Shown: one piece after another, positions 1 to 44,523 of the stretch | Layout of the letters: the number at the start of each line of letters is the position of its first letter | Numbering within the stretch: position 1 is the first letter of the stretch | Source: a virus | DNA: 44,523 bases | IMG/VR virus record: IMGVR_UViG_3300048079_000016 | Location: 1 to 44,523 of that record | Direction: 5' to 3' (one strand) | Made by a program: the position numbers and the translations under genes | Notes under the pieces: generated by a model | What the model saw: only the letters and a program-made list of their open reading frames with translations | What the model was told of the DNA's origin: nothing | Databases searched by the model: none

Positions 1-175
1 GTGACGAGAGGCTCAAGGCGAGCGTGGAGATCGGCAGAGAGAGGGACGGAGCGTGAGCTACCGTTCTTCGTCCCATCGCCCCACAGGTGGACCCACTTGG
101 CTTCAAGCTGTGAGGGCTTGATCGACAGAAGCTCCGACACTCGCATCCCAGTGCGGATGGCGACGTAAGCGAGGG
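1..175. repeat. Terminal direct overlap, left copy
   Basis: Bases 1-175 match 44349-44523 with one difference (G at 128, T at 44476). The difference changes a Leu codon to Met in the integrase (ELLSIK versus ELMSIK). The overlap lies inside the integrase gene, so it more likely marks a circular or concatemeric assembly than a physical T7-type terminal repeat, though the mismatch is not expected of a simple k-mer overlap. Confidence 0.9.
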
Positions 176-743
176 TGTCGTAGGGAGCGGGCAGCTTGCG
201 GAGCAGCACAGTCTCTTCCTCATAGGTGATCCAGCGGATGCGCCCCTCGTCCTCGTCACGCCACTCCATCTCGGGGAGATCGTTCGTCTTGAGGCCCCTG
301 CGCTTGCAGAAGGTCATGAAGGTGCTGATCGCCGACAGGTAGCGGTTGACGGTGGCGTCCGAAGCCTCTCCGTCCTTGAGGGCCGTCACCACCTTGTCCA
401 CCGCGTTGGCGTCGAAGTCAGCGAGGGGCAGGCTCTCCCCAAGGATGTCCCTGATACGTGCGAGCTTTCGGAGACTGTTCGCTTCTGTGGACTGGCCGGA
501 CCAGAGAATACCCTGTGCGCTCTTCACCCCGTCTCCCAAGGTCAGGGCGCGGAACGTCTGCGTGGCCTTCACGGGCGCAACGTCAGGCAGTTGGTGAGCA
601 AGCCGGTGGGTAAGGTCCGCTTCCATGGCCTTCGCTTCAGGGAGGCTCCCAGCCCGCCCACGGAGCCTACGCCCCGCGAGCTGGACTTCGATGCGGTAGC
701 GCCCGGTCAGAGCGCCAGCCTTGCGGTCAGGATAGATAGCCAT
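1..743 (-). CDS. int: Tyrosine recombinase (phage integrase), N-terminal part, cut by the window start
   Basis: Site-specific recombinase expected to integrate and excise the phage. The ATG at 743 opens a frame that runs off the window at base 1 and continues at 44348 once the circle is closed, giving 368 aa in all. This part holds the N-terminal arm-binding-like region, the SAM-like core-binding domain (about residues 70-165, with ATVNRYLSAISTFMTFC) and the start of the catalytic domain with the GMRVSELL box, whose Arg201 is the first catalytic arginine. The MarR-like gene upstream ends one base before this start, so the two are probably co-transcribed. The gene is split only by the choice of linear ends. 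The family call is certain; the attachment site is discussed separately. Confidence 0.93.
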   Translation of the reverse strand, partial: MAIYPDRKAGALTGRYRIEVQLAGRRLRGRAGSLPEAKAMEADLTHRLAHQLPDVAPVKATQTFRALTLGDGVKSAQGILWSGQSTEANSLRKLARIRDILGESLPLADFDANAVDKVVTALKDGEASDATVNRYLSAISTFMTFCKRRGLKTNDLPEMEWRDEDEGRIRWITYEEETVLLRKLPAPYDTLAYVAIRTGMRVSELLSIKPSQLEAKWVHLWGDGTKNGSSRSVPLSADLHARLEPLV

Positions 744-744
744 G

Positions 745-1143
745 TCAGCGTGCCTTGTTGATGAGTTCGGCGATTAGCTGCTTACCCTTCAGGGATAGCG
801 AGTATTGGTTCTTGCGTAGCTCCGCAGGGTCGGCTTCCCGCACCACGATACCGTAGCCTTGCCCCCCTGCCCGCGTCTTGTCTGACAGATCGAGCAGGTA
901 GCGACTGGCGGAGGACTTCTTCATCTCTGCGATTTCCGCAAGCTCCCCAAGGCTCGACCCTTCGTTCAGGGAGACAACGAGGAACATGTGGACTTCAGCC
1001 ACCGGCATCGTAGGGCTTAGGTAGCGAAGCCGCTTGATGGCTTCGGCAAGCGAACGGATTGACCCACGGTTGCGGACCAGCGAGATGTCTTCAGACAAGG
1101 GACGCCCCATTGAAAGATAGGCGGTGGATACGGCTTGCAACAT
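745..1143 (-). CDS. MarR-like winged-helix regulator, candidate lysogeny regulator
   Basis: A 132-aa protein with the layout of a MarR-type winged helix. The middle (about residues 45-85, with VAEVHMFLVVSLNEGSSLGE, then IAEMKKSSASRYLLDL) reads as the helix-turn-helix. The segment near 95-120 (GIVVREADPAE, then NQYSLSLKGKQLI) reads as the wing and following helix. It starts at ATG 1143 with GGGAG about 8 bases upstream and ends one base before the integrase start, so the pair looks like a two-gene lysogeny operon. It is separated from the late genes by a terminator. A repressor or integration-control role is inferred from position; a general regulator cannot be excluded. Confidence 0.7.
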   Translation of the reverse strand: MLQAVSTAYLSMGRPLSEDISLVRNRGSIRSLAEAIKRLRYLSPTMPVAEVHMFLVVSLNEGSSLGELAEIAEMKKSSASRYLLDLSDKTRAGGQGYGIVVREADPAELRKNQYSLSLKGKQLIAELINKAR

Positions 1144-1239
1144 AGTGTCTCTCCCACAATATGACCTTGAACGTCCGCTTTTGCAGATAGTTCCCGATTG
1201 CGTTAGCAGAGTTTTGAAACATGTCCATAGCCTTAACAG

Positions 1240-1277
1240 AAAAACACAGATCGCCCCATCCCGTTAGGGGACGAGGC
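1240..1277 (-). terminator. Rho-independent terminator after the late operon
   Basis: On the minus strand GCCTCGTCCC and GGGATGGGGC form a 10-bp stem (with G-U pairs) around a short loop. The tail GATCTGTGTTTTT follows. It lies just past the 3TM holin gene and before the MarR-like gene, so it ends late transcription. The 14-base tail CGATCTGTGTTTTT recurs in the terminator near 27.5 kb. Confidence 0.7.
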
Positions 1278-1308
1278 GAACGTGTGCAATGCTACTGGTT
1301 TGTGACTG

Positions 1309-1722
1309 TCATTTCTTCCCGAACCCGAAGCGGTCCACGAGGGCGCGGATGCCGAACGAGGCTGCGATGGTGCAGAGGAAGGCGACCTTATACCAGTCGG
1401 GAGCGGTGGCGATGGCAGCGAAGCCGTTGGCGGCAGCGGTGCGGCCCCACTCGCCCATGAAGGCGATAATCATAGGGGCGGACAGGAGCAGGGTGAGATA
1501 CTCATCCTTCCACGAGCCGCTCATCTGGGACGCAGCGGTGCGGTCCCAATCGACTTCAGCGTCAGCGGACTTCTGGATGCGGGTGACTTCAGCTTCGGCT
1601 TGGGCGACCGCGATCTTGGTCTGACCCTCGATCTTGATGACCTTGAGGGCCTGACGCTTCTCAAGGAACCCAGCTCCGATGCCGAGGACGGATGTGATGA
1701 TGCTTAGGAGAGGGAAAGCCAT
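1309..1722 (-). CDS. Holin-like protein, GTA-type 3TM family
   Basis: A 137-aa membrane protein resembling the three-transmembrane holins of gene transfer agents and alphaproteobacterial phages. It has a short hydrophobic N-terminus (PLLSIITSVLGIGAGF), a charged coiled-coil region (about residues 20-60, IEGQTKIAVAQAEAEVTRIQ), the motif SWKDEYLTLLLSAPMIIAF, and a final hydrophobic segment around WYKVAFLCTIAASFGIRALV. It would form inner-membrane holes that let the endolysin out. The ATG overlaps the stop of the preceding small holin-like gene (TAATG), and it is the last gene before the late terminator. The endolysin itself is about 37 kb away in the replication block. Confidence 0.75.
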   Translation of the reverse strand: MAFPLLSIITSVLGIGAGFLEKRQALKVIKIEGQTKIAVAQAEAEVTRIQKSADAEVDWDRTAASQMSGSWKDEYLTLLLSAPMIIAFMGEWGRTAAANGFAAIATAPDWYKVAFLCTIAASFGIRALVDRFGFGKK

Positions 1723-1925
1723 TAGCCGGTGATCCTCTCGAAGAGCTGGGAGCCTACTATCCCGGTGAAGCCAGCGATGGCCGCACCCATGCCTAGCAGG
1801 CGGGACTTGGAGCCTTCTAGGATACGGATGCGGCCCTCGTGGTCGCTGGTGCTATCGAGCTTGGTTTCGATGCGGACCAGACGCTCGCGGACATCGCCGA
1901 GCAGCTCGTGGTAGGTTTCATTCAT
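1722..1925 (-). CDS. Small XhlA-like lysis-associated membrane protein
   Basis: A 67-aa protein with an N-terminal amphipathic coiled coil (ELLGDVRERLVRIETKLDST) followed by one hydrophobic segment (LLGMGAAIAGFTGIVGSQLF). This is the layout of XhlA/hemolysin-like accessory holins and T7-type class II holins. The start at 1925 is chosen because it avoids overlap with the tailspike gene and begins at the helical part; in-frame starts exist at 1970 and 1985. It overlaps the next holin gene by one base, so the two probably form the lysis cassette. Confidence 0.6.
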   Translation of the reverse strand: MNETYHELLGDVRERLVRIETKLDSTSDHEGRIRILEGSKSRLLGMGAAIAGFTGIVGSQLFERITG

Positions 1926-1956
1926 GTTGATGCTGTTCGGTTGGAGTGAAGGAGAG

Positions 1957-4557
1957 TTAGGCGAGGACATGGTGCGAAGGGGCAAGCCATTCAGTGATGT
2001 CGTTCACCGCCCCGGTGTCGTCTATGGTAGGCGAGGCGGAAGCGAACGGCGTCGCGGGCCACACCTGATCGGGATAGAGACCGTAGCGCCTCTCCCTTGC
2101 ACGGAAGTTGGACCACCGGGCGAGCGGTCCAGTTACGTCGATGTAGTCTCCTGCATCCGCGCCGCCTCCACTGATCGGGACGGTGATCGTAAGACCATCG
2201 CCTGACAGGGTGACGTTCCCATTGATCGTCTTGGCCCCTCCGACATCGGTGTAAACCAAGCCGTAGGTGTTGAAGCCTCCGGTGGTCAGGACGGCGTGAA
2301 CGGTGGGGATCATCGTGGCAACAATATCGACCGGAGCGTTGAGGGTCAGGACGATGTTGGCACCGGAGCGCACTGCGGTGTTGACCTGAACCGGATCGTT
2401 GTCACCAGCGAACAGAGCCTGCCCGATGATGTCTCCCATGTGTTCCCCTAGCTTGCGCTGGGCAAGGGCCGTCCAGTGGATGAAGCGTCCTTGGTGGGCG
2501 TAGACCGAGCAGAGCGTGCGGAAGCGGAACTTGCCATCTCGGTTGAGGCCGATGCGGCGCTGCTCATCGTCACGCCAGAAGACGGCAGCGGTGTTCGACC
2601 CGTTACCGAAGCCATCGAACGAGTAGCTCGCGCACTTGGTGATGAAGAGCGGCGACGGGGTGCATACATCGACAAGGTTGACGAGCTTGTCGCTGAACCA
2701 TGCCCGCATGGCGGCTTCCCGAGTGGCCGAGATGCCTGCCAAGCCTACGTCAGTCTCCGCCTGAAGGTCGGAAACGCAGATGAGGCGGAGCTTCTGCCCC
2801 CGCTGTCTTGCCCAAATGTTGGCCTGCCGGACCATCGCGTTGAGGGCGTCGAAGGGGTAGAGTATCTCGTTGATAGGGGCGTTGGTTAGGCTGTGCAGGT
2901 AGGTGCCTGCGGAAGCCTGTAGATTGGCGTGGCTGTACCCGCCAAGGGTGCATCCGAGGATCAGCAGGTGGTTGCGTCCCCCCCACTTCTTATACTGCCG
3001 CCAGATACCCGCTTCGATTGTCTCGGACCCCGACCCGCTCTGGTTCGGTCCTCCCCCCGCACCGTAGATACGGGTTGAGATAGCGAAGGGGCGGATAGCC
3101 TTTGGGTCGTTGAGGATCGAGTTGGCGTAGAGGCCGGGAGTGTTGGTCTGGGTGGGATTTATCCGCTTCCCGTCATAGGCTCCGATACCATCCCCACCGT
3201 CTCTTGCGGTGGTCTCCCCGTTCCAGTTGATTTCGTCTGGGCGGTTTAGGTCTCCGGTGGTCCCTCCGGGTGCGGCAGCGGTGCGAGACTGGTCACGGTG
3301 GACGATGAGGTCCACGGTGTCAGGCCACTCGACGCGAGGGGTGCCGTAGTGGTCAGCGAGGGCGTCAGTTACGGCGTTCTGCTTGAGGCAGCTATTGGCC
3401 TTCGTGACGACGAGCGCCTTGATCGTGATGGCTCCGGCTCCGAAATAGGCGCGGTCAGGAGCAAACGTCGCCGCAGAAACTTCTGCCGACAGCTCGATCC
3501 CGTTCCAGAACATCGAGAGCATCCCGTTGCAGGCGCTGACGCGGATGTGCTGGGGCTTACCGGGGCGGTAGGCGATGGCGTCGATCTTACGGATTGCAGC
3601 GGAGGCCTGCCCGGTGACTGGGTTGTAAACGAAGCCGGAAAGGCGACCCAGCGTATCCCCAGAGACTTCACAACGATTGTCGCCGGGGGTCGCGTTGACC
3701 GTTAGGCGAGCCATGCTGTTCGGGTTGTATTTAACGAAGTCGTTGTAAGGCGTTGGCCGTTTGATGTGGTAGCTGCGATTGAGATAGGAAGGATCGTCAA
3801 TTATCATCCCAAGCACGGTGTCACTTAGCGGCTGTCCGTAACCTTCGGTGTTGTTGAAGATGGCCGCGTCCGAACTGACATAGACCACATCGTTTACAGC
3901 GTGGGAGCCTACCGCTGCGTTCATCGCGGCCACAGTCGCATAGGTGGCGACGATGGTAGGCTGGATGAACACAAGGTCGATGGTGAAGTTGAGGAGGTCA
4001 GGTAGGAGAGCGCCGATTGCCGACGAGAGGCCGTTGCCCCCTACGAAGATACCGTTGGCGGTATCAATAGCTGGGTCGGCATTGCCGAACACCGGAGCGC
4101 CCGCGCTGAACACAGGACCCACGGCGGGGGTGATGGTGTCGATATTGGGGGCAGCACCGCGATAGGTGCGGGCGTCTTCGGAAGTCAGCATGATTGCGAC
4201 TTCATCTTCACCGCCTGCGGCACCTTGGATTTTCGCCTTCAGGAGAGACATCCCGGCAGAAGGACCAACAGGACCCTGTGCGCCGGTAGTTCCCTGCGGC
4301 CCGGTGAGGCCGAGAGGGCCAGTGGCTCCGGTTGCTCCGGTTACGCCGATAGGACCTTGAGGACCTGCGGCACCCTGCGGACCCTGCGTGCCTGTGGCTC
4401 CGTTGGGGCCGGTGGGGCCTGCGATACCTTGCGAGCCTTGCGGGCCTGCGGGGCCGGAAGGACCTATGGGGCCTGCGGGGCCTACGATCTCAAGGACTAG
4501 AGGGTCTGAACTGGAAACGGCGTGGAATGAAGTGGGGTAAGTGGGGGTGTCAGTCAT
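1957..4557 (-). CDS. Collagen-like tailspike with SGNH-hydrolase-like domain
   Basis: An 866-aa receptor-binding candidate. Residues about 25-100 are Gly-X-Y repeats of collagen type ([16 protein letters not shown] and onward), expected to form a trimeric stalk. Residues about 120-400 look like a beta-rich lectin-type region. Residues about 413-715 resemble an SGNH/GDSL esterase: an N-terminal block [15 protein letters not shown] in the position of the family GQSN box, a central [16 protein letters not shown] block, and a late [17 protein letters not shown] whose His could be the catalytic one. A beta-rich tail of about 130 residues closes it. It may deacetylate surface polysaccharide. Catalytic assignment is by eye and tentative; the tail role is well supported by repeats and position. 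Confidence 0.75.
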
Positions 4558-4561
4558 CTCT

Positions 4562-5164
4562 TCAGTCGGGGTAAGTGTAGGCGGGAGCGATGCTCATGGG
4601 ACCGGAGAAGTCCTCCTGCTGCTGCTGGTCACGAAGCTCCGCAACGGCGGTGGCGAAACGGTCAGCGAAGCGCGAGAGGCGTTCGTCTTCGTAGTGGTCG
4701 GCGGCGTATTCTGCGGCCCCGTAGATCAGGGCATCGGCAGCGCAGAGGGACCACTGGTTCGTGTCCTCGTCTGCGTGGAGCTGGGCTTCACATCCGTAGT
4801 AGCGGAAGTAGAGCGTGTCGGTCGTCAGGGGGTATGGCCGCATCCGAAGATCGTGGCCGGTCTGGACGAACACTGTGGGGATGCCAGAGATGGCACCAAT
4901 GCGGATGTAGCGGCTCATGTCCACCCGCTCCATCTCACCGTTGTCCGTGAACAGCTCGATCAGTTCGAGATAGTCGATAGGGACACGGAAGACGCCATCG
5001 GCGCGGTCGCACTCGAAGGTTACGAAGCGCTGCATGAAGCTCGTGCGGAGTAGGCGTTCGAGACGGATTTGGGACAGCTTGATGAAAGTAGCCGCCAACT
5101 CGTCGGTCATATCGCTTCGGTTGATGAGACCCCGAAGCTGGTCCTTAATGGCGGCGTAGTTCAC
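4562..5164 (-). CDS. Head-tail adaptor protein
   Basis: A 200-aa protein starting at GTG 5164, placed after the capsid gene. The sequence (helical N-terminus [20 protein letters not shown], then [13 protein letters not shown], a beta-rich middle with [19 protein letters not shown], then a helical C-terminus [20 protein letters not shown]) is typical of connector/adaptor proteins of SU10- and P22-like podoviruses that dock below the portal. It ends four bases before the tailspike gene. No enzymatic motif is visible. Confidence 0.68.
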
Positions 5165-5168
5165 TTGG

Positions 5169-5492
5169 TCAGATGGCCTTACTCGTGGCCTTCAGATGCT
5201 CCATGCTCTCGCTCTGTAGGCGGCGCATGATCTCTGGGATGGTCACGTTCTTGTCGTAGATGTTGAAGCCTTCGGTGATCCACTTCTCGACGATTGCGAC
5301 AGGGATGCTGGCAACGTGATGTAGATCGCCCATGGGAGCGTTGTTCGAGGCGAGGCGCTTGTCGCGGAGGCGGTCGAGGAACGAGGAAGGGACATCCTGC
5401 GTGATCCTACGGAGCAGGGTCTTGTCGTCGCTGCGGTCGAATTGCAGGCGCGTCGTGGCATCGAGAAGCTCGATACCTTTGGGAGTGTTCAT
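5169..5492 (-). CDS. Hypothetical protein between capsid and adaptor
   Basis: A 107-aa mostly helical charged protein (KTLLRRITQDVPSSFLDRLR; IPEIMRRLQSESMEHLKATS). The ATG at 5492 lies 67 bases after the capsid stop, and the stop is four bases before the adaptor start. I do not recognise the family. Position suggests a minor virion or assembly protein. No membrane segment or metal-binding motif is seen. Confidence 0.75.
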   Translation of the reverse strand: MNTPKGIELLDATTRLQFDRSDDKTLLRRITQDVPSSFLDRLRDKRLASNNAPMGDLHHVASIPVAIVEKWITEGFNIYDKNVTIPEIMRRLQSESMEHLKATSKAI

Positions 5493-5515
5493 TGTGTCTG
5501 CTGTGAGAGCCGTGG

Positions 5516-5549
5516 TGGCCCCACGCTCCGGTTAGGGAACGCAGGGCCA
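5516..5549 (-). terminator. Strong hairpin just after the capsid gene, no U-tract
   Basis: TGGCCCTGCG and CGTGGGGCCA pair over 10 bp (two G-U) around a 14-base loop on the minus strand, directly downstream of the capsid stop at 5560. There is no T-run, so it may be a partial terminator, a processing site or an mRNA-stabilising 3' end. T7 also has its main terminator after the capsid gene. Confidence 0.4.
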
Positions 5550-5559
5550 GCCAGCGGGA

Positions 5560-6444
5560 TTAGAGGATGTTTTCGATCAGCGGCGAGCTGCGGAAGTTGC
5601 TGTTCTTCAGGCTATACTCCCCGACCATCATCACTCGGTTGGCATCGCCCACCTTGGCGAGCGGCTGACGGCTCCACGGACGCAGAGTTACCTTCTTCCA
5701 CGCCTCCGGGTCGAACAGCCATGCGACGGTCGCAAGCTGCCAGCGGTTGAGGATGACCTTCAGCTCACCGAACGGCGAGACATACAGGTCGATGACATTG
5801 ACGAGCTTCTTGCTGTCGTTAGGCAGCTCGCGGGTGCGACCAGCAGCGGCAGCGAAGCCAGCGACGATCAGGCTGTCCGAGGGCTTAATCATCAGGAAGC
5901 TGGGGTCAGCGCCTTCGGTGAAGCCCTTCTGCGCAGCCGAGAGGACCATCGCTTCGGTCAGGGCCGCAGCGGCACCCGCGACCTTCACGCTGGCGTCAAC
6001 CATCTGGTTCGCGGAGGCCATCTTACGGGCAACGCCGGAAGTCGAGAAGACCTTCGCCTGCGATACGCCGATCATGGCGACTTCGAGATCGCGCTTCAGC
6101 TCGGCACCGGCCTTGACGGTCTGGTGGGCGGTTTCCTTGGCGCGGCCATACTGATCGACGACATCTTCGGTCTCGGAAATCTTGAAGGTCTTCTCCAAAA
6201 TCTGCGTCACGTTGTCCCGGTCGGTCGGGGGCGTCAGGGTGGCGTCGGTGGCGTCGAAGCCTTCGACCTGTGCGTTCACACGCGGGGCGGCGAGCGCATC
6301 TTCGAGCCAGTTGAACTTGCGGTTCTTGGTCGTGTCGGTGCCGATCAGCGACTGGAACGGGGTCTTGGTGGGCGACAGGTCGGTGATGATCTCGGAGACA
6401 TCTTCCTTGATACCAACGGTGTCGTAGGTGGTGTAGGTAGGCAT
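5560..6444 (-). CDS. Major capsid protein, SU10/DUF5309-like
   Basis: A 294-aa HK97-fold capsid candidate. The start MPTYTTYDTVGIKEDVSEII, the segment TPFQSLIG, then NRKFNWLEDALAAP, VEGFDATDATLTPP, QILEKTFKISETEDVVDQYG and AELKRDLEVAMIG match the pattern I associate with the SU10-type capsid family rather than T7 gp10. The C-terminal half has the usual beta-rich pattern (NVIDLYVSPFGELKVILN; WLFDPEAWKKVTLRPW). It follows the acidic scaffold gene by 47 bases, the expected order. Confidence in the role is high from order and sequence. Confidence 0.88.
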   Translation of the reverse strand: MPTYTTYDTVGIKEDVSEIITDLSPTKTPFQSLIGTDTTKNRKFNWLEDALAAPRVNAQVEGFDATDATLTPPTDRDNVTQILEKTFKISETEDVVDQYGRAKETAHQTVKAGAELKRDLEVAMIGVSQAKVFSTSGVARKMASANQMVDASVKVAGAAAALTEAMVLSAAQKGFTEGADPSFLMIKPSDSLIVAGFAAAAGRTRELPNDSKKLVNVIDLYVSPFGELKVILNRWQLATVAWLFDPEAWKKVTLRPWSRQPLAKVGDANRVMMVGEYSLKNSNFRSSPLIENIL

Positions 6445-6491
6445 GGTGCTATTTCAGCTTTGTGTATGGGAATTGAGGGTAAGGGCGGGGA

Positions 6492-7523
6492 TTAGTCGTC
6501 GCCGTCCGACTGCCATCCAGCCATCAGTGCGGCCATCGCATCATCGCGGGAGCCGGTGGACTTTGCGCGAGCCTTTGCGGCTGCGGCGGGGTCCATGGTT
6601 CCGAGAGTATCGGAGCGATTGCGACCGGGCTTGACCACACGCTTAGGTGCGGCCTTCGCCTTGGCCTTCTTGGTGAGGGCGTTGGACTTCAGGTTCTGGT
6701 AGCGCATCGCCATGTGGATGAGCTTGATGGCTGCGGGGTCCACGAGGCCGTTGACCACTTCCGCGTCCATACCGTTCGTGACGGCGAAGGAGCGAACCTT
6801 GTCATAGACTTCGCGGTTCCATCCGGGGATGTCGCGGGTGAGAACGGTGATGGCTTCGCGGGCTGCTTCAGCCGTCTGTCCCTGTCTCGTTTCAGCGAGC
6901 GTGTTGAGGACATCATCGGCTTCGGCCTTGAGGAAGTTGACTTCCGTGTAGGCATCGCGGGCTTCGTCTCGGAGAGCCGAGAACTCGTCAGGGGAGAGGC
7001 GCGTCTGGGCAACCATCCAGTCGATCTTCTCGAAGGGGGCGAAGCGGGCTTCGGCCTTCGTGAGCAGACGCTGGCTGGCGATCATGTAGCGCTCGCCGTC
7101 GAGTTCGGCAGTCTTCTTCGCGGTGGCGACTTCTTGCGACTTGCGAGTAAGTGACGCTTCCTGTCCGAACAGTCGCTTCAGTTCCTTGACGGTTACAGAC
7201 TTCGTTTCGCCGTCAACGGTGATCTCAACGCGGTGGCCGTCCGTAGCTACGGGGGCCTTCGCCTTGTCATCTTCGTCTTCGTCTTCGTCGGTCTGGTCCG
7301 CGTCGGCGTCTGCGCTTTCGTCAGTGTCGTCTTCGCTTAGGTCTTCGTCTTCCGATAGGTCGAGGCTAGTCGCGTCCTCGTCCTCGTCTTCGAGGTCATC
7401 GGTAGGTTTACCCTTATCAGTGGTGGATGGCTTTGCAGCGTCCACCCATCCTCTAAGAAGTGCTTCAGTGGCCTCGTCATTAGTGAGAGAGCCAGTTTCA
7501 TTGACGCCCGTAGGGGTAGTCAT
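6492..7523 (-). CDS. Capsid assembly scaffold protein
   Basis: A 343-aa protein with a very acidic region (residues about 40-90, long Asp/Glu runs), a beta segment (VEITVDGETKSVTVKELKRL), a long helical charged centre (FLKAEADDVLNTLAETRQGQ) and a basic C-terminus (KKAKAKAAPKRVVKPGRNRS). This is the usual composition of podovirus scaffolding proteins that bind the capsid shell through a basic tail. It sits directly before the capsid gene in transcription order and overlaps the preceding small gene by four bases (ATGA). Confidence 0.82.
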   Translation of the reverse strand: MTTPTGVNETGSLTNDEATEALLRGWVDAAKPSTTDKGKPTDDLEDEDEDATSLDLSEDEDLSEDDTDESADADADQTDEDEDEDDKAKAPVATDGHRVEITVDGETKSVTVKELKRLFGQEASLTRKSQEVATAKKTAELDGERYMIASQRLLTKAEARFAPFEKIDWMVAQTRLSPDEFSALRDEARDAYTEVNFLKAEADDVLNTLAETRQGQTAEAAREAITVLTRDIPGWNREVYDKVRSFAVTNGMDAEVVNGLVDPAAIKLIHMAMRYQNLKSNALTKKAKAKAAPKRVVKPGRNRSDTLGTMDPAAAAKARAKSTGSRDDAMAALMAGWQSDGDD

Positions 7524-7828
7524 CGGTCAGTGTTACCTTGAATATAGATGGGGCCTTCGAGATCGTCTTGATCTTCTAGGTCGGCGTCGATTGCGGCGAC
7601 TGCGGCTTCCTTTGTCTGGATGCGGCTGGTCAGCTCGGCTTCGATAGCCTGTAGGCCCTGATAGAGATTGTATGCGTCTTCGCGCTTGCTCGCTTCCGAG
7701 GGCTTCGTTTCCGTGAAGGTAGCGAAGCACTCAATGCCGAGGGACTTGATGACGGACTGGAATGTAGGGTCCGAAAGGAGGCTGGCCGCAGCCAACCCCC
7801 TCTCGATTGTATCGTCGTAGTTTTGCAA
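7520..7828 (-). CDS. Hypothetical protein between portal and scaffold (TTG start)
   Basis: A 102-aa protein, helical and acidic toward the C-terminus (YNLYQGLQAIEAELTSRIQT; AIDADLEDQDDLEG). The open frame extends upstream to 8035, but that part lies inside the portal gene and is Arg/Pro-rich shadow sequence. The TTG at 7828, five bases past the portal stop, is the only sensible start and begins MQNYDDTIERGLAAAS. The stop overlaps the scaffold start by four bases. The position suggests an accessory head-assembly protein; the family is not recognised. Confidence 0.65.
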   Translation of the reverse strand: MQNYDDTIERGLAAASLLSDPTFQSVIKSLGIECFATFTETKPSEASKREDAYNLYQGLQAIEAELTSRIQTKEAAVAAIDADLEDQDDLEGPIYIQGNTDR

Positions 7829-7832
7829 AGGA

Positions 7833-9866
7833 TTATCCGTTGGGAGAGATGATGGCCGTGGCCTTCTGGTTCTCTTCCGGTGCTTGTGCCTGTGCTTCGA
7901 TTGCCAAGGCGATCTCGGCTTCGGACACTTCGATGCGGTTCTCGGTCTCTGCCGACTTGCGCTCGCTGTCGTGGGTCTTGAGCGTGAAGTCCAAGGTCTT
8001 GAAGCGGGCTTCCATGTCGGCTCGCATCTGGGCAATCTCGTTGGACTGCTCGACCTTCAGGTCCGCAAGGTCTTGCTTGCGGGCGTTGAGTTCGAGTTCC
8101 TGTTCGAGCAGCTTCAGCTCTGCGGCCTGCATCGGGTCGCCCTGCGGCGGCTCAACCTTGGCGGGGTCGGAGAGGAACATCGAGACATCCTTGTGTCCCT
8201 TCGTCTCCATGACCGTCTTGTAGAGGTTGTAGCGCTTGTCAGGGGTGAACAGGTGGGCAATCGCCTGATCCTGTCCAAGCAGTGCGCCTAGATCGAGATA
8301 CTCTTTCGCACGCTGATCGCGCTCACCGTAGCCGAGGCGCAGGTCGATGGTGACATCACGTTGGCGGTCCCACTGGGCCGGGGTCACTGGGACCCACGAT
8401 CCTGCGATCTCGACCACGCGGTCACGATCTTCATTCTCGGCAACGAGGCGATAGACTTCGAGGAACACCGGGCCGAGGAACTGGACCGCAAAGGCGCGGG
8501 CCATAGTCTTCTGCCGCTGCATGGAGGCTCCGATGAGCTGCTCCACCATGCCCTGCGAGTTCTGGTTCGAGATGGCGTCCTTGTTGAGACCCTGCGAGAG
8601 TCTCGACACGCCAGTCACATCTTCCTTGTCCTCATCCAGCATCCCGATTGTCTGGAAGACGAATGGGTTCAGGCTGGCCTGCGGAAGTGGGAAGATTCCG
8701 TCCGCTCGAGTCACGTTGACTAGACCGCCGAGGCGGTTGTCGAGCAGTTCACGAGGGTTGGTAAGAGCGCCCTTCACGACAGCCATGCGCGGGTTGTTGG
8801 CGATGACTGCATGGTCGAGGATCGATCGGATCAGGACCGTCTTGGCGTTCTGCGTCGGGATGACGCGAGCGGCGAAGTTCTCGCCCCAGAAGCGGTGAGG
8901 CGTGGGGAGCGGGGCGTATCCGAAGAACGGGTGACGAGAGACCTGCTCCTTGTCGAGAATGATCGCGCCGCAGTGGACGATCTTCCACATCTTGCAGCCT
9001 CGCCCATCGGCGTTGATCTCGGCGTAGGTCTCATGGATTACGTGCTTGTTGTTCTCGCGGTCGTTGCCGCCGTCAGTGCCTCCTAGATCATCGAAGCGGT
9101 TGACGCGCTCGCTGTCATTCTCAAGCTCGCGGCTCCCGGTCTCGGGGAGGGACTTGACCTTCTTGCGGTCGAAGCCGTCTGCGATCAGCTCTTCCTTGCT
9201 CTTCTCGGAGCGGTGAGTGATCGGCCAGTCGTTGAGGGACTTGATCGTCGGGGAGACGATGAACTCTTCCATCGGGAGGGCGGCGATACGGACTTGGCTG
9301 CGGTTTTCTTCTCGCAACAGCTTGCCGGTGAATAGGCCGTTCTCGTCAACTTCGAGGCTGTCTTCGTCGAGCTGCACGCCCTCGTCAGAGAGCATCTGGT
9401 CCAGCTCGTCCTCGCTTACGTCCTCGAAGTCCTCATCGGTCTGGATGACGTTGCGGTCCCACCACACCTTAGCAATCGCGTTGCGGTGCGTCAGGCCACC
9501 ATGGATGATGGTGCTGAACAGGCTGGTGCCATCGTTCTGCTCGAAGACGACATGCTTGGCGTAGGCGGTGGCTACCTTGGCGAGTTCAAGGTCCTCTTCC
9601 CCGCGAGCGGAGAACTGAACGATGTCGCCGTGGGCGCTGAAGGTTTCTAGCAGGGTCGCCTTGGCACTCTCGACGGTATCGAAAACGTCCGTGGAGACAT
9701 ACTTGGCATTGCCCGCGTGGAATGGTGCCGGGAGCTTGCCGTTGTAGTAGTCTTCGACCTTCCGCCGTTCCTTGGCGAGCTTCGTGTCCGTATAGCGGAC
9801 CCCGGCCTTAAGCTCGGCAGTCAGCTTGGACAGGATTTCACTGTCCGTTAGCTTCTTGTATTTCAT
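7833..9866 (-). CDS. Portal protein, P22/SU10-like
   Basis: A 677-aa portal forming the dodecameric DNA gate of the head. The N-terminal region (KLAKERRKVEDYYNGKLPAP, YVSTDVFDTVESAKATLLET), the wing and stem region (GENFAARVIPTQNAKTVLIR; ANNPRMAVVKGALTNPRELL; TGVSRLSQGLNKDAISNQNS) and a long C-terminal coiled coil of about 100 residues (AAELKLLEQELELNARKQDL) resemble P22-type portals with a barrel. The neighbours are terminase upstream (13-base gap) and head genes downstream. It is larger than T7 gp8 (about 536 aa), consistent with a non-T7 head module. Confidence 0.88.
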   Translation of the reverse strand: MKYKKLTDSEILSKLTAELKAGVRYTDTKLAKERRKVEDYYNGKLPAPFHAGNAKYVSTDVFDTVESAKATLLETFSAHGDIVQFSARGEEDLELAKVATAYAKHVVFEQNDGTSLFSTIIHGGLTHRNAIAKVWWDRNVIQTDEDFEDVSEDELDQMLSDEGVQLDEDSLEVDENGLFTGKLLREENRSQVRIAALPMEEFIVSPTIKSLNDWPITHRSEKSKEELIADGFDRKKVKSLPETGSRELENDSERVNRFDDLGGTDGGNDRENNKHVIHETYAEINADGRGCKMWKIVHCGAIILDKEQVSRHPFFGYAPLPTPHRFWGENFAARVIPTQNAKTVLIRSILDHAVIANNPRMAVVKGALTNPRELLDNRLGGLVNVTRADGIFPLPQASLNPFVFQTIGMLDEDKEDVTGVSRLSQGLNKDAISNQNSQGMVEQLIGASMQRQKTMARAFAVQFLGPVFLEVYRLVAENEDRDRVVEIAGSWVPVTPAQWDRQRDVTIDLRLGYGERDQRAKEYLDLGALLGQDQAIAHLFTPDKRYNLYKTVMETKGHKDVSMFLSDPAKVEPPQGDPMQAAELKLLEQELELNARKQDLADLKVEQSNEIAQMRADMEARFKTLDFTLKTHDSERKSAETENRIEVSEAEIALAIEAQAQAPEENQKATAIISPNG

Positions 9867-9879
9867 TGAGGTTAGGTCT

Positions 9880-11463
9880 TTAGAGGGACGCGAAGTAGAA
9901 ATCGTCTGTCGAAACTACGGGCGTGAAGATGCCTTCGTGGATGTGATTGGCGATTGCCAAGGCGGTTACGGTGTCGTCGTGACAGCCAGCTTCCGCCTCC
10001 ATGTTTCCGTTCTCCGTGACCACGTAGGTCATCAGTTCTTGGATCGTGGTGCGGTCGGACAGCTTCAGCTCTTGTTCGCGCAATGAGGCGCGGAGCTGGT
10101 CGATAATCAGAGGCTTGGTCTTGGTGTTCGTCTTGAAGCCAAGGTTGATCGTCTCTTTGTCGTCTAGCTTGTCATAGACCGTTTCCGTGTAGAAGTTCGG
10201 ATAGGCCATGTCCTTGCCGAGACGAGTGCAAGTGAGGATGCCGTGGTTGTTGCTCTCGACCGCGATCTTGGCGGTGTTGAAGTAGAACCCGATGGCTTGG
10301 AGGACGTTGGCGAAGTAGTCTGGATGGACATGCCCGCGCCACACGGCGACTTGTCGCTTATGGCTGTCGAGGACTTGGGCTACCGAATAGTCACCCCCGC
10401 GCACACCCATCGCAACGTCAGCCCCGATGTAATAGTTCTCGGAAGCGTCAGGCTTGGCGAATACGGTCATCTCCCCACGGCGATCCTCAACCATGATCTC
10501 GTTGATGAGACCCATCGTGGGAGCGCCCTTCGGAGCGGCGTCAGCCATCTCGGAGAGCTGTTCGGGGTTGAAGACTGGGCGGCCTGTGGTCAGGAAGGCT
10601 TCTTCAGGGGTCGAGGGATATTCCTGACGAAAGAGGTCAACACCATTTTGGCCGACCTTCTCTCTGCGGAACATGAGCTGCTCATCGTCGAGGTTGTGAA
10701 GCTCGCAGAGCCTCTCTTCCTCCGGTGTGCGCTCGAAGCCTTGTTTTACTGGGAGACGGTATTCGTCTTGGATGAACCAAGGCAGGAACACAGGCATGAA
10801 GCCGTTGGTGCCGTCCACTGCTCCCTTCCACAGATTGTAGAACTCGCCTGACACACCGTTGGCGGTGCTTTCGACGAATACGCATGTGTTGGGCCGGTTA
10901 GGGATGGCCTGCATGATGCCGTTGAAGATGTCTTTGGCGGTGCTTTTAGGCCAGAAGGCCAGCTCCGAAAGGTGGGCAACGGTGATGGTTTCACCACGAC
11001 CAACACTGTCACCGCCCGCAGTCGCAACGGCATAGCCGCTGTCGAGCTTGGAGAAGTTAAGCTCCTTGCGTGACGAGTAGCGGGTCTCTGGCTTAAGGCC
11101 CTCTGGGGTGTTGTCGTAGTAGCGCCTTGTCATATCAAAGAGCGCTTTTGTGCTATCGGCGTGGTGAGTAACAACGAGGCTCTTCTGGGCCTTTCGTTGT
11201 GATGTCCACCAATACATATAGCCACCGACTGCGGTGGATAGACCCATCTGGCGAGCCTTCAGGATAACTACTCGAACCTTGCCGGTGTCCTCGCGCTGCT
11301 GCTGCACAATATCGAGCAGACGGCGCTGGGCCTCGTTGAGTTTGAGATTGACGACTTCGCCATCCTTGGTCCTGATTTTCAGAGCCTTGGAGGCGTAGTA
11401 GTCGAAGTCCTCGAAGAGTCTCCGTCGCACTACCTTACGGCGTGCGTCAGCTTCTTCGGTCAT
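9880..11463 (-). CDS. Terminase large subunit
   Basis: A 527-aa DNA-packaging motor. The ATPase part has a variant Walker A (VVILKARQMGLST, near residues 65-77), a Walker-B-like ETITVAHLSELAFW and a coupling segment CVFVESTANGVSGEFYNLW. The RNaseH-fold nuclease shows IGADVAMGVRGGDYS (first Asp), AVESNNHG and the final GCHDDTVTALAIA. Length is normal. The ATG overlaps the stop of the AT-hook gene by four bases, so translation is probably coupled. The portal follows. Confidence 0.95.
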   Translation of the reverse strand: MTEEADARRKVVRRRLFEDFDYYASKALKIRTKDGEVVNLKLNEAQRRLLDIVQQQREDTGKVRVVILKARQMGLSTAVGGYMYWWTSQRKAQKSLVVTHHADSTKALFDMTRRYYDNTPEGLKPETRYSSRKELNFSKLDSGYAVATAGGDSVGRGETITVAHLSELAFWPKSTAKDIFNGIMQAIPNRPNTCVFVESTANGVSGEFYNLWKGAVDGTNGFMPVFLPWFIQDEYRLPVKQGFERTPEEERLCELHNLDDEQLMFRREKVGQNGVDLFRQEYPSTPEEAFLTTGRPVFNPEQLSEMADAAPKGAPTMGLINEIMVEDRRGEMTVFAKPDASENYYIGADVAMGVRGGDYSVAQVLDSHKRQVAVWRGHVHPDYFANVLQAIGFYFNTAKIAVESNNHGILTCTRLGKDMAYPNFYTETVYDKLDDKETINLGFKTNTKTKPLIIDQLRASLREQELKLSDRTTIQELMTYVVTENGNMEAEAGCHDDTVTALAIANHIHEGIFTPVVSTDDFYFASL

Positions 11464-12119
11464 TCAGCGGCGAGCTCGTCGAGGAAGTCTTCGGCGGTCT
11501 TGACATTGAGATTGGCGGTGCTGGCAGGCTTTGCCATGTTGTATTCGAGAAGGGTTCGGATGGTAGCCAGTCGATCCTTCGTGGGAGCCTCATTGAGTGC
11601 GAGCAACTCGATTGCGGCCTGCATCGCCTTGCGAGCGATGGGGTTCTCGGGAAGAGCGTCTTCCAGTTCCATCTGCTTCATAATCCTGTTGGTGAGTTTG
11701 CGGGCGTTCTCCAAGGCAAGCGCGTATTCGCGCATGTTCATGCCTAATGGGGTGCCTGCGGGGAAAGTGGCTCTACCTTCTCGCCGTGCGCGTGAGAGAG
11801 TGGCCCTGCGAGCCAACGCTGAAGAGGCTTCAGGGTCCTCTCGGGCAAGGCGCTTCAGGTAGGGGTCAGCCTTTGGTGGCCCGCCCTTCAGCTTTCGCTG
11901 GGCGTTCGGGAGCTTTGGCTTCTTGGGCGGTGGCGGGAGCAGGCTTTGAGCTATCAGCCCTTCCAGCGTCTTCGGTTTGTCCTTCGATCCCAGCGGCCTT
12001 CCCGGCTTCCGCTTCGGTGCCTTCCGTAGCTCGTCCAGCAACCACTTCGGTCGGCTTTGCGACCCCTTGGGTCTTCCGCCCTTGTTTTTCGGTGGAGGCA
12101 GTGTCGGGCTTTCGCTCAT
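11460..12119 (-). CDS. Putative terminase small subunit with two AT-hook motifs
   Basis: A 219-aa basic protein. The N-terminus carries two AT-hook-like GRP cores (GGRPKGSQSR near residue 15; PGRPLGSKDK near 39) in a Lys/Pro-rich region. The C-terminal half is helical (NMREYALALENARKLTNRIM; KAMQAAIELLALNEAPTKDR). Its four-base overlap with the terminase large gene and its DNA-binding features make it the best small-terminase candidate. The first 254 bases of its frame are also covered, in another frame, by the 145-aa ORF at 11866-12303. The role is inferred from position. Confidence 0.72.
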   Translation of the reverse strand: MSESPTLPPPKNKGGRPKGSQSRPKWLLDELRKAPKRKPGRPLGSKDKPKTLEGLIAQSLLPPPPKKPKLPNAQRKLKGGPPKADPYLKRLAREDPEASSALARRATLSRARREGRATFPAGTPLGMNMREYALALENARKLTNRIMKQMELEDALPENPIARKAMQAAIELLALNEAPTKDRLATIRTLLEYNMAKPASTANLNVKTAEDFLDELAAE

Positions 12120-12303
12120 CTTCGATCATCCGTTCGATTGCGGTGCGAACGATGGTCGCGTGGGGAGGGCATCCCGGCATGTCGATGAACACGCTGTCGG
12201 CGAGGGCCGTCAGGAGTGTGATCTTCTCTGCCTTGAGTAGATGCGGGGTGGCGTTGACCTTCGCGGCGTCCGCTAGGAGCCGGATGGAGTTCTGGATATT
12301 CAT
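11866..12303 (-). CDS. Hypothetical protein overlapping the small-terminase candidate
   Basis: A 145-aa ORF starting at ATG 12303, the first gene after the 953-aa ejection-protein gene. Residues 1-62 look like a real folded helical domain (NSIRLLADAAKVNATPHLLK; HATIVRTAIERMIEDE). Residues 63-145 are low complexity, rich in Ala, Glu, Thr and Pro, and are encoded in the same DNA as the AT-hook region of the next gene. Either the two genes truly overlap by 254 bases, or the N-terminal domain is joined to the next frame by frameshifting, or this frame is short-lived. Without it, about 185 bases before 12119 would be unexplained. Confidence 0.55.
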   Translation of the reverse strand: MNIQNSIRLLADAAKVNATPHLLKAEKITLLTALADSVFIDMPGCPPHATIVRTAIERMIEDERKPDTASTEKQGRKTQGVAKPTEVVAGRATEGTEAEAGKAAGIEGQTEDAGRADSSKPAPATAQEAKAPERPAKAEGRATKG

Positions 12304-12315
12304 GGTGTCCTTGGT

Positions 12316-12355
12316 CCAGTGGGGAGGCGAGCGGTTAGGCTGCGCCTCCCTCTGG
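12316..12355 (-). terminator. Intergenic hairpin between ejection-protein and terminase genes
   Basis: GGGAGGCG pairs with CGCCTCCC over 8 bp, flanked by CCAG/CTGG, with a 13-base loop. It fills the 54-base gap between the 953-aa gene stop and the ATG at 12303. It has no T-tract, so it is more likely an attenuator or processing site than a full terminator. Confidence 0.35.
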
Positions 12356-12357
12356 TT

Positions 12358-15219
12358 TTAGTTCTTGCGGGGTCGTCCGCGAGGTCGGGCCGCAGTTGCG
12401 GCGTCAAGCTCTTCTTTGGTTCCGTGGGTCTTCGCGTCCGCTATTTCATAGAGATAACGGCGAGCCTTAGCGATCTCATCGTTGGGAACCTTAGCCGCGA
12501 TCAAGTCGGGGATGATGGTGTCTTCGATGTAGTCCGTGGCTTCCTTGCGGAACTTGAAGCCGTCCCTGATCTTCTCGGGGACGCGGGCAAGCACGCTCAT
12601 GGTGTCAGGACCCAAGGTGATGTCGTTTCGCATCGCTTCTGCGGCGCTGTTCGCCATCGCCTGATTAGCTTGCTTACCCTGCTCATACTGGATCGGACGA
12701 TCCACTTGGCGGAGGGTGCGTAGTTCGGTGTTGATCTCCGCGACCCTAGCAGCCTCTTCCGGCTTGACCTGATCGGGGTAGATTTCACTGGCACGGCCTG
12801 TGGAGCCGTCAGCCAGTTCGATAATAACCGGGTCTAGTTTCTCAAGCTCTGTGAGCAGTGCAGCTTCCTTGGCGGACGCAGCAGCTACGGGCTTACCTAC
12901 GGGTGGGGCTTCCATCTTCTGCGCAAGGCTGGCCTGTGCGGCTTCGTCAACGGGGACGGCCTTGGGAGCTTCACGGACAGGAGCCTTGAGACCCAGTTCG
13001 TCACGAGCCTTCGCCAAGCGGCCACCGAGGACGGAGCCGATGTTCTTGCTCTTGGTCGGATAGCCCATCTTGATACGGGCTACTTCGGCCTGAAGCTCGG
13101 GCGGGAGGTCGCCTGAAATGTGATCCAGCGTCTTGAGCATGTCAGGGACGGAGAGACCGAGGCGGGTGGCGAACGAGTTCTGGACGCCACTATCGCCCTT
13201 GATGCCCTTGGCTACGGCATCGTCGATTGAGGCTTGGCCTGCATCGACTGCCTTGGCCTTGGGAGCCGGGGCGGTCCGAGGGGTTGCGAGCTGCTCGTCA
13301 AACGAGGACAGTCCGTTCTCCATCTTGGCGACCGCAGAGTTGCGGGTCTTAACGCGGGTAGCGAGCGCACGGTCGTTGGGAACCAAGTCAGTCATGTCGC
13401 GCATGTCGGGAGCCGGATCGGTGATCTCGGCGCGAACTGCGGCACGTTCCTTGGCGGTCGGAGCATTGACCTTCGGAGCGGTGTTGAGGGCCGCGTCGAA
13501 GTCGTCGAGCTTCTTGGTGCCGCCGTCTGTCATCTTGGCTGCGGCCTTGGCGAGAGAGGCGCGGGTGTTCACAGCGGCCTTGCCGGTGATGTCCTCATAC
13601 TGCTCGCCGATGACTGCCTGCGCACGCTTCTTGGACGCGGCCTGATCGGAGCGGGTGATACCCATCTCCTTGGAAGCGGCTTCGGCATCCTTCTTGGCTG
13701 CGAGCTGCTCCACCTTGGTCCAGAGAGCCTGCTTGGCTTCGTTGGCACCTGAAGGCCCAACCATGTCTCCTAGCTTCTGGTAGCCGCGCTGCTTTGCGAG
13801 CAGCTTGTCGGCTGCGTTCACTCGGGCTGCTTCACCGTCACCGGCTGCTCGTCCGACCATCCGCATACTGCGTCCGACGATGCCGGGGATGCCGGGGATT
13901 ACGTCCGCCACGTTGGATGCCTTGTGGAGCCATCCGGTGCTGCGTTGCAGCTCTGGGGTGAGCGCACGGAGACGCTGGACCTTGCGGATCGCGTGACCCA
14001 CGGCCTCGCCTTCGACGGTCTTAGGCAGAGCCATGAGTTCGTCGTCGGTGAGTGAGTGCTTGCGGGTGATGGCTTCCTTGAGGCGGAGCTTCTCGGCCTC
14101 TGGGATGTCCATACCGTTGATGATGTTCTTGAACTCGGCGGTGTAGCCAATCTCGACGCTGTTGATGGTCTTAGCTGTCAGTGAGGCGCGGCCCTTGGGG
14201 TCGTTCTTGGTGACGGCAGTGCCTTCGGCAGCGGCCTTCAGGTCGGCGACGACTTCAGCGTCATACTGGGCGAACTCGTTGCGCTCGGACTCGCGGTTGG
14301 CGAAGCGAGCGGCCTTGTTCTTAGGTAGGGCGCGGAGGGCGGTGCCGAGGACGGCTTCGCCTGCTACGCCACCTAGAGCGCCAACGCCTGCCATCTTAGC
14401 GGCACCATCCAACCGATCGGTCACACCCCCTTCGTCGCTGTTGAAGCCATAGATGCCACCGTAGGCGGCTCCGGTTCCAGCGGCCTTGGTGAAGCGGACC
14501 TTGTTGGAGACCTGTGCGGCTTTCTCGCCTGCGGTGAGAGCCTTGACGACACCCTTGCCTCCGGTGAAGACTTTACCTGCTGCTCCAAAGGGGACGAAGG
14601 CCGAAGCCAGTCCGCCACCTATGTATGAAGGAAGATGCTCTTCCTGTGCGGAGGACATTTCGCCACGGAAGTCCTTGACGTTGGCGTCGTATGCCTCGCC
14701 GAAGCTGCTTCCGTCCCAGATGGATTTCTTACCACCCGGAAGGACCGTTAGGAGGCCCGCTCCGATTTCATCCGCGGCTCCGAAGGATAGACTGTCGGTG
14801 AAGCCTATCAGGCCCGCCTTAAGTGCTGAAGTCTTGTTCGGGAGCGGCGCATTTTCAGCGTCGAGAGCTTCTTTGGCAGGGAAGCCTTGGCGTAGCCCGT
14901 CTTGGTAAATCCGCTCCTGTTCGGCGAGATATTCCGGGGTGATCTGGGGCGTACCACCCGGCGCGGGTCCTTGGATGCCCGCGGCGTCGAAGCCAGCCTG
15001 ATTAGGGTCGGTGATGACCGATGCCCCGGCGTCTGTAGGCTGCGGAGGGACTGCGGTGGGGGCGGGAGCTTGGGCAGCGGGCGCAGGGGCAGAGTTATTC
15101 TGCTTGCTTACGCTGCCCACGATCTCGCGGATGGTGCGGTCCTGTTCGTCGGGGGCCATGTCGAGGAAACTGTCATCGACTTCGACCTTCCCGACGCCTT
15201 TGATCTCAACGGTTGCCAT
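12358..15219 (-). CDS. Large internal virion / DNA-ejection protein candidate
   Basis: A 953-aa protein with a Pro/Ala-rich N-terminal linker (residues about 40-90) and several small-residue hydrophobic stretches typical of ejection proteins (ALKAGLIGFTDSLSFGAADE; GAAYGGIYGFN; MAGVGALGGVAGEAVLGTAL). A long Ala/Lys/Glu helical C-terminal half follows (KDAEAASKEMGITRSDQAAS). I see no lysozyme or transglycosylase motif. With the next two Gly-rich genes it forms a three-gene set like T7 gp14-16 or P22 gp7/20/16, whose products leave the capsid and line the DNA path. The role is inferred from size, composition and place. Confidence 0.68.
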   Translation of the reverse strand: MATVEIKGVGKVEVDDSFLDMAPDEQDRTIREIVGSVSKQNNSAPAPAAQAPAPTAVPPQPTDAGASVITDPNQAGFDAAGIQGPAPGGTPQITPEYLAEQERIYQDGLRQGFPAKEALDAENAPLPNKTSALKAGLIGFTDSLSFGAADEIGAGLLTVLPGGKKSIWDGSSFGEAYDANVKDFRGEMSSAQEEHLPSYIGGGLASAFVPFGAAGKVFTGGKGVVKALTAGEKAAQVSNKVRFTKAAGTGAAYGGIYGFNSDEGGVTDRLDGAAKMAGVGALGGVAGEAVLGTALRALPKNKAARFANRESERNEFAQYDAEVVADLKAAAEGTAVTKNDPKGRASLTAKTINSVEIGYTAEFKNIINGMDIPEAEKLRLKEAITRKHSLTDDELMALPKTVEGEAVGHAIRKVQRLRALTPELQRSTGWLHKASNVADVIPGIPGIVGRSMRMVGRAAGDGEAARVNAADKLLAKQRGYQKLGDMVGPSGANEAKQALWTKVEQLAAKKDAEAASKEMGITRSDQAASKKRAQAVIGEQYEDITGKAAVNTRASLAKAAAKMTDGGTKKLDDFDAALNTAPKVNAPTAKERAAVRAEITDPAPDMRDMTDLVPNDRALATRVKTRNSAVAKMENGLSSFDEQLATPRTAPAPKAKAVDAGQASIDDAVAKGIKGDSGVQNSFATRLGLSVPDMLKTLDHISGDLPPELQAEVARIKMGYPTKSKNIGSVLGGRLAKARDELGLKAPVREAPKAVPVDEAAQASLAQKMEAPPVGKPVAAASAKEAALLTELEKLDPVIIELADGSTGRASEIYPDQVKPEEAARVAEINTELRTLRQVDRPIQYEQGKQANQAMANSAAEAMRNDITLGPDTMSVLARVPEKIRDGFKFRKEATDYIEDTIIPDLIAAKVPNDEIAKARRYLYEIADAKTHGTKEELDAATAARPRGRPRKN

Positions 15220-15251
15220 AGAGGCGGTATCCTATTCTGGGGTAGCGGTGG

Positions 15252-16526
15252 TTAGGGGACCACGCGCCAGCTTGTGCCAGAGCGGGTGGTGCCGCTGCGG
15301 GGGGCAGGGCGTGAGGATGGTGCAGGAGCAGGAGCGCCAGAGTAGGCCCCCTGCTGGCTTGCGCCGGTCTCGATTTGATACTGGTTTGAGAGGTCGGTGA
15401 TGCGACCATTGGCCTGCGCCGAGCGGCGTCTGATGCTATCCACAACCTTGTGCATGTTCGCCTTGACGGTCGCGGTGTTACCCTGACCGGCAATGAGTTC
15501 TGCCATGGCGCGGTCGGCGTCTCCATCCGTCTGCACGCCCTTGTTGGCGACGAGCAGAGCGTTCCGAAGGCTTTCGAGGCTGGTCTGGAACTGCGAGTAG
15601 AGGACCGTCTCTTCGTTGCCGCCTACGCCGAGGCCAATAGCGGCCTTGTGGCGCATGTTACTGGCGAGGCTGAACTGAAGGCTCCCGTTGTCGATTGACT
15701 GAAGGATAGGGTCGAGCTGCTGGGTTGCGTTGTCGAGACTGTCGCGGACGGTCGTGTAGTCGCCTACCTGCTTCTGGATGGCTGCGGAAGTTGGCTTGTT
15801 GGAGCTGGAAGCAGCCGTGATACGAGCAGCGGCGAGGCGGTTGGCAGCGTCGATCTGTGCGATCTTGAGGGCGTTAGCGTTATCAGCGTTGTTACGGTCG
15901 GTGTCTGACTGGTCGAAGTCGCGTAGGCGACCATCGACCATCTTGTCGGCTTCGCGCCTGTAGCCGAGAAGGTTGTCCTGACGGGCGGTGTCGCCCTTCT
16001 CGCGGATGCCGAGAGCAGCAAGCGTGTTTTGCAGCTTCATGGTGTTCTGGCCTTCCTCGAAGTCCGCAGCGGCGGTGCGCTTCATGACGACTTCCCCGGT
16101 CGTGGGGTCCTGCGAGTAGGAGAAGTTGCCGTCCTTGGTCAGCGCGAACTTAGGCTTCAGCTTGTCGCGTTCGGTGTCGAGGACATCCTGATAAGCCAGT
16201 GCGCCGTTACCGAAGCCCTCGCCGAAGTTCTTGCTCGACAGGAGTGAAGCACCAAAGGCGAGTAGGGCCTTGGAGCCACCGGGCTGCTGCCGGATGCGAC
16301 CGATGAAGCCGGGACGTTTCTGCTCGATAGGAGCGGCTTCGTTGATCTCGCCTACATCGGAGGCCCCCATAGGGGGACCAGACGATAAGTTCATAGGACC
16401 CATAGAAGGGGAAACACCCCTAGTCAGGGGGTCGCTCATGAGCCATTCCTTGAACGGGTCAGAGCCTTCGGCCTCCCTAAAGCCTGCCGAGAGAGCGCCC
16501 ATCGGCATAGAGCCATAGAGGGACAT
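15252..16526 (-). CDS. Putative internal virion protein
   Basis: A 424-aa protein with a Gly/Met/Pro-rich N-terminus (SLYGSMPMGALSAGF), a hydrophobic short segment (GSKALLAFGASLLSS), a long Asn/Asp/Ala-rich helical centre (NADNANALKIAQIDAANRLA) and a Pro/Ser/Arg tail. Composition and the position between two other Gly/Ala-rich virion genes suggest an ejection or internal core protein. No family is recognised with certainty, and there are no catalytic motifs. Confidence 0.62.
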   Translation of the reverse strand: MSLYGSMPMGALSAGFREAEGSDPFKEWLMSDPLTRGVSPSMGPMNLSSGPPMGASDVGEINEAAPIEQKRPGFIGRIRQQPGGSKALLAFGASLLSSKNFGEGFGNGALAYQDVLDTERDKLKPKFALTKDGNFSYSQDPTTGEVVMKRTAAADFEEGQNTMKLQNTLAALGIREKGDTARQDNLLGYRREADKMVDGRLRDFDQSDTDRNNADNANALKIAQIDAANRLAAARITAASSSNKPTSAAIQKQVGDYTTVRDSLDNATQQLDPILQSIDNGSLQFSLASNMRHKAAIGLGVGGNEETVLYSQFQTSLESLRNALLVANKGVQTDGDADRAMAELIAGQGNTATVKANMHKVVDSIRRRSAQANGRITDLSNQYQIETGASQQGAYSGAPAPAPSSRPAPRSGTTRSGTSWRVVP

Positions 16527-16556
16527 AGAGTAATCCTGTTAATGAGGTAGCGGAGC

Positions 16557-17519
16557 TTACTTCTTGCCGCCGCCGAAGAGGCCGAGGCCAGCGGCAGACA
16601 TGCCAAGACCAGCGATGGTCCCCAAGATGTTGCCGCTCGTCTTCTGGGTAGTCGTGGACGTTCCACCCCAGTTGTTCGCGCCGATGATCTTGTAATAGCG
16701 TTCGAGAATTTCGGACTGGCGCTGGTCGTCGCCTTCCCACTTCTTGTATTCGGCTTCGATCTGGCCCTGTGCGTCTGCCTGCGAGAGCTGACCGGCCCTG
16801 ATCTGGGCGTCGAGGTTGTCGAAGTTGAGGTCGTTGCCGGTCTTGACGGCATCGAGACCCTGACCCAGTGCCTGACCGTAGAGGCCAGCGGTTTGACCCT
16901 GTGCTGACATATTCGACGTTCGAGCGCCTTCAGCCATAGCTAGGCCGCGGTTGTAGGCGTCCCCACGAATAGCGGCGGAGATGTCGCCAACGCGGTCGGC
17001 AGCGCCACGCTCTGCGATGCCGGAAGCAACCCCGGCTCGTGAAGAGTTGGTGTTGCCTGACCCAGCGGCTGCTCGGTTGATGCCGGGGAGCTGGTCTTCG
17101 TAGAGATTACGGCGAACGTCGCGGGAAGCGGCGTCGATCATCCCGTCAGTGGCGGGGTTGTTGGCGTAGGCTGTGGCAGCGGCGATATTGCCCTGCGTAG
17201 GGTCAGCACCAGCGGAGGCGCTGAAGCGGTCGATGGCTCCACGGAAGGCTCCGGGGTCAGCGAGGGCTTGGCCTGCGTTGGTGAAGGTGTCCGCTGCCTG
17301 CTGTCCGCCAGTCTTCGAGTAGTCGATGACGCCAGTGATACCCTCCCGCGTTGCGGGGTCCATACCGGCGTAGAGATCGCCTTGGTAGAACGGGGTGTCC
17401 TTGGCCTTACCATAGATGTCGGTTGCCGAGCTGATTGCCCCCTTGAGAGCGTCACCCTGCGGTTTCCAAGGCTCGGACTTGTTTTTGGTGGTGGTTTTGC
17501 CACCGAATAGACCGCCCAT
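16557..17519 (-). CDS. Putative ejection protein, P22 gp7-like composition
   Basis: A 320-aa protein beginning MGGLFGGKTTTKNKSEPWKP at ATG 17519, with AGGAAA about 8 bases upstream. The frame extends further upstream only as shadow of the neighbouring gene. The centre is Ala/Gly/Asn-rich helix (GINRAAAGSGNTNSSRAGVA). The C-terminus is a glycine-zipper-like hydrophobic stretch (GNILGTIAGLGMSAAGLGLF), as seen in DNA-transfer proteins that insert into membranes. It ends before the 424-aa gene. The role is inferred. Confidence 0.62.
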   Translation of the reverse strand: MGGLFGGKTTTKNKSEPWKPQGDALKGAISSATDIYGKAKDTPFYQGDLYAGMDPATREGITGVIDYSKTGGQQAADTFTNAGQALADPGAFRGAIDRFSASAGADPTQGNIAAATAYANNPATDGMIDAASRDVRRNLYEDQLPGINRAAAGSGNTNSSRAGVASGIAERGAADRVGDISAAIRGDAYNRGLAMAEGARTSNMSAQGQTAGLYGQALGQGLDAVKTGNDLNFDNLDAQIRAGQLSQADAQGQIEAEYKKWEGDDQRQSEILERYYKIIGANNWGGTSTTTQKTSGNILGTIAGLGMSAAGLGLFGGGKK

Positions 17520-17530
17520 GCTTGGGTTTC

Positions 17531-17848
17531 CTAAATCTTGTAGAGTTCGATTGTCCCCTCGACTGCCGTGTAGGTTCCAGCGAGGCTGAAGCCGAACAGG
17601 TGCAAGAACTTTTCGTGCTTGCGGTCGCCGGGGGTGTGAAGAGCGTATATGGTGTCTGTGTGAAGGTGTAGAAGAGCCTGCCAGTTTTGGTCTAGGGACT
17701 TCTGGACTGTCTTGGACCATCTACCAGTGATGTCGCAGTGAACGAAGGTCATCCCGCTCGTTCGCTCAAGGCTCACCGTGTAGTCCTTGCGGACAATGAC
17801 GGGGACTTTGCGCTCGGGGATGGCCTTGTCAGGGATCGATAGGGTCAT
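17531..17848 (-). CDS. Hypothetical small protein, weak GNAT-like ending
   Basis: A 105-aa protein whose ATG at 17848 overlaps the stop of the collagen-like fibre gene by one base. The C-terminal half (LHTPGDRKHEKFLHLFGFSL, then EGTIELYKI) recalls the last strand-helix unit of phage-encoded GNAT acetyltransferases, but the protein is too short for a complete GNAT fold and no acetyl-CoA loop is visible. It lies inside the structural operon, so a minor virion or host-modifying role is equally possible. Confidence 0.6.
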   Translation of the reverse strand: MTLSIPDKAIPERKVPVIVRKDYTVSLERTSGMTFVHCDITGRWSKTVQKSLDQNWQALLHLHTDTIYALHTPGDRKHEKFLHLFGFSLAGTYTAVEGTIELYKI

Positions 17849-19344
17849 CAGACGATCTTATTCGCTCGCATATAGCTGCCAGTTTGCGGGGTGATGGTGC
17901 CTGCGCTCTCGGTGGCTCGAAGCTGGATGGTCGTCGCGGCGTTGGTCCTCACCCGCACCCGGAACCGGAAGGAATGGCGAACCGCAGTCGTCAGCGAGCC
18001 GCTGGCCGCGTGGGCAAGCGTGGTCGAGGCTTCCTGCACTGCGTGGCCGAACAACTGTGTTCCGTTGACGAGTGCGGTGGTGAAGCCGGTGATCGGCCCT
18101 GCGTCCCATGTGCTTTGTGCTACCGTTGGCGCGGAACCGAACGTCCATGTCCAGACAACCGTGCCGTTAGTGGTCTTGAGGAAATAGGCGTGGCATTCAA
18201 TCTCGTAGATGCTCGACGCCTCAAGAGAGATAGTTGAGGTGAAATAGTCGGCAATGGTAGCGCCGATTGCGCCAGATAGGCCAGTGACGGGGGACAGGGC
18301 CGCATCGACCTTTATCTTGTCAGCGGCACTCATTGACCCGGCAGCACTGGTGGTAGCTGCCGATATAGCTAAAGTACGGTCGGCAGACATGTCTCCGCCT
18401 CCGGTCAAGGGAGCCGTAGTGGCCACAGACCGAGTGAGGTTAACCTTGAGGTCCAGCGCGGCCTGCTGTGCGGTAGATACCGGCTTGGCGGTGTCGGCGG
18501 TGTTGTCCACGCTGCCGAGGCCCACATCAGCCTTGACCAAGGTAAGTCCGGTCTTGAAGGCCGCGACTGATTGTGTGCCGGTAAGCCCGGTAACACTGGT
18601 CTGCGCGATGTTGGTGACGTTGCCGAGACCGACCATGGTGGCCGTGATGCCTCCTACCGTCCCGGTAAAGGTTGGGCTGGCGATGTCGGCCTTGAGGTCG
18701 AGCGCGGTCTGCTGCGCGGTCGAGACGGGCTTCGCCGTGTCGGCGGTATTGTCTACCGATCCGAGGCCCACATCAGCCTTGACGAGCGCTAGGGCCGTCT
18801 TGGTAGCTGCGGTGTCTGCGGAGATGGCGGAGTTGACGTTCGCGTTGGTCACGGAGGCGTCAGAGCCGTTGGACCCTGCGGGTCCGGTTGGTCCTGTCGG
18901 GCCTGTAGCGCCTGTCGCCCCCGCTGCGCCATCAGCGCCGGGGAGGCCGGTAGAGCCTGTGGGACCCGTAGGGCCTGTTGGGCCGTCTGGGCCTGTGGCT
19001 CCGGTTGCGCCAGCGGTTCCAGCGGGACCTGTAGGCCCCGGAACGACGCTATCTGCGCCCGCTGGGCCGGTAGCTCCGGTAGAACCGGTAGGACCTGTGG
19101 GTCCGGTCGGACCCGGAACAATGCTGTCCGCGCCCGCTGCACCTGTGGGGCCTGCGGGGCCGGTGGGACCAGTAGCTCCTGTAGGCCCGGTAGCCCCTGT
19201 GGGGCCAGTGGGACCTGCGGGGCCTCCGGTGAAGTTGGTCAGCGCTTCTTCTACCTTGAGAAACTCGCGGTCGATATGTTCGCCAAGGCCCTCCGCATTA
19301 GGGGGCCGAATGTCCCGTCGATACGGGAACGTCCTAATTGTCAT
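17848..19344 (-). CDS. Collagen-like tail fibre protein
   Basis: A 498-aa fibre. Residues about 1-38 are a conserved-looking attachment head ([15 protein letters not shown]). Residues about 40-165 are Gly-X-Y collagen repeats interrupted by [10 protein letters not shown] spacers. Residues 180-310 contain two repeats of a fibre unit also common in other phages ([20 protein letters not shown], then [12 protein letters not shown]). The C-terminal 150 residues are a beta-rich head, possibly receptor-binding. It lies next to the other tail genes. It is the second collagen-like protein of this phage, with the 866-aa tailspike. Confidence 0.82.
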
Positions 19345-19362
19345 GGAGGGCCTTGGTGGGGG

Positions 19363-21003
19363 TTAGCGCTTTCCTCGCAAGGTCAGCGTGGCGTCGAAGC
19401 CAGAGTAGGAGAAGTCGGCGGTGCCGGTGTGCTTCAGGCGGTGAGCGAGATAGCGACCGGCCTTGCGAACAGGGAGCTGGTAGGAGACTTCGGGGTCGAA
19501 TGGCTGTGGGGTGTCCCACGAGGGGGAGACACCGCTGGTGTCGTTCGCTCCGAACTGGAACGTGACCCCCGATGCCCCGTTGAGGATGGCGATCTGGGGA
19601 TAGACCTTCAGGAGAGACTTGTAGGACGAGATGTTCGCCCCGGTCTCGTCAAGGTCGATGCCGATACGTTCGACGAAGGCGTCCTTGAGCAGCTCGGGGA
19701 CCACAGGCTTCGTGAGCCTGCCGCCTGTAATCAGGTCCTGCCCCAGAACGCGGCTCGCGGTGATACCTTGGTCTGCGGAGAGGCGAGAGGCGAAGAGCTG
19801 GTGCTTCTCGCTCTGGTCCCCGGTCCCTGCGTAGGTGCCTCCCATCTCTTTATAGGGCGTGGGGGCAACACTGTCGTAAGTGGCCCCAGATGCAACCACG
19901 GAGTAGGTAGCAGCGGTGACGTTAGGGAGATCGTAGAAGGTCCACGTATCGCGTCGGTAGTTATAGACAGCGGCTCGGTTGCACCCGGTCTCGGGGTTCT
20001 CGAAGCCGGTCAGGCGGTCCCCCGAAGGGTAGCAGAAATGTATCTCATTCAGCTTGGCGTTGTGGGATACGAAGCACAGGTGCGACAGGTCCCGATTGAG
20101 CGAGCTGAAGATGAAGTCCTTGTTCTTGCCGTGAGCGATTGAGCGCTTTGAGGCCCCATCGTGGACGATCAGGTCGTTGCGGTCGAAGACGTAATGCTGT
20201 CCGTCGATCTCGACGACGCAGTTGGTATTGATGACCCCCACATCGTCGAACCGCTTGCGGAAGTCGAAGATGAAGGACCCGCCAGTGTAGGTCATGGCCC
20301 ACACTTCGTTCTCACCATAGATCATGAAGGTGTCACGGAGGACCGCACCGTCGAGGATGCTTCCCTGCATCTGATTCAGGACGTTCTCGCCAGCGGAAGT
20401 CATGGGGTCGCCTTCGTCCCACGAGGGGGGCGGAGACCCATACTGGGCAAAGTCCGACCACTTGACGAGGGAGGGGAAATCGTTGGCCCCCTTGGTCACG
20501 TTCAGGGCGATCAGGAAGTCCTTGTAGGGACGCAGGATCGAGCAGCGCCAGTCAGGGTCCCAGAAGGCGAGATCAACGAACGTGGTGTCCGCTGCGGTCT
20601 TCTGGAAGGGGGCGTTGGAGCGCCTGTTGAGGTAGGAGACCCCGCCTAGAGAGGCGTGGCTGTAAGGAGCCGGGATGTCCCCTACGTCAACCGTGGGAGG
20701 CGTGATGTCTGTGGGCGTGGAGCCGATGATCTGGACCACTTGGGAGTAGTCGTTGGCGACCAGCACGATGGCTTCGGCGCTCCCGGCAACCGGGGGTATC
20801 GAGAAGATGTAGGAGGGGCTGAAGTCGGGGTCGAAGTCGGCTGTAAGGTCGAACACTTCGCGCATAACGGGGGCGCGAGACACTGTGCCATTCTCGAAGC
20901 GGACGTTGACCCCAGCCGAAAAGACGTTGGGCGGCAAGTCGTAGGGGTGGATGTCCGAAACGATGCCTGCCCCGCCTAGATTGCGGACAGGGAGATTGGG
21001 CAT
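19363..21003 (-). CDS. P22 gp10-like stabilisation or tail protein
   Basis: A 546-aa beta-rich protein starting MPNLPVRNLGGAGIVSDIHP. Repeated short beta segments with aromatic and Gly residues (YSHASLGGVSYLNRRSNAPF; FMIYGENEVWAMTYTGGSFI; IDGQHYVFDRNDLIVHDGAS; FVSHNAKLNEIHFCYPSGDR) suggest a propeller-like fold such as that of P22 packaged-DNA stabilisation protein. Its place among tail fibre genes fits a tail-tube extension. The family assignment is from general resemblance. Confidence 0.62.
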   Translation of the reverse strand: MPNLPVRNLGGAGIVSDIHPYDLPPNVFSAGVNVRFENGTVSRAPVMREVFDLTADFDPDFSPSYIFSIPPVAGSAEAIVLVANDYSQVVQIIGSTPTDITPPTVDVGDIPAPYSHASLGGVSYLNRRSNAPFQKTAADTTFVDLAFWDPDWRCSILRPYKDFLIALNVTKGANDFPSLVKWSDFAQYGSPPPSWDEGDPMTSAGENVLNQMQGSILDGAVLRDTFMIYGENEVWAMTYTGGSFIFDFRKRFDDVGVINTNCVVEIDGQHYVFDRNDLIVHDGASKRSIAHGKNKDFIFSSLNRDLSHLCFVSHNAKLNEIHFCYPSGDRLTGFENPETGCNRAAVYNYRRDTWTFYDLPNVTAATYSVVASGATYDSVAPTPYKEMGGTYAGTGDQSEKHQLFASRLSADQGITASRVLGQDLITGGRLTKPVVPELLKDAFVERIGIDLDETGANISSYKSLLKVYPQIAILNGASGVTFQFGANDTSGVSPSWDTPQPFDPEVSYQLPVRKAGRYLAHRLKHTGTADFSYSGFDATLTLRGKR

Positions 21004-21007
21004 CGGC

Positions 21008-21112
21008 TTAGTGGCTGAAGGCCGCAGTGACCGCGAGGACCATGGAGCGGAATGCAGTCAAGACGATGGCAACCACGGCCAACGTAGCGAGGACGATGAG
21101 TACGGTTTCCAT
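21008..21112 (-). CDS. Small single-pass membrane peptide
   Basis: A 34-aa ORF, METVLIVLATLAVVAIVLTA then FRSMVLAVTAAFSH, fits exactly between the 257-aa and 546-aa genes (3-base gap before, 4-base gap after). It is one continuous hydrophobic segment with a single Arg. The neat fit and composition argue for a real gene, perhaps a minor lysis or membrane factor. It has no strong ribosome binding site. Confidence 0.5.
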   Translation of the reverse strand: METVLIVLATLAVVAIVLTAFRSMVLAVTAAFSH

Positions 21113-21115
21113 GGA

Positions 21116-21889
21116 TCAGACTTTCATAATGAAGTGGAGGCCGAAGCTCGGCTGGACGGTCGAGAGGCTGACCGTGTGGGTATGGGACCCTTCGGTCGAT
21201 GCCGACCCGTCACCTGTGGAGGCGGGGTCAATCGTGATGTCGTGGCCGTGAGCCATACCGGAGCCGACGAAGGACGTTAGGGCCTCTAGGGTTCCTCCGC
21301 CGCTGTCGGTGTTCAGATTGGAGGCTGTGAAGCCCGAAGTGGTGCCATGGTTGAAAACCACGGTGCTGTTATCGACCACACCGCTGCCATGCTGGTGAGC
21401 AGGCATCTCGGCTTCAGTGATCGCGTGGGCTTGGACTGCTACAACGTGGGTATGGGTCCCTCCACCTGTGATGGCGTGGGAGTGAGACCCTCCGCTTCCG
21501 GTAGCCCCAGAGGCGGTGGTGGCACCTACGGCAGCGCCACGAGCAAGGAAAGTTCCGGCACCTACGACAACTCGATCCCGAAGGTCTGGGGTCGTGATGG
21601 GGCCTCCACCATCGGAGCGCGTAACGGTCTGTCCGTTGCACTGCGCCCACCCTACGGGGATCGTTCCACTATCGCCATACCAGTTCAGGATGAGGCCGAT
21701 GGGGAGCGTGAAGGGCGGGAGGCTCAAGTCGGCCTGCGTTGCGGTGACTGGGCCAGTGATGTTCGGGAAGGTGTTGAGCAGGACGGTCTTGATGAGGCGG
21801 AGATGCTCATCGGCTTGGGCGAGCTGATCGGTCGAGGCGGGGTTCGAGGGTTCCAGCTCGTTGATCGTGCTGGCGGTTTCGAGAGGCAT
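21116..21889 (-). CDS. Tail collar-domain fibre protein with HxH metal motifs
   Basis: A 257-aa protein, first gene of the late operon. Residues about 55-105 match the phage tail collar domain (PIGLILNWYGDSGTIPVGWA, QCNGQTVTRSDGGG, TTPDLRDRVVVGAG). The rest is Gly/Thr/Ser-rich with repeated HxH motifs (HSH, HTH, HQH, HGH, HTH). In T4-type fibre tips such motifs coordinate metal along a trimer axis. It ends SFGLHFIMKV, as collar proteins often do. A short tail fibre or tip role is well supported. Confidence 0.85.
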   Translation of the reverse strand: MPLETASTINELEPSNPASTDQLAQADEHLRLIKTVLLNTFPNITGPVTATQADLSLPPFTLPIGLILNWYGDSGTIPVGWAQCNGQTVTRSDGGGPITTPDLRDRVVVGAGTFLARGAAVGATTASGATGSGGSHSHAITGGGTHTHVVAVQAHAITEAEMPAHQHGSGVVDNSTVVFNHGTTSGFTASNLNTDSGGGTLEALTSFVGSGMAHGHDITIDPASTGDGSASTEGSHTHTVSLSTVQPSFGLHFIMKV

Positions 21890-21898
21890 TGGGGTTCA

Positions 21899-22199
21899 CT
21901 TAAGTTGACTGAAGGAGGGGCTGAAGGGTGAGACCCAAAGTGGGAGACCCTCGCTTGAGGGACTTAAGGCTTAAGGGACTTAAGTGAGCTTCAGGGGTGA
22001 TTGAGGTATATCCTCTTCATCACTGAAAGGGGACTTAAGGGGCTTAAGGGCGTGACGTTCGGTGCAGCGTTGAGCAGCGATGTCAGGTGTTCTTCTTAAA
22101 TCAGGGTTATATCCCCTAAAGTGACCGGAATGGCGGAATACCGTGAGTTTAGGGGTGTTTTGGACTAGGTGGCGTATCTCAGTCACTAACGTGCTTAAG
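21899..22199. repeat. Cluster of seven CTTAAG palindromes
   Basis: CTTAAG begins at 21899, 21963, 21970, 21979, 22034, 22043 and 22194, often within a larger GGGACTTAAGG or GGGCTTAAGG context. I noticed only about three other copies in the window. The cluster overlies the upstream region of the late operon and the promoter-like element at 22100. It could be an operator array or part of an origin; nothing in the sequence decides. Confidence 0.7.
22100..22113 (-). promoter_or_regulatory. Promoter-like element upstream of the late operon
   Basis: Minus-strand GATATAACCCTGAT is shared exactly with the element before the gp2.5 gene (40249-40275); the copy before the RNA polymerase gene (43717-43743) differs at its first base (AATATAACCCTGAT). 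It lies 211 bases upstream of the first late gene. It may be the phage RNA polymerase promoter or a host-type promoter with TATAAC as -10. Confidence 0.5.
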
Positions 22200-22699
22200 G
22201 TCCAATATATGCGACATAAGCCCACACACTAGCCTCCCCGTCAGTCCCTATGGGGCGTAACGCTCGGTGCAGGATGCCTCTGGTGCGGTGCGTTCCCTCG
22301 CCTACCCTGCGCAACTTTATGTCGTGAGGACGACACAATCAGATAGGCAGAGTGATGACCGGGGGAACCCAGCGGCTATGCGATATGGGACCCAAGGCTT
22401 TCCGATTGTTGCGCAAGAACGATGGTTTTGGTTCCCACGGCTATCCGCCACTCTGAAGCGACGGACAACAACTACAGCCGACCGCGTTTAGCGGTTATTT
22501 TGAAGTCGCCTGTGGAAGCGTCGGGGTATCCTTAGACGGGGGTGCAAAGGGGACCCATAATCCATCAAATCCCCCGCCAATCCGTCCCCCTCTCTAGGAA
22601 ACTGGCGGTCTAGCGTGCCTCGCAGCGGATGTGTGATCCCCTGCGGGCTGGGGGACATAAGGCGAGGGCGTCTCATGCCTGCCTCCCTCTCTATCATAA

Positions 22700-22811
22700 G
22701 GGGACATTGCGCCTCGTCCTGCCTTCTCGCCTGTATAGTTGGGGTTCGGAATGGGGCTTTTGTGTTTTGGACACAAAGGGGAAGGCGAAGGGGCGAGGGG
22801 ACATTGCGCCT
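22700..22811. repeat. 15-base direct repeat pair in the plus-operon leader
   Basis: GGGGACATTGCGCCT occurs at 22700-22714 and 22797-22811, 97 bases apart and both in plus orientation, flanking the TTTGTGT hairpin. The function is unknown; it could be a regulator-binding site or an RNA motif. Confidence 0.65.
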
Positions 22812-22856
22812 TGGGTATCGGCTCGCCTCGTTCGTCGCCGATTGGTCGGCTGTCCT

Positions 22857-22871
22857 CGATCTGGCACAATC
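22857..22871 (+). promoter_or_regulatory. Tandem CAATC-type motif, copy A
   Basis: CGATC and CAATC are spaced 10 bases apart start to start (CGATCTGGCACAATC). It resembles copies at 25493, 41057, 40271 and 43739. It lies about 77 bases upstream of the first small plus-strand ORF and overlaps the possible -10 (CACAAT). Confidence 0.4.
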
Positions 22872-22947
22872 CGCGCTTGCGGTCTTTCCGCTTTGGGCGC
22901 ATGGGAGGATGGCAGGCGGCGTGCCTGTCGTTTCTAGGGGTTCTGCC

Positions 22948-23031
22948 ATGTGGGATTTGTTCTGCTTCTACTGCGTCTTCCCCTCGGGGCTGGTCGCATC
23001 GTTCGCCTACCTCGCTGTCATCACTCGCTAA
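22948..23031 (+). CDS. Small hydrophobic peptide at the head of the plus operon
   Basis: A 27-aa ORF, MWDLFCFYCVFPSGLVASFA then YLAVITR, with TAGGGG 8 bases before its ATG and 12 bases between its stop and the next start. It is a single hydrophobic segment with two Cys. The good ribosome binding site and spacing support it; it could also act as a leader peptide for the operon. Confidence 0.45.
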   Translation: MWDLFCFYCVFPSGLVASFAYLAVITR

Positions 23032-23043
23032 GGGATCATCATC

Positions 23044-23268
23044 ATGTGCCTAACCTGCTCTGCTACTCTCGCCGCTGTCGCCTTCGCTCCTGTGGGCGCT
23101 GCGACTGTCGCCTACGCTAAGAGCGTGTTCCTCGCGCCTCTGCATCGTCGGGCCGTCCGCGACTATCGCGCGGGTCGTTTCCCTGCCGGTCTGCCGGTCC
23201 CCTCGTGGGCGCAACCTGACGCAACGCCTATCCTCCGCGCCTCTGAACAATCGTCCGCAATCGCGTAA
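23044..23268 (+). CDS. Hypothetical 74-aa protein with hydrophobic N-terminus
   Basis: The ATG at 23044 is preceded by AAGGGA. The N-terminal 30 residues (CLTCSATLAAVAFAPVGAAT) are hydrophobic with a CxxC and look like a signal-anchor or membrane helix. The rest is basic and Pro/Ala-rich (APLHRRAVRDYRAGRFPAGL). The gene shares the T-ending codons (gct, cct, tct) of the following plus-strand genes. The family is not recognised. It is the second gene of the divergent operon. Confidence 0.65.
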   Translation: MCLTCSATLAAVAFAPVGAATVAYAKSVFLAPLHRRAVRDYRAGRFPAGLPVPSWAQPDATPILRASEQSSAIA

Positions 23269-23295
23269 TATCTACGCTCTCGAAAGGTCCTCAAT

Positions 23296-25485
23296 ATGTC
23301 TTACATCATCGCAATCTCGCTGCTCGGTCGCTCGCCCCTCGCCCCTCTGGTTTACTGCTCTGACGGTGCTTCGGACGCTAACGGTCGCTACGCGTTCCAC
23401 ACGCTCTTTGCGGCTATCCAAGCTGCGGATGATGCCGCGCGGCACTTCCCCGATACCTGCTACGCGGTGTTCTCGGGCTTCGCCTCCAATGAGGCTGACC
23501 GCTTGCCGGACGCTGATCTAGGGCGGGCTATCCATGTCCCCTCGCTGTCGATGGCGATGGCGCTTGATCTGGGCTGGGCTGCTCGCGGCGATGATGCTGC
23601 CTCGTTCCCCTCTACCTCTGCAATCCGCCTGCAAGGCTTCGCGCAAGCCTATGGCGCTGGGCCTGTCTCGCTTGACCGGATGGCTTCGCGTCTCGCGCCT
23701 TCGTTCAATCCCTTCCTAGACGTTATCTCTTCGCGTGCGGCTGCTGCGTTCGCGGATGAATATGTCCCCTCGCCTGTCGTGCCTCTCGCGGTCGCTGCGG
23801 CTGCTGTCGAGCCTGTCGCGCCTGCGCCTGCTGCCGGTGTCGATCTCTCGCCAGTGTTTGAAGTGCGTTCCGGCGTGCTGGGGACAAACCGCGATGATTG
23901 GTCGGCGGTTATGGAGTTCGATAACGGCAAGGCTGCGGGCGCTTGGGTCGGGCAGAATAAGGCTGGCTATGCGGCTAACGGTAAGTCGCTGGTTATCGTC
24001 AAGGTGGAGCGTTCGGCGGCGGTCGTTGACTGGCGGGAACGGGAAGCCGCGCGTCTCGCCTCTGGGGAATACGTGGCGCTGCCTGACGGTTGGCAGGAAG
24101 AGATTTCCTCCGCCTATCCTGACCATTTCCCGCACATCGCTAAGAGCGACAAGCGCAAGGTTGCGTTCACTGAAACCGCAAGCGCGGGGGAGCGCGACAA
24201 GCAAAAGGTCTTGGGCGCTGCGGCCTATGCGGAGCGCTTCTTCAACGGGGCTGGTCTCGCGCCTCTCTGGTATGGATCGCGTCGGGATGCGTTCGTGGGC
24301 GCGATGATGGGCAATGACATAAACGTCCTGCTCTCGCCTCTCGGGGACGTTGACGCGATGATCCGTTGCTATCGTGACACTGAAGATGGCCCGGCTCATG
24401 GCTGTATGTCCTACGCTGCCAATCACTTCTCAACGGACGGTCGCCATCCTGTCGAGGTCTATGCGCTGGGCGGGGACATCCAATTCGCGATGGTCCGTAG
24501 CGACGAACCTAAAGCCGAAACGCTGCTTGGCAGTCGGTCGGCGCAAGATACGTTTGATCGCTACGGGGGAGAGGATGGGCCTTCCTGCCGCGATAGCTGC
24601 TGCCGGTCTGACGTTGCGTTGTGGGAAGCCGCTAAGGCTGCTCTCGCTCGCGAAGCTGCGGGGGACGCTGGGGACGCTGGGGACGTTGCAAGCGATGCGC
24701 CTGCCTTCCTGCCTGCGTGGGATAGCCACGATTATCCGGTGCTGGCTCGCTGCCTCGTCTGGGCTGATCGCAAGCAATACGGGCGCGTCTATGGCGATGC
24801 TGTCGCGGCGCGGATGCTTCGCACTGGGCTGGAAGCTCTGGGCTATTCGTCTGGGTCGCTGTCGGGTGCCAAGCTCGGCAAGGTGGAAGTGCGCGGGTCG
24901 TATCTCATGCCTTACCTAGACATCGGCGGTGGCAACTTCGGCGACTATTGCGACGATTTCTTTCGGGTCGGTGGCGACTATGACGGCAATTCGACTAACG
25001 GGCTGGCGGACGCTGAATGCAACTCTGTCGAGTGCGACCATTGCGGCGATGATGTTGACGGGGACGATACGCGGTCGGTCGCTACGGGTCATTATGACAG
25101 CGAAAGCTGGTGCGAGTGCTGCGTGGAGAATAGCGCCTTCTACTGCGAGGAAACGCATCAATACGTCACTGACAATCGGCTGGCGGAATACATCAACACT
25201 CGCGGCCATACGGTTTTGGTTGCTGACTGGGCGATTGAGCGCGGGGACGTTGACGTTACGCTCTGCCGCGATGGTGAGTATCGGGAAGACGCTGCAACCT
25301 GCGACGATTGCGGCGATGGCTTCCCCCGCGATGATCTAGGCGCGTTCGATGCTGACGGCTCGGGCGATTGCCTCTGCTCTGACTGTGGCGATACGCGGCA
25401 AGCTGACGTTGACGCTGAAGCTGCTCTCCTGTCGCCTGAATTGCCTCTCTCTGACGGCGGCGAAGCTCTCGCCATCGCTGCCTAA
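23296..25485 (+). CDS. Large protein of unknown function with Cys-rich C-terminus
   Basis: A 729-aa protein, ATG 23296 with GAAAGG upstream. Four parts can be seen. Residues 1-150 are an alpha/beta-looking domain (SYIIAISLLGRSPLAPLVYC; HTLFAAIQAADDAARHFPDT). Residues about 160-190 are an Ala/Pro/Val linker. Residues about 340-560 form a domain with HPVEVYALGGDIQFAMVRSD and LARCLVWADRKQYGRVYGDA, then RGSYLMPYLDIGGGN, a pattern I associate loosely with uncharacterised phage proteins. Residues 575-700 hold Cys clusters (CDHC, CECC, CDDC, CLCSDC) suggesting two or more zinc ribbons. No catalytic motif is recognised. An early host-takeover role is inferred only from operon position. Confidence 0.85.
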   Translation: MSYIIAISLLGRSPLAPLVYCSDGASDANGRYAFHTLFAAIQAADDAARHFPDTCYAVFSGFASNEADRLPDADLGRAIHVPSLSMAMALDLGWAARGDDAASFPSTSAIRLQGFAQAYGAGPVSLDRMASRLAPSFNPFLDVISSRAAAAFADEYVPSPVVPLAVAAAAVEPVAPAPAAGVDLSPVFEVRSGVLGTNRDDWSAVMEFDNGKAAGAWVGQNKAGYAANGKSLVIVKVERSAAVVDWREREAARLASGEYVALPDGWQEEISSAYPDHFPHIAKSDKRKVAFTETASAGERDKQKVLGAAAYAERFFNGAGLAPLWYGSRRDAFVGAMMGNDINVLLSPLGDVDAMIRCYRDTEDGPAHGCMSYAANHFSTDGRHPVEVYALGGDIQFAMVRSDEPKAETLLGSRSAQDTFDRYGGEDGPSCRDSCCRSDVALWEAAKAALAREAAGDAGDAGDVASDAPAFLPAWDSHDYPVLARCLVWADRKQYGRVYGDAVAARMLRTGLEALGYSSGSLSGAKLGKVEVRGSYLMPYLDIGGGNFGDYCDDFFRVGGDYDGNSTNGLADAECNSVECDHCGDDVDGDDTRSVATGHYDSESWCECCVENSAFYCEETHQYVTDNRLAEYINTRGHTVLVADWAIERGDVDVTLCRDGEYREDAATCDDCGDGFPRDDLGAFDADGSGDCLCSDCGDTRQADVDAEAALLSPELPLSDGGEALAIAA

Positions 25486-25507
25486 CAGTCTCCAATCTAG
25501 GACAATC
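25486..25507 (+). promoter_or_regulatory. Repeated 22-base motif with tandem CAATC, copy B
   Basis: CAGTCTCCAATC then TAGGACAATC, 20 of 22 bases identical to 41050-41071. It fills the short gap between the 729-aa gene and the peptidase gene. The two CAATC units start 10 bases apart. It may be an internal promoter or operator; its AGGA also lies near ribosome-binding distance of the ATG at 25512. Confidence 0.45.
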
Positions 25508-25511
25508 CACA

Positions 25512-26816
25512 ATGACGCTTTCTCCTAAATCTTCGCCCGCTTCGCCCCTCGCCGCTGCTCCTGAACGCAAGGCAGGGACTGATAAAGACTTCCCCTCCGC
25601 CAAGCCTAGCGCGGCCTACATCAAGGCTGTGACGCCTGCGGAGCTTCCCCCTCGCCTTCCCTTCTACGCTGCGAAGGGGACGCCTGCGGAACTTGAAGCG
25701 ATGCGGGCCGATATGTCTGGGCTGCTGGACATCCTCTCGCACGCTCGCCCGCATGGTTCGCAAGCGGAGCTAGACTTCATCAAGTCGCACATTCTCAAGC
25801 CGGTGCGGTCGCTGGGGTTTGAGCCTGTCGTGGATGGGTTCGGTAATATCTGGGTCACTGTCTCGGCTCCCATAGGCCAGCGCGGGCCTAACTTCCTGTG
25901 GTCCTGTCACGTCGATACGGTTCACGCGAAGGGCGGACGGCAAGCGGTGCAATACATGGCGGACGGTCGCACTGTGGAGCTGGTCAAGCGCAAGCCGGGG
26001 CGCTGCCTTGGGGCGGATGATGGCGCGGGCGTGTGGCTGCTTTTGGAGATGATGCGGGCAGGCGTTGCGGGCGGCTATGTGTTCCATCGTGGCGAAGAGG
26101 TCGGGCGGCTCGGGTCGTCGTTCGTCGCGGATAAGGAACCTTGGCGGCTCGAAAGCTATGACGCCTGCGTAGCCTTTGATCGGCGCGACTCTGACAATCT
26201 GATTACTCATCAAATGGGGCTGCGCTGTGCCTCTGATCTGTTCGCCTCAACACTGGCTAAGGCTATCAATAGCGCCAGCGGGGCGCGGTCGCTGCAATAT
26301 GCGGCGGACGATACGGGGAGCTATACGGACAGCTATTCCTACGCGGAACTGGTCTCCGAATGTGCGAATATGTCTGTCGGCTATGATGGGGAGCATGGGC
26401 CGCGCGAAAGCCTGGACGCGCTCCACCTGTGGCGCTTGCGGGCGGCGATGGTCTCGGCTGACTTGTCGCGAGTGGTCTGCGAGCGGGATTGCACGCTGGC
26501 TGAATATGATAGCTTCGGCGGCTATGGTTCGGGGTCGTGGTCTTCGGGCTATGGTTCGGCGATGGGCAAGGTCGATCGGTCGCCTAGTTGGGCAATGGAT
26601 CGCAATGCGTGGGGCGATGATCTGGAATGGTCGCCTGATACTGACAGCCTCGCGGCGCTAGTCGAGCGCTGTCCAGATGCGGTCGCGGCTCTGCTCGATC
26701 TCTACGGGCTTGGATGGACGGACGTTGCGGAGCATATGTCGCCTAGTGAGTTGACGCATACGCTCGGCGCGGGGGCTTCGCTCAAGGTCTCTGGCGGAGG
26801 CTGGGCTAATGACTAG
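25512..26816 (+). CDS. M20/M28/M42-like zinc metallopeptidase
   Basis: A 434-aa protein with a full set of co-catalytic zinc-peptidase motifs in order: His133-x-Asp135 (WSCHVDTVHAKGG), bridging Asp169/170 (CLGADDGAGVWLLLEM), base and ligand Glu195/196 (FHRGEEVGRLGSS), Asp223 (ACVAFDRRDSD) and His295 (VGYDGEHGPRESLD) after a TDSYSYAELV segment. The family hydrolyses short peptides or N-acylated amino acids in the cytoplasm; the substrate here is unknown. Residues 1-60 are a Pro/Ala-rich extension. Residues about 330-434 are an extra Gly/Ser/Tyr-rich tail with no counterpart I recognise. It overlaps the next gene by 8 bases. A soluble peptidase in a phage early-type operon is unusual. Confidence 0.85.
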   Translation: MTLSPKSSPASPLAAAPERKAGTDKDFPSAKPSAAYIKAVTPAELPPRLPFYAAKGTPAELEAMRADMSGLLDILSHARPHGSQAELDFIKSHILKPVRSLGFEPVVDGFGNIWVTVSAPIGQRGPNFLWSCHVDTVHAKGGRQAVQYMADGRTVELVKRKPGRCLGADDGAGVWLLLEMMRAGVAGGYVFHRGEEVGRLGSSFVADKEPWRLESYDACVAFDRRDSDNLITHQMGLRCASDLFASTLAKAINSASGARSLQYAADDTGSYTDSYSYAELVSECANMSVGYDGEHGPRESLDALHLWRLRAAMVSADLSRVVCERDCTLAEYDSFGGYGSGSWSSGYGSAMGKVDRSPSWAMDRNAWGDDLEWSPDTDSLAALVERCPDAVAALLDLYGLGWTDVAEHMSPSELTHTLGAGASLKVSGGGWAND

Positions 26817-26991
26817 GGCCGCTTACAATCGCCGGATAAAGGGTGGCAAGGCGGGGTGGGAGGGCGATTTGCTCTCCTACCTGAACGCTAATCCCCTCGC
26901 CTCTGTGGCGGAATGCCGCAAGGCAACATCGGTCGGATGGGACGCGGCCTTTGTTGAAGCTCTCCGCCCCGCTAAGGTTGGCCCTTCGTGA
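26809..26991 (+). CDS. Small basic hypothetical protein
   Basis: A 60-aa protein (MTRAAYNRRIKGGKAGWEGD, then LLSYLNANPLASVAECRKAT) starting inside the last codons of the peptidase gene, so translational coupling is likely. It looks like a small helical DNA-binding-type fold, but no family is recognised. Its stop overlaps the GTG of the next small gene (GTGA). Confidence 0.65.
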   Translation: MTRAAYNRRIKGGKAGWEGDLLSYLNANPLASVAECRKATSVGWDAAFVEALRPAKVGPS

Positions 26992-27113
26992 AAATATCAA
27001 CAATCGAGCGGACGGCTGAAGCTCTGCTGGTGGTGCTGTTGGCGCTGCTGGTCTTCCTTCCCCTCTCTCTGCTCCTGAAGCTCTGGCACGCTGCGGACCT
27101 AGACCGGGACTAG
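26988..27113 (+). CDS. Small single-pass membrane protein, last gene of plus operon
   Basis: A 41-aa ORF with GTG start: MKISTIERTAEALLVVLLAL then LVFLPLSLLLKLWHAADLDR and D. It has one strong Leu-rich transmembrane helix with a charged N-terminus and an acidic C-terminus. The 4-base GTGA overlap with the gene before it and a terminator 28 bases after it support reality. The function is unknown; a membrane effector or lysis-related peptide is possible. Confidence 0.6.
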   Translation: MKISTIERTAEALLVVLLALLVFLPLSLLLKLWHAADLDRD

Positions 27114-27140
27114 CTGCCTTCCCTCTCTGCTCGTTCTCTG

Positions 27141-27172
27141 GGCCGTCCTAGCGCAAGCTGGGGCGGTCTTTT
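27141..27172 (+). terminator. Rho-independent terminator of the plus operon
   Basis: A 12-bp stem GGCCGTCCTAGC/GCTGGGGCGGTC (G-U pairs included), capped by a GCAA tetraloop and followed by TTTT. It lies 28 bases after the stop of the last plus-strand gene. Confidence 0.82.
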
Positions 27173-27482
27173 GCTGTCGGGGGTCTAGGCGCTCCCCTCT
27201 GGGCGGCGATAGGCCGCAAAAGCGGATAGTCCCTAAACTGGGCTGAGAGGGGCGCTAGGGCGCGTCCTCTCAATTCGGCTAGTGGGGTGCGTCCCCTGCC
27301 TGTCTTCGCGCTGGGCGCTAGGCTGGGCGGCGCTGGGCGAGGGGTTCGGATTGCCTGCCTGCCTTCCCCTCTGGCGCTGCCTCTGGGCGGGGGGCTGGCG
27401 GGTGGTGGCTGGAAGGCAGGCGTGGGCGCGAGCGGGCGGGCGCGTGTGTCATAAGGAAGCGGGGGCCTGCGGGCGTGGGACG

Positions 27483-27509
27483 AAAAACACAGATCGACCG
27501 ATGGCCGAT
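27483..27509 (-). terminator. Terminator of the nucleotide-metabolism operon
   Basis: On the minus strand ATCGGCC and GGTCGAT pair (6 of 7) and are followed by CTGTGTTTTT. The 14 bases CGATCTGTGTTTTT equal the tail of the late-operon terminator near 1240. Confidence 0.55.
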
Positions 27510-27525
27510 AGGTGCTGGGGGTTAG

Positions 27526-27586
27526 GGCGAAAAGGTCCACAAAGCTCATCACGAAATCCATTCGGCCTAAAGGCGAAAAGGTCCAC
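27526..27586. repeat. 15-base direct repeat GGCGAAAAGGTCCAC
   Basis: Exact copies at 27526-27540 and 27572-27586, 46 bases apart, between the membrane-protein gene and its terminator. The spacing is about 4.4 helical turns. Function unknown. Confidence 0.7.
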
Positions 27587-27636
27587 GAATGTAATCTCAT
27601 GGGGACTTCGGGCCACCCGTTAGAGTGACCCGGAGC

Positions 27637-27918
27637 CTATTCCCCTACGAGTTTTGGCTTGTGGAAGAAGCGTGCGTGGACGAACATCGCACTGGTGATC
27701 GCCATCGCGCCAGAGACGCCATAGATGGCCCCAGACAGGATGCTGTTCTCGCCCTCGACGATCAATCGCCACAGGTGAGCTTGGAGCATTGCGATGGTGA
27801 ACGACATGAAGGCCGCAGCCTTGTAGTTCCCGGCATTCACCACCCGGCTCTGAAAGCCGAGGGTGAACACAGAGGCGAAGCCCCCGATGAACAGGAGCAG
27901 AGCGTCGATAGGCGTCAA
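27637..27918 (-). CDS. Three-helix membrane protein (TTG start)
   Basis: A 93-aa protein with about three hydrophobic segments (DALLLFIGGFASVFTLGF; AAAFMSFTIAMLQAHLW; LSGAIYGVSGAMAITSAMFV) and a basic C-terminus (HARFFHKPKLVGE). The TTG start overlaps the HD-protein stop (TTGA). It is the last gene of its operon. I do not recognise the family; a phage inner-membrane protein of unknown role. Confidence 0.65.
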   Translation of the reverse strand: MTPIDALLLFIGGFASVFTLGFQSRVVNAGNYKAAAFMSFTIAMLQAHLWRLIVEGENSILSGAIYGVSGAMAITSAMFVHARFFHKPKLVGE

Positions 27919-28487
27919 GCGACGTATGCCCGTTCGAGGCGCTCGCTCATTGCCAGCGGGACGTAGCGGAGGACATTGCGGGCGAAGGGCGAGGCTTCCT
28001 TCAGGTAGCGCAGCCGGTGCCTGCCATCAGCCTTGCCTGCCTCGACATTAGCGATGCGGTCGGCAGTCTTGACGATAGCCGCCTTGGGGAACGCTTCGAT
28101 CTTGGCGTAGACCGAGGCCATATGCGCAGCGCGGTCGCCATTGTCGCCGCTGCATCCCCAGACGATTGAGGCTACCGTGGTGCCGAACTCGGCCTCGATA
28201 GAGCTGAACGTCTCGTCCGTGTCCTCGATAGCGTCATGGAGCCAAGCGGCCTCGACGTGGGAGCCGAAGAAGCCGAAGTCCTTGACCACCTGAACCACCT
28301 TGACGAGATGACCATTGGCGTAGCTGTGGCCGTCATAGGTCTGATCGGCATGGACCCGGCGAGCGAAGTCTTCAGCCTTACGGTCGTCAGGCCAGTAGGC
28401 GGCGGGGAGGAAGCCCTTGTCAGCGCCAAGGCTATCCACTTCCTCCTGCGTCCACTTCAGGACCGGGGGAGCGTCAGGCGCAGGCAT
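27915..28487 (-). CDS. HD-domain protein, small alarmone hydrolase-like
   Basis: A 190-aa protein with the HD arrangement of SpoT/Mesh1 hydrolases: ADQTYDGHSYANGHLVKVVQ (His60), VEAAWLHDAIEDTDETFSSI (His84-Asp85 and Glu88-Asp89), EFGTTVASIVWG and IVKTADRIANVEAG (Asp143). There is no synthetase or regulatory domain, so it has the single-domain size of a small alarmone hydrolase that removes the 3' pyrophosphate of (p)ppGpp. Other HD nucleotidases are possible. The ATG at 28487 is preferred because the longer frame overlaps the Zn-ribbon gene deeply. Its neighbours are nucleotide-metabolism genes. Confidence 0.75.
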   Translation of the reverse strand: MPAPDAPPVLKWTQEEVDSLGADKGFLPAAYWPDDRKAEDFARRVHADQTYDGHSYANGHLVKVVQVVKDFGFFGSHVEAAWLHDAIEDTDETFSSIEAEFGTTVASIVWGCSGDNGDRAAHMASVYAKIEAFPKAAIVKTADRIANVEAGKADGRHRLRYLKEASPFARNVLRYVPLAMSERLERAYVA

Positions 28488-28857
28488 TGAAAGCCTCGTC
28501 CATCTGCTGTGCCAGCTCGGCGTTAGCGAGAGCCTTCTGGTAGCCAGCGACCGTCCCCTTGCGGGCATGGAGCTTGGCGTAGGCGTCGAAGGTATCCATG
28601 GCCGTCGCCAGCGCCACGAGGACGGTGACAGGGACGCGGATCGTGGGCGTCAGGGGTGTAGGCTCAGAGAGCGGCCCTCCGACTAACTTAAACCACTCTA
28701 CGCAGTGGGCACATTTGCCGTCTTCAGTGCGCGTGAGGGGCTTGCCGCACGTATGGCACCAAGGGTCCTTGCGAGGCTCCGGTGGTATGTAGGGGAATAT
28801 GCTCTTAGGGTCAGACGCCGCAGCTTCCGCCTTTGCCGGTGATGTCACAGATGTCAT
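28474..28857 (-). CDS. Zn-ribbon-containing hypothetical protein
   Basis: A 127-aa protein with a short zinc-ribbon signature (PWCHTCGKPLTRTEDGKCAH then CVEW: CxxC and CxxC 12 residues apart) near residues 33-55, followed by a helical C-terminal half (LVALATAMDTFDAYAKLHAR). The ATG at 28857 with GGAAG upstream is preferred to the TTG at 28875. It overlaps the end of the reductase gene by 47 bases. The function is unknown; it may be a nucleic-acid-binding or reductase-associated factor. Confidence 0.68.
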   Translation of the reverse strand: MTSVTSPAKAEAAASDPKSIFPYIPPEPRKDPWCHTCGKPLTRTEDGKCAHCVEWFKLVGGPLSEPTPLTPTIRVPVTVLVALATAMDTFDAYAKLHARKGTVAGYQKALANAELAQQMDEAFNACA

Positions 28858-30487
28858 GGTATGTTGCTTCCGCAAATTCCTGCCCCAGATTGGCCCGGGC
28901 AGTCTTGTAGTTGGTGGGGGTCAGCGGCTGTCCGCCTCTCGCCCCATCAGGGTAACAGGTGAAGCCACGGAGGCGGGGGGCATACTTGGCGAGCGTGAGG
29001 CCAAAGGCGTCCACGGTGTCAGGGTTGTTGTGCTTCGATCCCCACTGCGGGAGATTGATCGTGGAGCTGATCGCCATGTCCACGAAGTCCTGCACATCCG
29101 CTTGGAACGCGATGCGGCGCTCGTAGTCTTCAGCCAGATCGACGGCGCTCTCGATCTTGTCGGGGTCAGCTCCGTATTGGTCGATCAGCTCCTGTGCGGT
29201 GCCATCGACGACATACTGGAAGCGCCAGTCGCTGTTGCCCTTGAGATAGCGACGCTTGTAGGCGACGGCGAAGAGAGGCTCGATGCCAGTCGTCGTGCCT
29301 GCAAGGATGCCAATCGTGCCGGTCGGCGCAATAGCGCGATTAGCCACAGGACGGCTAACGCAAAGGTGATCCGCAAAGGACCGCGAGGTAGTATCGGAGA
29401 TGATCTTATAAGCTGCGAGCCAGTTGCGAAGCTCGGGAGTGACTTCATAGCGTGATCCCTTCTTGATGAGCCATTCATGGGCCCCCATGAGGCCAAGACC
29501 TAAGCGACGGTTCTTCTCTCGGACCTTGCCTACCTTATCATAAGGAAGCTTTGCTCGTAGGGTGCCGCATATGAGGAACTGGGTAGCGAGTGCGGTGACG
29601 GACATGAACTCTTCGAGAGTGTCGATGCGGCCCATGTTAAGGCTACCGAGATTGCAGACGTCGCTATCGTCAGCCGAAGTGACTTCGGTGCAGGCGTTGC
29701 GGAGGGTTTCATTGGAGTTGGCTCCGAAGTTGAAGGAGAACCCCGGCTCGGCAGTCTTCAGCGCCTGTGCGATGTTCTTGCGGAACGTGGGGTGAGCTGC
29801 TCGACCTTCGACGCCAAGGGCGAGCCAGTTGTCATCGTAGTTGAGCGAGATGTTGGTCATGTCGAGCGGCGCAGGGAAGTTGAAGTCCTGCGTCTTCACA
29901 TCAGCGAGGGTGAGGCCGCTGGTGCCTACGGGCATGGTGTCCCAGTCCTTCGCAGCGAGGAACTTTTCGGCGTCATCATGCTGCCAGTTGAGGCTTGCGT
30001 AGATGGCCGAACGGCGAGACCCGCCCTGCATGACGCGGCGACCGATCTCGTTAATCATCATCATCTTCGGGAGCGGGCCTGAAGCCTGCCCTCCGGTGCG
30101 CTTGATCGGAGCGCCTTCAGGGCGATAGATCGAGTAGTCGGCACCGATGCCACCACCTGTCATCAGGCAGCTCTCGGACTTCCACGACAGGTTTGCCCAG
30201 TCTTCTCGGCTGTCTTCCTCTGCCTTGAGCAGATAGCAGTTGTTGAAGAAGGCGTTGTCGCGGCCAGCATAGTAAAGGTAACGGCCACCGGGGATGAACT
30301 TCATGTCGATCATATACTGTCGAAGCTGAAGCATATCGTCCTTGGGCATTAGGCCGCTGCAAACGTGGTGGACTAGAGTGTCACACAGTTGTTCCCACGT
30401 TTCAGCGCCTTCATGGCGATACTTGTGGTTGAAGATGTCCTCGCTAAACTTGGAGCGGAACATCGGGTTGGTGTTAGATTTGAACAT
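28811..30487 (-). CDS. nrdJ: Class II (adenosylcobalamin-dependent) ribonucleotide reductase
   Basis: Converts ribonucleotides to deoxyribonucleotides for phage DNA synthesis. It is about 558 aa, similar in size to phage monomeric class II enzymes. Visible motifs: NNCYLLKAEEDS (first redox Cys), CLMTGGGIGADYSIYRP, RRSAIYASLNWQHDDAEKFL, the active-site NACTEV (NxCxE), VCNLGSLNMGRI, RPVANRAIAPTGTIGILAGT and a C-terminal CDITGKGGSCGV tail that could carry the exchange thiols. No small subunit gene is present. The start is uncertain: the longest frame begins at a GTG inside a terminator stem, so ATG 30487 is chosen although no clear ribosome site precedes it; ATG 30463 is the alternative. Confidence 0.9.
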   Translation of the reverse strand: MFKSNTNPMFRSKFSEDIFNHKYRHEGAETWEQLCDTLVHHVCSGLMPKDDMLQLRQYMIDMKFIPGGRYLYYAGRDNAFFNNCYLLKAEEDSREDWANLSWKSESCLMTGGGIGADYSIYRPEGAPIKRTGGQASGPLPKMMMINEIGRRVMQGGSRRSAIYASLNWQHDDAEKFLAAKDWDTMPVGTSGLTLADVKTQDFNFPAPLDMTNISLNYDDNWLALGVEGRAAHPTFRKNIAQALKTAEPGFSFNFGANSNETLRNACTEVTSADDSDVCNLGSLNMGRIDTLEEFMSVTALATQFLICGTLRAKLPYDKVGKVREKNRRLGLGLMGAHEWLIKKGSRYEVTPELRNWLAAYKIISDTTSRSFADHLCVSRPVANRAIAPTGTIGILAGTTTGIEPLFAVAYKRRYLKGNSDWRFQYVVDGTAQELIDQYGADPDKIESAVDLAEDYERRIAFQADVQDFVDMAISSTINLPQWGSKHNNPDTVDAFGLTLAKYAPRLRGFTCYPDGARGGQPLTPTNYKTARANLGQEFAEATYHDICDITGKGGSCGV

Positions 30488-30497
30488 GCGATACTTG

Positions 30498-30532
30498 AAA
30501 AAAACCCCCACGCCGTAGTAGCGGCGCAGGGG
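30498..30532 (-). terminator. Rho-independent terminator directly upstream of the reductase gene
   Basis: The minus strand has CCCCTGCGCCG and CGGCGTGGGGG fully paired (two G-U), a 6-base loop and seven T. It ends 11 bases before the reductase ATG, so it separates the kinase gene from the reductase within one gene string and may be a regulated attenuator. Confidence 0.8.
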
Positions 30533-30557
30533 CGGTAGGTTACTGTGATAGGCGAAA

Positions 30558-31175
30558 TTAGGAGCGAAGTTCGTCCAGAAGGATGCAAGCGCAGCGGGCG
30601 AGACCGTGCTTGCCGCTCTCGTTCACCACTCGGGCAACGATCAGCGGGTAATCGTCCAGCTCGCCTTCCGAAACGTGGCACCCTTCAGGGCGCACGGTGC
30701 CGGGACGGACCACTTGGACAATGCAGCCGCCTGCTCCCACGATGGCGTCAGCCTCGTTGGTGAAGCGGAGATCGTCGAAGACAACGGAGCGGCCTGCGTC
30801 GAGATGCGCCTTGGCTTCAGCCATGGCACCCTTGACCCAGAAGTTAGGGCCGAAGAACTCCCGGCCCCAGTCGGTGCCGATGGTCTGCATAGCGAAGCGT
30901 GGGGACATCCCAGAGAGGCAAGCCAGAGGGGCTTCCTTCAGTGCGGGGTCAGTCATCAGCCTCGTCACTTCAGCAGGCCCTTGGCCGCTGGTGCGAAGCA
31001 GGAGGGTCTCGATCATCGCCTTGAGGGTGCCACCGAGCGAGAGACGGGCGAAGCCGTGGTCGAGGACGAGAGATTGAGCGAGGGTGGTCTTGCCGCTACC
31101 CATCGCGGGCGAACATAGTCCGATCAGGAGGGGGGCAGCGGTAGGAGTGCATAGGTTTGGTTCAGGTGTGTCCAT
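30558..31175 (-). CDS. Deoxynucleoside monophosphate kinase
   Basis: A 205-aa P-loop kinase resembling T4 gp1-type dNMP kinases, which phosphorylate dNMPs to dNDPs. A P-loop sits at residues about 18-30 (LIGLCSPAMGSGKTTLAQSL), followed by the LSLGGTLKAMIETLL lid-like region, AMQTIGTDWGREFFG, VVFDDLRFTNEADAI (a DDLR-type motif in the family) and a C-terminal ESGKHGLARC. The start at 31175 overlaps the preceding gene by 52 bases; the P-loop leaves no room for a much later start. It is followed by a terminator. Confidence 0.85.
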   Translation of the reverse strand: MDTPEPNLCTPTAAPLLIGLCSPAMGSGKTTLAQSLVLDHGFARLSLGGTLKAMIETLLLRTSGQGPAEVTRLMTDPALKEAPLACLSGMSPRFAMQTIGTDWGREFFGPNFWVKGAMAEAKAHLDAGRSVVFDDLRFTNEADAIVGAGGCIVQVVRPGTVRPEGCHVSEGELDDYPLIVARVVNESGKHGLARCACILLDELRS

Positions 31176-31459
31176 CGGAGCAGTAGTTGTAGGGTCTGAT
31201 CGACCATGAGGGGGCAGAGGATTACCGTGTGGACCGTGCCGAACTCGTCGATCTGTGAGATGGTCACAGCCTCCCGGTCGTCTAGGTCCACGATGGTTTC
31301 GTCCATGTCGGGGGTGTTTAGGATTATCGGCTCGCGGCCATGTCGAAGGAACGGATGTGGCGGTGAGGCAGTGCAGGTCTTGAACAGGGTGTCAGGCACA
31401 CAAGTTACTCCGTCTATTGGGGAGGCGTGTCGGGTCGTCAGACGCTCGGGGGCGTCCAT
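31124..31459 (-). CDS. Hypothetical protein overlapping exonuclease and kinase genes
   Basis: A 111-aa frame with a plausible beta-rich middle (DETIVDLDDREAVTISQIDE; HTVILCPLMVDQTLQLLLRW). It overlaps the exonuclease gene by 22 bases at its start and the kinase gene by 52 bases at its end. It covers about 260 bases with no other frame, which supports a gene here. The ATG at 31459 could be replaced by an internal start at MDETIV. Family not recognised. Confidence 0.55.
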   Translation of the reverse strand: MDAPERLTTRHASPIDGVTCVPDTLFKTCTASPPHPFLRHGREPIILNTPDMDETIVDLDDREAVTISQIDEFGTVHTVILCPLMVDQTLQLLLRWTHLNQTYALLPLPPS

Positions 31460-32202
31460 AGGATCGGCTGCTTGAGCTTACCGTCCCAGTCTTCGTAGCG
31501 TAGGATGCGGGCGAGCCGCGCCTGTAAGACAGCGTAGTCTTCAGAGAGACCGGCCTTCAGGAACTCGCGCTTGACGTTCTCCCAGCCAAGGCCGGGTTTG
31601 GATAGGACCTTCTCCGCCTTCACCACTCCGATGCCGGGACAGCCTTTGTAGCCGTCTGCCGGATCGCCGGTAAGCACTTGAGATAGCCAGTATCTATCAG
31701 CCTGCTGCTCGTCAATCGCGGACAATACGCCAAGGCGGAATAGTTTGCCGGGGATCGTCATCATGTCCTTGTCGTCCGACACGATAACGCTCGGCGGGGC
31801 CTTCGGATTGGTGGCGAGGATGCCCATGTAGTCATCAGCTTCGATGCGGTCGTTCAGGACCACTTTGTCGCCGTATTCCTCATAGAGCCACTCCACGAGA
31901 GTCGTGTAGCCGAGAGGCTTTCGGTTGCCCTTTCGGTTGCTCTTGTAGGAGGGGTCGATGCCATAGCGGAAGTTGTCGGAGCCAGAGAGGACCATGACAA
32001 AAATGTCACTGTCAAGGCGTTCCCCGATTGATTTCATTTGTGACCGGAACATATCCTGCGCCTGCCCGATGTTGGTGCTGGCGACGAAGATGCCGTCCCC
32101 CCAGTTAGCCTCGTATTCGGAGGCTGCTGCGGAGCGGTAGAGGAAGCCGTCAGCGTCGATCAGGAGTCGGTGGTCCTTGGTGTCGATCTCATCAGCGGCC
32201 AT
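31438..32202 (-). CDS. 5'-3' exonuclease, T7 gp6 / flap-nuclease family
   Basis: A 254-aa nuclease expected to remove RNA primers and degrade DNA from 5' ends. Family acidic residues are visible: LLIDADGFLYRSAA, NDRIEADDYMGILAT, VIVSDDKDMMTIPG and the helix-hairpin-helix-like LTGDPADGYKGCPGIGVVKA. RYGIDPSYKSNRKGNRKP is the conserved arch region. Length is close to T7 gp6 (about 300). It follows the wHTH and MazG-like genes and completes a T7-ordered replication set. Confidence 0.9.
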   Translation of the reverse strand: MAADEIDTKDHRLLIDADGFLYRSAAASEYEANWGDGIFVASTNIGQAQDMFRSQMKSIGERLDSDIFVMVLSGSDNFRYGIDPSYKSNRKGNRKPLGYTTLVEWLYEEYGDKVVLNDRIEADDYMGILATNPKAPPSVIVSDDKDMMTIPGKLFRLGVLSAIDEQQADRYWLSQVLTGDPADGYKGCPGIGVVKAEKVLSKPGLGWENVKREFLKAGLSEDYAVLQARLARILRYEDWDGKLKQPILWTPPSV

Positions 32203-32392
32203 GCCAGAGATACTCCACGCCTTCAGGCGTCAGACGCCAAACCGACTGGAAGCCATCGAAGGGCGTCTCGGTCGTGATGTATCCACACACCGCCAACTCG
32301 GCGATGCGTTCGGCGTTCTCTCGGGCAAGGTTGGAGCGGGTGGTTGCCCCACCTATCAGGTAGAGCAGTTCGAGTAGGTCTAGGTCCGTCAA
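32192..32392 (-). CDS. Small winged-helix protein (TTG start)
   Basis: A 66-aa protein reading TDLDLLELLYLIGGATTRSN, then ENAERIAELAVCGYITTETP and VWRLTPEGVEYLW, a compact winged helix. The TTG at 32392 is chosen because AGGAGG lies 8 bases upstream and the TTG overlaps the stop of the MazG-like gene (TTGA). The stop overlaps the exonuclease start by 11 bases. A transcription-regulator role is suggested by the fold only. Confidence 0.65.
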   Translation of the reverse strand: MTDLDLLELLYLIGGATTRSNLARENAERIAELAVCGYITTETPFDGFQSVWRLTPEGVEYLWHGR

Positions 32393-32691
32393 GCGGGGGC
32401 CTCCTGTTTGATATGGTAGCCGGTGCCATCGCCCATGACCTTCCACCGGCTAGCGCGGTTCTTCACCATCTTGGCGTTGATAGCGGCTTGGAGGCCGGGA
32501 AGGCTGGCGAGGGTGATGACGACATTGGCGGCTTCTTCGAGAACGGTCAGCTCATCGCATCCAAGCGATATGGTTTCGGTCAGCTCGTCCATTTCCTCGG
32601 AGGCGCGTTCGACGACACGGCTGAAGGTAGCCTTGCCGAACGTGGAGCAGGCCCACTGGCGGATGCCGGGAAGGGTTTCTGTCTGGGTCAT
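32389..32691 (-). CDS. MazG-like nucleotide pyrophosphohydrolase
   Basis: A 100-aa all-helical protein with RVVERASEEMDELTETISLG and ELTVLEEAANVVITLASLPG, the paired acidic helices of MazG/dUTPase-like NTP pyrophosphatases, and the ending NRASRWKVMGDGTGYHIK, which is common in phage MazG-like proteins. The usual ExxD of the second helix is ExxN here, so activity is uncertain. It would clean or rebalance nucleotide pools. ATGA overlap with the upstream gene and TTGA overlap with the downstream one. Confidence 0.7.
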   Translation of the reverse strand: MTQTETLPGIRQWACSTFGKATFSRVVERASEEMDELTETISLGCDELTVLEEAANVVITLASLPGLQAAINAKMVKNRASRWKVMGDGTGYHIKQEAPA

Positions 32692-32954
32692 TTCTCGATC
32701 TCGATGTTGAGGGCTGTCAGGAACAGCTCGTCACGCTCCCGGAGGAAGTCGATCAGGGCTTCCACATCCACGCTCGTAAGGGCGAGGGATTGGGTTCCGT
32801 TGGGCGTTGCGACTGTGAGGCTTCCGCCGCGCACGCCCTGCTTCAGCATCCCACGGAGGGCGCAGAGGCGATTGGACGTAGCGCCAGCGATGCGGGCCTC
32901 CCGCTCCGTTAAGAGAGCAGGAGGCTTATAGATGGTCAGGTCGGTGGTTGGCAT
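32688..32954 (-). CDS. Hypothetical 88-aa protein
   Basis: It begins MPTTDLTIYKPPALLTEREA at ATG 32954, two bases after the DNA polymerase stop; the longer frame runs into the polymerase gene. It has basic helical content and a C-terminal acidic helix (VDVEALIDFLRERDELFLTA). It overlaps the MazG-like gene by four bases (ATGA). Family not recognised. Confidence 0.65.
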   Translation of the reverse strand: MPTTDLTIYKPPALLTEREARIAGATSNRLCALRGMLKQGVRGGSLTVATPNGTQSLALTSVDVEALIDFLRERDELFLTALNIEIEK

Positions 32955-32956
32955 GT

Positions 32957-34948
32957 TTAGTGGCACTCTGCCCAGTTGAGGCCCTGCTTCACATCCACAT
33001 CTAAGGGACACTGAAAGTTAAAGGGCTTACCTGCGTTGCGCCCCGTAGAGCGGATGATGTCAGCGGCTATCCCCTCCACATGCTGCACCTGCTTGCCTTT
33101 GGCATCGACGGTGTAGTGGACTTGGTAGAGGGCAGGATCGTCTCTGAAGGCGAGTTGGTATTCATCGTGCGACCATGAGAGGAACACATAGTCCCCATCC
33201 CAGCCATGCTTCAGGCCAGCGGCCTTCAGCTCATCGTCACAGTCAGCGCCCCACTGCTTGCAGATGACAGCCCCTGCGTTTTGCAGGCGCATGTTGAGCG
33301 CAGAGTGTTCGGAGCGGATCGGGATTTTGCGGAAGTCTATGCCTCTGATCCAACCACGGGCAGCGCCTGTGGCCTTCTCTTGGCGTTGGCCGGTCTTGGG
33401 GTTGACGTAGCCAGCGGGCTTGCCTCTGACTTGCTCTATGAGGCCCTTGAGGCCGGGGGTCTTCTCTAGGAACGCGGCCTTGAGCGTGCGGCCTGCCCCA
33501 CGGCCTTTGCCAGCGATGGAGCCAATCTTCTCATCCCCCGCCCCGTAAAGGAAGGCGTAGATGAAGGTCTTGGCTTTATCGCGATCTGGGAGGCCAGCGG
33601 CGTGCTGATTGGTCGTGTGAACATCGCCTTGAGTGACGATGCGGGCGTAGTTCCCTCCGTCCCCAGCAAGGGATAGATCAGAGGCGAGACAGCGAAGCTC
33701 TAAGCCTGCTTGGTCTGCCCCAAGCTGAACCCATCCAGTAGGGACATGGAACAGCGCTCGACATTCCCGCCCGAACTCACTCGATACACGAGGGACTTGC
33801 GATATGTTGGGGTGAGAGTGGGTCGAGCGGCCTGTGACGGTGCCGTTTGGTGTGTAGCGTGCATGGATTTTACCTTCTCTTGCGACCTTCAGCCACGCTT
33901 GGTTTCCTTCGGACAGTTGGCCGATGCGCTTTTCGAGCAGGAAGAACCTTGCGAGGACTTTGGCCTCTGGGAACGGGAGATTGGAGAGGACATCATCGTC
34001 CACGATTGCCTTGCCGTTGTCGGTGAAGGCGGAGGGCTTCCAACCGTATTTGTCGGTCAGGCGGTCAGCGATATGATCGCGGCTCGCAGGGTTGAACTCG
34101 AACTCCTTCCACCGCTCGACCGGGACGCCCACGACATAGCCGAGGGTCCGGTTGGAGCGCTTGGGGTAGAAGTCGGGGAGGCGAACCTTCCAGTTGGGGA
34201 ACAGGTTGAGCAGGGAGACGCGAAGTTCCTCGCGCTCGTCAACGAGACGGCCAAGTAGCTCCGCAGCGGCGGCGACGTTGAAGGGGAAGCCGTTCGTCTC
34301 GATCTGGAAGCAGAGGCGAGCGATGCGGTGTTCGAGGGTCAGGGACTGCTCGGAGGGCTGGTGAGCCATGAGCTTGGAGTGCAGTAGGAGCGTGACCGCC
34401 CCGTCCTGCATCATGTAATCGAACATCTCTTCGGTGAAGGTCTGCCAGTCGCCTCCGTCGAAGTCGCCCTTATGCTCCCCAAGGCGATAACCCCACGCGG
34501 CGAGCGAGTGAGAGCCGATCATCTTGGCAGGGAACGGGGGTGGGACAGGCTTGCGCCACTGGTATGGCTCAAGGTTGTTGACGATGCGTTCGGCTTGTTC
34601 AGCCTCGAACTCGGAATACTCACGCCACTGGCGGGCGCGGATGAAGTCGGTGGCCTTGATGTCGGGCCAGATGAGCCGACCGAGGACCATAGTGTCGTAG
34701 AACTTGATGTGCTTCAGGCTCTCCCTCGTGTGAGGATAGAGCTTGTAGATGACCTGTTCGTCGAACTTGATCCCGTTGTGGAACCAAACTTCGTCAGCCT
34801 TCTCTAGCTCGGCAAGGTATTCGTCTATCTCGTTAGGCCGGAAGCCTCGCGCCTCCTGTGTGTCGATGTTGACTAGGACTGCGCAGTGGATGGTGGTGAC
34901 AGCTTCTAGGAAGCCGTTGGTCTCGGTGTCGGAAATGTAGCGGAGCAA
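32957..34948 (-). CDS. DNA polymerase, family A (T7 gp5-like)
   Basis: A 663-aa replicative polymerase. The 3'-5' exonuclease domain starts at once with YISDTETNGF (ExoI) and continues with WFHNGIKFDEQVI and FDYMMQDGAVTLLL. The polymerase domain has motif A LGADQAGLELRCLASDLS, motif B RDKAKTFIYAFLYGAGDEKI with Tyr as in T7, and motif C FLSWSHDEYQLAF. The start is TTG at 34948; the ExoI motif six residues in leaves little choice. It would act with the gp4-like helicase and gp2.5-like protein of this phage. Slightly shorter than T7 gp5 (704). Confidence 0.95.
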   Translation of the reverse strand: MLRYISDTETNGFLEAVTTIHCAVLVNIDTQEARGFRPNEIDEYLAELEKADEVWFHNGIKFDEQVIYKLYPHTRESLKHIKFYDTMVLGRLIWPDIKATDFIRARQWREYSEFEAEQAERIVNNLEPYQWRKPVPPPFPAKMIGSHSLAAWGYRLGEHKGDFDGGDWQTFTEEMFDYMMQDGAVTLLLHSKLMAHQPSEQSLTLEHRIARLCFQIETNGFPFNVAAAAELLGRLVDEREELRVSLLNLFPNWKVRLPDFYPKRSNRTLGYVVGVPVERWKEFEFNPASRDHIADRLTDKYGWKPSAFTDNGKAIVDDDVLSNLPFPEAKVLARFFLLEKRIGQLSEGNQAWLKVAREGKIHARYTPNGTVTGRSTHSHPNISQVPRVSSEFGRECRALFHVPTGWVQLGADQAGLELRCLASDLSLAGDGGNYARIVTQGDVHTTNQHAAGLPDRDKAKTFIYAFLYGAGDEKIGSIAGKGRGAGRTLKAAFLEKTPGLKGLIEQVRGKPAGYVNPKTGQRQEKATGAARGWIRGIDFRKIPIRSEHSALNMRLQNAGAVICKQWGADCDDELKAAGLKHGWDGDYVFLSWSHDEYQLAFRDDPALYQVHYTVDAKGKQVQHVEGIAADIIRSTGRNAGKPFNFQCPLDVDVKQGLNWAECH

Positions 34949-35193
34949 GTGTCGGTGTCAGTCTGGGTTGATGAGGGGACTAGGCGCAGTGCTGGAAGCT
35001 CTGCCCAGAGCGACTGTCGTTCCTGCTGCGCACGCTGAAGCGCCCAAGCAGTTCCTTGGTTGGAACCACCCGGCACAGCTATCTTGCGGCGCAGGGAAAC
35101 GATCAGTCGGCTCTTGGTGGCGAGTTCCTGCATGATGGTCGCAGGGTCCCTCTCGCCCGCTTCGACGGCGGGACCGGGGGTTTCAGGGGTCAT
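34906..35193 (-). CDS. Hypothetical protein between helicase and polymerase
   Basis: A 95-aa protein, start MTPETPGPAVEAGERDPATI at ATG 35193, eight bases after the primase-helicase stop. The centre is a basic helix (MQELATKSRLIVSLRRKIAV) and a further helix (WALQRAQQERQSLWAELPAL); the C-terminus is Ser/Thr-rich and overlaps the polymerase start by 43 bases. Family not recognised. Confidence 0.6.
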   Translation of the reverse strand: MTPETPGPAVEAGERDPATIMQELATKSRLIVSLRRKIAVPGGSNQGTAWALQRAQQERQSLWAELPALRLVPSSTQTDTDTCSATFPTPRPTAS

Positions 35194-35201
35194 TGTGGCT
35201 T

Positions 35202-36860
35202 TCAGACTTGGAGGGACTGGCCCTCTTCGGTCGAAGGAAAGAGGCACTCGGAGATGAGGCCCTTGATGGTGTCGTAGGCGAGCGTGATGGTCTTGCCGGT
35301 GGCTCGCCCGGTGTAGCGGTCCTTGAGGACGCGGAAGGTCGTCTGCTGCGCGATCTCGGGGTCTTCGTGCTGGGGGTTGCGCTCAAGCCCGAAGGCAAAG
35401 TGCGCCCAGAAGCCGATCGCTCGACTGCCCTTGAAGTGGCGAAGCATGACCCGACCACCTTCCTCGTGCGGCTTCCCTTCAGGGGTCGCCAAGTGGGAGA
35501 TGACATGGATGACCACGCCCAGCTCCTGCGCCATGAGCGCAAGTTCCTTGGTGATGATCTCTAGGCTCTCACGTTCCTTCGAGGGGTCAGCGAGAGCGGT
35601 CAGGTGGTCGATATAGAAGTGCTTCACGCCGAGAGCGTGGGCCATGTATCGGATGCGGGCGGCAATCTGATCCCATGACGCAGAGGCGAAGTTGCCTCCA
35701 AGGTAGAGCTTGCCGGTGGCCTCGACCTTAGCGAAGGCTTCGTCCAGCTCGGCCTGCGTCCAGCTCCCGTCAGGGATATGGAACTGCTTGCCTGCGGACT
35801 TGCCGACGATGCGCTTGCCGGTCTCGCTTGGGGGCTGCTCAAGGTAGATGCAGGCGGTGGGTATCCCCAGCTCCATGACATCGAACTCGATCTGCTGCGT
35901 GAACAGATCGGTCTTGCCTACCCCGGTGCCTGCGCCGAAGTAGTAAACTTCACCATCCCGGCGTCCGAACGTCAGCTCGGTCAGGGTGGGAAGGAACCAC
36001 GGTCGGCCCATGCTGACAGGGGCGAGGACTTCAGCCTTGATGTCCGAGAGCGTGAAGATGCCTTCGGGCTGGTAGGGCTTGGCGTTCCAGAAGGCGCTTG
36101 TGATCGCACTGGCCTTGCCAGCTACGAGCGCCTCGTTGGCGTCCTTGAAGCCTTCGATGACAGCGACGAACACCTTGCCCAGAGGCAGGATTTCCGCGCA
36201 CTGCTCGGCAGCGTGACGCCCCGGATCGTCATCGTCGAACATGAGGACGATCTTGTCGAACTCACATATCCATTCGTAGTGACGCTTGATGTCGTTGAGG
36301 GCGTTGCCTGCGCCCGCTGTAAGCGAGACGACAGGATACTTGCAGTCCTGCACCTGTGAGACGGAGAGACAGTCGATCTCCCCTTCGGTGATGATGAGGG
36401 AGCGCCTGTCGCCACGCCAGAGATGCTGGCCGAACAGGGGTAGCTTGGTGCCGCTCGCCTTGAGGACCGGGAAGTCCTCCTTGTTCGGCAGGCGGACCTT
36501 CTGCGCTACAAGCTCGCGGGTCTCGGGGTCTCGGAAGTGAGTGAAGTGGCAGGGCTTGCCGTTGAACTCCCCGATCCCATAGTCGAAGAAGCGGCAAGTC
36601 TTCTCTGACAGCGCCCGCTTGGGGAGGCCAGAGATCGTGTAGTGGATGGGATTGAAAGATCGTTCGGGCCGGGACGCAGCCTCCGAGGCCACGCGCTCCG
36701 CAACGTCTCCATCTGCCTTCTCGTAATACTTGCAGGATGGAGTGAAGCAGTGTGCGTGGCCGTCAGAGTAGCGCCCCAGATTGTTGCGAGAACCGCAGCC
36801 GGGGCAGCTTTCCTTCGCAACGAAGACGCTATCACTAGCGTCATCATCGTATGGGGGCAT
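35202..36860 (-). CDS. Primase-helicase, T7 gp4-like
   Basis: A 552-aa bifunctional replication protein. The zinc-binding domain has Cys19, Cys22, Cys38 and Cys43 (ESCPGCGSRNN; HCFTPSCKYY). TOPRIM primase motifs follow: LIITEGEIDCLSVSQ and IVLMFDDDDPGRHAAEQC. The RecA-like helicase has Walker A YFGAGTGVGKTDLF, ACIYLEQPPSE, the HFYIDHLTALAD Walker B region, VIHVISHLATPEGK and HFKGSRAIGFWAHFAFGLER. Size matches T7 gp4A (566). It unwinds the fork and makes primers for the gp5-like polymerase. Confidence 0.95.
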   Translation of the reverse strand: MPPYDDDASDSVFVAKESCPGCGSRNNLGRYSDGHAHCFTPSCKYYEKADGDVAERVASEAASRPERSFNPIHYTISGLPKRALSEKTCRFFDYGIGEFNGKPCHFTHFRDPETRELVAQKVRLPNKEDFPVLKASGTKLPLFGQHLWRGDRRSLIITEGEIDCLSVSQVQDCKYPVVSLTAGAGNALNDIKRHYEWICEFDKIVLMFDDDDPGRHAAEQCAEILPLGKVFVAVIEGFKDANEALVAGKASAITSAFWNAKPYQPEGIFTLSDIKAEVLAPVSMGRPWFLPTLTELTFGRRDGEVYYFGAGTGVGKTDLFTQQIEFDVMELGIPTACIYLEQPPSETGKRIVGKSAGKQFHIPDGSWTQAELDEAFAKVEATGKLYLGGNFASASWDQIAARIRYMAHALGVKHFYIDHLTALADPSKERESLEIITKELALMAQELGVVIHVISHLATPEGKPHEEGGRVMLRHFKGSRAIGFWAHFAFGLERNPQHEDPEIAQQTTFRVLKDRYTGRATGKTITLAYDTIKGLISECLFPSTEEGQSLQV

Positions 36861-36868
36861 TGTAACCT

Positions 36869-37429
36869 TTAGGCGTAGGTGATCGTAGCGACCGGAGGCG
36901 TCGTGTTAGGGACGAACTTCCGCGCTACGGTCTTCAGAGCGAAGAACTCCTTGCCGGGGTTGATCTTGGCGAGGCGTGCGGCTTCGGTGAGCGCTCCCTG
37001 TTCCGTGGTGTGCTGGAAGCGAGGGGTCGAGTAGCCGGGAGCCGAAGTCCAGACGAGCCAGAAGCCCTTCGGCAAGGCCCAAGGCGCTGAAGCCGCGGCG
37101 GGTGCCTGTGGTGCCACGGTAGGCAGGCTGACCGGATCGTAAACGAGGCGGATATGGCTGCCAGCCGAGGGGATGGTCCCATCGGCGCGGACATACCAAT
37201 CCTTGCGTCTCCATGCGTGTCCACTTTCCTGAAGCGGGAAGGCACGCTCGAAGGTGACGCAGAGTAATCTGCTGCTGCTGCTGTCGCGCATGGCCTTGAG
37301 GACACGGATGCCGTCCATGGTGCGGAAGTCCGTGGCGTTGTATTCCGTCAGGTCAGGCTGAAACCACGAAGGGGCGGCAGGTCGCTGATCGGCAGGAACG
37401 CCTGACCAGATGCTCTTCCCGCCAATCAC
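36869..37429 (-). CDS. Hypothetical 186-aa protein
   Basis: A GTG start at 37429 overlaps the stop of the 87-aa gene (GTGA). The protein has a beta-rich N-terminal half (SSRLLCVTFERAFPLQESGH; WYVRADGTIPSAGSHIRLVY), an Ala/Pro linker (APQAPAAASAPWALPKGFWL) and a C-terminal segment with FFALKTVARKFVPNTTPPVA. It directly precedes the primase-helicase gene. No family or catalytic motif is recognised. Confidence 0.7.
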   Translation of the reverse strand: MIGGKSIWSGVPADQRPAAPSWFQPDLTEYNATDFRTMDGIRVLKAMRDSSSSRLLCVTFERAFPLQESGHAWRRKDWYVRADGTIPSAGSHIRLVYDPVSLPTVAPQAPAAASAPWALPKGFWLVWTSAPGYSTPRFQHTTEQGALTEAARLAKINPGKEFFALKTVARKFVPNTTPPVATITYA

Positions 37430-37689
37430 TTGACGAGGCCCCCGATGTTGTGGAGAAGCTTGTAGGCAGCGTTCACATCAGCATCGACAGCCTTGCGGAG
37501 TGCGGTCAGGTCGGTGATCGCCTGCTGGACAACGGCGAGCTTGCGGACATCGCGGTCGATAGCGTTCTCGATGGTGGCTTCGATCTTGGCGATCTTGGTC
37601 AGGAGGCCAGCGACGTTCGGGGTGATGCGGTCGGTGATCGTCCGCTTGATGCGAGATGCAAAGCGAGCGAAGAGGGTCTTGATGCTCAT
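37426..37689 (-). CDS. Hypothetical helical protein, 87 aa
   Basis: It begins with a basic amphipathic segment (MSIKTLFARFASRIKRTITD) followed by a long helix with heptad-like spacing (LLTKIAKIEATIENAIDRDV; VQQAITDLTALRKAVDADVN). It is probably a coiled-coil oligomer. ATG 37689, 19 bases after the preceding small membrane gene. Family not recognised. Confidence 0.7.
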   Translation of the reverse strand: MSIKTLFARFASRIKRTITDRITPNVAGLLTKIAKIEATIENAIDRDVRKLAVVQQAITDLTALRKAVDADVNAAYKLLHNIGGLVK

Positions 37690-37708
37690 GGTGAGATAGT
37701 CCTAATTG

Positions 37709-37858
37709 TCAGGAGAAATACATCCCCAAGCCCAGCGACGTTGCGAAGGCCCACGCAATAAACGCATGGCCGATCAGCAACTTCATGTCGTAAGGCTCGA
37801 AGCGTGTATCGTTGTTCTCGGGGTCGTTCGGATCAGGATCGAACGGTGAAGCGAACAT
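37709..37858 (-). CDS. Small membrane protein, 49 aa
   Basis: The ATG overlaps the stop of the wHTH gene (TGATG). The protein has an acidic hydrophilic N-terminus (MFASPFDPDPNDPENNDTRF) then a hydrophobic C-terminal helix (LLIGHAFIAWAFATSLGLGM) ending YFS. The stop/start overlap and the exact fill of the gap support it. Function unknown. Confidence 0.6.
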   Translation of the reverse strand: MFASPFDPDPNDPENNDTRFEPYDMKLLIGHAFIAWAFATSLGLGMYFS

Positions 37859-38106
37859 CAGCCGTTGAAGCTGTAGCGCATGTAGCGCTGCCCAGTTGTC
37901 GGGTGCTTCTTCCAGACGCCGACCACCTTGAAGCCTTCGTCACGGATTTCCGTGATGCGGCGGGTGAGGCTCTGGACGCTGTGATCCATGAGGGCTTCCC
38001 GCTGCGTGATGGTGCCAGCGGTCGAGAGATGCGACAGGACCATGCGGGCCTGCGGCGATAGGCGGAGCTTGTTCGGCTCTGCGACCTTCTTGGTGTTCTT
38101 GGTCAT
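37858..38106 (-). CDS. Small winged-helix DNA-binding protein
   Basis: An 82-aa protein whose body reads LSPQARMVLSHLSTAGTITQ, REALMDHSVQSLTRRITEIR, DEGFKVVGVWKKHPTTGQRY, a clear winged-helix pattern of the phage helix-turn-helix-56 kind. Its basic N-terminus may contact DNA. It overlaps the TM-protein gene upstream and the small membrane gene downstream by one to three bases. It may regulate transcription in the replication block. Confidence 0.7.
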   Translation of the reverse strand: MTKNTKKVAEPNKLRLSPQARMVLSHLSTAGTITQREALMDHSVQSLTRRITEIRDEGFKVVGVWKKHPTTGQRYMRYSFNG

Positions 38107-38342
38107 CAGATTTTCGATCCTTTACGGATGGTAGCGGTCAGGTCCCGCAGGGTGCGCGGAACGTCGAAGCGGAGGAGATAGTAGAGATCGGTCCCGATGC
38201 TGACGAAGGCATCCCCGATGTAGAAGGCCACGCCAGCGATGATGGCGACGACGATCATGAGCGGGAGCAGGAGCAGCGCCACGAGGGCGAGAAGCGAGCG
38301 ACCCAAGCGGGTGTTCGCGGAGTTGACGATACGGCGGATCAT
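38106..38342 (-). CDS. Small membrane protein, 78 aa
   Basis: A basic N-terminus (MIRRIVNSANTRLGRS) followed by a long hydrophobic stretch (LLALVALLLLPLMIVVAIIA, GVAFYIGDAFVSIG), which may be one long or two short helices, and a charged C-terminus (DVPRTLRDLTATIRKGSKI). It lies after the lysozyme gene cluster and could be a lysis accessory, but no holin family is recognised. Confidence 0.68.
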   Translation of the reverse strand: MIRRIVNSANTRLGRSLLALVALLLLPLMIVVAIIAGVAFYIGDAFVSIGTDLYYLLRFDVPRTLRDLTATIRKGSKI

Positions 38343-38349
38343 GGTGGTG

Positions 38350-38544
38350 TTACTTCTTTCGCTTAGGAGCGGCTTGCCGCTTGGCGGAGATCGTGAGGAA
38401 GGCAGGCGGGTTGGTGCGGAAGGCTTCGAGAGCCAGCGCGTCTGCTGCGAAGTCGAGAGCGTCAGCGTAGGTCGAATAGACCACGGTGCCGTAGGTCGGG
38501 ATGATGCGCTTCACGAAGGCAGCTCCACGCGGTTCATCAGCCAT
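38350..38544 (-). CDS. Hypothetical 64-aa protein
   Basis: ATG 38544 lies inside the end of the lysozyme gene (34-base overlap). The sequence (MADEPRGAAFVKRIIPTYGT, VVYSTYADALDFAADALALE) looks like a compact beta-helix unit with a Lys/Arg tail (SAKRQAAPKRKK). Family not recognised. Seven bases separate it from the next gene. Confidence 0.6.
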   Translation of the reverse strand: MADEPRGAAFVKRIIPTYGTVVYSTYADALDFAADALALEAFRTNPPAFLTISAKRQAAPKRKK

Positions 38545-39062
38545 CCGTAGAGGAAGGCTTCATCCTTGGGGCGCGTCTCGGCGAGCATGATGTAGCGAGC
38601 GCCTTGGAGGCAGTTGAGTGCCTTGAGCAGGACGGTTTCAGCATCCTCCAATCCACGGCGCTTCACGAGGCCGTTGAGAGCGCCGATGGTTCCGTTGCCA
38701 ATCGCACCGTCCACGGTCAGGTCAGCGTAGTCCTTGCCGCCATTGTTGAGGGCGTTGAGGGCTTGCTGAAGGAACTTGGAGGCCATGCCGGTCCCCATGT
38801 TGACGCCAGTGTCGAACAGCTCGGCAGCGAGGGAAGCGGAAACGCCCGCAACCTTGCCGAAACCGGGCTTATGGAAATACTGGTTGCGGTAGATGGTGAG
38901 GGCGTCTTCCTTCTTCATGTCACGCATGGAGCCGCTGAAGCCATTGGCTCGGGCGGTGCCGATGGTGATGCCGAAGTTGGTCTCTCCGCCGCTGTCACGC
39001 GGATCGTTGACGTAGCCGCCCTCGACCTTGACGAGATCGGCTAGGAGTTTGTCGATGTTCAT
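38511..39062 (-). CDS. Endolysin, GH108 family lysozyme
   Basis: A 183-aa peptidoglycan hydrolase. The N-terminal VKVEGGYVNDPRDSGGETNF then GITI carries the EGGY signature with catalytic Glu14. DALTIYRNQYFHKPGFGKVA, AELFDTGVNMGTGMASKFLQ and VDGAIGNGTIGALNGLV (the family peptidoglycan-binding-like part) follow. No signal peptide is seen, so it needs the holins at 1.3-1.9 kb. It sits between endonuclease I and primase genes, the place of T7 gp3.5 lysozyme, though from an unrelated family. Confidence 0.9.
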   Translation of the reverse strand: MNIDKLLADLVKVEGGYVNDPRDSGGETNFGITIGTARANGFSGSMRDMKKEDALTIYRNQYFHKPGFGKVAGVSASLAAELFDTGVNMGTGMASKFLQQALNALNNGGKDYADLTVDGAIGNGTIGALNGLVKRRGLEDAETVLLKALNCLQGARYIMLAETRPKDEAFLYGWLMNRVELPS

Positions 39063-39124
39063 AGGTTACTCGCACAGTTGAACCCAGCGCCGAGAGGCGT
39101 CAGGTCGAGGGGTTGATTGGAGCG

Positions 39125-39556
39125 CTAGGAGGCGCGAGGCTCTTTCAGCCACGCCGCAGGGATGAGTTTCTCGGCATACTTGAAGCCGTGATGGTCAGCC
39201 CACTTCCCATGGGTCGTCGGAGACCCCTTGTAGATGGGAGCGTTGGCGCGACTGAAGACGAGCCGGATGTCTAGCTCGGGGTGCTGCTGCTTGATGAGGA
39301 TATGCTTCTTGCGGTCTTCCGCGTCGAAGATGCCCTTGCTCTCAACGATGATGCCGTTGGCGAGCAGCACGAAGTCAGGCGTGTAGGTGGCGTTGCGCTC
39401 TGGGACGACATAGCTGATCTTCAGCTTCTCATACTCGAACGGCACGCCCTTCGACTTGAGATCGTCGGAGATGCGGAGTTCGAGGCCAGAGCGAAAGCCG
39501 TTGTTCAGGCGTGGTGCCTTCCCAGCGGCTCGATTAGATGTCCAAGGCCGAGCCAT
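39125..39556 (-). CDS. Endonuclease I, T7 gp3-like Holliday-junction resolvase
   Basis: A 143-aa nuclease with the family catalytic set visible: Glu26 (FRSGLELRISDDL), Asp61 (NATYTPDFVLLANG), Glu72 and Lys74 (IIVESKGIFDAEDRK). It resolves branched replication DNA and degrades host DNA. ATG 39556 is chosen over the longer frame, which lies deep in the ssDNA-binding gene; the chosen start still overlaps it by 23 bases. Same order as in T7 (gp2.5, gp3). Confidence 0.9.
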   Translation of the reverse strand: MARPWTSNRAAGKAPRLNNGFRSGLELRISDDLKSKGVPFEYEKLKISYVVPERNATYTPDFVLLANGIIVESKGIFDAEDRKKHILIKQQHPELDIRLVFSRANAPIYKGSPTTHGKWADHHGFKYAEKLIPAAWLKEPRAS

Positions 39557-40103
39557 CGGTGGCTCCGGTGTCTGCCTTGTCTGCCTTGTCTGCGGTAGTG
39601 TCGTCAGCATCCAGCGAGGGCGCAACGGCGTCCTCCGGGCTGTATTCGTAGCCGTCCTCGATTTCCTCGAAGCCGCACGAGCCGAAGCCGTTCAGTTCCT
39701 TGATCTGGACCTGATTGAACTGCATCGTGACGCCCTTCTCGAAGGGGACGATGTTGCCCATCAGGCGGAGGACCGAACCGCCGCCGACATTGACGCCCTT
39801 GGCGGGTGCGCCCTTGCCGTCGAAGATGGCCGGGGCGTAGTTCGTCTTCATGATGAAAACGATCTCGTTCGCCTCTTCGTCGATGACGAACGGCATGTAG
39901 AGCGTGAGGCCCTTCTTGCCGTGCAGCTCGACCGCAGCGTCCTTCAGCTTCTGGACGAAGGCCAGCGCAGCGGGGTCGCCGCCCGCGCAGACGAGCTTCG
40001 TCTTGAACTTGTTGTCGGCGTATTTCCCCACGGTGTCAGGCTTGGAAATATGCGGATAGCGTGCCGCCCCGAAAGGCGACGTGAATTTGATCTTGTTGCT
40101 CAA
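39534..40103 (-). CDS. Single-stranded DNA-binding protein, T7 gp2.5-like
   Basis: A 189-aa protein. The N-terminus SNKIKFTSPFGAARYPHISK aligns with the start of T7 gp2.5, so the TTG at 40103 is very likely the true start. The OB-fold region contains VNVGGGSVLRLMGNIVPFEK and TMQFNQVQIKELNGFG, matching the GGGS and C-terminal strand region of gp2.5. The last 45 residues are strongly acidic and Asp/Ala-rich, as needed to contact polymerase and helicase. Transcription may start at the element at 40249-40275. Confidence 0.88.
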   Translation of the reverse strand: MSNKIKFTSPFGAARYPHISKPDTVGKYADNKFKTKLVCAGGDPAALAFVQKLKDAAVELHGKKGLTLYMPFVIDEEANEIVFIMKTNYAPAIFDGKGAPAKGVNVGGGSVLRLMGNIVPFEKGVTMQFNQVQIKELNGFGSCGFEEIEDGYEYSPEDAVAPSLDADDTTADKADKADTGATDGSALDI

Positions 40104-40131
40104 AGTTTACTCGGTGGTGTTTGGAATGTGG

Positions 40132-40165
40132 AAAGCCCCCGACCAGCGGCGTGCTGATCGAGGGC
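40132..40165 (-). terminator. Hairpin with short U-run in the gp2.5 leader
   Basis: A 13-bp stem with two mismatches around a 5-base loop, followed on the minus strand by TTT. It lies between the promoter-like element (40249) and the TTG start, so it would be in the 5' leader of the gp2.5 transcript; terminator, attenuator or processing hairpin. Confidence 0.45.
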
Positions 40166-40248
40166 CTTGGAGCAGCTTGCCGGGGTGCGCCGATTAGGGC
40201 GTGGCAGGCTTTGTGGGTCAGGGTGTTCCAGAGCGTTTGTGGGTCTCT

Positions 40249-40275
40249 GGGTATATCAGGGTTATATCCTCAATC
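40249..40275 (-). promoter_or_regulatory. Promoter-like element before the gp2.5 gene
   Basis: A 27-base element identical in 26 positions to 43717-43743 upstream of the RNA polymerase gene, with core GATATAACCCTGATATA. Farther upstream a TTGAGG 18 bases before TATAAC would fit a host sigma70 promoter. It overlaps the last codon of the 73-aa gene. Confidence 0.6.
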
Positions 40276-40491
40276 TGGCATAGTCCTCAATTCGGGAAGG
40301 ACGAACTGCAAGGTGTCCCGCAGCATCTCCATGCCTATGTCCCCAAGCGTGGGGTGACAGAGGATGAGCTTCAGGTCCCGTATGGCAAGGTCCCGGCTGC
40401 GTTCGTAGTCGCCGACCTTGCAGTTGCAGACGCGCTCCGAGGGAGGGACGAGCCAGTCGTGCGAGGGGCAGTGGTAGCCGTGGTGGGTCAT
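40270..40491 (-). CDS. Hypothetical 73-aa Cys/His-containing protein
   Basis: ATG 40491 overlaps the stop of the 72-aa gene by one base. The N-terminus MTHHGYHCPSHDWLVPPSER and VCNC offer three Cys and several His that could bind zinc; the C-terminus is helical (GMEMLRDTLQFVLPELRTMP). Family not recognised. Confidence 0.65.
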   Translation of the reverse strand: MTHHGYHCPSHDWLVPPSERVCNCKVGDYERSRDLAIRDLKLILCHPTLGDIGMEMLRDTLQFVLPELRTMPD

Positions 40492-40709
40492 CAGGTGTTC
40501 CTCATCTCTACGGCCTGCGTCAAGAAGCCGAGCATCATACCCATCCCGGTGTTCAGTTCGTCCCCTTGGAGGACATCGGCGATGCGTTTGAGGCTAATCG
40601 CCTTGGAGAGTTCGATTTGATGCTCTCCGGGTGGGTTGGTCACATAGGCGCACGCTGCCTGCGAACCCTTCTCCACGAGAAGATGGGCCGGGTGTGGAAC
40701 GATGGTCAT
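40491..40709 (-). CDS. Hypothetical 72-aa protein
   Basis: It begins MTIVPHPAHLLVEKGSQAAC at ATG 40709 with AAGGAAA about 8 bases upstream; the longer frame overlaps the preceding gene. The C-terminal helix contains ISLKRIADVLQGDELNTGMG. It lies one base after the stop of the 110-aa gene. Family not recognised. Confidence 0.62.
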   Translation of the reverse strand: MTIVPHPAHLLVEKGSQAACAYVTNPPGEHQIELSKAISLKRIADVLQGDELNTGMGMMLGFLTQAVEMRNT

Positions 40710-40710
40710 G

Positions 40711-41043
40711 TCAGGTTTCCTTTCGCGTGCCGTTAAGCTCGCCAGTCTTGGGGTCACGTCCGCAGCCGTCAGGGCAGGAGACGTTGAGGCCCCCGCAGCT
40801 ATCGCAGTCAGGGGAAGGCACTTCGGCCCAAGCGAGAGGGAACAGGGAGCCGGTGGTCTGGGTCCTTGGGTTGCCACACCACTCCACGAACTCTGCGGGG
40901 CGTCCTTGTCGGGCTTCCTGCCACCAAGCCTCGATCCACTGGGTTCCGGTGGTGGACCACCCGCCTCTCTCGAAGTAGCCCTTCGTCTCCGTCAGGATCA
41001 GGATGCGCCGGTCCTTTGGCGCGGTGGTCATATCTGTTTGCAT
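40711..41043 (-). CDS. Hypothetical 110-aa protein with Cys-rich end
   Basis: First gene after the RNA polymerase. The N-terminal half (TAPKDRRILILTETKGYFER, GGWSTTGTQWIEAWWQEA) resembles small phage proteins of the APKDG type. The C-terminal half has CDSCGGLNVSCPDGCG, a probable zinc-binding knuckle. ATG 41043, with an in-frame ATG four codons later. Function unknown. Confidence 0.65.
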   Translation of the reverse strand: MQTDMTTAPKDRRILILTETKGYFERGGWSTTGTQWIEAWWQEARQGRPAEFVEWCGNPRTQTTGSLFPLAWAEVPSPDCDSCGGLNVSCPDGCGRDPKTGELNGTRKET

Positions 41044-41049
41044 TGTGTT

Positions 41050-41071
41050 CAGTCTCCAATCGTGGACAATC
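41050..41071. promoter_or_regulatory. Repeated 22-base motif with tandem CAATC, copy C
   Basis: CAGTCTCCAATC then GTGGACAATC on the plus strand, 20 of 22 identical to 25486-25507. It lies between the RNA polymerase stop, which it overlaps, and the 110-aa gene. Its orientation relative to the adjacent gene is opposite to that of copy B, which argues for a protein-binding site rather than a core promoter. Confidence 0.45.
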
Positions 41072-43697
41072 AGGCGAAGGCGTAGTCGGCGTCGAGGACC
41101 ACGTTCAGGTCCATGTCGCCCTTCGTGGGCAGTGCGGGGAGCTTCTCGATCCCGTCATCCGAGAGGACCGAAAGCGCGTAGTCGAGGGTCTCTTGGAACG
41201 GGCAGTAGTCGGCATACATCTCGACGAAGCTCTCACGGATAATCTGGAAGAAGCGTTGCGTCTTGCCAGCGTGAGCGCCGAAGCTGTCGTGGATGAGGGC
41301 GAAGTCCATCATGCCCTCGTTGTAGGCGTTCAGGACCGTAAGCATCAGGTGCGAGCCGTCCATCGAGTGAATGACGTTGGGCGCGACAGCCGACCGGGCC
41401 TTCTCTTTGTCGATGCGGTCGAGGGGCTTGGTGCGCAGATTGAGCTGGACCCTGCGCAGAACGCTGACCCCATCGTCTCCGATCTTGTCGTGCAGCTTGG
41501 CTTCCGTCACCGGGAGCTTCCGGTCGTAAAGGCAAAGCTCCACAACCTTCGTCTCCCAGACACTGTAGCGGTGCATGACAGGGAGGCCGAGGGGCGTGGA
41601 CCACACGAGAGGGTGACGCTCGTGAGCCAACGTGGCCGCGAGACGCTTGAAGAAGTCCATGCCTTCGGTCGCCTTGGTCACAGTGCGGGTCACTGCGGCC
41701 CACACCTTCGCAGCGAGATAGCCAGAGGCCGCGAAGCCGCCGTCCATCTCCCCAGTCAGCTCCCCGGTGTCCTTGTCCTTGCGGGCAGTGGCGTAGGGGT
41801 TGACCGTGGCTTGGCCGGTGAAGACATCATCGTTCAGAGGACGCATCAGGTCCTCCATCTGCTGCTGCCTGAAGCCGAACTGCTCGCTTGAGTAGGCGAA
41901 GGTCATCACGTTGCGCTTGACGATCCCACGGTCCACGCCAGCGGCGAGAACGAGGATAGCCATCTCGTTGCCGTCAGCGGCTTCCAGCTCCATCTCCGCA
42001 ATCACTTCGTCGCAGACAGTCTGGTAGAGATCGCTGGGGGTGTCGCTCGGGGTGAGAGACACGAGGGCAGCTTCGTCAGCCGCACGGAGCGCAGCCGAGT
42101 AGTGCTGAAGGCCAGAGTTCGACCCATCCAGCGCAACGGCGAGATGGGAGACGTAGCTGTCCTTGCGGCCACCCTTGACCCACGCTGCGTAGTCGATGCA
42201 GGCGGCGACGAACATGAAGGGGCTGTCTGCCTTCTTCCACTCGGCAACGGTCCCCTTGGGGTCCTTGGCGATGCGGAGGATCATCAGCTCGTTGTTCGAT
42301 ACCCAGTCGAGGCGAGCGTCGAAGGACTTCTTGCTCACCTTGTCGAAGTCGCCACAGTTGGCGAGATGCACCGACAGCCACCCTGCCCCGAACTCACCAA
42401 GCGGCTCGCCGTCCGAGAACTGGAAGAGCGCCTTGATATGGTCCGCCCGCTGGTGGCTGAAGTGGGGAACTGGATAGACCCGTCCCCGGAAGTCCAGCGA
42501 GTGCGGGAGCCAGAAGCGCTGGTAGCCTGTCAGCTCGTTGGCGGTCTCGATGTCACGCAGGAGAACTGCCTGATCGGAGACGACGCCACGGTTGCGCTCG
42601 TGGATGCCAGCGAGGGCCATGCGGGTGGCCTTGCGCTGCTTGGTGTCCATGGCCTCCCACTCCGCCTTGTCGAGCTTGGCGGGAAGCTGCATCAGGCTAT
42701 TGGCAGGCAGGCCGAGGCCAACGATGCCATTGTCGAAGCCCCACTGGACGAGATCGAGGATGGGCTGGTTGATGCTCCATGCCGTGCCTTGGATGGCGTT
42801 CACCGACTGAAGCACGTAGTCCATCTGACCGTCAGCGATGGCGGTGCGGATGAGAACCTTGTGGTCCTTGTTGAAGGTGCGGACGAGCTTCACGCTGCGA
42901 GCGGCGCGAGGCTCATAGTAGCAGCCGGTGTCCATGTCGGTCCAAGGACGCGGGGGGACAACCATCGGGCGGTGAATGGGAGCCATCCACGCCATGCTCT
43001 CCCGCAGCGCTCCGAACATCTGGACCCCTTCGTCCGTGAGGCGGACGGTGGTGATCCGGTTGTTCTTGCCGCGAGAGATCGTCACCAGCTCGAACAGCTC
43101 CGAGAGGGCCACGAGGACAGCGTTGGTGAGAGGCTCGGCGATGCGAACCTTCACGTCCTGCGGCCAGTCAATGTGATCAGGGAGCTGCTCGGTGGTGAGC
43201 TTGTTGAAGACCTTCTTGCGGTTCCGGCTGCTGCCCTGCTTGTTGGCGACAGCGAGGATGCGAGCGGCGACCTTGCGGCCCTGAAGCTCTTCGACGTTGA
43301 GGGCGATGACTTCCGCCTCCACCTGTCCACCGATATGGGTTTGGACGTTGGCGATGGAATGCTCTTTGGTGATCCCGGCGAAGACACTGTTGAGCGTCAG
43401 GAACGCAAGCAGGTCAGGATCGAAGCGCTTCAGGTGCGCGAGGGCAGCGTGGCGCTTGCCGGGACCGGGGCGGGTGTTGCTCTCGACCCACTTGGTAATC
43501 TGTGCGGAGACGAGAGGGATGCAGCCGCGAATGATCTTCACGGCTTCGGCAGTCGAGTGACCACCGATGTTGTCCGAGGAAGACTGCTGCTGCTTGATGT
43601 AGCGGTCGAACCCATCCTTCGAGGCGCGAAGCTCAAGGTCGCGTTGGGCGGCAATGAGATCGTCCGAGGACTGGGGCAGGGTTTGTGTTTGCATCAT
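41070..43697 (-). CDS. Single-subunit DNA-dependent RNA polymerase, T7 gp1-like
   Basis: An 875-aa phage RNA polymerase that should transcribe middle and late genes. Motif A VALDGSNSGLQHYSAALR (Asp near 524), motif B VDRGIVKRNVMTFAYSSEQF (Lys near 594 and Tyr eight residues on), NVIHSMDGSHLMLTVLNAYN and motif C FALIHDSFGAHAG (Asp near 802) are all present. Length equals T7 gp1 (883). The ATG at 43697 with AGGAG 6 bases upstream is preferred to the TTG at 43703; a second ATG follows at 43694. The promoter-like element lies 20 bases upstream. Confidence 0.96.
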   Translation of the reverse strand: MMQTQTLPQSSDDLIAAQRDLELRASKDGFDRYIKQQQSSSDNIGGHSTAEAVKIIRGCIPLVSAQITKWVESNTRPGPGKRHAALAHLKRFDPDLLAFLTLNSVFAGITKEHSIANVQTHIGGQVEAEVIALNVEELQGRKVAARILAVANKQGSSRNRKKVFNKLTTEQLPDHIDWPQDVKVRIAEPLTNAVLVALSELFELVTISRGKNNRITTVRLTDEGVQMFGALRESMAWMAPIHRPMVVPPRPWTDMDTGCYYEPRAARSVKLVRTFNKDHKVLIRTAIADGQMDYVLQSVNAIQGTAWSINQPILDLVQWGFDNGIVGLGLPANSLMQLPAKLDKAEWEAMDTKQRKATRMALAGIHERNRGVVSDQAVLLRDIETANELTGYQRFWLPHSLDFRGRVYPVPHFSHQRADHIKALFQFSDGEPLGEFGAGWLSVHLANCGDFDKVSKKSFDARLDWVSNNELMILRIAKDPKGTVAEWKKADSPFMFVAACIDYAAWVKGGRKDSYVSHLAVALDGSNSGLQHYSAALRAADEAALVSLTPSDTPSDLYQTVCDEVIAEMELEAADGNEMAILVLAAGVDRGIVKRNVMTFAYSSEQFGFRQQQMEDLMRPLNDDVFTGQATVNPYATARKDKDTGELTGEMDGGFAASGYLAAKVWAAVTRTVTKATEGMDFFKRLAATLAHERHPLVWSTPLGLPVMHRYSVWETKVVELCLYDRKLPVTEAKLHDKIGDDGVSVLRRVQLNLRTKPLDRIDKEKARSAVAPNVIHSMDGSHLMLTVLNAYNEGMMDFALIHDSFGAHAGKTQRFFQIIRESFVEMYADYCPFQETLDYALSVLSDDGIEKLPALPTKGDMDLNVVLDADYAFA

Positions 43698-43716
43698 GGG
43701 CAACTCCTAGCCGTGT

Positions 43717-43743
43717 GGGTATATCAGGGTTATATTCTCAATC
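43717..43743 (-). promoter_or_regulatory. Promoter-like element before the RNA polymerase gene
   Basis: Nearly identical (26/27) to 40249-40275, with weaker similarity for about 25 bases farther upstream; core AATATAACCCTGATATA on the minus strand. TATAAC may act as a host -10. If instead the phage polymerase uses it, the gene is self-activating. Confidence 0.6.
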
Positions 43744-43904
43744 GCGGTCTGTCTACGATTGCGGAAGGTGCAGATGGGGCTTCAGGGCGTGAGGCGCAAG
43801 GGGCTGGGGATAACTTTGATCGAGGGTCTTGGGAGGGTCCCGTCCCCCTCCCCCACCGTCCCCCACCTGACGGGCGTGGAGCCTAACTAACTGTAAAGCG
43901 GAGG
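43744..43904. other. Region between RNA polymerase promoter element and tRNA-like sequence
   Basis: No gene seen. It holds CTGTC and GATTG units of the CAATC-type motif (43749-43763) and the left C-rich repeat (43841-43867). Part of the candidate attP and the upstream region of the RNA polymerase gene. Confidence 0.5.
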
Positions 43905-44071
43905 AAACTTGCCGCCTACGAACCGGCGTGCGAGGATTTGCAGTCCTCTACGTAACCACTCCGCCATCGGGCCTTCCTACGTTATCAATGAGTTAGCGGC
44001 TCCGTCCTCCCTGTCGGTGCAGGAACAAAGAGGGAAATATCGTCCCCCTCCCCCACCCTTCGTCCCCCACC
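43841..44071. other. attP: Candidate phage attachment site (attP) with flanking arm repeats
   Basis: CGTCCCCCTCCCCCACC occurs at 43841-43857 and again exactly 200 bases away at 44041-44057, each followed by a second GTCCCCCACC. Between them lie the tRNA-Cys-like sequence and the integrase stop. A tRNA-like core flanked by direct repeats next to int is the classic layout of a core site with arm-type integrase sites. The right repeat lies inside the integrase coding end. Confidence 0.5.
43905..43973 (-). tRNA. tRNA-Cys(GCA)-like sequence, 3' acceptor strand degenerate
   Basis: The 5' acceptor GGCCCGA, D-arm (GCGGAGTGGTTACGTA), anticodon stem-loop (GAGGACTGCAAATCCTC, anticodon GCA at 43939-43941) and most of the T-arm (GCCGGTTCGTAGGCGGC, 4 of 5 pairs) are good. 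The conserved A58 of the T-loop is T, and the next seven bases (AAGTTTC) do not pair with the acceptor. It may therefore be a tRNA fragment used as the integration core rather than a working tRNA. Confidence 0.6.
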
Positions 44072-44523
44072 CTGCGCCCCTCTGGCGTCATGAAAAGTGA
44101 GAGCCGCGAGGGCGGCATCGGCCAGCGTCTTATCGTCCACATGCGCGTAACGCAACGTGGTCTGGATCGTCTTGTGACCCATCAGCTTCTGGATGACCCG
44201 GATGTTGACCCCAGCCTGAACAGCCCTCGTGGCGAAGGTGTGACGGCAGGCATGGAAGACGAACGTGGGGTCAGACGAGAGACCCATCGCTGCCCTTGCC
44301 GCATCCCACTGGTGGCGGACCTGTGGGTAGGTGGGCATGAGGCCCCCGGTGACGAGAGGCTCAAGGCGAGCGTGGAGATCGGCAGAGAGAGGGACGGAGC
44401 GTGAGCTACCGTTCTTCGTCCCATCGCCCCACAGGTGGACCCACTTGGCTTCAAGCTGTGAGGGCTTGATCGACATAAGCTCCGACACTCGCATCCCAGT
44501 GCGGATGGCGACGTAAGCGAGGG
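43985..44523 (-). CDS. int: Tyrosine recombinase (phage integrase), C-terminal part, continues across the window end
   Basis: The catalytic half of the integrase whose start is at 743. In full-length numbering the residues are Arg201 (GMRVSEL), Lys226 (GDGTKNGSSRSVPL), His280 and Arg283 (FVFHACRHTFATR), His306 (KLMGHKTIQTTL) and the nucleophile Tyr315 (LRYAHVDDKT). A Gly/Arg-rich tail of about 35 residues follows, partly encoded by the C-rich repeat DNA of the candidate attP. The stop at 43985 lies 11 bases from the tRNA-Cys-like sequence. All catalytic residues are intact, so the phage is probably able to lysogenise. Confidence 0.94.
   Translation of the reverse strand, partial: LAYVAIRTGMRVSELMSIKPSQLEAKWVHLWGDGTKNGSSRSVPLSADLHARLEPLVTGGLMPTYPQVRHQWDAARAAMGLSSDPTFVFHACRHTFATRAVQAGVNIRVIQKLMGHKTIQTTLRYAHVDDKTLADAALAALTFHDARGAQGGGRRVGEGDDISLFVPAPTGRTEPLTH
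44349..44523. repeat. Terminal direct overlap, right copy
   Basis: Copy of bases 1-175 with T instead of G at 44476. In the circular map this segment should be counted once. Confidence 0.9.

Follow-up and report, generated by a model that had tools for sequence, protein, structure and literature searches.

A phage protein with a GNAT-like core and predicted zinc ribbons, encoded beside an M28-like peptidase

Described relatives and genome setting

Hundreds of sequenced phage genomes, most of them from Klebsiella phages, encode proteins related to gp10 of Klebsiella phage KP34, which carry no annotation other than "hypothetical". In KP34, Buco, Maculvirus and Phimunavirus the gene precedes the primase gene within the early region and is paired with a peptidase gene; the early-region placement of the pair in KP34-like phages and Phimunavirus is documented (PMC6115819). 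In Klebsiella phage fHe-Kpn01 (GenBank MN380459), the family member gp12, the peptidase gp13 and gp14 were verified in phage particles by LC-MS/MS. A total of 29 of the 56 proteins of this phage were detected in particles and some are said to be carried over for early infection (PMC7291057); in a particle proteome with 29 of 56 proteins, contamination is possible. A GNAT of phiKMV-like phages, Rac, is described as triggering cleavage of the alpha subunit of host RNA polymerase (PMC7552054; PMC7824862), a precedent in this virus group for a phage GNAT tied to the proteolysis of a host protein.

The locus considered here is part of a phage record of 44,523 nucleotides (IMGVR_UViG_3300048079_000016), the whole of which is hereafter called the window. 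Its single-subunit RNA polymerase (41073-43703) is closest to those of Autographiviridae, with 32.7% identity to that of Bordetella phage BB8, and the other genes include a T7-type primase-helicase, a family A DNA polymerase, a 5'-3' exonuclease, a lysin, and tail and ejection proteins. Nearly all genes are on the minus strand; a plus-strand island of two genes, one for a 729-residue protein and one for a peptidase, separates the structural block from the replication block (Table 1). The larger gene is present exactly as the original prediction had it, although it is not, as was also claimed, the largest unassigned gene of the window: an open reading frame for 953 residues (12358-15219) is larger, and its sole match is to phrog_5880, of unknown function.

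Several other features of the window deserve mention. About 1.4 kb without a confident gene (21890-23290) separates the divergent structural block from the gene pair. A ribonucleotide reductase gene with a GTG start (28811-30511) has three stretches with large-subunit family matches, besides a weak match to the class II insertion domain, and is possibly divergent or interrupted. Two proteins with collagen-like repeats are encoded at 1957-4557 and 17848-19344, one of them with a tail fibre family match.

Table 1. Features of the two-gene island and of the 729-residue protein (positions in the window)
Feature	Coordinates	Strand	Remarks
729-residue family protein	23296..25485	+	ATG start; variable N-terminal region, GNAT-like core, predicted C-terminal zinc ribbons
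Residues 1-180	23296..23835	+	Variable; pLDDT <50 for the most part; homologues have N-termini of different length and sequence
Residues 187-237, small beta-beta-alpha-beta unit (model)	23854..24006	+	pLDDT about 76-95; like segment in the relative L010
Residues 241-578, conserved core	24016..25029	+	Low-confidence insertion at about 402-478, absent from compact homologues
Residues 369-371, family "SCM" motif	24400..24408	+	GCM in the window; Cys and Met invariant (56 of 56 rows)
Residues 497-502, RVYGDA	24784..24801	+	R-x-Y-G-D at predicted beta4-alpha3 turn; GNATs there have R/Q-x-x-G-x-G/A
Residues 539-542, PYLD	24910..24921	+	Pro and Asp invariant
Predicted zinc ribbon 1, C580-C583 / C606-C609	25033..25122	+	Kept in most homologues
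Predicted zinc ribbon 2, C669-C672 / C694-C697	25300..25386	+	Kept in fewer family members
Partner gene, M28-like di-zinc peptidase, 434 residues	25512..26816	+	26 nt downstream of the 729-residue gene

A divergent member of a viral protein family

The gene is preceded by a plausible Shine-Dalgarno candidate (GAAAGG, 23282-23287, eight bases before the ATG), and scans for promoters and terminators were uninformative. The gene is real by homology, given a family of 56 members, 41% identity to the close relative L010 and a confident core structure. The protein is acidic, with 78 aspartates and 37 glutamates against 45 arginines and 14 lysines.

No match to the 729-residue protein was obtained from Pfam, NCBIfam, PADLOC or the PDB, and direct searches with it of phages, viral contigs and bacterial genomes gave nothing because the protein is too divergent. 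Relatives were found by domain-level and alignment-based searches where these direct whole-protein searches failed. The profile phrog_6980 matches residues 478-618 (hmmscan, E 6.1e-8), and BLASTP aligns the protein with the KP34-gp10-like protein of Klebsiella phage vB_KpnP_B1 at 33% identity over 144 residues (E 7e-13). Viral contigs, scanned with alignments, yielded L010 as well as 70 family loci, and conservation was assessed from 56 non-redundant members; the family HMM, which was built with the window protein included, scores that protein at E 5e-141. By these alignments, the protein belongs, as a divergent representative, to a large and uncharacterised family that is restricted to viruses. 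Outside viruses, a search with one degenerate pattern, which was not exhaustive, found five relatives in about 85,000 genomes of bacteria and archaea, and the family thus appears essentially viral. At L063, L067, L073 and L114 the family gene occurs as two or three paralogous copies per locus.

Two other identities were considered for the protein and rejected. A known anti-phage defence protein was one, as no PADLOC family matched at E 0.1. The other was a GIY-YIG endonuclease, as noted for gp9 of Shigella phage Buco, which is the same family gene; Pfam gave no GIY-YIG match for Buco gp9 at E up to 10, GIY-YIG is also absent among the families listed for the 56 members, and the annotation of Buco gp9 looks mistaken.

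What defines the family is a core, found across the 56 members, that in compact form is about 245 residues long. In this alignment Y359, C370, M371, Y389, R485, G516, P539, D542 and C580 are invariant, and the landmarks of the core are Y359, the SCM motif at 369-371, Y389, R485, R-x-Y-G-D at 497-501 and P539-x-x-D542. The two motifs that had been singled out in the domain preceding the cysteine-rich region, LARCLVWADRKQYGRVYGDA (residues 483-502) and YLMPYLDIGGGN (residues 536-547), are present and both fall inside this most conserved part of the family. That no catalytic residues could be recognised was also stated, and this requires some qualification: invariant polar residues exist (Y359, C370, Y389, R485 and D542), although a catalytic role for them is putative. 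A Cys-His-Asp protease triad was dropped as a candidate, as the histidine beside the SCM motif is not conserved (H384, 71%).

The cysteine motifs behind the core were borne out in full: CDHC (580-583), CECC (606-609), CDDC (669-672) and CSDC (694-697, within CLCSDC) are all present. Shuffles of the same protein give 0.63 CxxC sites on average against the four observed, and at least four are reached in 16 of 5000. The spacings, CX2C-X22-CX2C for the first unit and CX2C-X21-CX2C for the second, are as in two ribbons, and both pairs (580/583 with 606/609, and 669/672 with 694/697) have the arrangement of CxxC knuckles about 20-25 residues apart that is taken to define a putative zinc ribbon; LIM-domain and Zn_ribbon_2 matches are weak and mark the Cys pattern only. 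Conservation of the cysteines in homologues, on which the original prediction had been made to depend, is partial. The first CxxC/CxxC pair is kept in most homologues (C580 in 56 of 56, C583 in 73%, C606 in 79%, C609 in 75%, and C617 in 88%), but about 18 of 57 members have no CxxC motif after the core, and the number per member ranges from 0 to 9. Because of this variation the predicted ribbons are considered accessory and not the conserved essence of the family, even though the first is retained in most members. The N-terminal regions also differ between clades.

The description of a multidomain protein with C-terminal zinc ribbons agrees with the full-length AlphaFold model, in which separate ordered regions are confidently predicted at about 180-300, 370-410 and 480-640 and residues 1-180 are disordered. 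Comparison of the full-length model with the PDB gave no significant match. The compact core of the homologue L047 (L047:3638-4369) was also modelled by AlphaFold (pLDDT 93.8, pTM 0.82); its best PDB match has E 0.013 and a TM-score of about 0.24 by query, and none reaches E 0.001. The 50 matches listed for this core are nevertheless essentially all proteins that we take, from their descriptions and established fold knowledge, to have the GNAT fold, plus one protein of unknown function (3frm); they include LPG synthase/MprF, ArsN, GCN5, AAC(6'), FemX, ATE1 and malonyl-CoA decarboxylase. The modelled order of elements in the L047 core (strands 142-148, 151-159 and 164-170, helix 172-181) fits beta2-beta3-beta4-alpha3 of GNATs. 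R-x-Y-G-D would then lie at the beta4-alpha3 turn, with its arginine in 43 and its glycine in 44 of 52 sequences. Within the family, the final G/A position of the acyl-CoA loop motif varies (the window protein has an alanine there), and CoA binding is doubtful because this position is not conserved. No Pfam GNAT match was found in the 729-residue protein or among the families listed for members, and hhalign comparison of the family with 28 GNAT and 9 FemAB-like proteins was no better than with unrelated control families. Because sequence profiles fail to confirm the assignment, the core is called GNAT-like and not filed as GNAT; the resemblance of the predicted structures is a pattern, not proof.

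Pairing with an M28-like peptidase gene

The downstream gene of the island encodes a protein that matches Pfam PF04389 (M28; E 5.8e-6, 26.6 bits against a curated cut-off of 21.3) and phrog_4191 "peptidase" (E 3.5e-62), and is 35% identical to a Klebsiella phage peptidase (E 2e-35). It carries HVDT, GADD, GEEVG and FDRRD, and the His of GEH is likewise present. The metal-ligand motifs (HxD, GAD, EExG) are thus found in the partner, and peptidase motifs occur in about 95% of its relatives. With M28-family peptidases it has in common these motifs and a Pfam score above the cut-off, but it belongs to a phage clade (phrog_4191) with its own C-terminal extension.

A peptidase profile search placed a same-strand peptidase gene immediately after the family gene in 99 of 105 family loci (52 of 55 when non-redundant); all five loci in bacterial genomes have the peptidase as well. 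Family gene and M28-like peptidase gene therefore make up a conserved two-gene module, of which the 729-residue gene is one half; this conclusion is well supported. Among the exceptions, L071 and L094 stop at a contig edge, L070 has the peptidase about 0.9 kb further on, and at L047, L083/L084 and L090 it is absent within the sequence covered. The pairing is seen in Drulisvirus (L002, L009), Bucovirus (L005), Maculvirus (L006), Phimunavirus (L007, L008) and Kotilavirus (L038), as well as in Rhizobium phage Pasto (L033), the 121-kb Bradyrhizobium phage BDU-MI-1 (L032) and marine contigs; E. coli phage Minorna also carries the pair, and in Klebsiella phage B1 there is a one-base overlap between its two genes. 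The phages with the pair range in size from about 38 kb to over 120 kb, and the genes around it otherwise differ between them. When a second recurrent neighbour was sought across lineages, just lineage-specific genes (rIIA, integrase, primase) and no wider operon were found. Distances in the core tree and the peptidase tree are correlated (r 0.54 for 45 pairs; permutation maximum 0.16), which, at the level of the trees, shows co-inheritance and not contact; the two genes may be co-expressed and nothing more. This peptidase coupling of the phrog_6980-type family is newly found here, and no mention of it was met with in the papers that were searched.

Some loci lie outside or extend this arrangement. 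At L034, L035 and L036, in megaphage records (five places each) and Thermus phage P23-45, an M28-like peptidase is present without the family gene, and in the Thermus phage it is near genes for an ATP-dependent protease and a VWA protein. The genes upstream of stand-alone peptidases in the megaphages, Bacillus phage 2S-4 and Thermus phage P23-45 include no recognisable family member. In BDU-MI-1-type phages (L032:1727-6339 and similar loci), the order is family gene, peptidase, rIIA-like gene.

Possible functions and comparison with known systems

Given such a partner, what might the family protein do? We tentatively favour a host-modification module acting on proteins or peptides, made up of the protein with its divergent GNAT-like core and zinc-ribbon tail and the M28-like peptidase. 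Most likely the core would act at an amine of a protein or peptide, binding or transferring an acyl or aminoacyl group there, while the variable N-terminus and the zinc ribbons would select the target, and the peptidase would trim or degrade that target or remove the added residue. The pair, perhaps as a physical complex, may serve host takeover early in infection in the window phage as well, possibly after delivery by the virion. A bolder form of this proposal, which we consider unlikely, is a phage-specific protein-modification module in which a divergent single-GNAT transferase, possibly aminoacyl-tRNA dependent and with the conserved SCM cysteine, would act with its dedicated peptidase on a modification of host proteins that the two install and process, or mark and trim; interchangeable N-termini and ribbons would set the target, and the module would be common to Autographiviridae and unrelated larger phages.

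The near-obligate peptidase partner would also suit a non-enzymatic adaptor, in which a degenerate GNAT-like fold and the ribbons recognise host (or phage) proteins and present them to the peptidase. The incomplete acyl-CoA loop motif favours such a role, and ribbons numbering 0 to 9 and N-termini that differ by clade are as expected of target-binding parts. The five invariant polar residues nevertheless resemble an active site, and strict invariance across sequences this divergent would be needless in an adaptor; the reading is somewhat improbable. The original prediction of a regulator or enzyme acting on nucleic acids is, by comparison, very unlikely. Zinc ribbons are common among nucleic-acid-binding proteins, and two CX2C-X21-22-CX2C units are present here, but the claim found no support: there were no matches to nucleic-acid-binding families in Pfam, NCBIfam, PADLOC or the PDB, the sole stable genomic partner is a peptidase, many members have no ribbons, and the protein is acidic.

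The occurrence of fHe-Kpn01 gp12 and gp13 in particles could also point to a virion component or ejected protein with a structural role, the peptidase being a maturation enzyme. This is the least probable reading of all, since the genes of KP34, Buco and Phimunavirus are early-region genes outside the structural cluster, those of the window lie on the strand opposite to its structural genes, and the particle study detected more than half of the phage proteins. A phage amide-ligation system with amidoligases, ATP-grasp and GNAT-like ligases, in which a protein or metabolite would receive an amide or peptide modification with the family's help, to be processed by the peptidase, is quite doubtful. 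GS-like, ATP-grasp and acetyltransferase-like ligases in combination are reportedly, going by the title as cited in PMC7824862, the subject of work by Iyer et al. in 2009. At L090 the compact family gene is followed not by a peptidase gene but by one that matches Amidoligase_2 (E 7e-4; 20.0 bits, the cut-off being 22), and a phage protein named amidoligase is among the BFVD matches of the full-length model (E 1.6e-3). However, L090 stands alone among about 60 loci, the BFVD match extends over 109 columns only, perhaps just the zinc-ribbon part, and no ligase gene recurs near the pair at other loci. In this part of L090 (L090:2020-5693), the Amidoligase_2-like protein is a 688-residue open reading frame with a sub-threshold match; between it and the family gene, a second amidoligase-like reading frame (2020-2868) and an ATP-grasp-like stretch can be seen by eye, neither with a family match.

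The peptidase pairing, the near-confinement to viruses and the GNAT-like core turn a nameless hypothetical gene into a testable hypothesis of host takeover with a defined partner and residues to mutate, and this proposal can be set against systems already described. LPG synthase C domain/MprF, FemX and ATE1, which are tRNA-dependent aminoacyl transferases, are among the top structural matches of the core, but with E values of 0.013-0.3, TM-scores of about 0.2 and no sequence support. These enzymes have two GNAT units each, whereas the core has at most one. The proposal resembles what is described for Rac, in that a GNAT-type protein of Autographiviridae phages is linked to the proteolysis of a host protein (PMC7552054). 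Rac itself can be recognised as a GNAT and has an acetyl-CoA pocket, and no phage peptidase partner is mentioned for it in the descriptions consulted; the GNAT resemblance of the present family is structural only, and a peptidase gene adjoins the family gene. Closest of all is the phrog_6980 / KP34 gp10 family of Drulisvirus and relatives. Identity to it is about 33% over 144 residues only, the N-terminal halves have no detectable similarity, and the window protein differs in having a second ribbon and a core insertion, but the core, the first zinc ribbon and the downstream peptidase are common to both.
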